Assembly (NCBI GenBank): GCA_016789885.1
Contig: JAEUPZ010000031.1
Coordinates: forward strand, 124,001 to 188,000
Reading direction: 5' to 3'
From: Chromatiales bacterium
GTDB lineage: Bacteria > Pseudomonadota > Gammaproteobacteria > Steroidobacterales > GCA-2729495
Length of the DNA stretch: 64,000 nt
Shown here in pieces: positions 1 through 64,000 of this stretch. The notes below the pieces were generated by a model. It was not told the origin of the DNA, did not search any database, and saw only the letters and a program-made list of their open reading frames with translations. The first letter of the stretch is position 1, and each line of letters opens with the position of its first letter. Position numbers and translations under genes: made by a program.

Positions 1-971
1 AGCAGCAGCCGGACCACTTCGGGTGCTGCCAGTGCCAGAACGATGCAGATGGGGGCGATGACGGCCAGCGTGCTTCCAAGGGTCTTGCGCACGGCGGCGG
101 CGAAGCGGTCCGGGTCGTGATTGAGGCGGGACAGCGTCGGGAGCAGGGCGCGGCCGAGTGGCAGGGTGATCTCCGTGCTGGGCAGGGCGGCGGTCTCGCG
201 GGCGATCGAGTACACGCCAAGGTCGGCTGCTCCGACCCGTCCGCCAAGTATGAGGCGATCCGACTGCCCGTAGAGGTAGTCGGCCAGCCCCTGCATGAAG
301 TACCAGACGGAGAAGCCGAAGAACGAACGGGCCTGCCGCAGTGACCAGGCAGGCCGGCCCTTCGCCACGATGTAGCTCAGCACGGTCCAGGTGATGTACG
401 TGGAGCAGATCGACAGGATGAGTGCCCAGTAGTTGCGTAGCCAGTAGGCGAGGGCAATGGCGAGCCCCACGGCAATGATCCGCGGGATGATGTTCAAGAT
501 GAAGTCGGTGCGGAAGTCAAGCCGCTTCTGGAAGTCGATGACGTAGATGTTGGCGAAGCCGTTCAGGGCCGTGCAGGCAGCTATGCATAGCACGAGTGGG
601 GTTATGCGCGCGTCCCCGTAGATCGACTCGGCGAAGGGAGCCACGATCGCCATGAGTCCGCCAAGCAGCAGTCCCTGCAGGACCTTGAGTGACCACGCTG
701 TATCGTAGTCCTCCTTGGTGCAGTGCTGGTTGCGCAGCAGTGCCGCGTCGATGCCGAAGTTGGCCACGACCGTGAACAGGCCGGCCATGACCATGGCCAT
801 GTTCATCACGCCATAGTCGGCGGGCGTCAGCAACCGGGCGCACACCGCGAGGTTGACGAAGCCGAGAACCTTGCTGGCCCAGCGGATGGCGACGGACCAC
901 AGGGCGCCGCTCAGCAGGCGGCTGGCGAGGGGCGTCTCGGGAGCGGCCGGGGGGGTGACGTCGGTGGTCAC
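1..971 (-). CDS. Oligosaccharide flippase, Wzx/PST type (3' end outside window)
   Basis: This is the N-terminal 323 residues of an inner-membrane polysaccharide exporter; the C-terminus lies beyond base 1. I translated it directly from the minus strand. It begins with a GTG at 971 whose bases overlap the TGA of the upstream glycosyltransferase gene (GTGA), which points to translational coupling. Several hydrophobic segments alternate with short basic loops. LLSGALWSVAIRWASKVLGF near the start and ARLLTPADYGVMNMAMVMAG after it match the opening helices of the MATE-like polysaccharide transporter (RfbX/Wzx) family. Such proteins flip undecaprenyl-linked sugar repeats to the periplasm. Its place after glycosyltransferase and acyl-ligase genes of an exosortase A locus suggests it exports that locus's exopolysaccharide repeat. 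The sugar it carries cannot be read from sequence. Confidence 0.85.
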   Translation of the reverse strand, partial: MTTDVTPPAAPETPLASRLLSGALWSVAIRWASKVLGFVNLAVCARLLTPADYGVMNMAMVMAGLFTVVANFGIDAALLRNQHCTKEDYDTAWSLKVLQGLLLGGLMAIVAPFAESIYGDARITPLVLCIAACTALNGFANIYVIDFQKRLDFRTDFILNIIPRIIAVGLAIALAYWLRNYWALILSICSTYITWTVLSYIVAKGRPAWSLRQARSFFGFSVWYFMQGLADYLYGQSDRLILGGRVGAADLGVYSIARETAALPSTEITLPLGRALLPTLSRLNHDPDRFAAAVRKTLGSTLAVIAPICIVLALAAPEVVRLL

Positions 972-1891
972 GCGACGGAGCGGCGTGCCGGGCGCGGGTC
1001 GCGAAGCGCGGCGATGGCGGCCGTGCTCAGCCGGCGGTAGTGTCCGCCGTGGAAACGGTGGCTCCCCAGGAAATGCACCAGGGCTGCTCCGTCGAGGTCC
1101 ATCGGCGGAAAGAAATTCTTATAGCGGGACAGCGGCAGCGGTCGCGGGTCGTGGCCGTTGGCGAAGACGACGTTGGAGGCGACCTGCTCGGTGCCCCACT
1201 CGGCCCAGCGGGGCCCGATCAGGCCCGCCATGGTCTCCGACAGCCGCTCGACGAAGTCGCGGGTGAGGCCGCCGCGTGGAAAGCCCGTGAACCCGGAGCA
1301 GCCACGGATGTACCGCATGTCGGCGGCCGCCGGATGGTGGCGGAAGGCGCGTTCGGCCAGCAGCTGGATGTGGTCGCCGTCAATGGAGTCGGCAAAGGTG
1401 GCGGCATCGGTGAACGACACCACCGCCGGACCCTGCCGGCTGGTGATGGTGAAAGCGGCGTTGGCGTCGATCGCCTCAGCGACTTCGTCGAGCGACGATG
1501 CCGCCACGAGGTCGGCGTCCACCTGAACGACATAGCTGTCGCGGCTCAGGTCGAGGCAGGTCAGGAGCCGCTCCCAGGTGCCGCCGCGAGGCGTGCGACC
1601 CACGGGGACGTCATTGATATGGACGATCTGCGGATCATCCAGGTGGCGTCGCAGGACGTCGAGGTCTGCGGTCGTCAGCGACCCGTCGTCGATCACGGCG
1701 ACCCGACCCTTGCCCACGCGCTGCTGGATCGACTTCACGGCAACCAGGTACATCAGGACGTCGCGATGACACACCATGCTGGCGAAGACGATCGGGTCGC
1801 CCGTCGTGCGGATTGGCGGCGTGTCGAGGACGCCGTTGATCGCCCGGTTGTGCAGGCGTCGGCCGAGGTCGCTGCGCAGCTTGTCGAACAT
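968..1891 (-). CDS. Glycosyltransferase-like protein of the exosortase locus
   Basis: The protein has 307 residues and no signal peptide or membrane segment. YVVQVDADLVA, about residues 120-130, looks like the metal-binding DXD strand of a GT-A fold nucleotide-sugar transferase. The N-terminal SMVCHRDVLMYLVAVKSI and later VAVIDDGSLT also fit the nucleotide-binding half of such enzymes. I do not recognise a precise family, and the donor and acceptor sugars are unknown. It starts at ATG 1891, 24 bases after the decarboxylase stop, and its stop overlaps the flippase start. The four minus-strand genes therefore look like one operon: ligase, decarboxylase, this gene, flippase. A cytoplasmic role in building the exopolysaccharide repeat is inferred from that context. 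Confidence 0.6.
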   Translation of the reverse strand: MFDKLRSDLGRRLHNRAINGVLDTPPIRTTGDPIVFASMVCHRDVLMYLVAVKSIQQRVGKGRVAVIDDGSLTTADLDVLRRHLDDPQIVHINDVPVGRTPRGGTWERLLTCLDLSRDSYVVQVDADLVAASSLDEVAEAIDANAAFTITSRQGPAVVSFTDAATFADSIDGDHIQLLAERAFRHHPAAADMRYIRGCSGFTGFPRGGLTRDFVERLSETMAGLIGPRWAEWGTEQVASNVVFANGHDPRPLPLSRYKNFFPPMDLDGAALVHFLGSHRFHGGHYRRLSTAAIAALRDPRPARRSVA

Positions 1892-1915
1892 GGTGGGCGG
1901 GTCCGGATGACGGCG

Positions 1916-3169
1916 TCAGGTAAAGGCCTGGGCGGGCTCGGGGTGGCTCAGAAAACGGGTGGGGCTTGCCGTATAGCCGTAGGCTCCCGACTGGAAAACG
2001 GCGATCAGGTCGCCCGGCTCGGCAACTGCCATCTCCATGCGATCCCCCAGCAGGTCGAGCGGCGTGCACAGCGGGCCCACGACCGATGCCACCTCACGCC
2101 GGTCGCCGTGTACCCGTGTACCGACGAGTACCGGATAGTTCTTCCGGAGCACCTGCCCGAAGTTGCCCGACGCAGCCAGGTGGTGGTGCAGGCCGCCATC
2201 GGTCACCAGGAACACCTGGCCCCGCGAGATCTTGCGGTCGATGACCCGGCAGACGTACACGCCAGCCTCGCCGACGATGTAGCGGCCGAGTTCCACGACG
2301 ATGGCGCAGCCGGGATAGGCCGCCCGGGCCGCCACCTGGGCCTCGGCCAGCGCTTCGGCCACCGGGGCAAGGTCCACGGGTTTGTCGCCGGGAAAGTACG
2401 GAATGCCGAACCCGCCGCCGAGGTTGATGAACCGTGGCGCCGCCGGCGCGTCGCCGGCCAGGCGCAGGGCCAGGTCCAGGCTCTTCCGTTCCGACTCGGC
2501 AATGGCCTTGCCGTCGAGGTTCTGCGAGCCGCTGAAGATGTGGAAGCCGTGGAAATCGATGTCGGCGCCGTGCAGGCTCTTGAGCACCTCGGGCACCTGC
2601 TCGGCGTCGATGCCGAACTGCTTCGGACCGCCTGACATCTTCATGCCCGACGACTTGAGCTCGTAGTCCGGGTTCACGCGGATGGCGATCTGGGGCCGCC
2701 GGCCCGACGCCTCGCCGAGCCGCAGCAGGCGTGCCAGCTCAGCCGGTGACTCGACGTTGACAACGATGCCGGCTTCCAGCGCTGCCTGCAGTTCCTCGTC
2801 GCGCTTGCCGGGACCGGCAAAGCTCATGTGGTGCCGTGGTGTGGCCGTGCGGATGGCCACGGCCAGCTCGCCGGCCGAGGCGACGTCGATGCCATCCACC
2901 AGCGGGGCGATGTGCTCGACCACCGCCGGCATGGGGTTGGCCTTCATCGCGTAGTGGATCTCGATGCCGGCCGGCAGCGTGCGACGAAGGTGGGCGATGC
3001 GTTCCGAGATGAGCCGCCGCGAGTACAGGTAGAAGGGCGTGCGGCCGATGCGCTTCGCGTGCTCGGTGATGGGCACGCCGTCGACCATCAGCACGTCGTC
3101 ATCACTGACGCCGTAGCCATGGATGGGCACGTGCAGCGGCAGGGGCCGCCCGGTCACCGCCGCCGTCAT
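1916..3169 (-). CDS. PLP-dependent decarboxylase, exosortase A system-associated
   Basis: The product has 417 residues and belongs to the fold-type III PLP decarboxylases, the group of diaminopimelate and ornithine decarboxylases. The PLP lysine lies in IHYAMKANP (Lys76). HGFHIFSGSQN, the glycine-rich NLGGGFGIPYF and a C-terminal FQSGAYGYTASPTRFLSH segment are all typical. Sequence style and the adjacent acyl ligase match the exosortase A-associated subfamily (TIGR03099) rather than LysA. The open frame extends upstream, but ATG 3169 overlaps the ligase stop as ATGA and gives a normal family length. The substrate is not known for this subfamily. It may decarboxylate an amino acid activated by, or handed over from, the neighbouring ligase; that is inference. 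Confidence 0.85.
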   Translation of the reverse strand: MTAAVTGRPLPLHVPIHGYGVSDDDVLMVDGVPITEHAKRIGRTPFYLYSRRLISERIAHLRRTLPAGIEIHYAMKANPMPAVVEHIAPLVDGIDVASAGELAVAIRTATPRHHMSFAGPGKRDEELQAALEAGIVVNVESPAELARLLRLGEASGRRPQIAIRVNPDYELKSSGMKMSGGPKQFGIDAEQVPEVLKSLHGADIDFHGFHIFSGSQNLDGKAIAESERKSLDLALRLAGDAPAAPRFINLGGGFGIPYFPGDKPVDLAPVAEALAEAQVAARAAYPGCAIVVELGRYIVGEAGVYVCRVIDRKISRGQVFLVTDGGLHHHLAASGNFGQVLRKNYPVLVGTRVHGDRREVASVVGPLCTPLDLLGDRMEMAVAEPGDLIAVFQSGAYGYTASPTRFLSHPEPAQAFT

Positions 3170-4869
3170 GCCTTCGCCCCGGCGGCCAGCTCGTCGCGCA
3201 GTGCCACGCGGTCGTACTTGCCGTTGGGGTTGCGGGGCAGGGCGTCGCGCCACTCGATGCGGCCGGGGACCATGTATAGGGGCATGGCTTCCTTGCAGTG
3301 GGCCAGCAGTGCGGCGGTGCGGTCTTCGGGTGTCATGCCCGCCGTCTTGCTGGCCGGCACGGCGATGACGCCGACCGTCTGGCCGAGCCGGGCGTCGGGC
3401 AGGCCCACGGCCACGACCTCGGCCGCGAGCCCGCTCTGCAGGACGAGGTCCTCGACCTCCGTCGGGCTGATGCGGTAGCCGGAGCTCTTGATCATCTCGT
3501 CGCGCCGGCCGCGGAAATAGAGATAGCCGTCCTCGTCCTTCACCACGGTGTCGCCGGACCAGACGGCCAGCTCCGGCTGGCCCCCCTGGGTCACGTGGCC
3601 GGGGATGGGCTTGAATCGCTTGGCCGTGAGCTCCGGCGCGTTCCAGTAGCCCAGCGAGACCAGGGCGCCGCGGTGGACCAGTTCGCCCGGCTCGCCCGGG
3701 GTGCAGGGGGTGCCGTCTTCCCGCAGCACGAGGATCTCGGCATTGGGAATGGCCTTGCCGATGGACTCGGGCCGGCGGTCGGCCTCGTCCGGCGGCAGGT
3801 AGGTCGAGCGGAACGCCTCGGTGAGCCCGTACATCAGGTAGGGGCGGGCGTTGGGAAATACCTGCCGCAGCTTCTTCAGCAGCGTCGGCGGCATGACGCC
3901 CCCGGTGGTGGCGATGTAGCGCACCGAGTCGGTGCTGCCGGCAGGCCAGTTCGCGTCGGCCAGCTGGCCCCACAGGGGTGGCACGCCGGTGATGCCGGTG
4001 ATGCCGTGGGTTGCGATGGTCTTCACCGCATCGCCGGCCAGGAAATAGTCGAGCAGCGTCACGCAGGCGCCGGACAGGAAGCCCGTGGTCAGCTGGCTGA
4101 AGCCGGCGTCGAAGCTCAGCGGCAGGATCGCGAGGATGCGGTCGTCGGGCCGGTTTTCGAGGTAGCTCGCCACGCTGATGGCGCCGGCCACGAGGTTGCG
4201 GTGGGAGAGCATGACGCCCTTCGGCGCGCCGGTGCTGCCCGAGGTGTAGAAGATCGCGGCCAGGTCCGCATCGATCCGGCGGTGGCCCGGCGTGTCGCCG
4301 GCATTGCCGACGATGTCCTGCCAGCGATGGACCGGTACACCGGCCGGGCCTTCGGCCCCGGCGGGGTCGTCGGTCAGCACGATGGCCGTGAGGTCCTTGC
4401 AGTCGGCCAGGGCTGCGGCAACGGCCTTCAGCCGGCCGGCGGCGGTGACGAGCACCCGCGCCCCGGAGTCGCGCACGATGTGGCCCACCTGGGCTCCCTT
4501 GAGCACCGGGTTGACGGGCACGAAGACGGCGCCGGCCGTGGCCGTACCGAAGCAGGCGGTCACGTTCTCGATGGTCTTGGGCAGGTAGACGGCAACCCGG
4601 TCACCGGCGCCGAGGCCCAGGCCGAGCAGGCCGCCGGCAAACCGCTGCAGGAGACCGACCAGCTCGCCGTAGTTGAGGGTACGTGCGCCGGCCCGCAGGG
4701 CCGGGCTCTCCGGGGCGCGGCGGGCAGAGGCTGCCGGCAGGTCGCCCAGCAGCGTGGGTACGATGGGCGTTGGCAGGGGGCTGCTGGGGTGGGTCATCGG
4801 TTCGGGGGAGCGGGCGGGTTGGGCGTTCATGGGTGGGTGTGGCGAGCCGCCGCACCGCGCGTGGGTCAT
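3166..4869 (-). CDS. AMP-forming acyl-CoA ligase, exosortase A system-associated
   Basis: This is an adenylate-forming enzyme (ANL superfamily) of up to 567 residues. Visible motifs are the P-loop-like FYTSGSTGAPKGVMLSHRN, MYGLTEAFRST, the hinge YLYFRGRRDEMIKSSGYRIS, and the C-terminal catalytic lysine in NPNGKYDR. The family (TIGR03098) occurs in exosortase A exopolysaccharide loci with the PLP decarboxylase that follows here by a 4-base overlap. It should activate a carboxylate as an acyl adenylate and transfer it to CoA or a carrier protein, but the acyl group is unknown. No acyl carrier protein gene lies beside it in this window. The start is uncertain: ATG 4869, 4830 and 4797 are in frame and none has a strong ribosome site; 4797 would leave a more usual length of 543 residues. 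Confidence 0.85.
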   Translation of the reverse strand: MTHARCGGSPHPPMNAQPARSPEPMTHPSSPLPTPIVPTLLGDLPAASARRAPESPALRAGARTLNYGELVGLLQRFAGGLLGLGLGAGDRVAVYLPKTIENVTACFGTATAGAVFVPVNPVLKGAQVGHIVRDSGARVLVTAAGRLKAVAAALADCKDLTAIVLTDDPAGAEGPAGVPVHRWQDIVGNAGDTPGHRRIDADLAAIFYTSGSTGAPKGVMLSHRNLVAGAISVASYLENRPDDRILAILPLSFDAGFSQLTTGFLSGACVTLLDYFLAGDAVKTIATHGITGITGVPPLWGQLADANWPAGSTDSVRYIATTGGVMPPTLLKKLRQVFPNARPYLMYGLTEAFRSTYLPPDEADRRPESIGKAIPNAEILVLREDGTPCTPGEPGELVHRGALVSLGYWNAPELTAKRFKPIPGHVTQGGQPELAVWSGDTVVKDEDGYLYFRGRRDEMIKSSGYRISPTEVEDLVLQSGLAAEVVAVGLPDARLGQTVGVIAVPASKTAGMTPEDRTAALLAHCKEAMPLYMVPGRIEWRDALPRNPNGKYDRVALRDELAAGAKA

Positions 4870-5068
4870 GGCGCAGGCAGGAGCTGACCGCCGGGCTATC
4901 GTCCCGTCGTTAAGTTACGGGCTGGAATGCTAGCAGCGACCACTCGGACCCTGCCGTGGCGCGGACCCGATGTTATGTCAAAAGTGCTACCGTGAACCTG
5001 GGTCACGACGTCTTCAGTCGGACTGATTAGACTCCCGATCCATTAGACCTAAGCGAGTCCTGCCCCCC
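4870..5068. promoter_or_regulatory. Divergent intergenic region upstream of prsT and the acyl ligase
   Basis: About 200 bases separate two divergent exosortase-locus transcripts, and the stretch is visibly richer in A+T than its surroundings. It contains TTATGTC at 4973-4979, an element that recurs before the glycosylphosphotransferase gene at 9561. It also has a direct repeat of ATTAGAC at 5026-5032 and 5042-5048, period 16 bases, close to the prsT start. A GG-N10-GC spacing at 4923-4936 resembles a sigma-54 core but lacks most of the consensus. No convincing sigma-70 -35/-10 pair was found. PrsR, the sigma-54 activator encoded at 19230, is the expected regulator of this class of locus. Confidence 0.4.
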
Positions 5069-7852
5069 ATGCGCACCCCAGCCGGCCGCCTGCTCGTCTC
5101 TGCTGTCCTGGTTCTCTGCATCGGTCTGACCGCCTGCGGAGCCTCCAGCCCCGAAGAGCTTCTGGCCGAGGCCCGGCAGGCAGCCGAACAGCGGGACTAC
5201 CGGACGGCTGCCATCCAGCTGAAGGCCCTGCAGCAGAAGGACCCGGACAACCTCGACGCCGCGCTGCTGCTGGCCGACGTCTCTGCTGCCGACAACAATC
5301 CGGATCTCGCCGAGCGCAATTACCGCCGGGCAGCCGAGCTCAAGGCGGAGCCCGCGCGCTACTGGCGGGGCTGGGTCGACTCGCTGCTGGCGCTTGGTCG
5401 GTACGACGACGCCTTGGCCCGCCTCGACGCGTTCACGCCTGCAAACGCGGCCGATGAAGCTGCGGTGCTGGTCCGGCGCTCTCGTGCGTTGCGGGCGCAG
5501 GGCAAGGTGGCCGAGGCCGAGCAGGCTGCCCGTGCGGCCGTGGCCAAGGCGCCTGCCCTGGCTGAGACTCAGGTCGAGCTGGGCGACCTGATGTTCGTCA
5601 CTGGCCGCCGGGAGGAAGCGACCACGGCCACCGAGGCGGCGCTGGCCATCGAGCCCGGGAACCCTGACGCGCTGATGCTGAAGGCCATGCAGCTGCTGGC
5701 CGGTCCCGACCCGGCCGCTGCAGCGCCCGTGCTGGAGCAGGCGCTCGCCGAGGCGGGTGAGGCCGGCGGCAAGTTGCCGCTGCAAGCCACGGCGCTGAAT
5801 TACCTGATCGAACTCGACCTCCTGGCGAAGGAAGTGGACAAGGCGGCCGGGCGTGTGGCCGAGCTGGTGAAGCTGGTCGGGCCATCGCCGCAGGCGCGCT
5901 ACCTGCGAGCCCGGATTGCCGTCGAGCGGAACGACCTCGCCGCGGCCAAGGAAGACCTGCAGGAGGCACTGGCAGCGGCGAAGGATTATCTGCCCGCCCG
6001 CCGGCTGCTTGGCGCCATCAACGTCGTCGAGAACCAGTACGAGCTCGCCGAGATGAACCTGCGCCCCGTGGTGGCTGCCAACCAGGGCGACGTCTACGCG
6101 CGCCGGCTGCTGGCGACTGTGCTGCTGGCCCGCCGGCAGCCCAACGAGGCGCTGTCGCTGCTCGACACGACCTCGGTGGCCGATGGCGAGGCCCGCGAGA
6201 TGATGCTGGCCATGGCCGGCCAGGCCAGCCTGCAGACTGGTGACGTGGCGCGCGCATCCGACTACTTCCGCGAAGGCGCCAGGCAGTTCCCGGAGAACCC
6301 GGCCTTCGAGCTGGGCCTTGCCCTCACGCTGCTCGCCGAAGGTCGCACCGACGAGGCCGAAAAGATCATCCGTGACGTCAAGGGTGAGCAGGCCGACGCG
6401 GCCCGGGCAGCCTTCGACGTGATCCTGCTCATGCAGAAGGGGCAGGTGGACCAGGCGGTCACGGCGGCCCGGGCGGCCGTCGAGAAGTTCCCCGACGTGG
6501 CCTGGTCGAACAACCTGCTGGGCTCGGTGCTGATCGCGGGCGGTGACTTCAAGGGTGCCCGCGAGGCCCTGCTGAAGGCGACCGAGAAGGATCCCAACGA
6601 CGCGTCTTCCCTCGCCAACCTGGCCCGCGTCGAGCAGCTGTTGAGCAATCCGGACGCGGCGGCGGCCACGTGGCGCCGCATCCTGGCGGCCGATCCGACG
6701 AACGCCGACGCCGCCGGGGCGCTGGCGCGTCTCGAGGTGGAGCGGGGCAACCTGCCCGAGGCATTGAAGGTGCTCGAGCCCTTCCGTGGCAAGTACAGCC
6801 GGGCGCAGCTGCTGGTGGCGGCGATCCTTCTCGACCGCGGCGCCGTCGGCGATGCACGCAAGATCGGCGAAGAGGTACTCAAGACGGAGCCGGACAATCC
6901 GGAGGCGCTCAACGTGGTCGGCCTCGCCGAGTTCACGGCCGGCGATCCGCAGTCGGCGGCGGCCCGCTTCCGGCGTGCCATCGAGCTGCAGCCGGGCGTG
7001 CCGATCTACCGCCTGAACCTCGTCCGGGCCCTGCTCGCCGCTGGTGACGCCGCCGGTGCCGAGGCAGCGTTGGCCGAGGTGCGCAAGCTGGCTCCGAATA
7101 CCCCGCAGCTCCTGAGCGTCGAGGCCGCCGTGGCCCTGGCCCAGGGCAAGGCGGCCGACGCCCGCAAGGTCGTCAGCCGCATGGAGGCCGACCAGATCGG
7201 TGACGCCCGCCTGCGGGCTGCCCTCGACGGCGAGGTCCTCGCCGCCGAGGGGAAGCCGGGGGAGGCCAGCCAGCGGTTCGCCGAGGCCTACCGGCTGGGC
7301 CCGAACCTGGACTCGGCCGTACGGGCCTGGGGTGCCGCGCTGGCGGCCGGGCAGAAGCCCGACCCGGCGCTGCTCGATGACTGGCTCAAGCGCAACCCTG
7401 ACGATGTGCGCGCCCAGCGGGTCGCTGGTGACCTGTTTTTCGCCGCCGGCCTGAAGGATCGCGCCCAGCGAAGCTACGAGAGCATCCTCGAGTTCGAGCC
7501 CCGCGACCTGGCGGCGCTGAACAACCTCGCGTGGATCTACCAGGAGAACGGCGACTCACGGGCCCTGCAGCTGGCCGACCGGGCGCTGAAGGTGGCGCCC
7601 GACAACCCGGCCGTGCTGGACACCGCCGGCTGGGCCCAGCTTCGCGTCGGCGACAAGCGGCGGGGTGCCGAGCTCATCGAACAGGCCGCGGCCAAGGCGC
7701 CGGACGATCTCGATATCCAGTACCACCGGGCGGTGGCGCTGATAGATGGCGGCAAGCCGGACGAGGGCCGGGCGGTCCTGGAGACGATCCTGAAGTCGGA
7801 CCGGCCCTTTGCGAGTCGCGACGACGCGGCGGCGAAGCTCAAGCAGCTCTAG
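5069..7852 (+). CDS. prsT: PEP-CTERM system TPR-repeat lipoprotein PrsT
   Basis: The 927-residue protein begins with a lipoprotein signal peptide; the lipobox LTAC places the lipidated cysteine at residue 23. The rest is almost entirely helical TPR repeats of about 34 residues, with repeated patterns such as DPDNLDAALLLADV, EPGNPDALMLKA, DPTNADAAGALARLEVE and APDNPAVLDTAGWAQLRVG. Length, lipobox and position immediately before exosortase A match PrsT (TIGR02917). It should be anchored to a membrane, most likely in the periplasm, as a scaffold for exopolysaccharide or PEP-CTERM protein assembly; its molecular partners are not established. The exosortase gene starts 22 bases downstream, so the two are probably co-transcribed. 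Confidence 0.92.
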   Translation: MRTPAGRLLVSAVLVLCIGLTACGASSPEELLAEARQAAEQRDYRTAAIQLKALQQKDPDNLDAALLLADVSAADNNPDLAERNYRRAAELKAEPARYWRGWVDSLLALGRYDDALARLDAFTPANAADEAAVLVRRSRALRAQGKVAEAEQAARAAVAKAPALAETQVELGDLMFVTGRREEATTATEAALAIEPGNPDALMLKAMQLLAGPDPAAAAPVLEQALAEAGEAGGKLPLQATALNYLIELDLLAKEVDKAAGRVAELVKLVGPSPQARYLRARIAVERNDLAAAKEDLQEALAAAKDYLPARRLLGAINVVENQYELAEMNLRPVVAANQGDVYARRLLATVLLARRQPNEALSLLDTTSVADGEAREMMLAMAGQASLQTGDVARASDYFREGARQFPENPAFELGLALTLLAEGRTDEAEKIIRDVKGEQADAARAAFDVILLMQKGQVDQAVTAARAAVEKFPDVAWSNNLLGSVLIAGGDFKGAREALLKATEKDPNDASSLANLARVEQLLSNPDAAAATWRRILAADPTNADAAGALARLEVERGNLPEALKVLEPFRGKYSRAQLLVAAILLDRGAVGDARKIGEEVLKTEPDNPEALNVVGLAEFTAGDPQSAAARFRRAIELQPGVPIYRLNLVRALLAAGDAAGAEAALAEVRKLAPNTPQLLSVEAAVALAQGKAADARKVVSRMEADQIGDARLRAALDGEVLAAEGKPGEASQRFAEAYRLGPNLDSAVRAWGAALAAGQKPDPALLDDWLKRNPDDVRAQRVAGDLFFAAGLKDRAQRSYESILEFEPRDLAALNNLAWIYQENGDSRALQLADRALKVAPDNPAVLDTAGWAQLRVGDKRRGAELIEQAAAKAPDDLDIQYHRAVALIDGGKPDEGRAVLETILKSDRPFASRDDAAAKLKQL

Positions 7853-7873
7853 GCCTTCGCAAACCCAGGGAAG

Positions 7874-9403
7874 GTGCGCGACTTGGACGGGGGCAGGGCC
7901 GGTGCGGGCCGAGGCATGTTGCTGGGAGTGGATGCCCGGCTGCCCTTGGCTCTCCTGGGCATTGCGTTGCTGGTGCCGGTGCTGTGGCCGAGCTTCAGCT
8001 CGATGCTTGCCCAGTGGGAGACCAGCACTTACAGCTATGGATACCTGATCGGCCCGGTCGCCCTGTTCCTGTTGTGGCGTGACCGCGCGCGGCTTGCGGC
8101 CGTCAGGCTGCAGCCGGCGATGGTGCCGGTGCTGCTGTCGGTGCCGGTCGCGCTGGGCTGGGCCGTAGCGGTGCTGCTGCGTATCGACGTGGTTCACCAG
8201 CTGGGGGCCGTTGCCCTGCTGCTGCTGCTGGTCTGGTCGCTGCTCGGGACAGCGGCGGTGCGCCAGCTGTGGTTCCCCCTGGCGTATCTGTTCCTGATGG
8301 TCCCCCTCGGCGACTCGCTGATTCCCTACCTGATGGACCTGACGGCGAATGCGACGGTAAGGGCAGTGCAGGCCTCCGGCGTGCCGGTCTACCAGGACGG
8401 GTACGTCTTCAGCCTGCCGAGCGGCAACTTCGAGGTGGTCGAGGCCTGCAGTGGCGTGCGCTTTCTGATGGCCGCCGTCGCGGCCGGGGCGGCGTTCGCC
8501 TATCTGGCGTTCGAGGCCAACTGGAAGCGGATCCTCTTCATCACGGCCTGCGTCCTGGTGGGGATCTTCGGCAATCTGCTCCGGGCCTACAGCGTCGTGA
8601 TGATCGCCCATATCACCGACATGGAGTACGGGCGCAACCACGAGACGTTCGGAATTGTTCTCAACGGTGCCATCCTGCTGCTGTTCTTTCTGGTCGCCTC
8701 CCGCTTTGCCGACGCGCCGGCCGCGCCGGGTTCGATCGATGCCGCGCGGCGTGCAGCGCCCGGGCCCGAGCTGCGTCACTACCTGCCCGCACTGTTGGTT
8801 GCGGTAGTGGTCGGGCTGGCGGGCTGGCTGCCCCAGTCCCTGGTCGCCCGTGCTGGTGAGCCTTCGGCCGACGAACTGCTCAGGGCGTTTCCCGCGGCCG
8901 TTGCAGGCTGGCAGCGTATCGAGACCGACGCAGCGCCCGAGTGGCAGCCGGAGTTTGCAGGCGCGCGTGCCCGACGGGTCGAACGCTTCCGGAGTGCCGA
9001 CGCCCCCGGCACCGATGTCGACCTCGCCATGGCCGACTTCGCCGCACTGGGCGAGGGTGCCGACCTGACCAGCAGTCTGAACCGCATGTTCTCGCCCCCG
9101 TGGAGCCTGCTCGCCGCACGCGAGGCGGGAGCCGGCGAGTCCGCCAGGCGCGAGGCGGCCCTTCAGTCCCCTGACGGTCAGCGGCGGCTTGTCTGGTGGT
9201 GGTATCGCGTGGGTGGGGTCTGGACCGCGAGCGCCGTACAGGCCGAGTGGCTGACCTTGCGCGCGCTGCTGACTGGTAGCATCCCTGTCCGCGAAATCGT
9301 CGCCATCAGTGTGCCGCTCCGTGGGGATCAGGGCACGGCAGCTCGTGCCGCACTGACGGCCTTTGCCCGTGCCGCGGACCTGCCAGGGGCCGCTGTACCC
9401 TAG
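7874..9403 (+). CDS. xrtA: Exosortase A fused to EpsI domain
   Basis: The 509-residue protein has two parts. Residues 20-285 form a polytopic membrane transpeptidase with the exosortase catalytic set: Cys192 in VVEACSGVRFL, Arg237 in NLLRAYSV and His256 in GRNHETFG. Residues from about 310 to the end form a periplasmic EpsI/DUF3485 domain (AVAGWQRIE, WWWYRVGG, ASAVQAEWLTLRALL). Exosortase A recognises C-terminal PEP-CTERM signals and is thought to cleave and attach the protein to a surface anchor. The fusion with EpsI is the usual XrtA form. GTG 7874 has a purine-rich stretch very close upstream; ATG 7916 is an alternative. No PEP-CTERM substrate is encoded in this window. Confidence 0.93.
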   Translation: MRDLDGGRAGAGRGMLLGVDARLPLALLGIALLVPVLWPSFSSMLAQWETSTYSYGYLIGPVALFLLWRDRARLAAVRLQPAMVPVLLSVPVALGWAVAVLLRIDVVHQLGAVALLLLLVWSLLGTAAVRQLWFPLAYLFLMVPLGDSLIPYLMDLTANATVRAVQASGVPVYQDGYVFSLPSGNFEVVEACSGVRFLMAAVAAGAAFAYLAFEANWKRILFITACVLVGIFGNLLRAYSVVMIAHITDMEYGRNHETFGIVLNGAILLLFFLVASRFADAPAAPGSIDAARRAAPGPELRHYLPALLVAVVVGLAGWLPQSLVARAGEPSADELLRAFPAAVAGWQRIETDAAPEWQPEFAGARARRVERFRSADAPGTDVDLAMADFAALGEGADLTSSLNRMFSPPWSLLAAREAGAGESARREAALQSPDGQRRLVWWWYRVGGVWTASAVQAEWLTLRALLTGSIPVREIVAISVPLRGDQGTAARAALTAFARAADLPGAAVP

Positions 9404-9626
9404 GCTCCTCGGCGTTATGTCGAATTGCAGGGCCGTGGGCCGCCCGCGGCATGCCAAGCCAGAGGCAACGGTCAGGGCCGCGGTTGCAGGGGCCGGCGAG
9501 TGCCCCGGCACAAGGCTCCGGCGCGACCCGAGAACTGTGACATAAGTCCCGATTTCAGAAGTGGATGACTACTTCTGTCATGGGGTTGCGCTAGTATCGG
9601 GGCGCTGGGCAGAGAGGGGCGGGGCC
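9404..9626 (+). promoter_or_regulatory. Upstream region of the glycosylphosphotransferase gene with TTATGTC sites
   Basis: This stretch after exosortase A carries TTATGTC at 9415-9421 on the plus strand and again at 9545-9539 on the minus strand, the same element seen before prsT. ATGAC and GTCAT form an inverted repeat at 9565-9569 and 9577-9581. CTGTCAT followed by four bases and TTGC (9575-9589) resembles a sigma-54 -24/-12 element, but the spacer is one base short of the strict spacing. A sigma-70-like TAGTAT sits at 9592-9597. If transcription starts near 9600, the annotated GTG at 9561 would lie upstream of the transcript, and the ATC at 9627 behind GAGAGGGG becomes a candidate start. 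All regulatory assignments here are inference. Confidence 0.4.
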
Positions 9627-11183
9627 ATCAACCGCGAGAACAAGAAATCCGCTGCGCGTCCCGGCATCGCGTGGCATGTACCGGGTCCGGGCTGGTTGCT
9701 GTTCGTCACCGATGCGCTGGTGATCTGCGCGGCGTTCGCGCTCGCCATCATCCTGCGCTACGACCTGGGCTTCCTCACGGCGCGTTCTTCGTACCCGCAG
9801 CTCGCCGTCTGCGCGGGTGTGTTCCTGGCGTGCCAGGCCGTCGGCCTGCTCAGCATGGGGCTCTACCGCTCGCGCCAGCGGCCCACGGTGCGCGACAAGG
9901 TGCTGCGCATCGTCTTCGCGGTGTTCGGCTCGACGATCCTCAATCTGATTCTGGTCTGGCTGTGGCCGCAGCTGGGCCCGTCACCCGACACGCTGGCCAT
10001 TGCCGCGCCGCTGACGGCGCTTGCGGTCGTCGGGCTGCGCACGGTCATGATGCAGTTCATCGACCTGAACCCGATCAAGCGCCGGGTACTGGTCGTCGGC
10101 TCCGGCAAGCTGGCCCACAAGATCCGCCGCCTGCGCCGGCGCGCTGATCGCCGGCGGTTCGAGGTGCTGGGCTTCGTCGCCCTGTCGGATGACGACCGGC
10201 GGGAGGCCGAGCGGCTCGACATCGCGCCCGTGCTTTCGCCCGATGACGCACGGCGGTTGCTGCCGCGGCTCGACGAGGTCGTCGTGGCGCTGGACGACCG
10301 GCGTGGCACGATGCCCCTCGACCTGCTGCTGGACGCGAAGCAGATCGGCGTGCGCATCGCCGACGTCGTGCAGTTCCTCGAGCGCGAGACCGAGCGGCTC
10401 GACCTGGACCTGCTGCGGCCCGGCTGGCTCCTTTACCAGCGCAGCAGCCAGACCAACGCCCTGTACCGGTTCCTCAAGCGCTGCTTCGACGTGGCCTTCA
10501 GCGTCATGCTGCTGACGCTGACGTCGCCGTTCCTGCTGGTCGCGGCCCTGGCCATCCTCGTCGAAGACGGCTTCGACAAGCCGCTGATGTACCGCCAGTC
10601 GCGGGTGGGCCGGCACGGGCAGGTGTTCCAGCTGCTCAAGTTCCGCAGCATGCGCGTCGACGCGGAGCGCGACGGCCCGCAGTGGGCCAAGAAGGACGGC
10701 GACGACCGCGTGACGAGGGTGGGGCGCATCATCCGGCGCTTCCGGCTCGACGAGCTGCCGCAGCTCTGGAACATCCTGCGGGGCGACATGAGCGTGGTCG
10801 GGCCCCGGCCCGAGCGGCCCGAGTTCGTGGCATCGCTGGCCGGTGTGCTGCCCCTCTACAGCTATCGTCACGCGGTGCGGCCGGGACTTGCCGGGTGGGC
10901 CCAGCTGAACTTCCCCTACGGGTCGTCCGTCGAGGACGCCCGCATGAAACTCTCGTATGACCTCTGGTACATCAAGAACACGACGATCATCGACGACCTG
11001 ATGATCCTGCTGCAGACCTGCGAGGTCGTGATCTGGGGCCGGGGCACCAGCATGGCCGGGAGCCCCGACGGCAACCGGGGTGGCTCCGGTGCGCCTCCGC
11101 AGGCCGGTAACCAGTCTGACGCGCCGGCCAGTTCCCTGCCGGGCGGCTCGGTCACTTCGCCCCGAAAGCCGGACGCGGCCTGA
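9561..11183 (+). CDS. Exopolysaccharide polyprenyl glycosylphosphotransferase (EpsB_2 type)
   Basis: This initiates exopolysaccharide synthesis by moving a phosphosugar onto undecaprenyl phosphate at the inner membrane. The N-terminal half has several membrane helices (WLLFVTDALVICAAFALAII onward) and a Rossmann-like segment around RRVLVVGSGKLAHKIRR. The C-terminal catalytic domain has KRCFDVAFSVMLL, the basic/acidic KFRSMRVDAE, FRLDELPQLWNIL and the signature GDMSVVGPRPERPEF. The arrangement matches the PEP-CTERM-associated family TIGR03013. The GTG at 9561 has no ribosome-binding site. No ATG, GTG or TTG occurs in frame before the first membrane helix, while an ATC at 9627 follows a good GAGAGGGG, so the true start is open. 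The last 40 residues are low-complexity. Confidence 0.9.
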   Translation: MDDYFCHGVALVSGRWAERGGAINRENKKSAARPGIAWHVPGPGWLLFVTDALVICAAFALAIILRYDLGFLTARSSYPQLAVCAGVFLACQAVGLLSMGLYRSRQRPTVRDKVLRIVFAVFGSTILNLILVWLWPQLGPSPDTLAIAAPLTALAVVGLRTVMMQFIDLNPIKRRVLVVGSGKLAHKIRRLRRRADRRRFEVLGFVALSDDDRREAERLDIAPVLSPDDARRLLPRLDEVVVALDDRRGTMPLDLLLDAKQIGVRIADVVQFLERETERLDLDLLRPGWLLYQRSSQTNALYRFLKRCFDVAFSVMLLTLTSPFLLVAALAILVEDGFDKPLMYRQSRVGRHGQVFQLLKFRSMRVDAERDGPQWAKKDGDDRVTRVGRIIRRFRLDELPQLWNILRGDMSVVGPRPERPEFVASLAGVLPLYSYRHAVRPGLAGWAQLNFPYGSSVEDARMKLSYDLWYIKNTTIIDDLMILLQTCEVVIWGRGTSMAGSPDGNRGGSGAPPQAGNQSDAPASSLPGGSVTSPRKPDAA

Positions 11184-11192
11184 GCCACCAGT

Positions 11193-11256
11193 GCCGGCCC
11201 TGGCCGGCAGGCTGCTCCATCCTTGGCCACCAATTGATCGACGGGGTACCCCGTCG
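11193..11256. terminator. Two hairpins at a convergent junction
   Basis: Between the stops of the convergent genes ending at 11183 and 11347 are two inverted repeats. The first is GCCGGCC-CT-GGCCGGC at 11193-11208. The second is a perfect 18-base palindrome with half-site CGACGGGGT at 11239-11256. Neither has a clear T-tract. Position between two 3' ends suggests a bidirectional terminator or transcript-end protector. Confidence 0.5.
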
Positions 11257-11346
11257 GAACCCCGCGGTCGCAGGCATCCGTCGTCGAAGGACGCGGCCGG
11301 GCGTGGATCTAGGGCCGGCGCCGCCTGCGGCCGCGCAGCCAGCCGC

Positions 11347-12621
11347 TCAGCCCGCGCCGTCGGCGAGGGTGCGCGTGCGGACGGTGTCGTCCGTCGAGTC
11401 GACCGGCTCGCTGCGGTCGGCGGCCGGCACGGCGGTGACCGGTGGCGCCACCCGCGGCACCTTGGTCCGGTCGACGTAGAACACCACGTCGACCTGGCCG
11501 AAGCTGATGGTGTCGCCGGAGCGGAGCAGGGCCCGCGCGCGCCGCTTCTGGTTGACCAGGATGCCGTTGCGGCTGTTCAGGTCTTCCACCACGTAGATGC
11601 CGCCGATGCAGTCGATCAGCGCGTGGCGGCGGCTCACTTCCTTGTCGATGACGACCAGGTCGTTGGCGTTGCTGCGGCCGATGACGAAGGGAAACGAGCT
11701 GGCCTCGGCCTGCTCCAGCAGCTGCCCGTCGCGATAGACCATCAGCGCTGCGCCACTGCCGGGCGCCTCGCCCTGGGCAGGCCGTGCCGGCTTGCCCGCA
11801 TCGCGCTCCTCGAACCACTGCCAGCGCAGTTCCTGCACCACGCTGTCGAGGGTGTCGACGTCGACCCGGGGGCGGCCCTCGACCATGCAGGCGGTCAGCG
11901 CGGTGTCGCAGAGTGTGTTGATCAGGCGCGGGATGCCGTAGGTGAGGCGGTGGACCTCGATCACGGCGTCGGGCTCGAAAATGTCCTGGACGCGGCCGCC
12001 GGCGACCTCGAGCCGGTGGCCGACGTACTCGATCGTCTCGGCCTCGGTCATGGCGTCGAGCTTCTGGCGCAGCCGCGCGCGCTGGCGCAGCTGGATGAGC
12101 CCCGGCGCGTCGAGCACGTCGTCGAGGTTGGGCTGGCCCGTGAGCACGATGGAGACGATGCGCCGGTCGGAGGTGTCGATGCAGCTCAGCAGCCGCAGCT
12201 CCTCCAGCGCCGACGCCGTGAGGTTCTGGGCCTCGTCGACGATGATGACCACGTGCTTGCCGGCACGGTACTGCTCGAGGAAGAAGCTGCGCAGCGTGTC
12301 GAGCAGCAGCACCTTCTTGCGCTTGTAGATCGGCATGCCGAACTCTGAAAGCAGCGCCTGCAGCAGCTCGATGTCCGAGAGCGTGGTGTGGACCAGCTTG
12401 GCCGTGACGTAGCCCGGCCCCAGCTCCTTTAGGACGGTGTTCAGGATCGTGGTCTTGCCGATGCCGATCTCGCCCGTGACGATCACGAAGCTGTCGCGGT
12501 TCATCAGCGCGAACTTGATGTTGGCGACCGCGCGCGAGTGCTGCGCGGTCATGTACATGAACCGCGGATCGGGATCGAGGTTGAACGGGCGGCAGCTGAG
12601 CTTGAAGTATTGCTCGTACAT
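11347..12621 (-). CDS. XrtA-associated AAA ATPase with C-terminal FHA domain
   Basis: The product has 424 residues. Residues 1-270 are an ExeA/GspA-like AAA ATPase (XrtA-associated type): MYEQYFKLSCRPFNLDPDPR at the start, Walker A GEIGIGKT at 50-57 and Walker B VVIIVDEAQ at about 124-132. Residues from about 300 to 395 form a forkhead-associated domain: FVIGRSNANDLVV, SRRHA, DLNSRNGILVN. FHA domains bind phosphothreonine peptides, so this ATPase may be controlled by Ser/Thr phosphorylation; no such kinase is in the window. The open frame extends upstream to 12846, but the family N-terminus fits ATG 12621. The ATPase family is normally encoded with exosortase A exopolysaccharide genes, as here. 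I do not recall the FHA fusion as a standard feature of it. Confidence 0.85.
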   Translation of the reverse strand: MYEQYFKLSCRPFNLDPDPRFMYMTAQHSRAVANIKFALMNRDSFVIVTGEIGIGKTTILNTVLKELGPGYVTAKLVHTTLSDIELLQALLSEFGMPIYKRKKVLLLDTLRSFFLEQYRAGKHVVIIVDEAQNLTASALEELRLLSCIDTSDRRIVSIVLTGQPNLDDVLDAPGLIQLRQRARLRQKLDAMTEAETIEYVGHRLEVAGGRVQDIFEPDAVIEVHRLTYGIPRLINTLCDTALTACMVEGRPRVDVDTLDSVVQELRWQWFEERDAGKPARPAQGEAPGSGAALMVYRDGQLLEQAEASSFPFVIGRSNANDLVVIDKEVSRRHALIDCIGGIYVVEDLNSRNGILVNQKRRARALLRSGDTISFGQVDVVFYVDRTKVPRVAPPVTAVPAADRSEPVDSTDDTVRTRTLADGAG

Positions 12622-12863
12622 CGTGGTGCGCCGGCTCCCTGGCGCCTGCCCCCGGGCAGGTCGGCGGCAGTATAAGGCGGGGGTGTCGGGGCTGTCGTGG
12701 AACGGCGGCACAGGGCGCGGTCCGGCGGCCTGGCCGGCCGTGCCGATCGGCCCCGGGGCATGCTGGCACTGCCGGCTGCGGGTGACGCCGCTACTGGCCG
12801 CGCCAGTCATGGGTCTCCGCCGGTCGAAGGGGCCGGCCGGCGGCATGGCGGTGACGGGGCGGC
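12622..12863. other. Intergenic stretch between ATPase and tRNA-Val
   Basis: No gene was recognised in these 242 bases. Open frames continue through them on both strands because stop codons are rare at this GC content, but none has a recognisable product. The minus-strand promoter of the ATPase gene should be here; no clear -35/-10 pair is visible. Confidence 0.4.
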
Positions 12864-12892
12864 TTGGCTGCCGGCAGACTGCCGGCTATGAT
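12864..12892 (+). promoter_or_regulatory. tRNA-Val promoter with a palindromic spacer
   Basis: TTGGCT at 12864-12869 and TATGAT at 12887-12892 are separated by exactly 17 bases, and the tRNA begins 16 bases after the -10. The whole spacer (12870-12886) is a perfect inverted repeat, GCCGGCAG-A-CTGCCGGC, which could be an operator or a chance product of the GC-rich composition. Confidence 0.7.
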
Positions 12893-12908
12893 TGCGACCC
12901 CACGCGGG

Positions 12909-12983
12909 GGGCGATTAGCTCAGCGGGAGAGCGCTGCTTTCACACAGCAGAGGTCGCTGGTTCAATCCCAGCATCGCCCACCA
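12909..12983 (+). tRNA. tRNA-Val (anticodon CAC)
   Basis: A 75-base cloverleaf with encoded CCA. The acceptor stem pairs GGGCGAT with ATCGCCC, the D arm has GCTCAGCGGGAGAGC, and the T arm has the standard GGTTCAATCCC core. The anticodon stem CTGCT/AGCAG holds the loop TTCACAC, giving anticodon CAC, which reads GUG valine codons. A promoter lies just upstream at 12864-12892. The convergent outer-membrane protein gene ends 27 bases downstream. Confidence 0.96.
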
Positions 12984-13010
12984 CCCCCGCCTGCGCGAGC
13001 CTGCCGGCCC

Positions 13011-14333
13011 TCAGCGGCGCCAGCCCAGCCCCGACCACGTCACCGACAGGAAAAGCCGCCGGTTCTCTTGGTCGAACTGCTGCCCGAAGTTGCCGAAGTC
13101 GCCGAACTGGGCGAAGTCGGTACTGGTGTCGCGGTAGGTGTACAGCGCCCGTACGGTCCAGGTCGGCAGCAGCCGGTAGGCCACCGAGAAATCGCCGGTC
13201 CAGTACTGCTGCTCGAAGCGGTCGAAGTCGCCGATGGTCGACTGGTCGAGGAACACCGCCCCGAAACGGCCGCTGAAGCGCTGCGTGAAGTTGTGGTCGA
13301 CGAAGAACCGGGCCTCGTCCTGGGTGACCTGGCGGCCGTCCGAGCGCGGCACCTGGGTGCGCCCCACGTCGAAGTTCAGCGTGGTCTTCTCCGAGCGCTT
13401 GCGGATGCCGAAATTGCCGAGCAGCGATGATTCGGTTGCGCGGAAGGTGCTGCCTCCCGACGTGACGAGTGCCGAGTTGCGCACGGTTCCCAGTCGCAGG
13501 GTCGCCCGCAGCGTCTGGGTCAGGGTGCGCTCATAGGTGGCGTTGATCCCGTAGTTGTCCGTCTCGTTCTCGATGCGGAACAGCGGAATGTCCGTGCGGT
13601 TGAAGTTGTCGGCGTCGAAGGTCGACGAGTTGACCGCGATCCTGAACTGGTTCTTCTGGTCGAGCGTGTGGGTCAACGACAGTTCGGCACTGGTGGTGTC
13701 GAAGTCGAAGAAACGGATGTTGACCCGGTCGTCGAAGCTGGTGCTCGAGTAGCCGAGCTGCAGCGCCAATGAGTTGCGCGGGCTCAGGTTGTAGCTCAGG
13801 TACGGCGTGACCGACCAGCGCTCCTGCGAGGCGCCGTCGTCCGCCTGCTGGGACGCCCCGCCCGTGATGGGCGGCGGCAGGTTGGGGTCGTCGGGCGTCG
13901 CGCTCTCGACGTTCTGCTGGCGCACCAAGGTGTCAGCGTACTCGGCCGAAAGGCCGGTCTCCAGCCGCCGGAAACGTTGCAGCGCGCTCAGGTCGACGTA
14001 CTGGTCGTTGTTGTTCAGGTCCTTGTTGGACTCGAGGTAGTTCCAGTCGCGGACCCGGGGGGTCACGCGGATCTCGGTATCCGGCGTGCGCCAGGCAGCC
14101 GTCACGCGGGCGTCGACGAATGTGCCCATGGCGTACTCGTTACCGCAGCGGGCACCGGGCGGGTCGCTGTCGCGGCAGTCCCGCAGGTAGCGGGGGTTCG
14201 TCTCGTAGACGGTCCCGGCCTCGACCTTGGGGATCATCTCCCAGGCCGCGCCGGAGGCGAGGCCCGGCAGCAGCGCCAGCAGCGCTGCCGCCCGGGTGGC
14301 CCAGGCCTGCACCGGGCGCGCCTCAGGGGACAA
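13011..14333 (-). CDS. PEP-CTERM system-associated outer membrane beta-barrel protein
   Basis: The 440-residue precursor has a signal peptide (AAALLALLPGLASGAAW, cleavage near residue 29). Amphipathic beta strands with alternating aromatic residues follow to the end, for example NSLALQLGYSSTSF, NQFRIAVNSSTF, WTVRALYTYRDTSTDF and RRLFLSVTWSGLGWRR. Repeat strands and the NYLESNKDLNNNDQYVDLSA segment resemble the TIGR03016 family of outer-membrane proteins found only with exosortase A systems, often beside the export lipoprotein gene as here. It probably forms the outer-membrane part of exopolysaccharide export. Its start overlaps the export gene stop by 11 bases, so the two are co-translated. 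The terminal residue is Arg rather than the usual Phe, so OmpA-like C-terminal recognition by BamA is not obvious. Confidence 0.85.
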   Translation of the reverse strand: MSPEARPVQAWATRAAALLALLPGLASGAAWEMIPKVEAGTVYETNPRYLRDCRDSDPPGARCGNEYAMGTFVDARVTAAWRTPDTEIRVTPRVRDWNYLESNKDLNNNDQYVDLSALQRFRRLETGLSAEYADTLVRQQNVESATPDDPNLPPPITGGASQQADDGASQERWSVTPYLSYNLSPRNSLALQLGYSSTSFDDRVNIRFFDFDTTSAELSLTHTLDQKNQFRIAVNSSTFDADNFNRTDIPLFRIENETDNYGINATYERTLTQTLRATLRLGTVRNSALVTSGGSTFRATESSLLGNFGIRKRSEKTTLNFDVGRTQVPRSDGRQVTQDEARFFVDHNFTQRFSGRFGAVFLDQSTIGDFDRFEQQYWTGDFSVAYRLLPTWTVRALYTYRDTSTDFAQFGDFGNFGQQFDQENRRLFLSVTWSGLGWRR

Positions 14334-14892
14334 GCACGGTGTCGCCGGGCTGGAGGACGATGTTCTGCTGCAGGCGCTTGCCGCCGGCGACGTCGCCGTA
14401 GGCGAAGGGGATGGCCTGCTGCGTGGTGCCGTCGCGGCGCAGGATCTTGATGTTGTCGAGCTGGGCGAACGGCGTCGTGCCGCCCGCCATGCTGAGCGCC
14501 TGCACCACGTCGACGTAGCGGGTGATGGGGAACTCGCCGGGGCGGTTCACCTGGCCGATGACGTAGACCCGGCTGCCCCGGGGCTCGACCACCGCGAGGC
14601 TCACCACCGGGTCGGGGATGTACTTGGCGATGCGGCTGGCGAGGTCGGTGCGGATCGTCTCGACGCTGCGGCCCTCGGCCTGGATATCGCCGGCCAGCGG
14701 GAACGAGAAGAACCCGTCCGGGCGGACCATGACCTGCTTCTGCAGGTCCTGTTCCTTCCAGATGGAGATGTCGAGAATGTCACCGGGATTGACCTGGTAG
14801 TCGCCGGTGGTCTGCTGGGCCACCACGGGGCCTGCCGCGGCGAGGGCGAGCAGGGCGCAGGCGGCCAGGGCACGGGTCTTCGCTGAAATCAT
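14323..14892 (-). CDS. Polysaccharide export protein, Wza-like, exosortase A-associated
   Basis: The 189-residue protein has an N-terminal signal peptide (LAACALLALAAAGPVVAQQ). A polysaccharide export domain follows (YQVNPGDILDISIWKEQDLQKQVMVRPDGFFSFPLAGDI) and then a SLBB-like domain (GQVNRPGEFPITRYVDVVQALSMAGG). Length and sequence fit TIGR03027, the short Wza relative of exosortase A loci. Wza proteins form the periplasmic and outer-membrane export channel, but this short form lacks the C-terminal helix of Escherichia coli Wza. It may therefore depend on the barrel protein encoded immediately downstream. No lipobox cysteine is evident at the cleavage site, so it is probably not lipidated. 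The start ATG 14892 follows a purine-rich stretch. Confidence 0.9.
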   Translation of the reverse strand: MISAKTRALAACALLALAAAGPVVAQQTTGDYQVNPGDILDISIWKEQDLQKQVMVRPDGFFSFPLAGDIQAEGRSVETIRTDLASRIAKYIPDPVVSLAVVEPRGSRVYVIGQVNRPGEFPITRYVDVVQALSMAGGTTPFAQLDNIKILRRDGTTQQAIPFAYGDVAGGKRLQQNIVLQPGDTVLVP

Positions 14893-15163
14893 GGTCGACG
14901 TCCTTCGACGGCCGGGGGCGTTGGGTCACTCTCCGTGCTGCCGTGGCGTGCCCCGGGGGCTCGCCCTGACCATTCGGTAATGGTCTGCAGGCAGACGGGT
15001 CGGGTATAAGTGCCTGTAGTTTACTTAGGTTTTTACCGTGCTGCGACGCTTCTCCCTGTGAGGGTGGTCGCAGAAACGCATCAGCAACCCGGCTACGGTG
15101 GCCGACAGTGACCCGCGCCCCAAGAACGCAGGCATTCCGTGTCGTCGCAGAAGAAGCCGTTCC
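14893..15163. promoter_or_regulatory. Divergent regulatory region with overlapping inverted repeats
   Basis: The region separates the export operon (minus) from the WecA-like gene (plus). GACCATT-CGGT-AATGGTC at 14968-14985 shares its last bases with a second inverted repeat, GTCTGC-AG-GCAGAC, at 14983-14996, so only one can form as a hairpin at a time. An A+T-rich run follows (15006-15037). GG at 15028-15029 and GC at 15040-15041 have the N10 spacing of a sigma-54 core, with GTGC in place of TTGC. Promoters for both directions should be here; none is certain. Confidence 0.4.
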
Positions 15164-16393
15164 ATGCGCCTGATCCTGGCCTTCGCTAGCGTCCTGCTGC
15201 TGACCGCAGCCTGCGTGCCGCTGCTCAGGCGGCTGGCGCCGGCGCTCGGCCTCGTCGACGTGCCGGATGAGCGCAAGCAGCACGCGGCACCGACGCCCCT
15301 CGTCGGTGGCATCGCCATTTTCCTCGGCCTCGGCCTCACGGCCCTGTGGCTGCTGGCTACCGGCTGGCTGGCGCCCAGCCCACCCGTACTGAGCCTGCTG
15401 GTGGGCGGGTCGCTCATGGTGGTCGTTGGCGCCATCGACGATGCCCGCGACCTGTCGCCCGGCATCCGGTTCGCGGCCCAGGCAGCCGCCGCGCTGCTGA
15501 TGATCTTCGGCGGGGGCGTGGTGCTGACCGATCTCGGTGGCATGACTCCGTCGGGCGACACCCTGGCCCTCGGCTGGCTCGCCGCCCCGTTCACGATCTT
15601 CGCGACCATCGGCATCATCAACGCGCTGAACATGTGCGACGGCCTCGACGGCCTGAGTGGCAGCCTGGCCCTCGTGTCTCTCAGCGGCCTGTTCGTCGCG
15701 GCACTCGCCTGGGGCACGCCCCTCACGATCCTGCCGCTGGCCATGCTGGCCGCGGCCGTCGTGGGCTTCCTCGCCTTCAACCTGCGCCTGCCGGGACGCT
15801 CGCGGGCCGCCGTGTTCATGGGCGATGCCGGCAGCATGTTCCTGGGCTTTGCCCTGACCTGGTTCACCGTGTCCATGTCCCAGGGCGAGGACCGGGCGTT
15901 TCCCCCGGCGGCGGCCCTGTGGTTCCTCATGGTGCCGATCTTCGACACGGTCACGATGATGCTGCGGCGGATCCTGCGCGGCCGCTCGCCGTTCTCGCCG
16001 GACCGCGAGCACCTGCACCACGTGTTCCTGCTGGCCGGCTTCAGCGTGAACCAGACCGTGGCCCTCATGGCCGGGCTCAACGCCGTCGGCGGCCTCGTTG
16101 GTCTGGCCGCCGTCTACTTCCAGTGGCCCGAGTTGTGGGTGGCGCTGGGGTTCCTGCTGGCCGGCCTCGGCTACTTCTGGATGATCATGCGGGCCTGGCG
16201 GGTGATGCGCTTCCTGCACCGTTCGATCTGCCGGCGGCGCATCAGCGCCGATCGCCGTCGCTGCGAAAGCCCGGCCTATGCGGGGCCCGAGCGGCGGACC
16301 GGCGTGGACCGGCGGCTCCGCGCCGTCGAGGGGCGCCTGCCCGCAGAGCCCAAGGGCAAGGATTTCGGCACGGGCCTGGCCCGCAGCCGCTGA
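15164..16393 (+). CDS. WecA/MraY-type undecaprenyl-phosphate phosphosugar transferase
   Basis: This is a polytopic inner-membrane enzyme of 409 residues that transfers a sugar-1-phosphate, in WecA N-acetylglucosamine-1-phosphate, from a UDP-sugar to undecaprenyl phosphate. Family motifs are all present: VPDERKQHAAPTPLVGGIAIF, GAIDDARDLSPGIRF (the DD motif), NALNMCDGLDGLSGS, VFMGDAGSMFLGF and the cytoplasmic histidine motif DREHLHHVF. The C-terminal 60 residues are an Arg-rich cytoplasmic tail that is not part of the fold. ATG 15164 after AGAAG fits the family better than an ATG 66 bases upstream. Together with the glycosylphosphotransferase at 9561 it gives the locus two initiating transferases. 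It could serve the exopolysaccharide or another surface glycan. Confidence 0.88.
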   Translation: MRLILAFASVLLLTAACVPLLRRLAPALGLVDVPDERKQHAAPTPLVGGIAIFLGLGLTALWLLATGWLAPSPPVLSLLVGGSLMVVVGAIDDARDLSPGIRFAAQAAAALLMIFGGGVVLTDLGGMTPSGDTLALGWLAAPFTIFATIGIINALNMCDGLDGLSGSLALVSLSGLFVAALAWGTPLTILPLAMLAAAVVGFLAFNLRLPGRSRAAVFMGDAGSMFLGFALTWFTVSMSQGEDRAFPPAAALWFLMVPIFDTVTMMLRRILRGRSPFSPDREHLHHVFLLAGFSVNQTVALMAGLNAVGGLVGLAAVYFQWPELWVALGFLLAGLGYFWMIMRAWRVMRFLHRSICRRRISADRRRCESPAYAGPERRTGVDRRLRAVEGRLPAEPKGKDFGTGLARSR

Positions 16394-16405
16394 TCGTCCT
16401 CTGCA

Positions 16406-16432
16406 GCCCGGGTCCACGGCCGGGACCCGGGC
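16406..16432. terminator. Strong hairpin at a convergent junction
   Basis: GCCCGGGTCC (16406-16415) pairs perfectly with GGACCCGGGC (16423-16432) across a 7-base loop, 13 bases after the transferase stop and 39 bases before the convergent PPTase stop. There is no T-run, so it may act as a bidirectional transcript end or stabiliser. Confidence 0.6.
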
Positions 16433-16470
16433 CCGGCGCAGACCCGCTGCGCCTGTTCCCCCAGCCAGTC

Positions 16471-17163
16471 TCAGCCGTTTCCGCCGGGCATCGGCGCCAG
16501 CCACGCGGCCGTCACGATCAGCTCCGCCGTCACCGCGTAGCCGCCCGCCAGCCGCGCCACGATCGCAAGGTCGGCGGTGGCCTCGGCCGGCTCGAAGCGC
16601 AGGCGCCCGCCTGACCCGGCAGCTACCCGCACCTCCGTGAAGTCGATGAAGCGCCCGACCCGGGTGCGGACGCACTTGTAGACGCTCTCCTTGGCGCTGA
16701 AGACCGTCCGGGGCCAGAGGTCCGGGGGCAGCCCCGGCGGCGCGCTGGCGAGCTCCTCCGGCCGGCACAGGCGCGCCGCGAGGTCGGGCTCCAGGGCGGC
16801 GCGCTCCTCCAGGTCGATCCCCAGGCCCGCCAGTCGGGCCAGCGGTGCTGCAGCGGCCGCTGCCCACTCACCGGCATGGGTGATGCTGCCGCAGGTGCCG
16901 GGGGGCCACAGGGGGCTGCGGTCGGAGGCCACCGGCAGCGCCACCGGTGGCAACCCGAGGGCCGCCAGCGCCTGCCGGGCGCAGGCCCGGCCGGCGGCAA
17001 ACTCCTGGCGTCGGCGCGGCACCATCGACTGCGCCGGACCGGCCTCGGCGGGTAGCAGGGGGGCCAGGCCCGCCACGGCCACGGAGGCCGCGGCCACGGC
17101 GATGCCCGGCGGCAGCAGGGCCGCCAGGGCAGCCTCGATCTCGCTGGCGGCAGGCGCTTGCAT
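16471..17163 (-). CDS. 4'-phosphopantetheinyl transferase, EntD/Sfp superfamily
   Basis: The 230-residue cytosolic enzyme moves phosphopantetheine from CoA to a serine of carrier proteins. Diagnostic residues are in GIDLE (115-119) and FSAKESVYK (155-163), with the EntD-like lead-in FAAGRACARQALAALG and the central GSITHAGEW. The overall length fits the EntD group rather than the short AcpS group. It stands alone between the WecA-like gene and gltX. The exosortase A locus contains an acyl ligase that is expected to need a carrier protein, so this transferase may service that pathway; that link rests on proximity only. The protein is unusually rich in alanine, with a run of eight between residues 101 and 106 and around it. 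Confidence 0.88.
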   Translation of the reverse strand: MQAPAASEIEAALAALLPPGIAVAAASVAVAGLAPLLPAEAGPAQSMVPRRRQEFAAGRACARQALAALGLPPVALPVASDRSPLWPPGTCGSITHAGEWAAAAAAPLARLAGLGIDLEERAALEPDLAARLCRPEELASAPPGLPPDLWPRTVFSAKESVYKCVRTRVGRFIDFTEVRVAAGSGGRLRFEPAEATADLAIVARLAGGYAVTAELIVTAAWLAPMPGGNG

Positions 17164-17267
17164 CGACGGAGTTTCGCAGGGCGCCGACCGGCGCTCCAGC
17201 CGGTGCCGGCGCGTCGGTGCCCGGCGCTGCAGCCCAGGCCCGCGGGGCAGCCGGCCCGGCGGCGGGC

Positions 17268-17273
17268 TAGAAT
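17268..17273 (+). promoter_or_regulatory. Candidate -10 for gltX
   Basis: TAGAAT lies 33 bases before the gltX ATG in a GC-rich divergent spacer. The -35 region is not recognisable. The same TAGAAT form occurs before pyrH. Confidence 0.4.
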
Positions 17274-17306
17274 CCGCGGCCCTGATCCTGCCCCGTGAGC
17301 AAGCGC

Positions 17307-18707
17307 ATGACCGTCCGCACCCGTTTCGCGCCGAGTCCCACCGGCTTCCTGCATATCGGGGGCGTGCGGACGGCGCTCTTTGCGTGGCTCTTCGCGCGCC
17401 ACCACGGGGGGCAGTTCGTGCTGCGCATCGAGGACACGGACCGGGAGCGGTCGACCCAGGCGGCCGTCGACGCGATCCTCGAAGGGATGGCCTGGGCGGG
17501 GCTCGACTGGGACGAGGGCCCGTACTACCAGATGCAGCGCCTCGACCGGTACCAGGCGGTGGCGCAGCAGCTGCTGGCGTCGGGCCACGCCTACCACTGC
17601 TACTGCACGCGCGACGAGCTCGACGCCATGCGGGCTGCGCAGCAGGCCCGGGGCGAGAAGCCGCGCTACGACGGGCGTTGCCGCGACCGGACGAGCCCCC
17701 GCGACGGCGTGCCGCCGGTCGTCCGCTTCCGCACGCCGGGGGAGGGCACCATCGTCGTCGAGGACCTGGTGCGCGGCCGCGTCGAGTTCGCCAACGCCGA
17801 TCTCGACGACCTCGTCATCATGCGGCCCGACGGTGTGCCGACCTTCCACTTCGGTGTCGTGGTCGACGACGCGGACATGGGCATCACCCACGTCATCCGG
17901 GGCGACGACCACCTGAACAACACGCCCCGGCAGATGCACATCCTGGCGGCCCTCGGCGAGCCCACCCCGGCCTACGCCCACCTGCCCATGATCCTGGGGC
18001 CGGACGGGGCCAAGCTCTCGAAGCGCCACGGGGCCGTCAACGTGCTCGAGTACCGCGAGGCCGGCTTCCTGCCGGAGGCGCTGCTGAACTGCCTGGTGCG
18101 CCTGGGCTGGGCCGCCGGCGACCAGGAGATCTTCAGCATCGACGAGATGGTGGCGCTCTTCGACATCGACGGCGTCAATGCGTCGGCGGCGCGGTTCGAC
18201 CCGGAGAAGCTGCGCTGGATCAACCAGCAGCACCTGCGCGGTGCCGATGCCGGCCGGGTCGCCGCCGCGCTGCTGCCGCACTACGCCGCGGCCGGCGTGG
18301 ACGTGGCCGGCGGCCCGCCGCTCGAGGGCGTGGTCGACGCCTACCGCGAGCGGGCGGCGACGCTGCGCGACATCGTCGATGCCAGCCACTACCTCTTCGG
18401 CGACGCGCTGCCCCGGGACGAGGCGGCGTTCCGCAAGCACCTGGTGCCGGCCGTCCGCGCGCCATTGCTCGACCTGCTGCTGCGCCTGCGGGCACTGCCG
18501 GCCTGGGACCGCGCCGCGATCCACGCCGCCGTGGCGGCGGCGGCCGAGGCCGCCGGCCTCGGCTTCGGCAAGCTGGGCCAGCCGCTGCGCGTGGCCGTGA
18601 CCGGCGGCACGGTCTCTCCGCCCATCGACGCGACCCTCGAGCTGGTGGGGCAGGCCCGCACGCTCGCCCGGATCGAGGCGGCGCTCGCCGGCATCGCGGC
18701 GGCCTGA
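17307..18707 (+). CDS. gltX: Glutamate--tRNA ligase
   Basis: This class I aminoacyl-tRNA synthetase of 466 residues charges tRNA-Glu. The ATP-binding HIGH motif appears as HIGG in APSPTGFLHIGGVRTALF, and the KMSKS motif as KLSKRHG; RIEDTDRERS between them is characteristic of GluRS. The C-terminal helical domain recognises the anticodon. ATG 17307 gives the usual start MTVRTRFAPSPTG; a GTG 12 bases upstream is possible. The gene lies just before a tRNA-Ala/tRNA-Glu transcript, so the enzyme and its substrate tRNA are neighbours. It is divergent from the PPTase gene, sharing a 140-base spacer. Confidence 0.97.
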   Translation: MTVRTRFAPSPTGFLHIGGVRTALFAWLFARHHGGQFVLRIEDTDRERSTQAAVDAILEGMAWAGLDWDEGPYYQMQRLDRYQAVAQQLLASGHAYHCYCTRDELDAMRAAQQARGEKPRYDGRCRDRTSPRDGVPPVVRFRTPGEGTIVVEDLVRGRVEFANADLDDLVIMRPDGVPTFHFGVVVDDADMGITHVIRGDDHLNNTPRQMHILAALGEPTPAYAHLPMILGPDGAKLSKRHGAVNVLEYREAGFLPEALLNCLVRLGWAAGDQEIFSIDEMVALFDIDGVNASAARFDPEKLRWINQQHLRGADAGRVAAALLPHYAAAGVDVAGGPPLEGVVDAYRERAATLRDIVDASHYLFGDALPRDEAAFRKHLVPAVRAPLLDLLLRLRALPAWDRAAIHAAVAAAAEAAGLGFGKLGQPLRVAVTGGTVSPPIDATLELVGQARTLARIEAALAGIAAA

Positions 18708-18856
18708 GCCCCCCAGGCTTCGGCGAGCGGATGACCCGTCGGCGTGGTCTGCGGCTTGGCGGTTGCCTGGGCCGCTGCGGGTGCGGGTGCGGGTGGTGGG
18801 ACACCTGGCGGCGGAAGCGCCCACGCCACGACGGCTGCCGGCGCCGGCCGGCTTCC

Positions 18857-18886
18857 TTGACAGTTTCCCGGGCCGTCGCGTAGATT
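18857..18886 (+). promoter_or_regulatory. Promoter of the tRNA-Ala/tRNA-Glu transcript
   Basis: A perfect -35 TTGACA (18857-18862) and -10 TAGATT (18881-18886) are 18 bases apart. The start site would fall near 18893, some 8 bases before the mature tRNA-Ala. Confidence 0.75.
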
Positions 18887-18900
18887 GCGCGGCCTTCCGT

Positions 18901-18976
<76 letters not shown>

Positions 18977-19011
18977 CTCCCTCCGCCGCCGTTCCCGGGC
19001 GGCTGATCCAC

Positions 19012-19087
19012 GTCCCCATCGTCTAGAGGCCTAGGACATCGCCCTTTCACGGCGGTAACCGGGGTTCGAATCCCCGTGGGGACGCCA
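19012..19087 (+). tRNA. tRNA-Glu (anticodon TTC)
   Basis: A 76-base tRNA with encoded CCA. The acceptor stem pairs GTCCCC with GGGGAC. The anticodon stem CGCC/GGCG holds the loop CTTTCAC, giving anticodon TTC. The T arm GGGGTTCGAATCCCC is standard. It lies 35 bases after tRNA-Ala on the same probable transcript and downstream of gltX, whose product charges it. Confidence 0.97.
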
Positions 19088-19229
19088 TTCCGCCGGTACC
19101 GCCGGCCCGCTGCGGCGGGCTGCCGGGGCCTTCCGAACTGAGAAGCCGGTGGCGAGTGCCGCCGGGGCCGTCGGGTATGATTTTGTCCACATCCGGCCGC
19201 TTCGGGCCGCGATGCCAGCGGAGGCCACG

Positions 19230-20615
19230 TTGACGACGCCCCAGCGCAAACTGCTGATCGTTGAGGATGACCCGGGCCTGCAGAGCCAGCTGCGCTGGCA
19301 GTTTGCCGACGCCTATGAGGTGCTCGTCGCCAACGACCGCGAGTCGGCGCTGGCCCAGGTACGCCGGCACGAGCCGCCCGTCGTGCTGCAGGACCTGGGC
19401 CTGCCGCCCGACGACGAGGGCACCAGCGAGGGCTTCGCGACCCTCGAGCAGACCCTGGCCCTGATGCCGTGCGCCAAGGTCATCGTCGTGACCGGCCACG
19501 GCGACCAGCAGAACGCCGTGCGCGCCGTGGGCCTCGGCGCCTACGATTTCTACGAGAAGCCGGTCAACACCGACATCCTGCAGCTCATCGTCAGCCGCGC
19601 CTACCGCGTCTACGAGCTGGAGGAGGAGAACCGCCAGCTGCAGAAGCAGCGGGGCAGCTCGCCGCTGGACGGCGTCGTCGCCGCCAGCGACCGCATGCTG
19701 CAGGTCTGCCGCATGATCGAGAAGGTGGCGCCCACCAGCGCCACCACGCTGCTGCTCGGCGAGAGCGGCACCGGCAAGGAGGTGCTGGCCCGGGCACTGC
19801 ACTCGCTGAGCCCCCGGGCGAAGAAGGCCTTCGTGGCCATCAACTGCGCCGCGATCCCCGAGAACCTGCTCGAGAGCGAGCTCTTCGGCTACGAGCGCGG
19901 CGCCTTCACCGGTGCCGTCAAGCAGACGCCGGGCAAGGTCGAGACCGCCGACGGCGGCACGCTCTTCCTCGACGAGATCGGCGACATGCCGATGTCGCTG
20001 CAGGCCAAGCTGCTGCGGTTCCTGCAGCAGCGCGTCATCGAGCGGGTGGGTGGCCGCACGGAGATCCCCGTCGACGTGCGCGTGGTCTGCGCGACGAACC
20101 AGAACCTGGCGACCGCCATCAGCGAGGGCCGCTTCCGCGAGGATCTGTACTACCGCATCAGCGAGATCACCATACAGATCCCGCCGCTGCGCGAGCGGGA
20201 CGGCGGCTGCCGCATCCTGCTGGCCCGGACCATGCTCGAGCGCTTCGCCGCCCAGCACAAGCGCGTGTTCCGGGGCTTCAGCCCGGACGCGCAGAACGCC
20301 ATCGAGCGCTACCGCTGGCCGGGCAACGTGCGCGAGATGGAGAACAAGATCAAGGGTGCCGTGATCATGGCCGAGGGCAAGCACGTCACGGCCGTCGACC
20401 TGGGGCTGCCCACCGACGAGGCCGAGGCGCCGGACCTGAACCTGCGCGAAGTGCGCCGCGAGGCCGAGAGCCGCGCGATCCGCAACGCGCTGGCCTATGC
20501 GGGAGGCAACATCTCGAAGACGGCCCAGCTGCTCGGCGTGACCCGCCCGACGCTGTACGACCTGCTCGAGAAGTACGGCATCCAGTTCGACAAAGAGAAG
20601 GAAAAGGAAAAGTAG
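19230..20615 (+). CDS. prsR: PEP-CTERM-box sigma-54 response regulator PrsR
   Basis: This NtrC-type activator has 461 residues from the TTG at 19230, which follows GCGGAGG at a good distance and gives the family start RKLLIVEDDPGLQ; ATG 19212 is an alternative. The receiver domain has acceptor Asp near residue 55 in QDLGLPPDD, which matches the PrsR pattern. The AAA domain has Walker A GESGTGKE (about 177-184) and the sigma-54 contact loop GAFTGA (about 224-229). The C-terminal helix-turn-helix reads NISKTAQLLGVTRPTLYDLL. PrsR should activate sigma-54 promoters of exosortase A and PEP-CTERM genes. Its usual partner kinase PrsK is not encoded in this window. The protein ends in a short Lys/Glu tail. 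Confidence 0.92.
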   Translation: MTTPQRKLLIVEDDPGLQSQLRWQFADAYEVLVANDRESALAQVRRHEPPVVLQDLGLPPDDEGTSEGFATLEQTLALMPCAKVIVVTGHGDQQNAVRAVGLGAYDFYEKPVNTDILQLIVSRAYRVYELEEENRQLQKQRGSSPLDGVVAASDRMLQVCRMIEKVAPTSATTLLLGESGTGKEVLARALHSLSPRAKKAFVAINCAAIPENLLESELFGYERGAFTGAVKQTPGKVETADGGTLFLDEIGDMPMSLQAKLLRFLQQRVIERVGGRTEIPVDVRVVCATNQNLATAISEGRFREDLYYRISEITIQIPPLRERDGGCRILLARTMLERFAAQHKRVFRGFSPDAQNAIERYRWPGNVREMENKIKGAVIMAEGKHVTAVDLGLPTDEAEAPDLNLREVRREAESRAIRNALAYAGGNISKTAQLLGVTRPTLYDLLEKYGIQFDKEKEKEK

Positions 20616-20644
20616 CCGGGGCGGCTCCTGCCGCCGCTGTGCGC

Positions 20645-20662
20645 GCAGCCCTGGCGGGCTGC
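20645..20662. terminator. Hairpin between prsR and galE
   Basis: GCAGCCC-TGGC-GGGCTGC forms a 7-base-pair stem 30 bases after the prsR stop, in the 166-base spacer between convergent genes. A smaller GGCGGC-TCCT-GCCGCC hairpin lies at 20620-20635. No T-run is present. Confidence 0.4.
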
Positions 20663-20781
20663 CTCGCCTGCCGCCGCTGCCGCGCCCGACGCGCTGTCCC
20701 GCCGGCTGGTGTCGAACAACCGTGCCAGCGGGCTTCGCTTCCCGACGATCTGCTACGCCGCGCTGTCGGCAGCCTCGCCGG

Positions 20782-21786
20782 CTACTCGGCCGGCGTCCTC
20801 TGCAGGCGCCGCTCCCAGGCCAGGGCCGTCGTGACGATGGCGTTCAGGTCGTCGTACTTCGGCACCCAGCCCAGCACCTGGCGGATCCGCTCGGCCCGTG
20901 CGATGAGGATCGGCGGGTCCCCGGCCCGGCGCGGCTCTTCCTTCTGCGGCAGTGGCGCCCCATGGACGCGCTCCACGGCCGCGACGAGCTCGCGCACGCT
21001 GTAGCCGTGGCCGTAGCCGCAGTTGAGGACCGTCGACCCGCCGCCGTCGCGCAGGTAGTCGAGGGCGGCCAGGTGGGCCGTGGCCAGGTCCTCGACGTGG
21101 ATGTAGTCGCGCACGCCGGTGCCGTCGGGGGTGGGGTAGTCGGTGCCGAAGATCGAGAGGTGCGGACGCTTGCCGACGGCGACCTCGCAGGCCACCTTCG
21201 TGAGCAGCGTCGCCGCCTTCGTTGACTGGCCGATGCGCCCGCCGGGGTCGGCGCCGGCCACGTTGAAGTAGCGGAGCGCCACGCACTTCGGCCCGCCCGC
21301 GGCGGCCGTGTCGCGCAGCATCCACTCGCTCATCAGCTTTGACGACCCGTAGGGGTTGATGGGCTGGGTGGGCGAGTCCTCGCTGGCGATGCCGCCCTCG
21401 GGGATGCCATAGACCGCGGCCGTCGACGAGAAGATGAAATGCTTCACGCCGGCCTCGGCGGCGCACTGGATGAGGTTGCGCGTGGCGCAGGTGTTGTTGC
21501 CGTAGTACTTGAGCGGGTTCGACACCGACTCGGGCACGATGGTGTGGGCGGCGAAGTGCAGGATCGTGTCGACGCGGTGCTCGGCCAGCAGCCGGCTCAC
21601 CACGGCCCGGTCGCCGGTGTCGCCCACCACCAGCTCGCCGTGGGTCACGGCGGAGCGGAAGCCGGTGCTCAGGTTGTCGAGGGTGACGAGGCGCTCGCCG
21701 CGCTCGCCGAGCTGGCGGAGGACGTGGCTGCCGATGTAGCCGGCACCGCCGGTGACGAGGACGCCTGCGTGGTTCTTGCTGGCCAT
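20782..21786 (-). CDS. galE: UDP-glucose 4-epimerase
   Basis: The 334-residue cytosolic short-chain dehydrogenase-type enzyme interconverts UDP-glucose and UDP-galactose. The NAD fold opens with VTGGAGYIGSHV (residues 11-22). The catalytic YxxxK is Tyr146 and Lys150 in NPYGSSK, and STAAVYG precedes it. RYFNVAGADPGGRIGQ and GTGVRDYIHVEDLA are GalE signatures. The frame stays open upstream to 22002, but ATG 21786 after a GAGAG site gives the family start. It can supply galactose units to the exopolysaccharide made by the preceding locus, and may also serve lipopolysaccharide. Confidence 0.93.
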   Translation of the reverse strand: MASKNHAGVLVTGGAGYIGSHVLRQLGERGERLVTLDNLSTGFRSAVTHGELVVGDTGDRAVVSRLLAEHRVDTILHFAAHTIVPESVSNPLKYYGNNTCATRNLIQCAAEAGVKHFIFSSTAAVYGIPEGGIASEDSPTQPINPYGSSKLMSEWMLRDTAAAGGPKCVALRYFNVAGADPGGRIGQSTKAATLLTKVACEVAVGKRPHLSIFGTDYPTPDGTGVRDYIHVEDLATAHLAALDYLRDGGGSTVLNCGYGHGYSVRELVAAVERVHGAPLPQKEEPRRAGDPPILIARAERIRQVLGWVPKYDDLNAIVTTALAWERRLQRTPAE

Positions 21787-21992
21787 GGAACGGGCTCTCA
21801 TGCGCTTTGTGACGGAGTTCAGGCATTCTCCATCGCGGCCGGCCCGGCATGCCATGGCGCCGGTCGCACTTGGCCGCGCGGACCCCGGAATTTGCCCAAG
21901 GTCCGCGGCCGGTCCCATACTCGCGCCCGGGCTGCGGCCCCGTCGGTGCCCCGGTGCGGGCCCCGCGGCCCGCGGCAGTCGATGACACGCGC

Positions 21993-23027
21993 ATGACAGC
22001 ACCCCACGAGCCGAACCAGACCCCCACGTCCGAGTCCACCGCCGGCAGGCCCCGGGTGTCGGTTGCGCCGATGATGGACTGGACCGACCGGGACTGCCGG
22101 TACTTCCTGCGCCTGCTGGCGCCGGGCGCGCTGCTCTACACCGAGATGGTGACGGCCATCGCCATCGTCCGCGGTGACCGTGGGCGGCTCCTCGGCTTCT
22201 CGCCGGCCGAGCAGCCCCTGGTGCTGCAGCTGGGCGGCAGTGATCCGGAGTTGCTGGCCGAGGCCTCTGCCATCGCCGCCGGCTTCGGCTACCGGGCCCT
22301 GAACCTCAACGTCGGCTGCCCCAGTTCGCGCGTGGTGGAGGGGGCCTTCGGGGCCTGCCTCATGAAGGATCCACCGCGGGTGGCCGACTGCGTCCGGGCC
22401 ATGCTCTCGGCCGGGCTGCCCGTCAGCGTGAAGACCCGCATCGGGGTCGATGACCACGACAGCTACGACGCGCTGGCCGCCTTTATCGACCAGGTCAGCG
22501 CCGCCGGCTGCCGGCACTTCATCGTGCACGCGCGCAAGGCCTGGCTCTCGGGCCTCTCGCCCCACGAGAACCGCACGATCCCGCCGCTGCGCTACGATGT
22601 GGTCTACCGGCTACGCGACGACTTCCCGGCCCTGCGCCTCGAGATCAACGGCGGCATCGGGTCGGTGGACGACGTGGCCGGTCACCTCGGGCGGGTCGAC
22701 GGGGTCATGCTGGGCCGCAAGGCCTATCAGGATCCATGGTTCCTCGTGGAGCTTGCGCAGGCGGGGCTGTGCGGGCCGGTGTCCGCGCTCGATCGTGCGG
22801 GTGTCGTGCTGGCGATGGCCGACTACGCGGCCGTGCGCTGCGCCGAGGGCGCGCCGCTGCGCCAGCTCACGCGGCACATGCTGGGCCTCTACCGCGGCCA
22901 GCGCGGCGGGCGGGCCTGGCGGCGCTTCCTGACGGAGCGCGCGGCAGTGCCCGGCGCCGGGCCCGAGGTATTGCAGGAATCGCTGGCCCTGGTGGGCCGG
23001 CGCGTGCCGGACGCGCAGGCAGCCTGA
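21993..23027 (+). CDS. dusA: tRNA-dihydrouridine(20/20a) synthase
   Basis: This FMN-dependent TIM-barrel enzyme of 344 residues reduces uridines 20 and 20a of tRNA D-loops. The N-terminal SVAPMMDWTDRDCRYFLRLL is close to textbook DusA. LNLNVGCPSSRV carries the catalytic cysteine, and HARKAWLSGLSPHENRTIPPLRYDVV and NGGIGSVDD complete the set. The start is placed at ATG 21993, giving a short non-conserved leader; open frame upstream is composition-driven. It is divergent from galE and is followed after 31 bases by a methyltransferase gene on the same strand, so these two may share a transcript. Confidence 0.95.
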   Translation: MTAPHEPNQTPTSESTAGRPRVSVAPMMDWTDRDCRYFLRLLAPGALLYTEMVTAIAIVRGDRGRLLGFSPAEQPLVLQLGGSDPELLAEASAIAAGFGYRALNLNVGCPSSRVVEGAFGACLMKDPPRVADCVRAMLSAGLPVSVKTRIGVDDHDSYDALAAFIDQVSAAGCRHFIVHARKAWLSGLSPHENRTIPPLRYDVVYRLRDDFPALRLEINGGIGSVDDVAGHLGRVDGVMLGRKAYQDPWFLVELAQAGLCGPVSALDRAGVVLAMADYAAVRCAEGAPLRQLTRHMLGLYRGQRGGRAWRRFLTERAAVPGAGPEVLQESLALVGRRVPDAQAA

Positions 23028-23058
23028 GGCGGCGCGCCGGCTTACAGGGAGGTAGCTG

Positions 23059-23889
23059 ATGGCAGATGGTGGCAAACCGCGGCGGCAGACCCAGGCCGCC
23101 CGCGCCGACCGGCACGTGCTCTACGAGCGTTCCGTGCAGTCCGTCGAACCGGAGTGCGACTTCATCCGCAGCACGTTCAAGTCGCTGAGGGGGCGCGAGC
23201 CCCGGGTGCTGCGCGAGGATTTCTGCGGGACGTCGGCCATCTCCTGCCACTGGGTGGGCCGGTCGCGCGCGAACCGCGCCATCGGCGTCGACCTCGACCC
23301 CGAGGTACTCGCCTGGGCCCGGGAGCACCGCCTGGCGAAGCTCTCGGCCGGTGAGCGCGGCCGCCTGCACCTGATCGAGGGCAACGTGCTGTCGGTCGCA
23401 GGTGACGGCGCCGGCGGGCGCGTCGACGCCGTCGGTGCCTTCAATTTCAGCTACTGGGTGTTCAAGACCCGGGCGCTGATGCGCCGGTACTTCAGCGGGG
23501 TACGCCGGTCGCTGGCCCGCGACGGCGTGTTCTTCCTCGACGCCTTCGGCGGCTACGACGCCTACCGGGTGATGCGCGAGACCACCGCCCACCGCGGCTT
23601 CACCTACGTGTGGGACCAGGCGCATTACTCGCCGGTCACCGGCGACCTGCGCTGCCACATCCACTTCCGCTTCGCCGACGGGTCGAAGCTGCAGCAGGCC
23701 TTCACCTACGAGTGGCGCCTGTGGTCGCTGCCCGAGATCCGCGAGCTGCTGGCCGAGGCGGGCTTCCGGCGCAGCACGGTGTACTGGGAAGGCACGGCCC
23801 CCAATGGCCGCGGCAACGGCGAGTTCTCGGCCGAGGCCGTGGGCGAGGCGGACGCCGGCTGGGTGGCCTACATCGTTGCCGAGGCCTGA
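23059..23889 (+). CDS. Class I SAM-dependent methyltransferase, substrate unknown
   Basis: The 276-residue protein has the Rossmann-like methyltransferase pattern. LREDFCGTSAIS stands in for motif I, IGVDLDPEVLAWA is the acidic motif II that binds the SAM ribose, and RVDAVGAFNFSYWVFKTRA lies in the motif IV position. The REDFCGTS form is that of a bacterial group usually annotated only as class I methyltransferases. There is no signal peptide or membrane segment. An AGGGAGGTAGCTG ribosome site supports ATG 23059. The methyl acceptor is unknown; position after dusA might suggest RNA, but nothing in the sequence shows an RNA-binding domain. Confidence 0.75.
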   Translation: MADGGKPRRQTQAARADRHVLYERSVQSVEPECDFIRSTFKSLRGREPRVLREDFCGTSAISCHWVGRSRANRAIGVDLDPEVLAWAREHRLAKLSAGERGRLHLIEGNVLSVAGDGAGGRVDAVGAFNFSYWVFKTRALMRRYFSGVRRSLARDGVFFLDAFGGYDAYRVMRETTAHRGFTYVWDQAHYSPVTGDLRCHIHFRFADGSKLQQAFTYEWRLWSLPEIRELLAEAGFRRSTVYWEGTAPNGRGNGEFSAEAVGEADAGWVAYIVAEA

Positions 23890-23917
23890 CCGCGGCAGGT
23901 CACCCTCGTCAATCGCA

Positions 23918-23923
23918 TATACT
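23918..23923 (+). promoter_or_regulatory. Candidate -10 for the cyclase-FHA gene
   Basis: TATACT lies 33 bases before the GTG start in a short A+T-rich patch that interrupts GC-rich sequence. No good -35 precedes it. Confidence 0.35.
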
Positions 23924-23956
23924 GGCCGCGCTTTACATATTCCCCGGGCACCCCAC

Positions 23957-24868
23957 GTGGCTGCAGGCGCCGAGCAAAAAGTCGCCATCCTGTTCGCCGA
24001 CATCGTGGGCAGCACGCAGCTGTACGAGTCGCTCGGCGACGAGGCGGCCAGCGACGCCGTGCAGTCCTGCCTCAAGATCATGCGCCAAGCCACTGAAAGT
24101 TATGGTGGCACGGTGGTCAAGACCGTTGGCGACGAGGTCATGTCCGTGTTCCCGTCGGCCGACGACGCCCTGAACGCGGCCAACGAGATGCAGCAGCGCA
24201 TCACCAACGTCATGCGCGTCGGCCAGGCCCGCATCCCGGTCTCGATCCGCATCGGCTGCCACTACGGCTCCGTCGTCGCCGAGGAGCGCGACATCTTCGG
24301 TGCCGCCGTCCACACGGCCAACCGCATGACGTCCCAGGCCAAGGCCGGCCAGGTGCTCACCACCGCGGCGCTGGTGGAGGAGCTGACGCCCCAGTGGCGC
24401 AGCCTGGCCCGCCAGATCGACGTGGCGACCCCGCGCGGCCAGAGCGACGAGGTGGCCGTGTTCGAGGTGCTGTGGCAGCCGGACGAGGCCACCAGCATGC
24501 ACCCGGCCGTCGATCCCGCGGCCGTCGCCGACACCCGGTCCGGGCGGCTGCGCCTGCGCTTCCGGGGCGAGGAGGTGGTGGTCGGCGAGGCCGGCCGGCC
24601 CACGATCACCATGGGCCGGGCCGACGAGAACGACATCGTCGTCAAGGGCAACCTGATCTCCCGCATCCACGCCCGCGTCGACTGCGCGAAGCGGCGCTTC
24701 GTGCTCGTCGACGAAAGCACGAACGGCACGTTCATCCAGCGGGACGGTGGCGAGGAGATCTACGTGCGCCGGGACAGCGCGGAGCTGACCGGATCGGGGA
24801 TCATCAGCCTCGGGCGGGTCGCGGCGCGGGGCACGCCGCTCGCCATCGAGTTCAGCGTCGAGGAGTGA
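23957..24868 (+). CDS. Class III adenylate/guanylate cyclase domain fused to FHA
   Basis: The protein has 303 residues from GTG 23957. Residues 8-175 form a class III nucleotide cyclase domain with metal aspartates in ILFADIVGST (Asp15) and VKTVGDEVM (Asp59). The usual V-N-x-A-x-R segment reads VHTANRM, so the transition-state asparagine position holds histidine while the arginine remains. Activity is therefore uncertain. Residues 200-300 are an FHA domain (ITMGRADENDIVV, SRIHARV, DESTNGTFI). There is no membrane segment, so it is cytosolic. The pairing suggests a nucleotide signal gated by a phosphothreonine partner. The exosortase-locus ATPase at 11347 also ends in an FHA domain. Confidence 0.82.
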   Translation: MAAGAEQKVAILFADIVGSTQLYESLGDEAASDAVQSCLKIMRQATESYGGTVVKTVGDEVMSVFPSADDALNAANEMQQRITNVMRVGQARIPVSIRIGCHYGSVVAEERDIFGAAVHTANRMTSQAKAGQVLTTAALVEELTPQWRSLARQIDVATPRGQSDEVAVFEVLWQPDEATSMHPAVDPAAVADTRSGRLRLRFRGEEVVVGEAGRPTITMGRADENDIVVKGNLISRIHARVDCAKRRFVLVDESTNGTFIQRDGGEEIYVRRDSAELTGSGIISLGRVAARGTPLAIEFSVEE

Positions 24869-24894
24869 GGGCGGCCGCCGGCCGGCGACCGCCC
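24869..24894. terminator. Near-perfect palindrome filling a convergent junction
   Basis: Directly after the cyclase-FHA stop is a 26-base inverted repeat with one mismatched pair; each arm has GGGCGG and CGCCGG or their complements. It occupies most of the 37 bases between this stop and the convergent pckG stop, so it probably ends both transcripts. Confidence 0.6.
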
Positions 24895-24905
24895 CCGGGA
24901 CAATC

Positions 24906-26648
24906 TCAGCCCAGCGCCCGGACGACGGCGCGGTGCTGCTCGAGCAGCACGTCGGGCAGGCGGTTGCCGTACTCCTGCAGGTACGACTCGATCGACTCCA
25001 TCTCGGTCCGCCAGCTGGCGGGCTCCACCGCCAGCAGGGCCTTGAGGGCGTCGGCGCTGACGTCGGCGCCGTTGAGGTCGATGTCCTCGGGGCGGGGCAG
25101 GTGGCCGATGGCCGTCTCGCGGGCGCCGACGCGGCCCTCGACGCGGTCGATGATCCAGCGCAGTACCCGCAGGTTGTCACCGAAGCCCGGCCACAGGAAC
25201 CTGCCCTGGTCGTCCTGGCGGAACCAGTTGACGTGGAAGATGGCTGGCAGCCGGTCTGAGCGCTCGCCGAAGCTCAGCCAGTGGCGCCAGTAGTCGCCGA
25301 AGTTGTAGCCGCAGAAGGGCTTCATGGCCATGGGGTCGCGGCGCGTGACGCCGACCTTGCCGGTGGCGGCGGCGGTGGTCTCGGAGGCGACGCTCGCCCC
25401 GACCAGCACGCCGTGCTGCCAGTCCTTCGCCTGGTACACCAGGGGCGCCAGCTCACGGCGCCGGCCGCCGAAGATGATGGCCGAGATCGGCACGCCGGCC
25501 GGATCGTCGGCCATGGGCGAGTAGCTGGGGTTCTGGCGGGCCGTGACGGTGAAGCGCGAGTTCGGGTGCGCCGCGGGCCCGTTGGCTGGATCGTAGGGGC
25601 GGCCCTGCCAGTCGATGGCCGGCGTGCCGTGGCCCTTGCCTTCCCACCACGGCTCGTTGTCGGCCGTGACCGCGACGTTCGTGAAGATGGTGTCGCGGCG
25701 GATCATGTCGAAGGCGTTGCGGTTGGTGTCCGGGTTCGTGCCCGGCACCACGCCGAAGTAGCCGGACTCCGGGTTGATGGCCCGAAGCGTGCCCTCGGCG
25801 TCGAGATGCAGCCAGGCGATGTCGTCGCCGATGGTGCGCACCTTCCAGCCGGCGAGGGACTCCGGCGGAATGAGCATGGCCAGGTTGGTCTTGCCGCAGG
25901 CCGACGGGAAGGCCGCCGCCACGTAATGGCGCTCGCCGGCCGGGCTCTCGAGTTCGACGATCAGCATGTGCTCGGCGAGCCAGCCCTCGTCGGCGGCCTG
26001 CCAGCTGGCGATGCGCAGCGCGTGGCACTTCTTGCCGAGCAGGGCGTTGCCGCCGTAGCCGGAGCCGAAGCTCTTGATCAGCAGCTCGTCCGGGAAGTGC
26101 GTGATGAAGCGGCGGTCGGGGTTCAGGTCGCCGGTGGAGTGCAGGCCCCGCACGAAGCGGCCCTCGCGCTCGATGCGCTCGAGGGCGGCGCGGCCCATGC
26201 GCGTCATGAGCCGCATGTTGACCGCGACGTAGGCGCTGTCGGTGATCTCGACGCCGCAGCGGGCGTACGGCGAATCGATGGGACCCATGCAGTAGGGGAC
26301 GACGTACATCGTGCGGCCCTGCATGCAGCCGGCGAAGAGGCCATCCATGCGCCGGTGGGCCTCGCCGGGCTCGAGCCAGTTGTTGTTCGGGCCCGCCGTG
26401 GCCTTGTCGGGCGTGCAGACGAAGGTCAGGTGCTCGACGCGCGCGACGTCGGTCGGGTCGGAGCGGTGCAGGTAGCAGTTCGGGTAGGTCTCGGGGTTGA
26501 GGCGGATGAGGTCGCCCCGGCCGAGCATCAGGTCGAGCAGCGCGCGGTATTCGCCGTCGGAGCCGTCGCACCAGTGGATGCTGGCAGGCTTGGTGAGCGC
26601 GGCGGTCTCTTCGACCCAGCGGCGCAGCGCGGCGTTGCTCGTCGTCAT
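24906..26648 (-). CDS. pckG: Phosphoenolpyruvate carboxykinase (GTP)
   Basis: The 580-residue cytosolic enzyme makes phosphoenolpyruvate from oxaloacetate with GTP, the first committed step of gluconeogenesis. It is the GTP-dependent type, unlike the ATP enzyme of Escherichia coli. The kinase P-loop is FPSACGKTNLAML with the family's reactive cysteine. PNNNWLEP, YVVPYCMGPIDSPYARCGVEITDS, the metal and substrate region FGSGYGGNALLGKKCHALR, and FGGRRRELAPLVYQ are all hallmarks. Length is normal. It is divergent from tsaB, with a shared A+T-rich spacer holding TATAAT on its own strand. It suggests growth on organic acids or amino acids. Confidence 0.97.
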   Translation of the reverse strand: MTTSNAALRRWVEETAALTKPASIHWCDGSDGEYRALLDLMLGRGDLIRLNPETYPNCYLHRSDPTDVARVEHLTFVCTPDKATAGPNNNWLEPGEAHRRMDGLFAGCMQGRTMYVVPYCMGPIDSPYARCGVEITDSAYVAVNMRLMTRMGRAALERIEREGRFVRGLHSTGDLNPDRRFITHFPDELLIKSFGSGYGGNALLGKKCHALRIASWQAADEGWLAEHMLIVELESPAGERHYVAAAFPSACGKTNLAMLIPPESLAGWKVRTIGDDIAWLHLDAEGTLRAINPESGYFGVVPGTNPDTNRNAFDMIRRDTIFTNVAVTADNEPWWEGKGHGTPAIDWQGRPYDPANGPAAHPNSRFTVTARQNPSYSPMADDPAGVPISAIIFGGRRRELAPLVYQAKDWQHGVLVGASVASETTAAATGKVGVTRRDPMAMKPFCGYNFGDYWRHWLSFGERSDRLPAIFHVNWFRQDDQGRFLWPGFGDNLRVLRWIIDRVEGRVGARETAIGHLPRPEDIDLNGADVSADALKALLAVEPASWRTEMESIESYLQEYGNRLPDVLLEQHRAVVRALG

Positions 26649-26805
26649 CCGGTCAGTTCCTCAGCGGCTTGGTGTTATGCGCGGCCGGGCTGCATGGCCG
26701 GGCGGCTTCGCGAACCGGTTATTATACAGATCGCCCCGGGGCGTTCAGGACCTGCGTCCGGCCGTCGCGGGCCCAGTTTCTGTCAAAGACCGGGCTCCCT
26801 TCCAC
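26649..26805. promoter_or_regulatory. Divergent spacer between pckG and tsaB
   Basis: The sequence GGTTATTATAC at 26718-26727 gives TATAAT on the minus strand (26726-26721) toward pckG and TATTAT on the plus strand (26720-26725) toward tsaB. The two -10 elements overlap, so the two promoters could not both be occupied at once. Matching -35 elements are poor in both directions. Confidence 0.45.
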
Positions 26806-27492
26806 GTGCCGCATACCCGCTGCTGGCTCGCCATCGAGACCGCCACCGAGCGTCCGGGCGTGGCGCTGGGCCATCGGGGCCGCTCGTGGACCTGCGAGTC
26901 GCCGGGCCTGGCCGCCCCGTCGCGCCACATCTACGAGTGGATCGACGCGCTGCTCGGGGCGGCCGGTGCGAAGCCTGCAGCCATCGAGGCCATCGCCTTT
27001 GGTGCGGGGCCCGGCAGCTTCACCGGCGTGAGGGTGGCCGCGTCCGTGGCCCAGGCCTTCGGCCATGCCCTGGGCCTGCCGGTCTGGCGCGTATCGACGC
27101 TTGCCGCGCTGGCTGCCGCTGCCCTGCAGGCGACCGGTGCAGCCCGGGCCGTGGTCGCCCTCGACGCCCGCATGGCCGAGGCCTATGCCGGCGAGTACCG
27201 GTGGGGCCCGGATGGCGCACTGGTCGCGGTGCGTCCCGACCGTCTCGTGCCCGCGGGCGAGGCGCTCGACCTGGCGACCCCGGGCGAGCCCTGGGTCGCG
27301 GCGGGGCCCGGCTTTGCGGCCTGCCCGGCGCTGATGCCGGCGGGGATTGTCCCGCCAGTGGCGGTGCTGCCGTGGCTGCTGCCGTCGGCCCATGATGTGC
27401 TGCAACTCGCGACGTCGGCGCCGGGGCTGGGGCAGACTGTGACTCCCGCCGGCGCGCTGCCCAACTACCTGCGCGACCGGGTGACCCGGTGA
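26806..27492 (+). CDS. tsaB: tRNA threonylcarbamoyladenosine biosynthesis protein TsaB
   Basis: TsaB is the non-catalytic partner that dimerises with TsaD to make t6A37 in ANN-decoding tRNAs. The 228-residue product opens with LAIETATERPGVAL and carries the conserved IAFGAGPGSFTGVRVAASVAQAFGHALGLPV of the ASKHA fold. Later, VALDARMAEAYAGEY corresponds to the usual DARM-EVY segment, and the C-terminus ends LPNYLRD, matching the typical P-YLR tail. GTG 26806 is chosen because it precedes the first conserved strand at the normal distance. The ribosome site is weak. It is followed 34 bases later by dsbB. Confidence 0.93.
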   Translation: MPHTRCWLAIETATERPGVALGHRGRSWTCESPGLAAPSRHIYEWIDALLGAAGAKPAAIEAIAFGAGPGSFTGVRVAASVAQAFGHALGLPVWRVSTLAALAAAALQATGAARAVVALDARMAEAYAGEYRWGPDGALVAVRPDRLVPAGEALDLATPGEPWVAAGPGFAACPALMPAGIVPPVAVLPWLLPSAHDVLQLATSAPGLGQTVTPAGALPNYLRDRVTR

Positions 27493-27526
27493 CGGGCCAT
27501 CCGTTGGCGGCAAGGAGCGGTAACCG

Positions 27527-28048
27527 GTGTTCGAACACTTGAGGGCGCGGCCCCGCACCGCCAACCTGGCCGGCGCAGTGGCCTGCGCGGCACTGATGGC
27601 CTACGCGCTCTATGCGCAGTACGGGCTGGGCCTGGCGCCGTGCCCGCTGTGCATTTTCCAGCGGGTCGGCGTCATTGCGCTCGGCATCGTGTTCGGGCTT
27701 GCGGCCCTGCACCCGGCGGGTCCCGTGGGCCGGCGGGTCTGGGCGGTGCTGGTGGCGCTCGCGGCGCTTGGCGCCGGCGGCGTGGCCGGGCGCCACCTGT
27801 GGCTGCAGTCGCTGCCCCCCGAGCGGGTTCCTGCCTGCGGGCCGGGCCTCGAGTTCATGCTCGAGGCCTTTCCGCTGCGCGAGGTGGTCGAGGTGGTGCT
27901 CTCCGGCTCCGGCGAGTGCGCCACGGTCGACTGGCAGCTGCTCGGCATCGCGATGCCGGGCTGGGTGCTGATCGCGGTCACGGTCCTCGGCGTCGCTGGG
28001 TTCGCCGTCAACTGGGCGGCGGGCCGCCGGGTGACTGCCGCGCCCTGA
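27527..28048 (+). CDS. dsbB: Disulfide bond formation protein B
   Basis: DsbB is an inner-membrane quinone reductase that reoxidises DsbA in the periplasm. This 173-residue protein has four hydrophobic segments, with the first redox pair in LAPCPLCIFQR after the first segment and a second cysteine pair in the long periplasmic loop (VPACGPGLEFML and SGSGECATVDW). The arginine after the CPLC site is conserved in the family. The GTG start at 27527 has AAGGAG nine bases upstream. Two closely spaced inverted repeats and a 24-base palindrome follow the gene before the convergent dapD. Confidence 0.93.
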   Translation: MFEHLRARPRTANLAGAVACAALMAYALYAQYGLGLAPCPLCIFQRVGVIALGIVFGLAALHPAGPVGRRVWAVLVALAALGAGGVAGRHLWLQSLPPERVPACGPGLEFMLEAFPLREVVEVVLSGSGECATVDWQLLGIAMPGWVLIAVTVLGVAGFAVNWAAGRRVTAAP

Positions 28049-28147
28049 CTTTCCAGCCGGGGGGGCCGCGGACACCGGCTGCTGGACCGGGACCTGCGCA
28101 AGCCCCCGGCGCGCGGCTGGCAGATCGGGAATGCGCCGCGCCGGTCT

Positions 28148-28171
28148 GTCGCCCGGGTGCACCCGGGCGAC
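28148..28171. terminator. Perfect 24-base palindrome between dsbB and dapD
   Basis: The half-site GTCGCCCGGGTG is followed at once by its exact complement, with no unpaired centre in the DNA. It lies between the 3' ends of convergent dsbB and dapD. No T-run follows on either strand. Its CCCGGGT core resembles the arms of the hairpin at 16406. Confidence 0.6.
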
Positions 28172-28221
28172 CCGCCGCGGTCGTCGTGCGATGCCTGCGC
28201 GCGGCCCTCGGCGGACTGCGC

Positions 28222-29043
<822 letters not shown>

Positions 29044-29120
29044 GGTGTCGTACCGGGGTCCGTGCGGGCCGCCATCTTGCGGTCCGTCGCGCGCGCCGGC
29101 AACTGCCGGCCGTGGCGCCG

Positions 29121-31835
29121 TCAGGTCATGGTGTCGAGGGCCTGCTTCAGGTCGGCCTTCAGGGCGTCGCCGGCGCTGGCGCCCAGCGGGTTGCCGGCGG
29201 CGTCGGTGACGTAGAAGACGTCCTCGGCGCGCTCGCCGACGGTGACGATCTTGGCCGCCTGCACGGCCACGTGGTGCCCCTTCAGCACCTGTCCCACCTG
29301 GCAGAGCAGCCCGGGCCGGTCGCCGGCGACGATCTCCATGACGGTGCGCCCGTTGACGTCGTCGGTGGCGAAGCTCACGTGGGTCGGCGTCGTGAACATT
29401 CTGACCTGGCGCGGCGGCCGGCGCGTCACGCGCGGCGTGAAGTTGCTGCCCGCGCCGAGCGCCTGTTCGAGGCGCCGCCGCAGCTGCTCACGCCGCGCCG
29501 GGTCGCCGATGCGGGTGCCGCCGTTTTCGAGCACGACGTAGGTGGCGAGGCTGAAGCCGTTGCCGAGGCGGACGACCCGGGCGTCGGCGATGTTCAGCCC
29601 CAGCTCGTCGAGTACCGCCGTCGCGGTGGGGAAGTTGTATTCGTCCTGCGGGGAGTAGACGAGGATCGACGTGCCGGCGCCGGTGGCTTCGTCCTCGACG
29701 GCGACGAGGGCCCGGTCCCCGGCGGGAGTCCCGGCCACGAGCGCCCGGGTGTGCCAGGCGATCTCCTCCGGACGGCAGCGCAGGAAGTAGTCGTCGCCGA
29801 GCAGCGACCAGAGCCGGTCGACCGTCGCCGGGGCGAGGCCGGCCGTGGCGAGCAGCTCGCGGGCCGTGGCCTTGCGCCCGGCGATGAGCTCGTCCTTGTC
29901 CACCGGGTTCTCGAGCCCGCGGCGCAGGGCCTGCAGGGCGAGGGCGTACAGCTCCTCGAAGAGCTGTGCCTTCCACGAGTTCCACAGCTTGGGGTTGGTG
30001 CCGCGCACGTCGGCGACGGTGAGCAGGTAGAGGTAGGCCAGGTGGGTCTCGTCGCCGACGCGCCGCGCGAAGTCGGCGATGACCGCCGGGTCGCTGATGT
30101 CGCGCTTCTGGGCCGTCAGCGACAGGAACAGGTGGTTGCGCACGAGCCACGCGACCAGGCGCGCGTCGTACCGCGACAGGCCGTGCTCGAGGCAGAACGC
30201 CTCGGCGTCGATGGCGCCGAGCTCGGAGTGGTCGCCGCCGCGCCCCTTGGCGATGTCGTGGAACAGGCCCGCGAGGTAGGCGACCTCGGGCGAGGGCAGC
30301 GACTGCATCAGCTCGGAGCAGCGCGGGAACTCGTGGTTGAACCGCGGCAGCGCGAAGCGCCGCAGGTTGCTGACGACGAACAGCGTGTGCTCGTCGACGG
30401 TGTAGGCGTGGAACAGGTCGTACTGCATGCGGCCAACGACCCGGCCGAAGGCGGGTACGTAGCGCCCGAGCACGCCGTAGCGGTTCATGCGCCGCAGTTC
30501 GTGGGTGACGCCGGCCGGCGCCCGCAGGATCTGCAGGAAGAGGCGGTGGTTGCGCGGGTCCTGGCGGAACTCGTCGTCGATGAGCGGCAGGCTGCGGCGG
30601 ACCAGCGAGATCGTGCGGGCGCTGACGCCGGTGAGGTCCGGTCGCTGCTGCAGCAGCCAGAACACCTCGAGCAGCGCCGAGGGCTGGCGCTCGAAGACGT
30701 CGTCGGCCACGACCTCGAGGAAGCCGTGGCGCACCTGGAAGCGCTCGTTGACCTGCTCCGGCTCCCCCTCGGGGCTGGTCAGGATGGCCTCCTGGAACTG
30801 CTGCAGCACCATCTCGTTCAGGCGGCTCAGGTCCATGACCGTGCGGTAGTACCGCTGCATGAACTGCTCGACGGCCAGCATGAACGACGCATCCTGGTAG
30901 CCGAAGAGCTGCGCGATGCGGGCCTGGTGGTCGAAGAGCAGCCGGTCCTCGTGGCGGCCGGTCAGCAGGTGCAGCGCGAAGCGGATGCGCCACAGGAACT
31001 CCCGGGCCTGCAGCAGCAGCCGCAGCTCGGGGGCGGTGAGGAAGCCCTGCCGCACCAGGGCCTCGAGGTCGCCGCTGCCGAAGTGGCGGCGGGCCACCCA
31101 GCCGATGGTGTGGATGTCGCGCAGGCCGCCGGGGCTGCCCTTCACGTCGGGCTCGAGGTTGTAGGCCGTGTCGTCGTACCGGTGGTGGCGGGCCTGCTGC
31201 TCGCGCAGCTTGCCGGCGAAGAAGTCCCGGTCGGGCCAGACCTGGTCCGGTGCCGTGGCGGACTCCATGGCCCGGTAGAGGGGGTCCGGCCCCAGGATCA
31301 GCCGTGACTCCATCAGCGTGGTCATCACGGTGAGGTCGGCCCGGGCATCCTCGCGGCACTCGGCGGCCGTGCGCACGCTTTGACGGATCTCGATGCCGGC
31401 GTCCCACAGCAGCGTGACGAAGGGCGGCACGGCCTCTGCGGCCACGGCCTGCTGGCCGTCGGGAATCAGCACCAGCAGGTCGACGTCGGAGCAGGGGTGC
31501 AGCTCGCCGCGGCCGTAGCCACCGACGGGCACCAGCGCCGCGTCGGGCAGGTGCGTCGCGGCGGTCTCCCGCCAGGCGGCGGTGACCACCGCGTCGAGCA
31601 GGCGGGCCCGGTCGCGGATCAGTTCGCCGGCGGGCTGTCCGTCGATGAAGCGCTGGCGCAGCGCGGCGTTCCCGCAGGCAAGGACCGTGCGGAGCCGGGC
31701 CAGCGGCGCCTCGGGCCCCGCCAGGTGCGCGGTGATGCGGCCCCAGTCGAAGCGGTCGCCCCCGGCCACCAGCACCGTGGCCGCCTGCTGGCGGGCCTCG
31801 TCGGTGAGGGTGAGGACCGGGGCTGCCGCGTTCAC
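29121..31835 (-). CDS. glnD: Bifunctional [protein-PII] uridylyltransferase/uridylyl-removing enzyme
   Basis: GlnD is the cytosolic nitrogen sensor that uridylylates PII proteins when glutamine is low and removes UMP when it is high. The 904-residue product has the nucleotidyltransferase motif [20 protein letters not shown] near residue 110, an HD hydrolase domain ([20 protein letters not shown]) in the middle and two C-terminal ACT domains ([35 protein letters not shown]) that bind glutamine. The open frame continues upstream, but GTG 31835 overlaps the map stop as GTGA and yields a normal length. map and glnD are therefore coupled, as is common in gammaproteobacteria. Confidence 0.96.
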
Positions 31836-32599
31836 GCGCGTTCGGCTGCCCCGAGGGTCAGCACCTCGTTGCCGGACGGGGTGATCAGGATCGTGTGCTC
31901 CCACTGGGCCGACAGCGAGTGGTCGCTGGTGACGACCGTCCAGCCATCGGCCAGCAGCCGGACCTGGCGCTTGCCGGCATTGACCATGGGCTCGATGGTG
32001 AAGGTCATGCCCGGCACCAGCTCGAGGCCCTCGCCGGGGCGGCCGTAGTGGAGCACCTGGGGGTCTTCGTGGAAGACCCGGCCGATGCCGTGGCCGCAGT
32101 ACTCGCGCACGACGCTGAAGCCCGCCGCCTCGACGTGGGTCTGGATCGCGTGGCCGATGTCGCCGAGCCGGCTGCCGGGCCGCGCCACCCCGATGCCTCG
32201 CCACAGGGCCTCGAGGGAGACCTTGCAGACGCGCTCGCCCTGGATGCCGGGCTTGCCGACGTGGAACATGCGGCTGCTGTCGCCGTGGAAGCCGTCCTTG
32301 ATGACGGTGACGTCGACGTTGACGATGTCGCCCTGCCGGAGCCGGCGGTCCCCGGGGATGCCGTGGCAGACCACGTGGTTGACCGAGGTGCAGATCGACT
32401 TGGGGAAGCCGCGGTAGTTGAGCGGGGCCGGGATCGCCTGCTGTACGTTGACGATGTAGTCGTGGCAGATCCGGTCGAGCTCGTCCGTGGTCACGCCCGG
32501 CTGGACGTAGGGACCGATCATGTCGAGGACGTCGGCGGTCAGCCGTCCGGCCAACCGCATGGCGTCCTGCTCGGCGGGGGTCTTCAGGGTGATGCCCAT
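31832..32599 (-). CDS. map: Methionine aminopeptidase, type I
   Basis: This metalloprotease removes N-terminal methionine from nascent proteins. The 255-residue product has the metal ligands in VNVDVTVIKDGFHGDSS (two Asp), GHGIGRVFHEDP (His), FTIEPMV (Glu) and the final Glu in SAQWEHT. The start ATG 32599 yields MGITLKTPAEQDAMRLAGRL, typical for the family; the open frame upstream crosses the promoter region and is spurious. The gene is divergent from rpsB, the usual arrangement, and its stop overlaps the glnD start. Confidence 0.97.
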   Translation of the reverse strand: MGITLKTPAEQDAMRLAGRLTADVLDMIGPYVQPGVTTDELDRICHDYIVNVQQAIPAPLNYRGFPKSICTSVNHVVCHGIPGDRRLRQGDIVNVDVTVIKDGFHGDSSRMFHVGKPGIQGERVCKVSLEALWRGIGVARPGSRLGDIGHAIQTHVEAAGFSVVREYCGHGIGRVFHEDPQVLHYGRPGEGLELVPGMTFTIEPMVNAGKRQVRLLADGWTVVTSDHSLSAQWEHTILITPSGNEVLTLGAAERA

Positions 32600-32801
32600 G
32601 CGGGGATAGGCCCCGCAGTGCCCGGAAGGGCGGGGCGGTGTCGCTAGGATGAGCCCGGTATGGTATAAAGCGCCCGCCCCAGAGGCAAATAAATCCACAC
32701 GCGTTTCGACACGTGCGAATGGGTGCCCGGTGCCGGCCTGTCCGGTTCCGGGTTTTCGCATGGGAAACGCGGCGGCCCAACCCGACAATCAGAGGTGACT
32801 A
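32600..32801. promoter_or_regulatory. map/rpsB divergent promoter and structured rpsB leader
   Basis: An extended -10 TGGTATAAA (TATAAA at 32664-32669) points toward rpsB; its -35 is poor. The remaining 130 bases form a leader. CGGGTT at 32749-32754 can pair with AACCCG at 32779-32784, and inside that GTTTTC can pair with GGGAAAC across a small loop. A long structured leader before rpsB is what ribosomal protein S2 autoregulation would need, as in Escherichia coli, but I did not match it to a known leader family. AGAGGTG at 32791-32797 is the ribosome site. Confidence 0.5.
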
Positions 32802-33695
32802 ATGGCTGACGTAAGCATGCGCCAGATGCTTGAGGCTGGCGTGCATTTCGGGCACCAGACCCGCTACTGGAACCCGAAGATGGCTCCCTACATCTTCGGC
32901 GCCCGCAACAACATCCACATCATCAACCTCGAGCACACGGTGCCGCTGTTCCAGCGCGCCGCGGGGTTCATCCGCTCCATCGCCGGCGACGGCGGGCGCG
33001 TCCTGTTCGTCGGCACCAAGCGGTCCGCCCGGGATTCGGTCCGGGCCCAGGCCGAGCGCTGCGGCATGCCGTTCGTGAGCCACCGCTGGCTCGGCGGCAC
33101 GCTGACCAACTTCAAGACGATCAAGATCTCCATCAAGCGCCTCGAGGACCTCGATGCCATGGAGAAGGACGGCACGTTCGAGCGCCTGACCAAGAAGGAA
33201 GTGCTCCAGCGTCGCCGCGAGAAGGAGAAGCTCGAGCGCAGCCTCGGCGGCATCAAGGCGCTGACCTCGCTGCCCGACGCACTGTTCGTCATCGACGTGG
33301 GCCACGAGAAGATCGCGATCCACGAGGCCAACAAGCTCGGCATCCCGGTGGTCGGCATCGTCGACACCAACTGCTCGCCCGAGGGCGTGCAGTACATGGT
33401 CCCGGGCAATGACGACGCCATGCGCGCCGCCGAGCTCTACGCCTTCGCCATGGCCGACGCCGTGCTCGAGGGCCGGGCTGCGGCGCCGTCGCTCGCCATC
33501 GGTGAGGACGAGTTCGTCGAGCTCGACGCCGAGGGCAAGCCCCGGGCCAACCCGGACAAGCGCGGCGCGCCGCGCAAGCCCGCCGCCCGCAAGCCTGCCG
33601 CAGCGCCCAAGGCCCGCGCCCCCCGCAAGGCCGCAGCCCCGGCTGACGCACCGGCCGAGGCGGCCGGCGAGGCCGACGGGGAGGCCGCCGAATGA
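32802..33695 (+). CDS. rpsB: 30S ribosomal protein S2
   Basis: S2 binds the 30S subunit near the head-body junction with S1. Residues 1-230 are a normal S2: [52 protein letters not shown] and [20 protein letters not shown]. The product is 297 residues, about 55 longer than Escherichia coli S2. The extra C-terminus is first basic ([20 protein letters not shown]) and then acidic ([10 protein letters not shown]), so it is probably disordered. The stop overlaps the tsf start as ATGA. Confidence 0.97.
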
Positions 33696-34570
33696 ACGTC
33701 GCTGCCAACCTCGTCAAGGAACTGCGCGAGCGCACCGGCGCCGGCATGATGGAGTGCAAGAAGGCGCTCCTCGACGCCAACGGCGACATCGACGCGGCCC
33801 AGGAGCTGCTGCGCACCCGCGGCCAGGCCAAGGCCGACAAGAAGGCCGGCCGCATCGCCGCCGAGGGGCGCATCGAGAGCGCCACCCGGGCCGATGGCAG
33901 CCTCGCCGTGCTCGTCGAGGTCAATTGCGAGACCGACTTCGTCGCCAAGGACCCCGGCTTCCAGCAGTTCGCGAAGCAGGCGGCCGACGCGGCCGTGGCT
34001 GCCGAGCCTCCCAGCGTTGAGGCGCTGCTCGCCCTGCCGCTGCCGGGCGGCGGCACGCTCGAGGAGGTGCGCCGCGACCTGGTGGCGCGCATCGGCGAGA
34101 ACATCAACGTCCGGCGGTTCGAGTACGTGCGCCCGGCGGGGGCTCTGGCCAGCTACTTCCACGGCACCCGGATCGGCGTGCTGGTGGACCTCGAGGGCGG
34201 CAGCGCCGACCTCGGTCGTGACCTCGCCATGCACATCGCCGCCACCAACCCGCGCTACGCCGATGCGGACCAGGTGCCGGCCGACGTCCAGGCCAACGAA
34301 CGGCGCATCCTCAGCGAGCAGGCCCAGAACGAGGGCAAGCCGGCCGAGATCGTCGCCAAGATGGTCGAGGGGCGCCTGCGCAAGTTCCTGGCCGAGATCA
34401 CGCTGGTGGGCCAGCCCTTCGTCAAGGACCCGGACACGACCGTCGGCAACCTGCTGAAGAAGCAGTCGGCGCGCATCGTGCGCTACGTGCGCCTGGAGGT
34501 CGGCGAGGGGATCGAGAAGAAGTCCGAGAACATTGCCGAGGCCGTCGCGGCGATGCACGCGCAGGGCTGA
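33692..34570 (+). CDS. tsf: Elongation factor Ts
   Basis: EF-Ts is the nucleotide exchange factor of EF-Tu. The 292-residue protein has the N-terminal UBA-like domain ([37 protein letters not shown]), the conserved [13 protein letters not shown] contact region with EF-Tu and the C-terminal [18 protein letters not shown] segment. It is translationally coupled to rpsB by a 4-base overlap, the standard rpsB-tsf operon. Confidence 0.98.
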
Positions 34571-34598
34571 GGCCCGGCGCTGGCCGGCAGGCCTGACT

Positions 34599-34617
34599 CC
34601 CGCCCGGGTCGGGCGGG
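34599..34617 (+). terminator. Hairpin between tsf and pyrH
   Basis: CCCGCCC-GGGTC-GGGCGGG forms a 7-base-pair stem 28 bases after the tsf stop. A direct repeat of GGATCCCG follows at about 34615 and 34630. It may terminate or attenuate rpsB-tsf before the separate pyrH promoter; no T-run is present. Confidence 0.45.
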
Positions 34618-34662
34618 ATCCCGCAATGGGATCCCGTCCGCCTCGCGCGGCGGCAAATCCGC

Positions 34663-34668
34663 TAGAAT
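34663..34668 (+). promoter_or_regulatory. Candidate -10 for pyrH-frr
   Basis: TAGAAT lies 42 bases before the pyrH ATG, after the hairpin at 34599, in sequence otherwise made of G and C. The same form precedes gltX at 17268. The -35 is not clear. Confidence 0.4.
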
Positions 34669-34710
34669 CGGCGCGCCCCGCGCCAGCGGGGGCTGGTTGT
34701 ACAGAGAGCA

Positions 34711-35433
34711 ATGCCCGAGCCGCAATCCGCCTTCCGACGCATCCTCCTCAAGCTCAGCGGCGAAGCCCTGATGGGCCGCGAGGACTACGGCATCGACCCG
34801 GACGTCCTGACCCGCATCGCCACCGAGATCCTGCAGGTGCAGGAACTGGGCATCCAGGTGGGTGTCGTCATCGGTGGCGGCAACATCTTCCGCGGGGCGG
34901 GCCTGGCCCGCGCCGGCATGGACCGGGTCACCGGCGACCACATGGGCATGCTGGCCACGCTGATCAACGCGCTGGCGCTGCAGGACGCCCTCGAGCGAGT
35001 CGGCTCCCACGCCCGGGTGATGTCGGCGCTGCAGATCCACGAGGTCTCCGAGGACTACATCCGCCGGCGCGCGATCCGCCACCTCGAGAAGGGGCGGGTC
35101 ACGATCTTCGCCGCCGGTACCGGCAACCCCTTCTTCACCACGGACACCGCCGCCGCGCTCCGCGCCATCGAGATCGGTGCCGACGTGCTGATCAAGGCGA
35201 CCAAGGTCGACGGCGTCTACACCGCCGACCCGAAGAAGGATGCCACCGCCCGGCGGTATGACCACCTGACCTTCGACCGGGTCATCGCCGACCGGCTGAA
35301 CGTCATGGACACCACCGCGGTCGTGATGTGCCGCGAGAACAACGTGCCGATCCGGGTCTTCGACCTGCACGCCGGCGGGGCGCTGGTCCGTCTCGCCCGG
35401 GGCGAGTCGGTCGGCACGCTGGTGACGGGGTAG
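34711..35433 (+). CDS. pyrH: Uridylate kinase
   Basis: This cytosolic hexameric UMP kinase of 240 residues belongs to the amino acid kinase fold. Motifs are [74 protein letters not shown] and [17 protein letters not shown], all near-identical to the family. AGAGAG before the ATG serves as a ribosome site. It lies between tsf and frr, the canonical order. Confidence 0.98.
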
Positions 35434-35500
35434 GGCGGGGCCCGCGGTCCCGGCTGACTGCGCCGCGGCCCTGGGGCCTGCGGCGCCGAGGGAGGGGTTT

Positions 35501-36058
35501 GTGATCGACGAGATTCGCAAGGATGCCGAGCAGCGCATGCAGAAGTGCGTGGCTGCCTTCGGCCAGGCACTGCGCAAGCTGCGGACGGGCCGGGCGAGCC
35601 CCACGCTGCTGGAGCACCTGCAGGTGGAGTACTACGGCACCAACGTGCCGCTCTCCCAGGTGTCCAACGTGGCCGTCGAGGATGCCCGTACGCTGGCGGT
35701 GACGCCGTGGGAGAAGGGCATGGTGGCGGTCATCGAGAAGGCCATCATCAACTCCAACCTCGGCCTGACCCCGCGCAGCGCCGGGACGGTGATCCGCGTA
35801 CCGCTGCCGCCGCTCACCGAGGAGCGCCGCCGCGACCTGGCCAAGCTCGTGCGCCAGGAGGCGGAGCAGGGCCGGGTGTCCGTGCGCAACGTGCGGCGCG
35901 ACGCCCTGAACGACCTCCGCGAGGCGCTCAAGGAGAAGATGATCAACGAGGACCAGGAGCGGCAGGCGCACCAGCAGGTGCAGGACCTGACCGACCGCTT
36001 CGTCGCCGAGATCGAGCGCCTCTCGGACGAAAAGCAGAAAGAGATCATGGAGTTCTGA
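35501..36058 (+). CDS. frr: Ribosome recycling factor
   Basis: RRF splits post-termination ribosomes with EF-G. The 185-residue tRNA-shaped protein has the long helical domain starting [33 protein letters not shown] and the small domain with [28 protein letters not shown]. The start is GTG 35501 after GAGGGAGG. It belongs to the pyrH-frr-uppS-cdsA run. In Escherichia coli dxr follows frr; it does not here. Confidence 0.98.
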
Positions 36059-36092
36059 GCAGGCCCGCCCTGCCGCAAGCCATGCGTTCATC

Positions 36093-36842
36093 ATGACCGT
36101 CAATGCGCCGAGCGCCCCGGGCGTGCCGGGCCACCTGGCCATCATCATGGACGGGAACGGCCGCTGGGCTGCACGCCGGGGGCGCCCCCGCCAGCTCGGC
36201 CACCGCGCCGGCATCAAGGCCGCGCGGGCCATCGTCGAGGCGGCCCTCAACGCCGGCGTGCGCACGCTGACGCTCTTTGCCTTCAGCAGCGAGAACTGGA
36301 AGCGGCCCCGCACCGAGGTCGACGCCCTGATGCGGCTCTTCGCCGAGGTCCTGCAGCGCGAGGTCAAGGTGCTGCACGAGAACGGCATCCAGCTGCGCTT
36401 CATCGGCGCGCGCGAGACCCTGTCGCCGGTCCTGCGCCGGCACATGGCCGAGGCCGAGCTGCGCACCGCCGGCAACCAGCGGATGACGCTGGTGCTGGCC
36501 GTCGCGTATGGCGGGCGCTGGGACATGGTCCAGGCCGTGCGCCGCGTCGCCCAGAAGGTGCGGGCCGGCGAGATCGATCCGGCCGACATCGACGAGCAGC
36601 TGCTCGAGCGTCACCGCGCCCTCGCGGGGCTCCCGTCGCCGGACCTGCTGGTCCGGACCGGCGGCGAACATCGCATCAGCAATTTCCTCCTGTGGGACCT
36701 GGCCTACAGCGAGCTCTATTTCACCGAGACGCTGTGGCCCGACTTCAGTCCCGACGAGCTGGCCCGCGCGCTCGACTTCTTCGCGAACCGCGAGCGGCGG
36801 TTCGGCCGGACCAGCGACCAGCTCGAGGCCGTGGCCGACTAG
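36093..36842 (+). CDS. uppS: Isoprenyl transferase (undecaprenyl diphosphate synthase)
   Basis: UppS condenses isopentenyl diphosphate onto farnesyl diphosphate to make the C55 carrier used for peptidoglycan, O-antigen and the exopolysaccharide encoded earlier in this window. The 249-residue protein has HLAIIMDGNGRWAARRGRPRQLGHRAG, LTLFAFSSENWKRP and the C-terminal RTGGEHRISNFLLWDLAYSELYF (normally RTGGE-R-SNF-LWQ-AY-E). It consumes isopentenyl diphosphate, yet the MEP genes usually encoded near it are missing. cdsA starts 17 bases downstream. Confidence 0.97.
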   Translation: MTVNAPSAPGVPGHLAIIMDGNGRWAARRGRPRQLGHRAGIKAARAIVEAALNAGVRTLTLFAFSSENWKRPRTEVDALMRLFAEVLQREVKVLHENGIQLRFIGARETLSPVLRRHMAEAELRTAGNQRMTLVLAVAYGGRWDMVQAVRRVAQKVRAGEIDPADIDEQLLERHRALAGLPSPDLLVRTGGEHRISNFLLWDLAYSELYFTETLWPDFSPDELARALDFFANRERRFGRTSDQLEAVAD

Positions 36843-36858
36843 GCAACCAGGCAACCCG

Positions 36859-37671
36859 GTGGGCAAGCTTCTCCAGCGCGTCGTCACCGGCGTGATCCTC
36901 GCCGGGCTCGTGCTCGGCGTCCTGCTGTACCTGCCGCCGGCCGTGGCGACCGGGGGCGTGGCGCTCTTCCTGGTGGTGGCCGCCTGGGAGTGGGCGGCCT
37001 TCGTGGCGCCCCGCTCGGTGGCCGCCCGGGGTGCCTATACGGCCGCCGTCGCCGGCCTCGTCCTGCTCGTGGCCCTGCTGCCGCCCACGGCGGCGGTCCG
37101 TGACGCCATCCTGCTGGGCGCCCTCGTCTGGTGGGCCTTCGCCTTCGGCTGGGTCCTGCGTTTTCCCACCCCGATCGGCACTCCGGTCATCGCCATCGTC
37201 GGGCTGCTGGTGCTGCTCCCGCCCTTCGTCGGGCTCGAGGCGCTGCTCGCGTCGGGTACCCGGGGGGCACCGCTGGTGGTCCTTCTGCTCGCCATCGTCT
37301 GGGCGGCCGACATCGGAGCCTTTTTCGCCGGCCGCCGCTTCGGCCGGGTGCGGCTGGCGCCGGCCGTCAGCCCGGGGAAGACCTGGGAGGGCGTCGGTGG
37401 CGGCCTGGTGGCGGCCGGCTTCGCCGGGGCCGCCGGTGCCGTCCTGCTGGGGCTGCCGGCGCTGCCGGCGGTGGCCGCAGCACTCGCCGTGGCGGCGATC
37501 TCCATCGTCGGGGACCTGACCGAGAGCATGTTCAAGCGGCACGCCGGCGTGAAGGACAGCGGGTCGCTCTTCCCCGGCCACGGCGGGGTGCTCGACCGGG
37601 TCGACAGCATTGCTGCCGCGGTGCCGCTGTTCGTCATCCTGTTCCAGTGGCTCGGCCTTGCCCGGCCCTGA
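36859..37671 (+). CDS. cdsA: Phosphatidate cytidylyltransferase
   Basis: CdsA makes CDP-diacylglycerol in the inner membrane, the precursor of all phospholipids. The 270-residue protein has about seven hydrophobic segments and the C-terminal signature SPGKTWEG followed by DLTESMFKRHAGVKDSGSLFPGHGGVLDRVDS. GTG 36859 is chosen because it begins just before the first membrane helix. It follows uppS closely. The next gene is rseP after only 75 bases, whereas most gammaproteobacteria have dxr here. Confidence 0.96.
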   Translation: MGKLLQRVVTGVILAGLVLGVLLYLPPAVATGGVALFLVVAAWEWAAFVAPRSVAARGAYTAAVAGLVLLVALLPPTAAVRDAILLGALVWWAFAFGWVLRFPTPIGTPVIAIVGLLVLLPPFVGLEALLASGTRGAPLVVLLLAIVWAADIGAFFAGRRFGRVRLAPAVSPGKTWEGVGGGLVAAGFAGAAGAVLLGLPALPAVAAALAVAAISIVGDLTESMFKRHAGVKDSGSLFPGHGGVLDRVDSIAAAVPLFVILFQWLGLARP

Positions 37672-37732
37672 TGGCCGCGGTCCCCGCCGCCGCGGGCAGG
37701 GCTGCGGCCAGCCAAGGAGCGGGGTGTTTTGC

Positions 37733-37746
37733 CGTATAGTTTCGCG
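37733..37746 (+). promoter_or_regulatory. -10-like element abutting rseP
   Basis: CGTATAGTTTCGCG ends at the base before the rseP ATG. It differs by one base from CGTATAATTTCGCG at 45174-45187, just before rnhB. If TATAGT is a real -10, the transcript would start at or next to the ATG and be leaderless. An AAGGAG at 37714-37719 instead suits a TTG start at 37729, which would place this element inside the gene. Confidence 0.4.
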
Positions 37747-39114
37747 ATGCTCGAAATCCTGACGTCGGTGCTGGCCTTCATCGTGGCGATCGGTGTGCTC
37801 GTCGCCGTCCACGAGTACGGCCACTACGCCATCGCCCGCGCCGTCGGGGTCAAGGTCCTGCGCTTCTCCATCGGTTTCGGCCGGCCGCTCTTCCTGCGCC
37901 GGGCCGGGCCTGACGACACCGAATACTGTGTCGCGGCGATCCCGCTCGGTGGCTACGTCAAGCTGCTCGACGAGCGCGACTGCGACGTGCCATTCGCCGA
38001 GCGCCACCGGGCCTTCAACCGGCAGTCGGCGCCGGCGAAGATCGCCGTGCTCGCCGCCGGGCCGGTCTTCAACCTGGTCTTCGCGGTACTGGCCTACTGG
38101 CTCATGTTCATGACCGGCATCCCCGGGGTGAAGCCCGTGGTCGGTGCGGTCACCGACGGCTCGACCGCGGCCGTGGCGGGCCTCGCGGCCGGCGACCGCA
38201 TCACCGCCGTCGGCGGCCGCCCGGTGCAGACCTGGGAGGCCACGACGCTCGCGATGCTCGACGTCATGCTGGGCGGGCAGGGCATTCCGCTCACGGTCGT
38301 CGACGAGGCCGGGCGCGAGCGCCGCCTGCTGCTGCCGACGGCCGGCGAGGAGTCCCGGCTCACCGAGCCCGGCGCCCTCTTCACGGGCCTCGGGTTCGCG
38401 ACCTGGAAGCCGGTCATCGCCCCGGTCATCGACGAGGTCGTGCCCGGCGGCGCCGCCGAGCGGGCAGGCCTCGAGCCCGGCGACCGCATCGTCGCAGTCG
38501 ATGGCGAGCCGGTCGACGAGTGGGAGGCCTGGGTGCGCGCCGTGCGCAGCCGTCCCGGCGAGACGCTCGCCGTCACCGTCCGCCGCGGCGTCACCGAACT
38601 GCGCCTGCCCCTTACAGTCGAGCGCGTCGTCGAGGACGACGTGGCCATCGGCCGCATCGGCGCAGCGGCCCGCCTGCCGCTGGCCGAGCTCGAGGCCATG
38701 CGGGCCGTCGAGCGCTACGGTCCCGGCGAGGCGGTGGGCAGGGCACTGGCCCGCACCTGGCAGATGACGACGCTGACGCTGCGCATGATGGGGCGCATGG
38801 TCACCGGCGACGTGTCGGTCAAGAACATCAGCGGGCCGATCAACATCGCCCAGTACGCCGGGGCCAGCGCCGCCATCGGTCCCACGGCCTTCCTCGCGTT
38901 CCTCGCCATCGTCAGCATCAGCCTCGGCGTGCTGAACCTGCTGCCGGTGCCGATGCTCGATGGCGGCCAGATCGTCTATACGGTCGCCGAGGCGCTGAAG
39001 GGCGGCCCGCTGTCGGAGCGGGCGCAGGTGGTGGGCCAGCAGGTCGGCATCTTCCTGCTGCTGCTGCTCATGACCTTCGCGTTCTACAACGACCTTTCGC
39101 GCCTACTCGGCTGA
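37747..39114 (+). CDS. rseP: RIP metalloprotease RseP (site-2 protease)
   Basis: RseP is a zinc intramembrane protease that cleaves anti-sigma factors such as RseA and clears signal-peptide remnants. The 455-residue protein has the zinc site VAVHEYGHY in the first membrane segment and the third ligand in LLPVPMLDGGQIV near the C-terminus. Two PDZ domains lie between (VTDGSTAAVAGLAAGDRI and DEVVPGGAAERAGLEPGDRI). The N-terminus MLEILTSVLAFIVAIGVLVAVHE aligns with Escherichia coli RseP from ATG 37747; a TTG at 37729 has a better ribosome site. bamA follows after 10 bases. Confidence 0.97.
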   Translation: MLEILTSVLAFIVAIGVLVAVHEYGHYAIARAVGVKVLRFSIGFGRPLFLRRAGPDDTEYCVAAIPLGGYVKLLDERDCDVPFAERHRAFNRQSAPAKIAVLAAGPVFNLVFAVLAYWLMFMTGIPGVKPVVGAVTDGSTAAVAGLAAGDRITAVGGRPVQTWEATTLAMLDVMLGGQGIPLTVVDEAGRERRLLLPTAGEESRLTEPGALFTGLGFATWKPVIAPVIDEVVPGGAAERAGLEPGDRIVAVDGEPVDEWEAWVRAVRSRPGETLAVTVRRGVTELRLPLTVERVVEDDVAIGRIGAAARLPLAELEAMRAVERYGPGEAVGRALARTWQMTTLTLRMMGRMVTGDVSVKNISGPINIAQYAGASAAIGPTAFLAFLAIVSISLGVLNLLPVPMLDGGQIVYTVAEALKGGPLSERAQVVGQQVGIFLLLLLMTFAFYNDLSRLLG

Positions 39115-39124
39115 GCAGTTCCCC

Positions 39125-41539
39125 ATGGCGGCAGCCCGTTACCCGTCCCGCGGTATCCGCCGGTCATGCCTGGTCCTGGCGGCGCTGCTCCTGCCGGTGG
39201 CGTGGCCGGCCATGGCCCAGCAGCCCGAAGCGCTGGTCGTGCGCGACATCCGCGTCGAGGGCCTGCAGCGCATCTCCGAGGGCACCGTCTTCAACTACCT
39301 GCCGGTCAACATCGGTGACCGGCTCGATGCCACGCGGGTGCAGGAGGCCATCCGTGCCGTCTACGCGACCGGCTTCTTCCGCGACGTCGAGGTGCGCTGG
39401 GACGGCGGTACGCTGATCCTGGCGGTGCAGGAGCGTCCGTCCATCGCCGACTTCTCGATCACCGGCAACAAGGACATCAAGACCGAGGACCTGCAGGAGC
39501 CGCTGGCGCGCATCGGCCTGAAGCAGGGCCGGACCTTCAACCGCTCGGTGCTCGACGAGGTGGAGCAGTCCCTCACCGACCAGTACTTCAGCCGCGGCAA
39601 GTACGCGGCCAAGGTCACGGCCGAGGTCGAGGAGCTGCCGGACAACAAGGTCAGCATCGCCATCAAGATCAAGGAAGGCGACCGCGCCCGCATCCGGCAG
39701 ATCAACGTCGTCGGCAACAAGGCCTTCGATGACGACGCGCTGCTCGACATCTTCACGCTGCGCACGCCGCACCTGCTCTCCTTCTTCAAGCAGGACGACC
39801 GGTACTCGCGCGAGGCCCTGCAGGGCGACCTCGAGAAGCTGCGGTCGTTCTACCTCGACCGTGGCTTCGCCGACTTCGCCATCGAGTCGACCCAGGTGGC
39901 CATCGCCCCGGACAAGCGGGACATGTTCATCACCGTCAACCTGCGCGAGGGCGACCGGTACAAGGTGTCCGACGTGCGGCTCGGCGGCGACCTCGTGCTG
40001 CCGGAGGACCAGCTGGCGCCGCTGGTGCAGATCAAGCCCGGGCAGACGTACTCCCAGGCCCAGATCACCGCCAGCGCCGAGCTGATCCGGCTGCGCCTCG
40101 GCGAGGAGGGCTACGCCTTCGCGTCCATCGAGCCGGTCCCGGAGCTGGACCGCGAGGCCAAGACCGTCGCCCTGACCCTGTACGTCGAGCCGAAGAACCG
40201 GGTGTACGTCCGCCGCATCAACTTCAACGGCACGTCGTCCGTCAACGACGAGGTGCTGCGGCGCGAGCTGCGCCAGTTCGAGGGTGGGTACCTGTCGAAC
40301 AGCCGCCTGGAGCGCTCGAAGATCCGCATCCAGCGGCTCCCCTACATCGAGAAGGTCGAGGCCAACACCAACCCGGTGCCCGGCACGCCGGACCTCGTCG
40401 ACCTCGACTTCGACATCACCGAGGGCCTGCCTGGCCAGTTCGGCGGTGGCGTGGGCTACTCCGACGCGCAGCGGCTGATCCTCAACGCCAACTTCGTGCA
40501 CACGAACTTCCTCGGCACCGGCAACCGCGTGCAGGCGGACGTCAACACCGGGCGTTTCCGCACCGTCTACAGCCTGGCCTTCACGGACCCGTACACGACG
40601 ATCAACGAGGTCAGCCGTACGGTCAGCTTCTCGTACCGGGACATCACGCAGTTCACCGCCAACTCGTCGAACTTCTCCACCAAGACCTTCTCGGGCTCGC
40701 TGGAGTACGGCTACCCGATCACCGAGTTCCAGCGGCTGATCTTCGGCGTGACGATCCAGGGTTCGGAGCTGCTGTCCGACAGCTTCAGCACGCTGCAGGC
40801 CCAGGAGTGGGTCCGCAACAACGGCAACAGCGAGACGACCGCGATCCCGGGCGGGTTCATCTACGAGACCCAGTTCACTACCTACGAGCTCGTCGCCGGC
40901 TGGATCTATGACAGCCGCAACCGCGCGCTGTTCGCCACCCGGGGCGCCCGCCAGCGCCTGACGATGAACACCACCATCCCGGGGAGCGACGTCGAGTACT
41001 TCCAGATCAACTACAACTACCAGCAGTACCTGCCGCTGACGCGCTGGGCCACGCTGCTGTTCAACGCCGACCTGGGCTACGGCGCGGCGCTGGGCGACAC
41101 GACGTCGCTGCCGCCGTACAAGAACTACTTCGCCGGTGGCCCGAACACGATCCGCGGCTACAACGAGAACGACCTCGGGCCCCGCGACAGCTTCGGTCGC
41201 CCCTACGGCGGCGACCTGCTGCTGGCGACCCAGACGGAGCTGCTGCTGCCGATGCCCGAGAAATGGCGGTCCCGGGCCCGGTTTTCGCTGTTCTTCGATG
41301 CCGGCAACGTCTTTTCCGTGGGCGACGTCCGCTTTTTCAACCGGGTCGGCGACCCGATCGAGTATGATTTCGACCTCGGCGAGATCAAGCAGTCTGTGGG
41401 TATAGCCGCCCAGTGGCTGGCCCCCCTCGGCCTGTTCCGGTTCAGCTACGCCTTCCCGCTGAACGCCAACGACGGCACGGCAACGGACTTTGGCGACGAT
41501 ACGGAACAGTTCCAGTTTTCGGTCGGTGGCGCGTTCTGA
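39125..41539 (+). CDS. bamA: Outer membrane protein assembly factor BamA
   Basis: BamA is the core of the complex that folds beta-barrels into the outer membrane. The 804-residue precursor has a signal peptide ending in AMAQQ (about residue 31). Five POTRA domains follow to about residue 430 (first VVRDIRVEGLQRISEGTVFNYLPV). The 16-stranded barrel includes GGPNTIRGYNENDLGPRD, which carries the conserved RGY-type loop 6 motif (RGYNEN), and ends FQFSVGGAF with a terminal phenylalanine. It sits between rseP and skp, the usual order. Confidence 0.98.
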   Translation: MAAARYPSRGIRRSCLVLAALLLPVAWPAMAQQPEALVVRDIRVEGLQRISEGTVFNYLPVNIGDRLDATRVQEAIRAVYATGFFRDVEVRWDGGTLILAVQERPSIADFSITGNKDIKTEDLQEPLARIGLKQGRTFNRSVLDEVEQSLTDQYFSRGKYAAKVTAEVEELPDNKVSIAIKIKEGDRARIRQINVVGNKAFDDDALLDIFTLRTPHLLSFFKQDDRYSREALQGDLEKLRSFYLDRGFADFAIESTQVAIAPDKRDMFITVNLREGDRYKVSDVRLGGDLVLPEDQLAPLVQIKPGQTYSQAQITASAELIRLRLGEEGYAFASIEPVPELDREAKTVALTLYVEPKNRVYVRRINFNGTSSVNDEVLRRELRQFEGGYLSNSRLERSKIRIQRLPYIEKVEANTNPVPGTPDLVDLDFDITEGLPGQFGGGVGYSDAQRLILNANFVHTNFLGTGNRVQADVNTGRFRTVYSLAFTDPYTTINEVSRTVSFSYRDITQFTANSSNFSTKTFSGSLEYGYPITEFQRLIFGVTIQGSELLSDSFSTLQAQEWVRNNGNSETTAIPGGFIYETQFTTYELVAGWIYDSRNRALFATRGARQRLTMNTTIPGSDVEYFQINYNYQQYLPLTRWATLLFNADLGYGAALGDTTSLPPYKNYFAGGPNTIRGYNENDLGPRDSFGRPYGGDLLLATQTELLLPMPEKWRSRARFSLFFDAGNVFSVGDVRFFNRVGDPIEYDFDLGEIKQSVGIAAQWLAPLGLFRFSYAFPLNANDGTATDFGDDTEQFQFSVGGAF

Positions 41540-41582
41540 GCGCCACTGCTGTTCGGCACGACAACCTGAGAGAGAAACGACC

Positions 41583-42134
41583 TTGCTGACCATGGCCAAG
41601 TTTCCGAGAACCCTGCTGTTTGCCGGCGTCATGTCCGTGGCGGCCCTGCTGGCCCCCGGCCTCGCGGCCGCCCAGGCGAAGGACCTCAAGATCGCGTTCG
41701 TCAACGTCACGCGGCTGCTCGCCGAGTCGCCCCAGGCGAACGCCGCGAACCGGTCCCTCGAGAACGAGTTCGCGCCGCGCCAGCGCGACCTGGTGGCCAA
41801 GCAGAACGCCCTGAAGGCCCGGGCCGAGAAGTTCAACAAGGACGCCGCGGTGATGGGCGCCGAGGAACGGCGCAACGCCGAGAACGAGCTCCGCAAGGAC
41901 GAGCGGGAGTTCGCCCGGCTCGCCGAAGAACTGCGCGAGGACCTGAACAACCGCAAGAACGAGGCCCTGAACAAGCTTCGCGTCGACCTGCTGACCGAGG
42001 TCGACCGCTTCGCCCGGCAGGGTGGCTACGACCTCATCATCAGCGACGCGCTGTTCGTCAGCCCGGCCATGGACGTGACGGCCCAGATCCTGCAGGGCCT
42101 CCAAGCCAAGGCCGGCGGGTCGGCCAAGCCCTGA
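41583..42134 (+). CDS. skp: Periplasmic chaperone Skp/OmpH
   Basis: Skp is a trimeric periplasmic holdase that delivers unfolded outer-membrane proteins to BamA. The product has about 183 residues: a signal peptide ([22 protein letters not shown]), then [16 protein letters not shown] and a long charged coiled-coil (residues 55-135, rich in Glu, Arg, Asn), ending [18 protein letters not shown]. The start is uncertain: TTG 41583 is 7 bases after a GAGAGAGA ribosome site, while ATG 41592 is the next in-frame ATG. The gene lies between bamA and lpxD. Confidence 0.92.
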
Positions 42135-42156
42135 CCGGCCGGGCGGCGCCGGTCTG

Positions 42157-43221
42157 ATGGCGGCAGGACGCAGGGTGCCGCTCGGCGAGCTCGCCGTCCG
42201 GCATGGCTGCGAGCTGCAGGGCGATCCCGCCCTGGAGGTCGACCACGTCGCCACGCTGCGCGCTGCCGGGCCCGGCGCGCTCGCTTTCCTGGCGAACCCC
42301 GCCTACCGGTCCCAGTTGCCCGGTACGCGGGCGACGGCGGTAGTCCTGGCGCCGGCCGCGGCCGGCGACTGCCCCTGCGCCTGCCTCGTCAGCAACGATC
42401 CCTACGCCGCCTACGCGCGCATCGCCGCCGAGCTGTATCCACCGCCGGCAGCGACGCCCGGCGTGGCGCCCGGCGCGAGCATCGGCCCGGGCAGCGAGGT
42501 CCCGGCTTCGGCGGCGATCGGTCCCGGTGCCGTCCTTGGCGCCGGCGTGCGCCTGGGTGAGCGGGTGGTGATCGGGCCGCACTGCGTGCTGGGCGACGGA
42601 GTGAACGTCGGCGACGACACCCGGCTCGTGGGCAGCACCACCGTCTACTCCGGCGTGACCATCGGCGCGCGCTGCATCGTCCATGCCGGCTGCGTCATCG
42701 GGTCCGACGGCTTCGGGTTTGCCCGGGGGCGCGACGGCCGCTACACCAAGGTGCCCCAGGTCGGCGGCGTGCGCATTGGTGACGACGTCGAGGTCGGCGC
42801 CAACACGACCATCGACCGTGGGGCCCTCGATGACACGGTGATCGGTGACGGGGTCAAGCTCGATAACCAGATCCAGGTTGGGCACAATGTGGTCATCGGC
42901 GCGCATACGGTGATCGCGGCGCAGACTGGCATTGCCGGCAGCACCACGATCGGGGCGCGCTGCGTGATCGGCGGGCAGGTCGGCATCGCCGGGCACATCA
43001 GCATCGCCGACGACGTCATGGTCGGCGGTGGTGCCAGCGTGACCGGCACGATCCGCCGGGCCGGCGTCTACGGCGGCGGTCCCACGCCGGCCGACGACCT
43101 GCCGCGCTGGCGGCGCAACATGGCCCGGTTCGGCCAGCTCGACCGGCTGGCGAAACGGGTGCGGGCCCTCGAGCGGGGCGGACCGGGCAGCGATACGGAC
43201 GAGGGCGATGGCGCAGGTTGA
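42157..43221 (+). CDS. lpxD: UDP-3-O-(3-hydroxyacyl)glucosamine N-acyltransferase
   Basis: LpxD adds the second hydroxyacyl chain in lipid A synthesis. The 354-residue protein has an N-terminal uridine-binding domain ([21 protein letters not shown]), a hexapeptide-repeat left-handed helix and a C-terminal helix that binds ACP. The catalytic histidine is in the [23 protein letters not shown] segment. [46 protein letters not shown] is typical. Its end overlaps the lpxA start by 14 bases. In most gammaproteobacteria fabZ stands between the two, so this junction is a local deletion or rearrangement. Confidence 0.97.
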
Positions 43222-43990
43222 AATCCATCCGACGGCGATCGTCGACCCCGGCGCGCAACTCGGCGCCGGCGTCCGGGTCGGCGCCTACGCGATCATCGGC
43301 GCCGGCGTGACCATCGGCGACGGCACGAGCGTCGGGCCCCACGCGGTCGTCCGCGGGCCCACGACCATCGGTCGCAACAACCGCATCTTCCAGTTCGCGG
43401 TGCTCGGCGAGGAGCCCCAGGACAAGAAGTACGCCGGGGAGCCGACGCGGCTGGAGGTCGGCGACGGCAACACCTTCCGCGAGTTCTGCACGGTCCATCG
43501 CGGCACCGTCCAGGACGAGGGCGTGACCCGCATCGGCAACAACAACTGGGTCATGGCCTACGTGCACATCGCCCACGACTGCCGCGTGGGCAACGACGTG
43601 ATCTTCTCGAACAACGCGACCCTGGCCGGTCACGTCCACGTGGCCGACCACGTCGTCTGCAGCGGCTTCTCCGCCGTGCACCAGTTCTGCCGGCTGGGCG
43701 CACACAGCTTCCTCGGCGGGTTCGCCGCCGTGACCCGTGACGTGCCGCCCTACGTCATGGTGGCTGGCCAGCCGCTCGCTCCCCACGGCATCAATGCCGA
43801 GGGCCTGAAGCGCCGGGGCTTCACGCCGGAACAGCTGCGCAACCTCAAGGAGGCCTACCGCATCCTCTACCGCGAGGGGCTGCAGCTGGCCGAGGCCCGC
43901 ACCCGGCTGGCCGACCTCGCGGCGACCCAGCCCGAGCTCCGCATCCTCGTCGAGTTCCTCGATCAGTCCGAGCGCAGCATCGTCCGGTAG
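43208..43990 (+). CDS. lpxA: Acyl-ACP--UDP-N-acetylglucosamine O-acyltransferase
   Basis: LpxA catalyses the first step of lipid A synthesis, adding 3-hydroxyacyl from ACP to UDP-GlcNAc. The 260-residue trimeric beta-helix protein has the hexapeptide repeats typical of the family. [29 protein letters not shown] holds the catalytic histidine, [19 protein letters not shown] follows, and [13 protein letters not shown] ends the helix. It overlaps lpxD by 14 bases and is followed by lpxB after 13, so the three are co-translated. Confidence 0.98.
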
Positions 43991-44003
43991 CGGCCGGCAC
44001 GCC

Positions 44004-45146
44004 ATGCCCCGCATCGTGCTCGTCGCCGGCGAGGTCTCGGGTGACCGCCTCGGGGCGGGCCTCGTCACCGAGCTGCACCGCCGCCTGCCCGACGCCACCT
44101 TCGCCGGCGTGCCGGGACCTGCCATGGCGGGCGCCGGCTGTGCCGCCTGGGCCCACAGCGAGGACCTCGCGGTCATGGGGCTCGTCGAGGTGCTGCGGCA
44201 CCTGCCCCGGATCCGCCGGGTCATGGGCACGGTGAAGGCAAGGCTCGCCACCGACCCGCCGGACGTTTACGTCGGCATCGACGCCCCCGACTTCAACCTG
44301 CGGGTCGAGCGGGTGGCCCGCCGCGCCGGCATTCCCACGGTGCACTACGTGTCGCCGTCCGTCTGGGCCTGGCGCGAGGGCCGGGTCGCGGTGCTGCGGG
44401 AGAGCTGCAGCCTCGTGCTCTGCCTGCTGCCCTTCGAGGCCGATTTCCTGAATGCCCGGGGCGTTGCGGCGGAGTTCGTGGGCCACCCGCTGGCCGACGA
44501 GTTGCCGGTGGCGCCGGATGCAGGGCCGGCACGGGCCGCCCTGGGGCTGCCCGCCACCGGTCCCGTGGTAGCGGTGCTGCCCGGCAGCCGCCGCGGGGAG
44601 GTGGAGCGACTCGGGCCCGTCTTCGCGTCGACGATCGCCTGGCTGGCGGCCCGGGAGCCCGGGCTGCACTTCGTCGTGCCGGCCGCGACGCCGGGACTGC
44701 GGGCGATCCTCGCGGGCCAGCTGGCGGGCCTGCCCGCCGGGCTCGTGACGCTGGTCGACGGGCAGTCGCAGCAGGCGATGGTGGCGAGCGACGTCGTGCT
44801 GCTGGCCTCGGGCACGGCCACGCTCGAGGCGATGCTGCTCCGCCGGCCCATGGTCGTGGCCTACCGGCTCGCGCCGCTCACGTGGACGCTGGTCAAGGGC
44901 CTCAACCTGGTGCGCGTGGCCTGGGTATCGCTGCCGAACCTGCTGGCCGGCGAGGCCCTGGTGCCCGAGCTCCTGCAGGACCGCGCGCAGCCGGCGCTGC
45001 TCGGCGCCGAGCTGCGGAAGCTGCTCGTCGACGCTGCCGCGCGGTCCGCGCTGCTGGCACGCTTCGACGGCCTGCGCGACCGGCTGCGGCAGGATGCCAG
45101 TGCCCGCGCCGCGGCCGCCGTGGAGCGGCTGATCGCCACGCGCTGA
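44004..45146 (+). CDS. lpxB: Lipid-A-disaccharide synthase
   Basis: LpxB is a peripheral membrane GT-B glycosyltransferase (family GT19) that joins lipid X to UDP-diacylglucosamine. The 380-residue product begins PRIVLVAGEVSGDRLGAGLV. It contains VYVGIDAPDFNLRVE, PTVHYVSPSVWAWREGRV, the central VAVLPGSRRGEVERLGP and LASGTATLEAMLLRRPMVVAYR, all as in the family. It ends the lpxD-lpxA-lpxB run; rnhB follows after 43 bases that contain a TATAAT. Confidence 0.97.
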   Translation: MPRIVLVAGEVSGDRLGAGLVTELHRRLPDATFAGVPGPAMAGAGCAAWAHSEDLAVMGLVEVLRHLPRIRRVMGTVKARLATDPPDVYVGIDAPDFNLRVERVARRAGIPTVHYVSPSVWAWREGRVAVLRESCSLVLCLLPFEADFLNARGVAAEFVGHPLADELPVAPDAGPARAALGLPATGPVVAVLPGSRRGEVERLGPVFASTIAWLAAREPGLHFVVPAATPGLRAILAGQLAGLPAGLVTLVDGQSQQAMVASDVVLLASGTATLEAMLLRRPMVVAYRLAPLTWTLVKGLNLVRVAWVSLPNLLAGEALVPELLQDRAQPALLGAELRKLLVDAAARSALLARFDGLRDRLRQDASARAAAAVERLIATR

Positions 45147-45173
45147 GCCGGCCGCAGGTGCCGGCCTCCCGCC

Positions 45174-45187
45174 CGTATAATTTCGCG
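45174..45187 (+). promoter_or_regulatory. -10-like element before rnhB-dnaE
   Basis: CGTATAATTTCGCG contains a consensus TATAAT at 45176-45181, 8 bases before the GTG and 29 before the ATG of rnhB. It repeats 13 of 14 bases of the element abutting rseP at 37733. The -35 is not recognisable. If used, the transcript would begin about at the GTG. Confidence 0.5.
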
Positions 45188-45189
45188 TC

Positions 45190-45819
45190 GTGGTGGCGGG
45201 CGGCGCGCGGATGATCGAGGGGGGCTTCAGCAACAGCGCGGTGCTCGTGGCGGGCATCGACGAGGCGGGCCGCGGGCCGCTGGCGGGACCCGTCGTCGCC
45301 GCCGCCGTCATCCTCGGCCCCGCATGGACGTGGCCGGGACTGCGTGACTCGAAGGAGCTGAGCCCGGCCGCGCGCGAGGCGGCCGCGGCGCAGATCCGTG
45401 CCGGCGCCCTCGACCACTGCATTGCGCTCGCCACCCGCGAGGAAATCGACCGGCTCAACATCCTGCGGGCGACGATGCTCGCCATGGAGCGCGCCTTTGC
45501 GGGCTTGCGCCACGCGCCGGCCCTGGTCGAGGTGGACGGCAACCGCCTGCCGTCCCTGCCGGGCCACGGCGGTGAAGCCCGCGCCGTGGTGGGCGGTGAC
45601 CGGCTGTGCCCGGCCATCAGCGCGGCGTCGATCCTCGCCAAGGTGCATCGCGACGCGCTGATGCTCGAGCTGCACGCCGCGTACCCCGGCTACGGCTTCG
45701 AGCGCCACAAGGGCTACCCGACGGCGGACCACGTGGCAGCGCTGCAGCGCTTCGGCCCGTGCCCCGAGCACCGGCGCAGCTTCGCCCCGGTGCGGCGTGC
45801 GCTGGGGGCATCCGCATGA
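45190..45819 (+). CDS. rnhB: Ribonuclease HII
   Basis: RNase HII removes ribonucleotides and RNA primers from DNA. The 209-residue protein carries the catalytic acidic residues in [16 protein letters not shown], the VEVDGNRLP strand and [14 protein letters not shown], and the family ending [37 protein letters not shown] 45190 and ATG 45211 are both possible starts; the upstream TATAAT is so close that GTG would be nearly leaderless. The stop overlaps the dnaE start as ATGA, so the two replication and repair genes are coupled. Confidence 0.96.
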
Positions 45820-48800
45820 CGGCGGCCTTCGTCCACCTGCACGTCCATACCGAGTACTCGCTGGTCGACAGCGTGGTGCGCGTGCCGGAGCTGGTGTCGG
45901 CGGCGGCGGCCGCCGGCATGCCGGCCGTGGCCATGACCGATGAGTCGAACCTCTTCGGGCTGGTCAGGTTCTACCGGGCGGCGCTGGCGGCCGGGGTGAA
46001 GCCGCTGGTGGGCGCCGAGGTGTGGCTGGCCGCGGGCGACCTGCTGCCGGAGCCGGCACGCCTCGTGCTGCTGTGCCGGGACCGCACGGGTTACCGGAAC
46101 CTCTGCCGCCTGGTGACGCGGGGCTGGCTCGAGGGCCAGCAGGCCGGCCGTCCGCTGGTGCAGCCCGACTGGCTCGGCGCCGGCGCTGCCGACGGCCTGA
46201 TCGCCCTGACCGGCGGCCGCGAGGGTGTGCTGTGGCGGAGCCTGCTGACCGGCGCCGCTGCCCGCGCCGACCGCGTGGCCGCCGATCTCGCCGACCGCTT
46301 CGGCGGCGACCTGTACGTCGAGGTGCAGCGCACCGGCCGGCCCCAGGACGAGGAGCACCTGGTGGCGGCCGTCGAGCTGGCCGCCCGCCACGGCCTGCCG
46401 CTCGTGGCGACGAACGACGTGCGCTTCGTGGCGGCCGACGAGTTCGAGGCCCACGAGGCCCGGGTGTGCATCCAGAACGGCTGGATCCTGGCCGACCCCG
46501 GCCGCCCGCGGCACTATTCGGAGCAGCAGTTCCTGCGGCCCCCTGCGGCCATGGCGGCGCTCTTCGCCGACCTGCCCGAGGCGCTCGCCAATACCGTCGC
46601 GGTGGCGCGGCGCTGCAACCTGGAGCTGGCGCTCGGCGAGACGCACTTGCCGGACTATCCGGTGCCGGCCGGGCGCAGCATGGTGGACCACCTGCGCGCC
46701 GAGGCGGAGGCGGGCCTCGCCATGCGCCTCGCCGAGAACCCGGGCGTGGCGGCGCCGCCGTACCACGAACGGCTCGCCACCGAGCTGGACGTGATCTGCC
46801 GCATGGGCTTCGCCGGCTACTTCCTGATCGTCGGCGACTTCATCCGCTGGGCGAAGGAGCAGTCGATCCCCGTGGGGCCGGGCCGCGGCTCGGGGGCGGG
46901 ATCACTGGCGGCCTGGGCGCTCGGCATCACCGACCTCGATCCCATCCGCTACGACCTGCTGTTCGAGCGGTTCCTGAATCCCGAGCGCGTGTCGCTGCCC
47001 GACTTCGACATCGACTTCTGCATGGAGGGCCGTGACCGCGTCATCGACTACGTGATGCACCGCTACGGCGAGGACCGGGTCTCGCAGATCATCACCTACG
47101 GCACCATGGCCGCGCGGGCCGTGGTGCGCGACGTCGGGCGCGTGCTCGGGCACGGCTACGGCTTCGTCGACCGCATCGCCAAGCTCATCCCCAATGACCC
47201 TGGCGCCGAGGTCACGCTCGAGTCGGCGCTGGCGGGCGAGGCGGAGCTCCGGCAGCTCTACGCCGCCGACGAGGAGGTGCGCGGCATCGTCGACCTCGCG
47301 CGGCGCCTCGAGGGCCTCGTCCGCAACGCCGGCAAGCACGCCGGCGGCATCGTCATCGCGCCGCGCGACATCACCGACTTCACGCCGCTCTACCGCGTCG
47401 ACGGCGAGCGCATCGCCGTCACCCAGTTCGACAAGGACGACGTCGAGGCCGCCGGCCTCGTCAAGTTCGACTTCCTCGGGCTGCGCACGCTGACGCTGAT
47501 CGACCGGGCGGTGCGCACGGTCAACGAACGGCGCGTCGCCGCGGGCCTGGCGCCCGTCGACATGCGCTCGATCCCCATGGACGACGCGCCGACCTTCGCG
47601 CTGCTGCAGGGCTGCCGGACGACGGCCGTGTTCCAGCTCGAGTCCCGCGGCATGCGCGACCTCGTCCGCAAGCTCAGGCCCGACATCTTCGACGACATCG
47701 TGGCGCTGGTCGCGCTGTTCCGTCCCGGCCCCCTGCAGTCGGGCATGGTCGACGACTTCATCGCCCGCAAGCACGGCGGCCGCGACCAGCCCATCGACTA
47801 CCTGCACCCGGACCTCGAGCCCGTCCTGCGCAGCACCTACGGCGTCATCCTGTACCAGGAACAGGTGATGCAGATCGCCCAGCGCCTGTCGGGCTACTCG
47901 CTGGGCGAGGCCGACCTGCTGCGCCGGGCCATGGGCAAGAAGAAGCCCGAGGAGATGGCGAAGCAGCGCAGCGGCTTCGTCGAGCGGGCCGTCGAGCGGG
48001 GCACCGACCGCGACCAGGCGACGTACATCTTCGACCTGATGGAGAAGTTCGCCGGCTACGGCTTCAACAAGTCGCACTCCGCGGCCTACGCGCTCCTGTC
48101 ATACCAGACGGCCTGGCTCAAGGCGAACCACCCGGCGGAGTTCATGGCCGCCGTCATGACCACGGAAATGGACGACACCGACGCCCTCGTCGTGCTCAAG
48201 CGCGAGTGCGCGGAGCTCGGCCTGCCGCTGCTGCCGCCGGACGTGAACCGGTCCTTCAGCGAGTTCCGCGTCGAGGACGTGGCCGGGGGCGGCACGGGCG
48301 TGCGCTACGGCCTTGCCGCGGTGAAGGGGGTGGGGCAGGGGGCTGCCGAGGGCATCGTGGCCGCCCGGCAGGACGGCGGGCCGTTCCGCGACCTGTTCGA
48401 TTTCTGCCGGCGGGCCGGCGGCGCGCGGCTCGGGCGCCGGCCCATCGAGGCGCTGGTCAAGGCCGGTGCGCTCGATGCGCTGGGACCGAACCGGCCGAGC
48501 CTGTTCGAGGCGGTGCCGACGGCGCTGTCCGGTGCGGAACAGGCGGCAGCCGCTGCCAGCGTCGGCCAGGACGACCTGTTCGGCGGTGGCGGCGACGCCC
48601 CGGCCGGCGAGGTGGCCGTCGCCGAACGGCCGGACTGGGGCCTCGGCCGCCGGCTCGAGGCCGAGCGCGAGAGCCTCGGCCTGTACCTGAGCGCCCACCC
48701 GGTGGACCAGTACCGGGCCGACCTGCCCTTCGTCTGCACGGCCACCGTGGCCGGGCTCGCGGGCGAGCGGCCCCGCGCCCCGGCCGGCGAGTTCCGCGGT

Positions 48801-49313
48801 GGCGGCCGCGAGGTGACGGTGGCCGGCCTGGTCGCGGGGCTCCGCAAGCGGGGGAACCGTATCAGCATCGAGCTCGACGACGGCTCGGGGCTGATGGAAG
48901 TTACTTTCTTTACAGAGACCTACGAACGCTTTCGACATCTGCTTGTCAGTCAGGCGCTGATCGCCGTAAGTGGCCTGCTGCGCTTCGAGGAGTATCTGGA
49001 CGGCTGGCGCCTGACGGCGAAGGAGGTGCACGACGTCGACCGGCTCGTCGAGTCCCGCGCCACCGGCCTGTACCTCCGCTGGCGGGCCGGTGACGACGCG
49101 GCCTGCAGTCCGGCCGTGCTCAAGGACCTGCTCGAGCGCCACCGGCCCGGTCCCTGCCCGGTCACGGTCTACTACCAGCGCAACGGCCACGCGGCGCGCC
49201 TCGAGCTCGACCCGGCCTGGGCCGTGCGCCCCACGCGGGAGCTGCGCGAGCGCCTGTCGGCCATCGTCGGCGTGGACGGGTTCCGCTTCGTCTACGACGG
49301 CGGTCGCCGCTGA
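45816..49313 (+). CDS. dnaE: DNA polymerase III subunit alpha
   Basis: This is the catalytic subunit of the replicase, 1165 residues, close to Escherichia coli DnaE. It begins with the PHP domain ([23 protein letters not shown]). The C-family polymerase core includes [43 protein letters not shown] with the catalytic aspartates, and [26 protein letters not shown]. An OB-fold follows ([31 protein letters not shown]). ATG 45816 overlaps the rnhB stop. Around 48896-48985, inside the OB-fold, the sequence is clearly richer in A and T than the rest of the gene and uses codons rare elsewhere here (TTT, CTT, AGT, TAT). Confidence 0.98.
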
Positions 49314-49386
49314 CCGTGGCCCGCGGCTGCTTGTGCCCGGTGCCCGCCGCGTTTAACGTGCGCGCCACACGCACTGTGGCCGCCCC

Positions 49387-50346
49387 ATGGACCTGAAATT
49401 CCTCGATTTCGAGCAGCCCATCGCCGAGCTGGAGGCGAAGATCGACGAGCTCCGCTACGTCGGCGACGACTCCGAGATCAACATCAGCGACGAGATCGCG
49501 CGGCTGAAGGCCAAGAGCGAGGCCCTCACGCGGAGCATTTTCGCGAACCTCAGCGCCTGGCAGGTGGCGCAGCTGGCGCGGCACCCGCTGCGGCCTTACA
49601 CCCTCGATTACCTGTCCCAGCTGGCCCCGGACTTCCAGGAGCTGCATGGTGACCGCATGTTTGCCGACGACCCGGCCATGGTCGGCGGGCTCGGGCGGCT
49701 CGACGGCCGCCCCGTCATGTTCATTGGCCAGCAGAAGGGGCGCGACACGAAGGAGCGCGTGCGCCGCAACTACGGCATGCCCAAGCCCGAGGGCTACCGC
49801 AAGGCGCTGCGCCTGCTGCAGATGGCCGAGAAGTTCCGCCTGCCGGTGGTGACCTTCATCGACACGCCCGGCGCCTACCCCGGCATCGGTGCCGAGGAGC
49901 GCGGCCAGAGCGAGGCCATCGCCCGCAACCTGCTGGTCATGTCGCGGCTGCGCACGCCCATCGTCAGCGTGGTCATCGGCGAGGGCGGTTCCGGCGGGGC
50001 GCTGGCCATCGGCGTGGCCGACCGCGTCGTCATGTTCGAGTACAGCATCTATTCCGTCATCTCGCCCGAGGGTTGCGCCAGCATCCTCTGGAAGAGTGCC
50101 GACAAGGCCGAGACCGCCGCCGAGTCCATGGGCATCACCGCCGGCCGCCTGCGGGACCTCGGCCTTGTCGACGAGGTCGTGCGCGAGCCCCTCGGCGGCG
50201 CCCACCGCGATCCGGCCGCCATGGGCGAGGCGCTGCAGCAGTGCCTGTTGCGCCAGCTCCGCGAGCTCGAGGCCCTCGATCCCGCGGAGCTGCTGCGCCG
50301 GCGTAGCGCCCGGCTGCAGTCCTACGGCAGCTTCCGCGAAGGCTGA
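49387..50346 (+). CDS. accA: Acetyl-CoA carboxylase carboxyltransferase subunit alpha
   Basis: AccA and AccD form the carboxyltransferase that makes malonyl-CoA for fatty acid synthesis. The 319-residue protein begins [21 protein letters not shown]. It contains [66 protein letters not shown] and [42 protein letters not shown], the normal active-site segments. It follows dnaE by 73 bases and precedes tilS by 25, as in related genomes. Confidence 0.98.
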
Positions 50347-50371
50347 GCCTCCGGGGCCGCGGGAGCCGGCC

Positions 50372-51727
50372 ATGACAGCGACCCACGCTGGCGGCCTTGT
50401 GGCGATCCTGGCCGGGGCGCTTGCCCGGCTGCCCGGGCAGCCCGTGCTCTGGGTCGCCTTCAGCGGCGGCGGTGACTCGACGGCGCTGCTCGAGGCCTGC
50501 ACCTTGGCGGGGGCGGGCCCGCGGCTGCGCGCCATCCACGTCAACCACGGCCTGGCCGCCGATGCCGACGGCTGGGAGGACGCGTGCCGCCGCTTCTGCG
50601 CCGGCCGCGGCATCGCCTTCGAGGCACGGCGGGTCGTCGTCGCCGGTGCCGGCCGTGGCCGTGAGGCGGCGGCGCGCAGCGCACGCTACGCGGCCCTGGC
50701 GGCGGCGCTGCGGCCCGGCGAGTACCTGCTGACGGCCCACCACGCCGACGACCAGCTCGAGACGGTGCTGCTGCACCTGGCGCGGGGCTCGGGGGTGGAG
50801 GGGCTCGCGGCGATGACTGCCCTGCAGCCCTTTGGTCCGGGGTTCCTCTGGCGGCCGCTGCTCGACGTGCCCGGTGACGTCCTGCGGGGTTTCGTGGGCG
50901 AGCGCGGGCTCACGGTGGTGTCCGACCCCAGCAACGCCGACGTGGCACTGGACCGCAACTTCCTGCGGGCCCGGGTGGTCCCGCCCTGGCGCGAGCGCTG
51001 GCCCCACGTTGCCCGGGCCGTTGGCCGCAGCGCGCGGCTCGCCGGGGAGGCGGCGGCGCTCCTGGCCGAGCGGGCCGCCGAGGATGCGGTGGCCGTCGGT
51101 CGCGCGCCGCGGCTCTCGGTGGCGGCCCTGCAGGCCCTCGGTGATGCCCGGCAGCGGAACCTGCTGCGCTGGCTGGCGCGTCAGGCTGGCCTGCCGGTGC
51201 CGCCGGAGAGCACGCTGCGCGCCGGCCTCGCGGGGCTGCTGGACGCCGGTGCGCGCAGCCCGGCGGTGCGCTGGCCGGGAGCCTGGCTGCGCCGCTACCG
51301 CGACCATCTATACCTGTTCGGCGATCCGGGCGCAGCGCCCGGCGCCGGACCGCCACTGCCGTGGCCGGCCGGCGGGAGCCTCGACCTGGGGCCCTGGCGG
51401 GGCCGGCTGCGCCTCGTGACGACCGACGGCCCCGGCCTCGATCCGGCCCTGGTCTGGCCAGGCCTCGCGGTGTACTTCCGGGCCGGTGCCGTCCGGTTCC
51501 GCGCCGCCGGTGACCGGCACCACCGCAGCTTCAAGTACCTCTGCCAGTCCGCCGGCATCGTGCCGTGGATGCGGCCGCACCTGCCGCTGGTGCATGGTGC
51601 CGCGGATGGCCCGGCGGCGGGCCGCCTGCTGGCCATCGCCGATCGCTGGATCAGCGACGACGCTCTCGCGCCGCCCGGCGGCCCGGCGCTTGCCGTCGAG
51701 TGGAGCGCGCATCCGCCCGAGTCCTGA
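50372..51727 (+). CDS. tilS: tRNA(Ile)-lysidine synthase
   Basis: TilS converts cytidine 34 to lysidine in the CAU-anticodon tRNA-Ile so that it reads AUA. The 451-residue protein has the N-type ATP pyrophosphatase P-loop SGGGDSTALLEA, then RAIHVNHGLAADADGWE and LTAHHADDQLETVLLHLARGSG, which are diagnostic. The central and C-terminal domains that hold the tRNA are present (FRAAGDRHHRSFKYLCQSAGIVPWMRPHLPLVH). ATG 50372 gives the family length; the frame upstream overlaps accA and is spurious. Confidence 0.96.
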   Translation: MTATHAGGLVAILAGALARLPGQPVLWVAFSGGGDSTALLEACTLAGAGPRLRAIHVNHGLAADADGWEDACRRFCAGRGIAFEARRVVVAGAGRGREAAARSARYAALAAALRPGEYLLTAHHADDQLETVLLHLARGSGVEGLAAMTALQPFGPGFLWRPLLDVPGDVLRGFVGERGLTVVSDPSNADVALDRNFLRARVVPPWRERWPHVARAVGRSARLAGEAAALLAERAAEDAVAVGRAPRLSVAALQALGDARQRNLLRWLARQAGLPVPPESTLRAGLAGLLDAGARSPAVRWPGAWLRRYRDHLYLFGDPGAAPGAGPPLPWPAGGSLDLGPWRGRLRLVTTDGPGLDPALVWPGLAVYFRAGAVRFRAAGDRHHRSFKYLCQSAGIVPWMRPHLPLVHGAADGPAAGRLLAIADRWISDDALAPPGGPALAVEWSAHPPES

Positions 51728-51733
51728 AAATAA

Positions 51734-53464
<1,731 letters not shown>

Positions 53465-53494
53465 CGCGGTGGCGTCCGTCGCCGGCTGCCGCCG

Positions 53495-54343
53495 ATGAAG
53501 CTGCTCGGGCACGAGGTCGGCGGTACCCGGCCGTTCTTCCTGATCGCCGGGCCCTGCGTCGTCGAGGGCGAGGCGCTGGCCGTCGACACGGCCGGCTTCC
53601 TGAAGGAGCTGACCGGGCGTCTCGGCATCCCGTTCATTTTCAAGTCGTCCTACGACAAGGCGAACCGGTCGTCGCTGGCGAGCTACCGCGGACCCGGCAT
53701 CGAGGAGGGCCTGCGCGTCCTCGCCGAGGTCCGGCGGCAGGTCGGCGTCCCGGTACTCACCGACGTGCACGAGGACACCCCGTTCGCCGAGGTGGCGGCG
53801 GTGGTCGACGTGCTGCAGACGCCGGCGTTCCTGTGCCGCCAGACCAACTTCATCGTCAAGGCCTGCTCCCAGGGGCTGCCCGTCAATATCAAGAAGGGCC
53901 AGTTCCTGTCGCCGTGGGAGATGGGCAACGTGGTCACGAAGGCCCGCAGCACCGGCAACGAGGCCATCATGGTCTGCGAGCGCGGCTTCACCTTCGGCTA
54001 CAACAACCTGGTCGCCGACATGCGTTCGCTGGCGGTGATGCGCGCCACCGGCTGCCCCGTGGTCTTCGACGCGACCCATTCGGTGCAGCTGCCCGGCGGC
54101 CGCGGTGACGCCTCGGGCGGGCAGCGCGAGTTCGTGCCCGTGCTGGCGCGGGCGGCCGTTGCCGCCGGCGTCGCCGGGCTCTTCATGGAAACCCACCCCG
54201 ATCCGGACCGGGCGCTGTCCGACGGGCCCAACGCCTGGCCGCTGGCCGGGATGCCGGGCCTGCTCGAGACGCTCCGCGCCCTCGACGCCGTCGTGAAGCA
54301 GCACGCGGCTGACGAGCTCGGCGGCGCCGCCAGCGCTGGCTGA
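53495..54343 (+). CDS. kdsA: 3-deoxy-8-phosphooctulonate synthase
   Basis: KdsA condenses arabinose 5-phosphate and phosphoenolpyruvate to Kdo 8-phosphate for the lipopolysaccharide inner core. The 282-residue TIM-barrel has [104 protein letters not shown] and [21 protein letters not shown], all as expected. Together with lpxA, lpxB and lpxD it shows a Kdo-type lipopolysaccharide. Confidence 0.98.
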
Positions 54344-54350
54344 CTACTGA

Positions 54351-55658
<1,308 letters not shown>

Positions 55659-55689
55659 GGGTCCCGGGTACGGCGCGGGGAGGGGACCC

Positions 55690-56004
55690 ATGGTCGCCCG
55701 GGTGATGGCCTGCCTGCTGCTGGTCGCGGCGCTGCTGCTGCAGGGGCAGCTGTGGTTCTCGTCCGACGGCTTCCGCGAGGTCAGCCGCCTCGAAGGCCTC
55801 ATCGACGGGCAGCGCGCCGAGAACCTCAGGCTCGCCGGCCGCAACCAGCGCCTCGAAGCCGAGGTACGCCAGCTTAAGGAAGCGGCCGGTGCCGTCGAGG
55901 AGCGGGCCCGCACCGACCTGGGCCTGGTCGGCGGTACCGAGACCTTCTACCAGTTCGGCGCCGCGGTCGTTCCCGAGGCGCCGGCCCGCGCCGCGGGCCG
56001 CTGA
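55690..56004 (+). CDS. ftsB: Cell division protein FtsB
   Basis: FtsB is a small bitopic inner-membrane protein that bridges FtsL and FtsQ at the septum. The 104-residue product has an N-terminal membrane helix (MACLLLVAALLLQGQLWF), a coiled-coil (VSRLEGLIDGQRAENLRLAGRNQRLEAEVRQLKE) and the conserved VEERARTDLGLVGGTETFYQF. GGAGGGG before ATG 55690 fixes the start; the longer frame through eno is spurious. In most gammaproteobacteria ispD and ispF follow; here a crotonase-family gene follows instead. Confidence 0.93.
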   Translation: MVARVMACLLLVAALLLQGQLWFSSDGFREVSRLEGLIDGQRAENLRLAGRNQRLEAEVRQLKEAAGAVEERARTDLGLVGGTETFYQFGAAVVPEAPARAAGR

Positions 56005-56022
56005 GCGGCGCGCCCCACGACC

Positions 56023-56769
56023 ATGCTCCAGGTAACCGTCGCCGACGGCATCGGCACGCTCCGCCTCGACCGGCCGCCCGCGAACGCGCTGGTCACCCCG
56101 CTGCTCGAGGCGCTGGCCGCGGGGCTCGACGAGGTGCTGGCGGCCGGCGCCCGGGCCGTCGTGCTGACGGGGCGGCCCGGCATGTTCAGCGGCGGCCTCG
56201 ACGTCCCGGCGCTGCTGCCCGAGCCCGAGGCCGGGATCCGCGCCTTCTGGGAGCACTTCTTCGCCGTGAACCGCGCGCTCGCCGAGTGCCCGGTGCCGGT
56301 CATTGCCGCCATCTCCGGTCACGCGCCGGCGGGCGGGGCCATCCTCGCACTGCACTGCGACTTCCGGATCGCCGCCGCCGGACGCTTCCGCATGGGGCTG
56401 AACGAGGTGCACGTCGGCCTGCCGGTGCCCCCGACGATCCTCGCGGTGCTGGCCGCCATCGTCGGCTCCCGCGCCGCGCGCTGGCTCGCCGTGCGCGGGG
56501 ATCTCGTGGCCATGGAGGAGGCCGCGGCGCTGGGCCTCGTCGACCGCCTGGTGCCCCCCGAGGAGTTGCCGGCGGCGGCCGACGCGCTCGCGCGGGAGCT
56601 TGCCGCGCTGCCGCCCATCGCCATGAACACGACGCGACGGACCAGCAAGGCCGCCGTGCTGCAGGCCCTGGCGGCGAGCCAGGACGTGGCGCTGGCGACG
56701 GAGTGGTGGTTCAGCGCCGAGACCCAGTCCGGCATGCGCCGGCTCGTCGAGCGCCTCGGCAAGTCCTGA
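56023..56769 (+). CDS. Enoyl-CoA hydratase/isomerase family protein, ECI1-like
   Basis: This crotonase-fold protein has 248 residues. The oxyanion-hole segments are GRPGMFSGGLDV and AAISGHAPAGGAILALHCDFRIA. The sequence GLNEVHVGLPVPPTIL and the HAPAGG form resemble mitochondrial delta3,delta2-enoyl-CoA isomerase (ECI1/DCI), whose catalytic glutamate sits in the LNE position present here; the second hydratase glutamate is not evident. It may therefore move double bonds in unsaturated fatty acyl-CoAs so that they can enter beta-oxidation. The substrate is inferred from similarity only. It starts 18 bases after ftsB, at the place where ispD and ispF usually lie, and its stop is 13 bases from the convergent Smr gene. 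Confidence 0.8.
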   Translation: MLQVTVADGIGTLRLDRPPANALVTPLLEALAAGLDEVLAAGARAVVLTGRPGMFSGGLDVPALLPEPEAGIRAFWEHFFAVNRALAECPVPVIAAISGHAPAGGAILALHCDFRIAAAGRFRMGLNEVHVGLPVPPTILAVLAAIVGSRAARWLAVRGDLVAMEEAAALGLVDRLVPPEELPAAADALARELAALPPIAMNTTRRTSKAAVLQALAASQDVALATEWWFSAETQSGMRRLVERLGKS

Positions 56770-56782
56770 GCGGCCGCCGCCC

Positions 56783-57370
56783 TCAGCGCCGCAGCAGCAG
56801 GTAGAGGGCGCCGGTGCCGCCATCCCGCGCCGGCGCCGAAGCGAAGGCCACGACCCGGTCCCACTGCGGCAGCCATTTGTTGAGCTTCGTCTTGAGCACG
56901 GGCCCGGCAGGGCCCGAGCGCCGGCCCTTGCCGTGGACGATCTTCACGCAGCGCAGGTCGCGGGCAAGCACCTCGGCCATGAACTCCTGCAGGGCCTCGC
57001 GGGCTTCCCGGGCCGTCAGTCCGTGGAGGTCGAGCTCGTCCTGCACCCGGAAGCGGCCCCGCTTCAGGTCGCGCAGCACCTGGAGCGCGACGCCGGGACG
57101 CCGGTAGGCGAGGCTCTCGCCGGACTCCAGTGCCGCGTCCGGCGGCTCGCCGTGCAGGGACTCGTCGAGGACTGCCTGGTCGTCGGCCCGCCGGAACCGG
57201 GCCCTGGCGGGCGGGGGCGGGGTGGCGAGCGGGATGCGCTTCACCGGCACCGGGCGCACGTCACCGACGGCGCTGCGGAACAGTTCGTCCGGCTCAGGGA
57301 CCGGCACCGGTGTCCGTGACGGGCGCGCCTTGCCCGCCTTTCGCGGCCCCCGGGGCGTGCGCGTCACCAC
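56783..57370 (-). CDS. Smr-domain endonuclease-like protein
   Basis: The 195-residue protein has a proline-rich, probably disordered N-terminal half. The C-terminal Smr domain starts about residue 108: [27 protein letters not shown], then [27 protein letters not shown]. The LDLHG and HGKG motifs are the usual nuclease-type signatures of Smr proteins related to the MutS2 C-terminus and to SmrB, which in Escherichia coli cleaves mRNA at collided ribosomes. Cellular role here is not certain. The gene is on the minus strand and diverges from surE, sharing a 64-base spacer. Confidence 0.87.
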
Positions 57371-57434
57371 GCCCGCCGCCTATCGCCGCGGCCTGCGGTC
57401 ATGCTTTACCATGCGCGCAGCGGATCCTGCCTCC

Positions 57435-58175
57435 ATGCGACTCCTCCTTGCCAACGACGACGGCTACCAGGCCGAGGGCCTTGCCACGCTTGCCATAGCG
57501 CTGGCAGACCTCGCCGAGATTACCGTCGTGGCGCCAGACCGCAACCAGAGCGGTGCGAGCCACTCCCTCACCCTCGAGTCACCGCTGCGGGTCGGGCGTA
57601 CCCGCGATGGTGTCTATTACGTCAGCGGCACGCCGACGGATTGCGTCCACGTCGCCATCACCGGCCTGCTGCCCGACGAGCCCGACATGGTCATCGCCGG
57701 CATCAACCACGGCGCCAACCTTGGTGACGACGTCCTTTATTCCGGCACCGTGGCCGCCGCCGTCGAGGGCCGCTTCCTCGGCCTCCCGGCCATCGCCGTC
57801 TCGCTGGCCGGTGACCACCGGCACTTCGACACGGCCGGACAGGCGATCCGCGAGCTCTTCGGACGCCTGCTCGAGGCGCCGCTGCCGGGCGACACCATCC
57901 TCAACATCAACGTCCCCGACATTCCCTGGGGCGAGGTCAAGGGGTTCCAGGCGACGCGCCTCGGTTATCGCCACCGGGCCGAGCGCGTCATCGAGGGCCG
58001 GGATCCCCGGGGGCGGCCGATCTGGTGGGTCGGCGCCGCCGGGCCCGGGCAGGACGCGGGGTCCGGTACCGACTTCCACGCCGTCGAGCACGGCTACGTG
58101 TCCGTCACGCCCCTCAAGTTCGACCTCTCCGACCGCGAGCGGCTCGGCATGGTCCGCGACTGGCTGCCCCGGTGA
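57435..58175 (+). CDS. surE: 5'/3'-nucleotidase SurE
   Basis: SurE is a metal-dependent phosphatase acting on nucleoside monophosphates, linked to stationary-phase survival. The 246-residue protein begins [20 protein letters not shown] with the metal-binding NDDG. It continues [62 protein letters not shown] and LNINVPD. ATG 57435 is the family start. Its TGA overlaps a GTG of the pcm frame, so the two are probably coupled. Confidence 0.97.
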
Positions 58176-58207
58176 TCCCGCCCAACGCCGACACCCAGGG
58201 CATCGGC

Positions 58208-58852
58208 ATGACGTCGGCCCGCACCCGCGACCGGCTGGTGCAGCGCCTGCGTGAGGGGGGCATCACCAGCGAGGTGGTGCTCGAGCGCATCCGGACGGTG
58301 CCCCGGCACCTGTTCGTCGACGAGGCGCTGGCGAGCCGTGCCTACGAGGACAGCGCGCTGCCCATCGGGCACGGGCAGACGATCTCGCAGCCCTACGTGG
58401 TCGCGCTGATGACCCAGGCGCTGCTCGAGCCGGCGGCCGGCGCACAGCCGCTGCGCAAGGTGCTCGAGGTGGGCACCGGCTGCGGCTACCAGACCGCGGT
58501 GCTGAGCCCGCTGGTGCGGCAGATCTTCTCCATCGAGCGCATCGGCGCGCTGCTCACCTCGACCCGGGCGCGCCTCAAGGCGCTGGGCGTCGACAACATC
58601 CGTTTCCGCCACGGCGACGGCTTCGAGGGCTGGCCAGGCCAGGCTCCCTTCGACGGCATCATCGTCGCCGCCGCACCGGCCGACGTGCCCGCGGCGCTGC
58701 TGGAGCAGCTCGCGCCGGGCGGGCGCCTCGTGATCCCGGTGGGCCCCCCTGGCGGCCAGGACCTCGTGCGCTACACCCGCCACGACGGCGGCCTGCAGCG
58801 CGAGGTCCTCGAGCGCGTCTCCTTCGTGCCCTTCCTCGAGGGGACCGACTGA
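58208..58852 (+). CDS. pcm: Protein-L-isoaspartate O-methyltransferase
   Basis: Pcm repairs isoaspartyl residues in aged proteins by SAM-dependent methylation. The 214-residue product has [43 protein letters not shown], the SAM-binding [19 protein letters not shown] and [35 protein letters not shown] 58208 gives a length close to Escherichia coli Pcm; GTG 58172, overlapping the surE stop as GTGA, would add 12 residues. surE-pcm-nlpD is a conserved gammaproteobacterial order. Confidence 0.96.
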
Positions 58853-58871
58853 CCGCCCGGGTCACGGTGCG

Positions 58872-59618
58872 ATGCCTGGCAGTGCCGTGAACCCGGCCCG
58901 AGCAACGGCCCGCCCGCGAATCCGTCTGCGCAAGCCCCAGCGGCTGCTGCCACTGCTGCTGGCGGTACTGGCCGGCTGCAGCAGCGGACTGCGCTGGGAC
59001 GGCGAACCGCAGCCGCCCGCGCTGCAGGACCGGCCCCGGGCGACGGCCCCCGCCGCCGGCGGTGCGGCGACCCACGTCGTGCGCGAGGGCGAGACCCTTT
59101 ACGCCATCGCCCGGCGCTACGGGCTCGATCCCGCCGACCTCGCGCGCTGGAACGGCCTCGGTGACGGCAGCCTGATCCGCGTGGGCCAGGAGCTGCGCCT
59201 CGGGCCCCGCGGTGGTGCGGCCCCGGCAAAGGAACCGGCCGGCCCGCCGGTCCGCTGGGCGTGGCCCACGGGCGGTGCGGTCGCGGCGGGCTTCGGCGCG
59301 AGCCGGGCGGCCCAGACCGGCATGCTCATCAGCGGGGCCGTGGGTGATCCCGTGCGGGCGGCGGCCGACGGCGTCGTCGTCTACGCCGGCAACGGGCTGG
59401 CCGGCTATGGCGAACTGCTCATCGTCAAGCACAGCGAGCAGTGGCTCTCGGCCTACGGGCACAACTCCGCGCTGCTGGTGCGCGAGGGCGAGCGGGTCGG
59501 TGGCGGGCAGGCCATCGCCCGCATGGGCCTCGGACCCGGGCGCCAGCCGCTGCTGCACTTCGAGGTGCGCCGGAACGGCGTGCCGGTGGACCCGGTGCCG
59601 CTGCTGCCGGCGCGCTGA
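58872..59618 (+). CDS. nlpD: NlpD-like lipoprotein with LysM and degenerate LytM domains
   Basis: The 248-residue protein has a lipoprotein signal with lipobox LAGC (Cys36), a LysM peptidoglycan-binding domain (THVVREGETLYAIARRYGLDPADLARWNGL, about residues 67-112) and an M23/LytM domain from about 128. The peptidase metal motifs are lost: the usual G-x-DI is TGMLISG and the usual HLHFE is LLHFE. It is therefore probably an activator of amidases, as NlpD is in Escherichia coli, and not a peptidase. It acts at the outer membrane or periplasm in daughter-cell separation. rpoS, which normally follows nlpD, is absent; the next gene is convergent. Confidence 0.88.
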   Translation: MPGSAVNPARATARPRIRLRKPQRLLPLLLAVLAGCSSGLRWDGEPQPPALQDRPRATAPAAGGAATHVVREGETLYAIARRYGLDPADLARWNGLGDGSLIRVGQELRLGPRGGAAPAKEPAGPPVRWAWPTGGAVAAGFGASRAAQTGMLISGAVGDPVRAAADGVVVYAGNGLAGYGELLIVKHSEQWLSAYGHNSALLVREGERVGGGQAIARMGLGPGRQPLLHFEVRRNGVPVDPVPLLPAR

Positions 59619-59628
59619 CGCGGTCAGC

Positions 59629-59991
59629 TCACAGCAGGATCGCGACGACGCGGCGGTCTTCGGCCAGCAGGATGTTGTACGTGCGGCAGGCGGCGGCCGT
59701 CGCCATGGCCTCGAAGCCCACGCCGCGGGACATGACCTCGACCATCAGGGCGTGGCGGGGAAAGCGGTGGCTCGGTCCCGTGCCGAGCACGATGACTTCG
59801 GGATCGAGGGCCAGCGCCCCGGCGAGGTCGTCGATGGCCAGCGTCTCGAGGGCCGGTGCCTGCCAGCCTGCCACCAGGGAGTCGGCGCTGACGACGAGCC
59901 CGGTGGGCTGCCACTCGCCGTTGACCAGCACGGCGCCCTCCCGGTACGACTGGATATAATTTCCCGCAGTCTTGTCGGCGTGCAGTTTCAT
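59629..59991 (-). CDS. Mth938-like domain protein
   Basis: The 120-residue protein [27 protein letters not shown]... ends LAEDRRVVAILL and has the small alpha/beta fold of the Mth938/NDUFAF3 family (DUF498). Typical are the LVVSADSLVAGW and VIVLGTGPSHRFP strands. Mitochondrial relatives help assemble respiratory complex I; the bacterial role is not established. Its start codon lies on the opposite strand over the recJ ATG: CATG at 59989-59992 contains both. Expression of the two genes may therefore interfere. Confidence 0.85.
   Translation of the reverse strand: MKLHADKTAGNYIQSYREGAVLVNGEWQPTGLVVSADSLVAGWQAPALETLAIDDLAGALALDPEVIVLGTGPSHRFPRHALMVEVMSRGVGFEAMATAAACRTYNILLAEDRRVVAILL
59955..59960 (+). 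promoter_or_regulatory. Candidate -10 for recJ inside the Mth938-like gene
   Basis: A consensus TATAAT lies 29 bases before the recJ ATG, inside the first codons of the opposite-strand Mth938-like gene. TTGACC at 59921 is too far upstream to be its -35. Confidence 0.4.
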
Positions 59992-61744
59992 GGTCGATGC
60001 ATCGAGCGCGGTTCACGATAGCACGCCGCGACCGGTCCGCCGCCGCGAGGCGACGCCGGCGGCGCTGGCGTCACTGCCGGCCGGCCTGCACCCGGTGCTG
60101 CGGCGCGTGCTGGCGGCGCGACACGTCACCCCCGCTGAGCTGGAGCCGTCCCTCCCGCGGCTCATCCCCGTCGGTACGCTGCCCGGAATCGATGCGGCCG
60201 TCGAGCGGTTGATGCGCGCGCGGGCCGACGGCGAGCGGGTCGTCATCGTCGGCGACTTCGACGCCGACGGTGCCACGGCCACCGCGCTGATGGTGCGCTG
60301 CCTCCGGGCCTTCGGCTACGGGCGCGTCGGGTTCCTCGTGCCGGACCGCCTGCGCTTTGGCTACGGGTTGTCACCGGGCGTGGCCGAGGTTGCGGCGGTC
60401 GGCGGCCCGGGCCTGCTCGTCACCGTCGACAACGGCATCGCCAGCGTCGAGGGCGTGGCCCGCGCGGCGGCCCTCGGCCTCGACGTCGTCGTCACCGACC
60501 ACCACCTGCCCGGCACGACGCTGCCGGCGGCCGCCGCCATCACGGGGCCGACGGTGCCGGGCACCACGTTCGCGAGCCCGTCGCTGTGCGGCGTCGGCGT
60601 GGCGTTCTACGTGCTCGCCGCCCTCGGCCGTGCGCTGGCCGCGGCCGGTCTGTGCAGCGCCGAGGTGGCGCGGCGGGCCGTGACGGCCGGCCTCGACCTG
60701 GTGGCGCTCGGCACCGTCGCCGACGTCGTGGCCCTGGATTTCAACAACCGCATCCTCGTGGCCGAGGGCCTGCGGCGCATCCGGTCCGGTCGCTGCTCGC
60801 CCGGCATCGCGGCGCTCTTCGCCGTGGCGGGGCGCGATACTGCCGCGGCCACGGCCGCGGACCTCGGCTTCGCCATCGCACCGCGCCTGAATGCCGCCGG
60901 CCGGCTCGCCGACATGACCGTCGGCGTGCAGTGCCTGCTGGCCGACGACCCGGCCCGGGCCCGCACACTGGCGGCGCAGCTCCACGCGCTGAACGCCGAG
61001 CGCCGCGAGCTGCAGGCACGCACCGAGGCCGAGGCCCTGGCGCTGCTCGGCGACCTGGCGGAGTTGCCGCGGGCCCTGGACAACGCGGCGGTGACGCTGT
61101 TCGACGAGTCCTGGCACCCCGGCATCGTCGGGCTCGTGGCGGGCCGCCTGCGGGAGCGCAGCGGCCGGCCGGCCGTGGCCTTCGCCAGGGACCCCGGGTC
61201 CGGGATGCTCCGCGGCTCGGCCCGCTCGGTGCCGGGCGTGCACATCCGCGACTGCATCGCCGCGGCACTGCGCGAGGTCAGCGACGGCGCCGTGCGCTTT
61301 GGCGGCCACGCCATGGCGGCGGGCCTCACGCTGCCGGAGGCGTTGCTGCCCGGCTTCCGGGCGGCGCTTTCGGCCGAGGTGCATCGCTACGACGAGGTCA
61401 TCGCCGCCGGCGACGCCGTCTGGACAGACGGTCCGCTGGACGCGGCCGACCTCACGCCGGAATTCGCCGAGGTGCTGGCGGCGGCGGGACCCTGGGGCTC
61501 GGCGTTCCCGGAGCCACTCTTCGACAACACCTTCGAGGTGCTGCGCGAGGGCGTCGTCGGCGGCAGCCACCTGCGGCTGACGGTCCGTCACCCGGGCGGT
61601 GGCGACCCGGTGGGCGCCATCGCGTTCGGCATGGCCGCCCGTTCGCCGCTGCCGCGCGAGGCCCGGCTGGTGTACCGGCTCGAGGTCGACCGCTGGCGCC
61701 AGCGGCGCGCGGCCCAGCTGGTCGTCGAGGCCGTGCTCGCCTGA
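59990..61744 (+). CDS. recJ: Single-stranded-DNA-specific exonuclease RecJ
   Basis: RecJ is a 5'-3' single-strand exonuclease in recombination and mismatch repair. The 584-residue protein has DHH-family motifs I ([16 protein letters not shown], residues 86-100), II (VTVDNGI), III (VVTDHHLPG) and DHHA1-domain [20 protein letters not shown]. Motif I has Phe where Escherichia coli RecJ has Tyr. After DHH the usual VNP is replaced by ITGPTVPG, a change worth noting. ATG 59990 fits; TTG 59972 is possible. The gene is divergent from the Mth938-like gene and its ATG overlaps that gene's ATG on the other strand. Confidence 0.94.
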
Positions 61745-61752
61745 GCCCGCGG

Positions 61753-61781
61753 TTGTTCACCGCGGCGGCAGCGTCTACGAT
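61753..61781 (+). promoter_or_regulatory. Candidate prfB promoter
   Basis: TTGTTC at 61753-61758 and TACGAT at 61776-61781 are separated by 17 bases, 30 bases before the prfB ATG, in the short spacer after recJ. Confidence 0.55.
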
Positions 61782-61811
61782 GGCGCCCCCTTTTGCGGCG
61801 CACCGACCCCG

Positions 61812-62907
<1,096 letters not shown>

Positions 62908-62932
62908 CGGCCCCGCGGCAGCGGAGGAGACC

Positions 62933-64000
62933 ATGACCGACCACCCGTCCAGCGAGGGCGAGGGCGAGAACCGCCTGGTCGCCGAGCGCCGCCGCAAGCT
63001 CGCCGACCTGCGGGCCGCCGGCAACGCGTTCCCCAACCAGTACCGCCGCACCGCGCTCGCCGGGCAGCTGCACGCCACCTGGGGGAGCCACGGCAACGAG
63101 ACCCTCGAGGCGGAGCCCGTCGAGGTGACCGTCGGCGGGCGGATGCTCGCGCGCCGCATCATGGGCAAGGCCAGCTTCGCCAAGCTCCAGGACCGCAGCG
63201 GCCAGGTGCAGGTGTTCCTGCAGAAGGACGTGCTCGGCGACGAGGCCTACGACGCGTTCCGCGGCCTGGACCTCGGCGACATCTGCTGGGCGAAGGGCAC
63301 GCTGTTCCGCACGAAGACCGGTGAGCTGTCGGTCAAGGCCAGCGAGTTCCGCGTGCTGGTGAAGTCCCTGCGTCCGCTGCCGGAGAAGTTCCACGGCCTT
63401 GCCGACACCGAGCTGCGCTACCGCCACCGCTACGTCGACCTCATCGTGACCGAGGAGACGCGCGAGGTGTTCCGCGCGCGCACGCGCATCATCCAGTTCC
63501 TGCGCAGCTATCTCGACACCCTCGACTTCCTCGAGGTCGAGACGCCGATGATGCAGGCCATCCCCGGCGGTGCCGCGGCGCGGCCCTTCGTCACGCACCA
63601 CAACGTGCTGGCCCGCGACCTCTACCTGCGCGTGGCCCCCGAGCTGTACCTGAAGCGCCTGGTCGTCGGCGGCTTCGAGCGCGTGTACGAGCTGAACCGC
63701 AACTTCCGCAACGAGGGTGTGTCGACCCGGCACAACCCCGAGTTCACGATGCTCGAGCTGTACATGGCGTACGCCGATTACCGTGATCTCATGGACCTGC
63801 TCGAGAACCTGCTGCGCAGCGTGGCGGCCAGCGTCACCGGCGGTGCCACGGTCAGCTACCAGGGTCGCGACTACGACCTGGGCGTGCCGTTCCGGCGCCT
63901 CTCCATCGAGGGGGCGGTGGCGCACTACAACCCGTCGCTCGAGCCGGGCCGCCTGCGCGACGCCGACTACCTGCGCGCGGCCTGCGCGCAGCTGCGCATC
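62933..64000 (+). CDS. lysS: Lysine--tRNA ligase, class II (3' end outside window)
   Basis: The visible 356 residues are the N-terminal two-thirds of lysyl-tRNA synthetase. They comprise an OB-fold anticodon-binding domain ([32 protein letters not shown]) and part of the class II catalytic domain. Motif 1 region [43 protein letters not shown], and motif 2 [26 protein letters not shown] are all present. The translation was read directly from the plus strand. ATG 62933 follows GCGGAGGAGACC, a strong ribosome site. The C-terminus runs past base 64000. Confidence 0.97.

Follow-up and report, generated by a model that had tools for sequence, protein, structure and literature searches.

ExeA and GspA of type II secretion consist of an AAA_22 core followed by a C-terminal accessory domain, and the ExeA-ExeB pair is described as necessary for assembly of the secretin (PMC4098917). 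An ExeA-like AAA+ core is likewise found in the TIGR03015 ATPases of XrtA exopolysaccharide (EPS) loci, whose genes usually lie between those for TIGR03016 and TIGR03006. In a different set of proteins, DgcB, GarA and OdhI, an FHA domain is flanked by a tail containing a conserved threonine, and the neighbouring FHA domain binds this threonine of the protein's own tail (PMC6733907).

The protein analysed here has features of all these systems. It is encoded in a 64,000-nucleotide stretch of DNA from a Chromatiales bacterium (the window), and has the core of ExeA and GspA, but ends in an FHA domain and a tail where those end in a peptidoglycan-binding domain. As in GarA, OdhI and DgcB, its FHA domain adjoins a tail with a conserved threonine, and the FHA parts of GarA and OdhI align with its own. 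Here, however, the tail is C-terminal, the effector is an AAA+ ATPase, the flanking residues differ, and the tail phosphosite is only a candidate; the hydrophobic +3 residue stressed for DgcB is missing. Within the set of papers searched, there was no prior description joining exosortase or PEP-CTERM with FHA domains, no mention of TIGR03015, and none of ExeA together with an FHA domain and ATPase.

The AAA-FHA gene and its surroundings

The gene is a minus-strand open reading frame with its ATG at 12621 and its stop codon at 11347-11349 (Table 1). The first-pass annotation had given exactly this span, without a strand, and had described the ATPase as extended by a complete FHA domain. The FHA domain is confirmed, at the C-terminal end: the sequences GRSNANDL, SRRHA and NSRNGILVN are all found, and the Pfam FHA model is matched in full (model positions 2-67/67, residues 313-375, E 6.4e-18, 65.4 bits). 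The Pfam model Yop-YscD_cpl also matches, at 45.9 bits against a cutoff of 33.2, and no peptidoglycan-binding domain was found in the Pfam scan. The Walker A motif GEIGIGKTT occupies residues 50-58 and the Walker B motif VVIIVDEAQ residues 124-132, the tested Walker residues being unchanged across 20 of 20 relatives. Because the same architecture recurs in relatives at 60-78% identity, it is not a product of chance, and the gene is real and well conserved. An AlphaFold prediction of the full protein, made with 10 close relatives, reached a mean pLDDT of 55.6, with the FHA part mostly below 50, a quality too low for structural interpretation.

Table 1. Features of the EPS locus and of the AAA-FHA gene, in window coordinates
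Feature	Position	Strand	Basis or remark
PrsT, TPR lipoprotein of the XrtA system	5069..7852	+	TIGR02917, 490 bits
Exosortase A fused to an EpsI domain	7874..9403	+	TIGR03109, 262 bits (cutoff 208)
TIGR03013 EPS sugar transferase (EpsB), convergent neighbour of the AAA-FHA gene	9561..11183	+	NCBIfam; adjacent in most relatives
AAA-FHA ATPase gene, ExeA-like AAA+ (424 residues)	11347..12621	-	ORF, Pfam and NCBIfam
Tail motif D411-D-T413-V-R-T-R417, candidate phospho-acceptor threonine	11371..11391	-	Conserved pattern
FHA domain, residues 291-382 (Pfam core 313-375), with R316, S330, R331, H333 and N352	11476..11751	-	Pfam FHA
AAA_22 ATPase domain, residues 42-170	12112..12498	-	Pfam, E 4.6e-24
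Outer-membrane beta-barrel-like EPS protein, upstream same-strand neighbour of the AAA-FHA gene	13011..14333	-	Synteny
Polysaccharide export protein (Poly_export and SLBB), second EpsA-like copy of the genome	14323..14892	-	
WecA/MraY-type undecaprenyl-phosphate sugar transferase	15098..16393	+	
Nucleotide cyclase with FHA domain (second FHA protein)	23804..24868	+	Guanylate_cyc and FHA (model positions 1-48/67)

The surroundings of the gene are a genuine XrtA/PEP-CTERM EPS locus. PrsT, XrtA with its EpsI domain, TIGR03013, TIGR03098, TIGR03099 and a PrsR-type regulator, the last encoded at 19149, all score over their NCBIfam cutoffs. The order is TIGR03099/TIGR03098, PrsT, XrtA-EpsI, TIGR03013, AAA-FHA, the barrel-like protein, the EpsA-like protein and the WecA-like transferase. 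Neither NCBIfam nor Pfam matches the barrel-like protein itself; its homologue in one relative (L016) gives a weak TIGR03016 match (E 1.8e-9, below cutoff). Matches to the sigma-54 promoter pattern were fewer than expected by chance.

Two further observations concern the export genes. One is a phosphopantetheinyl transferase gene (16471-17163), which most of the relatives read retain in the EPS module, although such a gene would not be expected among those for polysaccharide export. The other is that EpsA-like export proteins are encoded twice in the genome, in the window and, about 25 kb away, at positions 9704-10363 of locus L163. The TIGR03027 cutoff is exceeded by the L163 copy alone, so the window copy and its own barrel may belong to a second export route.

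Relation to the canonical XrtA ATPases

The gene had been taken for an XrtA-associated ATPase extended by an FHA domain. The TIGR03015 model does align over the whole length of the protein, but with 263.7 bits it stays under the cutoff of 324.5. Of 398 genomes sampled from the phylum, 36 had a TIGR03015 match over cutoff, and none of the best 30 of these 36 carries an FHA domain. In tblastn with the window protein, the ATPase part alone aligned. No over-cutoff TIGR03015 protein was found in any of 40 genomes of the window's family.

An IQ-TREE phylogeny of 85 ATPase domains united the 29 canonical TIGR03015 rows in a single clade (support 100/99) with the window protein outside. The clade of the window protein (99/97) contains AAA-FHA proteins together with ATPases that lack FHA and are encoded in XrtA operons of other Gammaproteobacteria. 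Topologies joining the window clade with the canonical proteins (p-AU 0.0019) or with FHA-less XrtA-operon ATPases of other families (p-AU 0.0016) were rejected, and a single origin of all FHA-bearing proteins by one AAA-FHA fusion was not (p-AU 0.21); these values are indicative, as the groups were named partly after the tree had been seen. The second rejection speaks equally against an EPS location inherited from FHA-less XrtA-operon ATPases. Judged by its sequence, the AAA-FHA protein is thus a member of a lineage separate from the textbook XrtA ATPase, and differs from the latter also in its added FHA domain and tail motif and in lying outside the usual operon slot. An FHA domain in nearly all members of the TIGR03015 family would have made the fusion a known trait; as surveyed, it is ordinary for the AAA-FHA lineage and absent from the canonical TIGR03015 ATPases examined.

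Distribution of AAA-FHA genes and association with the EPS module

At E<=1e-60 the window protein has a match in 293 of the 396 genomes sampled from its order, and the matches listed span the FHA domain. Across the wider class, most matches end around residue 250-305, short of the FHA core, and full-length matches are found in only about 18 sampled genomes. AAA-FHA proteins of other families in the order have the identical domain order, about 42% identity and an intact FHA pocket, but mostly lack the threonine motif of the tail. Outside the window's family, the AAA-FHA loci read lie mostly away from EPS genes: in three of them (L060, L063 and L072) the gene stands by the housekeeping genes purK, purE, DarP, tldD/pmbA and BrkB, elsewhere ABC transporter or Crp-type genes are nearby, and no conserved partner gene was recognised in the loci read.

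In the window's family, the gene has the TIGR03013 transferase on one side and the barrel/EpsA pair on the other, often with an inserted UDP-glucose dehydrogenase-like gene, and the WecA-like, phosphopantetheinyl transferase and gltX genes then follow. The barrel/EpsA pair stands beside it in 16 relatives, with the transferase on the other side in most. Barrel and EpsA adjoin the gene in all loci of the EPS-linked clade with enough flank, except in G830 (a single contig, 95% complete), where it lies beside a different EpsA/chain-length/tyrosine-kinase set. One genus of the family includes four genomes (G794, G919, G925 and G368) that encode a more distant AAA-FHA protein outside EPS genes. Use of an AAA-FHA protein in the EPS/XrtA locus is a family-level variant.

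The proposal that the gene follows the exosortase found no support. G830 has no exosortase at E 1e-20, in G812 the exosortases lie about 0.9 Mb from the AAA-FHA gene, and XrtA over cutoff occurs in 8 of 40 family genomes, against more than 20 with the AAA-FHA gene. An exosortase nearby is therefore not needed, and the gene tracks the EPS module. Of the suggested tie to exopolysaccharide or sorting machinery, the first half is supported by this location; the second is weak, the gene being kept in a family genome in which no exosortase was detected and, in most genomes of the family, not lying near one. One relative (L177, on G836:C34) has over-cutoff XrtA and PrsT without an AAA-FHA match at E 1e-60.

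The ATPase slot of the XrtA operon

A standard XrtA operon (L163) is present in the genome about 18 kb from the AAA-FHA gene, upstream of the window. It encodes EpsA (TIGR03027), a chain-length determinant, a tyrosine kinase, a TIGR03016 barrel and a deacetylase (TIGR03006), with about 10 bases separating the barrel and deacetylase genes. In four loci of other families (L073, L075, L077 and L078) a TIGR03015-like ATPase is encoded at this point, and in the window's family it is missing from eight of eight operons read (L022, L024, L163, L166, L168, L169, L182 and L185). This empty slot suggests that in the window's family the AAA-FHA protein probably substitutes for the usual XrtA-operon ATPase. 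Other TIGR03015-like ATPases are present in most family genomes and could serve the operon; the window's genome has two such candidates, one on contig C29 and one, GspA-like with a peptidoglycan-binding domain, on C8. The first belongs to a second EPS-type cluster (L079 13806-17471, G000 contig C29), in which a chain-length determinant and a tyrosine kinase accompany the FHA-less TIGR03015-like ATPase.

The FHA pocket and the tail threonine

The phosphate-contacting residues of the window FHA domain are R316, S330 and N352. Among 54 AAA-FHA proteins, R316, S330, H333, S350 and G353 are kept in all 54, N352 in 53 and R331 in 47; the possibility that the phosphate-binding arginine and serine are non-functional thus receives no support from conservation. 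Mean pairwise identity in the EPS-linked clade is 86% for the FHA core and 80% for the ATPase core, with 15% for the linker and 21% for the tail. The retained pocket residues, and an FHA core as conserved as the ATPase core, argue for a functional phosphothreonine pocket. Rv1747, OdhI, GarA and EmbR are among the nearest FHA sequences with solved structures.

Within the variable tail, 11-27 residues from the protein end, a short motif recurs, which in the window protein reads DDTVRTR (T413). The pattern [DE][DEQHPS]T[AGVS][RQKET] is present in 17 of 18 non-redundant clade tails, with a mean of 0.55 and a maximum of 4 after shuffling, figures that overstate its significance since it was fitted by eye to tails already seen and the tails are related. 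Three further clade members, L135 and L136, with the motif, and L140, without it, were left out of this count as their FHA end misfits the parsing pattern. The motif is rare elsewhere, with 1 occurrence among 44 FHA-less relatives and 3 among 22 AAA-FHA proteins from outside the clade. It is a new observation, specific to the EPS-linked clade, and the conservation of one threonine in a tail that otherwise cannot be aligned is hard to explain without function.

Kinases and other FHA proteins of the genome

A search of the genome for Ser/Thr kinases, as the first-pass annotation had advised, gave five Pkinase matches over cutoff (two on contig C21 and one each on C14, C7 and C22), beside six FHA matches. 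Several such kinases occur in each of 40/40 family genomes, which makes their co-occurrence with the AAA-FHA gene uninformative, and no kinase gene linked to the AAA-FHA locus was found. The tyrosine autokinase of the locus would not be expected to act as a partner of the FHA domain. On contig C14, a Ser/Thr kinase and an FHA domain encoded within 2 kb (G000:C14:27220-29156) may form a kinase-FHA signalling island and are a candidate kinase source.

The second FHA protein of the window, reported with a cyclase domain, is real. It is syntenic in four relatives (L170, L171, L172 and L175; 62-76% identity), within a conserved block of PrsR, GalE, Dus, methyltransferase, cyclase-FHA and PEPCK genes. 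Because this block includes housekeeping genes, its synteny leaves the idea of a phospho-signalling layer shared by the two FHA proteins unproven.

Proposed mechanism and alternatives

The observed architecture, lineage, synteny, empty operon slot, intact FHA pocket and conserved tail threonine are, taken as a whole, best explained by a kinase-controlled self-switch on an EPS-export ATPase, to which we give a probability of roughly 0.45. Within the EPS export module of the XrtA system, the AAA-FHA ATPase would stand in for the absent TIGR03015 ATPase and use ATP to drive the assembly or gating of a trans-envelope export machinery, a role proposed on the model of ExeA/GspA and secretin assembly; the link of an ExeA-like ATPase to EPS export comes from gene neighbourhood only. 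A Hanks-type Ser/Thr kinase would phosphorylate T413 in the C-terminal tail, the FHA domain would then bind the phosphorylated tail, either within the same subunit or on an adjacent one, and this capture would change oligomerisation, ATPase activity or access of partners. The kinase action, the self-binding, the direction of the switch and the role in envelope assembly are the steps that we infer.

Most FHA domains bind partners in trans, and the domain could instead read phosphothreonine on another protein and recruit the ATPase there, the tail threonine being a separate site or part of another binding motif. A kinase, the tyrosine-autokinase/chain-length complex or another member of the FHA network are candidate ligands, and the kinases and FHA proteins of the genome offer several. 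In AAA-FHA proteins outside the clade the tail motif is mostly absent and the pocket intact, which points to another ligand in those proteins. Recruitment in trans nevertheless leaves a tail threonine specific to the EPS-linked clade without a reason, and we consider it unlikely, though the most serious competitor of the self-switch. Less probable still is a phospho-independent assembly module resembling the FHA-like cytoplasmic domain of YscD in type III secretion: the Yop-YscD_cpl match over cutoff fits such a role, but the FHA model scores higher, and a pure scaffold would not need R316, S330 and N352, kept in 53-54 of 54 proteins. The initial model, in which a canonical XrtA/TIGR03015 ATPase gained an FHA domain in the window's lineage, draws on the locus position and the full-length TIGR03015 match; with the score below cutoff and both groupings rejected by the tree, it is largely refuted and retains very little probability.

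The self-switch thus remains the preferred reading. Its fullest form, a self-phosphopeptide switch in an AAA+ motor, with an EPS-export ATPase toggled by Hanks-type kinases and the standard XrtA ATPase displaced family-wide, is put forward tentatively, with the odds against all of it holding together. T413 and R316 provide single-residue handles on the switch, and the natural replacement of an ATPase without an FHA domain by one with it offers a way to ask what the poorly understood XrtA-associated ATPase does. If the reading is true, the surface-polysaccharide export ATPase of this bacterial group would be under direct Ser/Thr-kinase control, beside the usual tyrosine autokinase.
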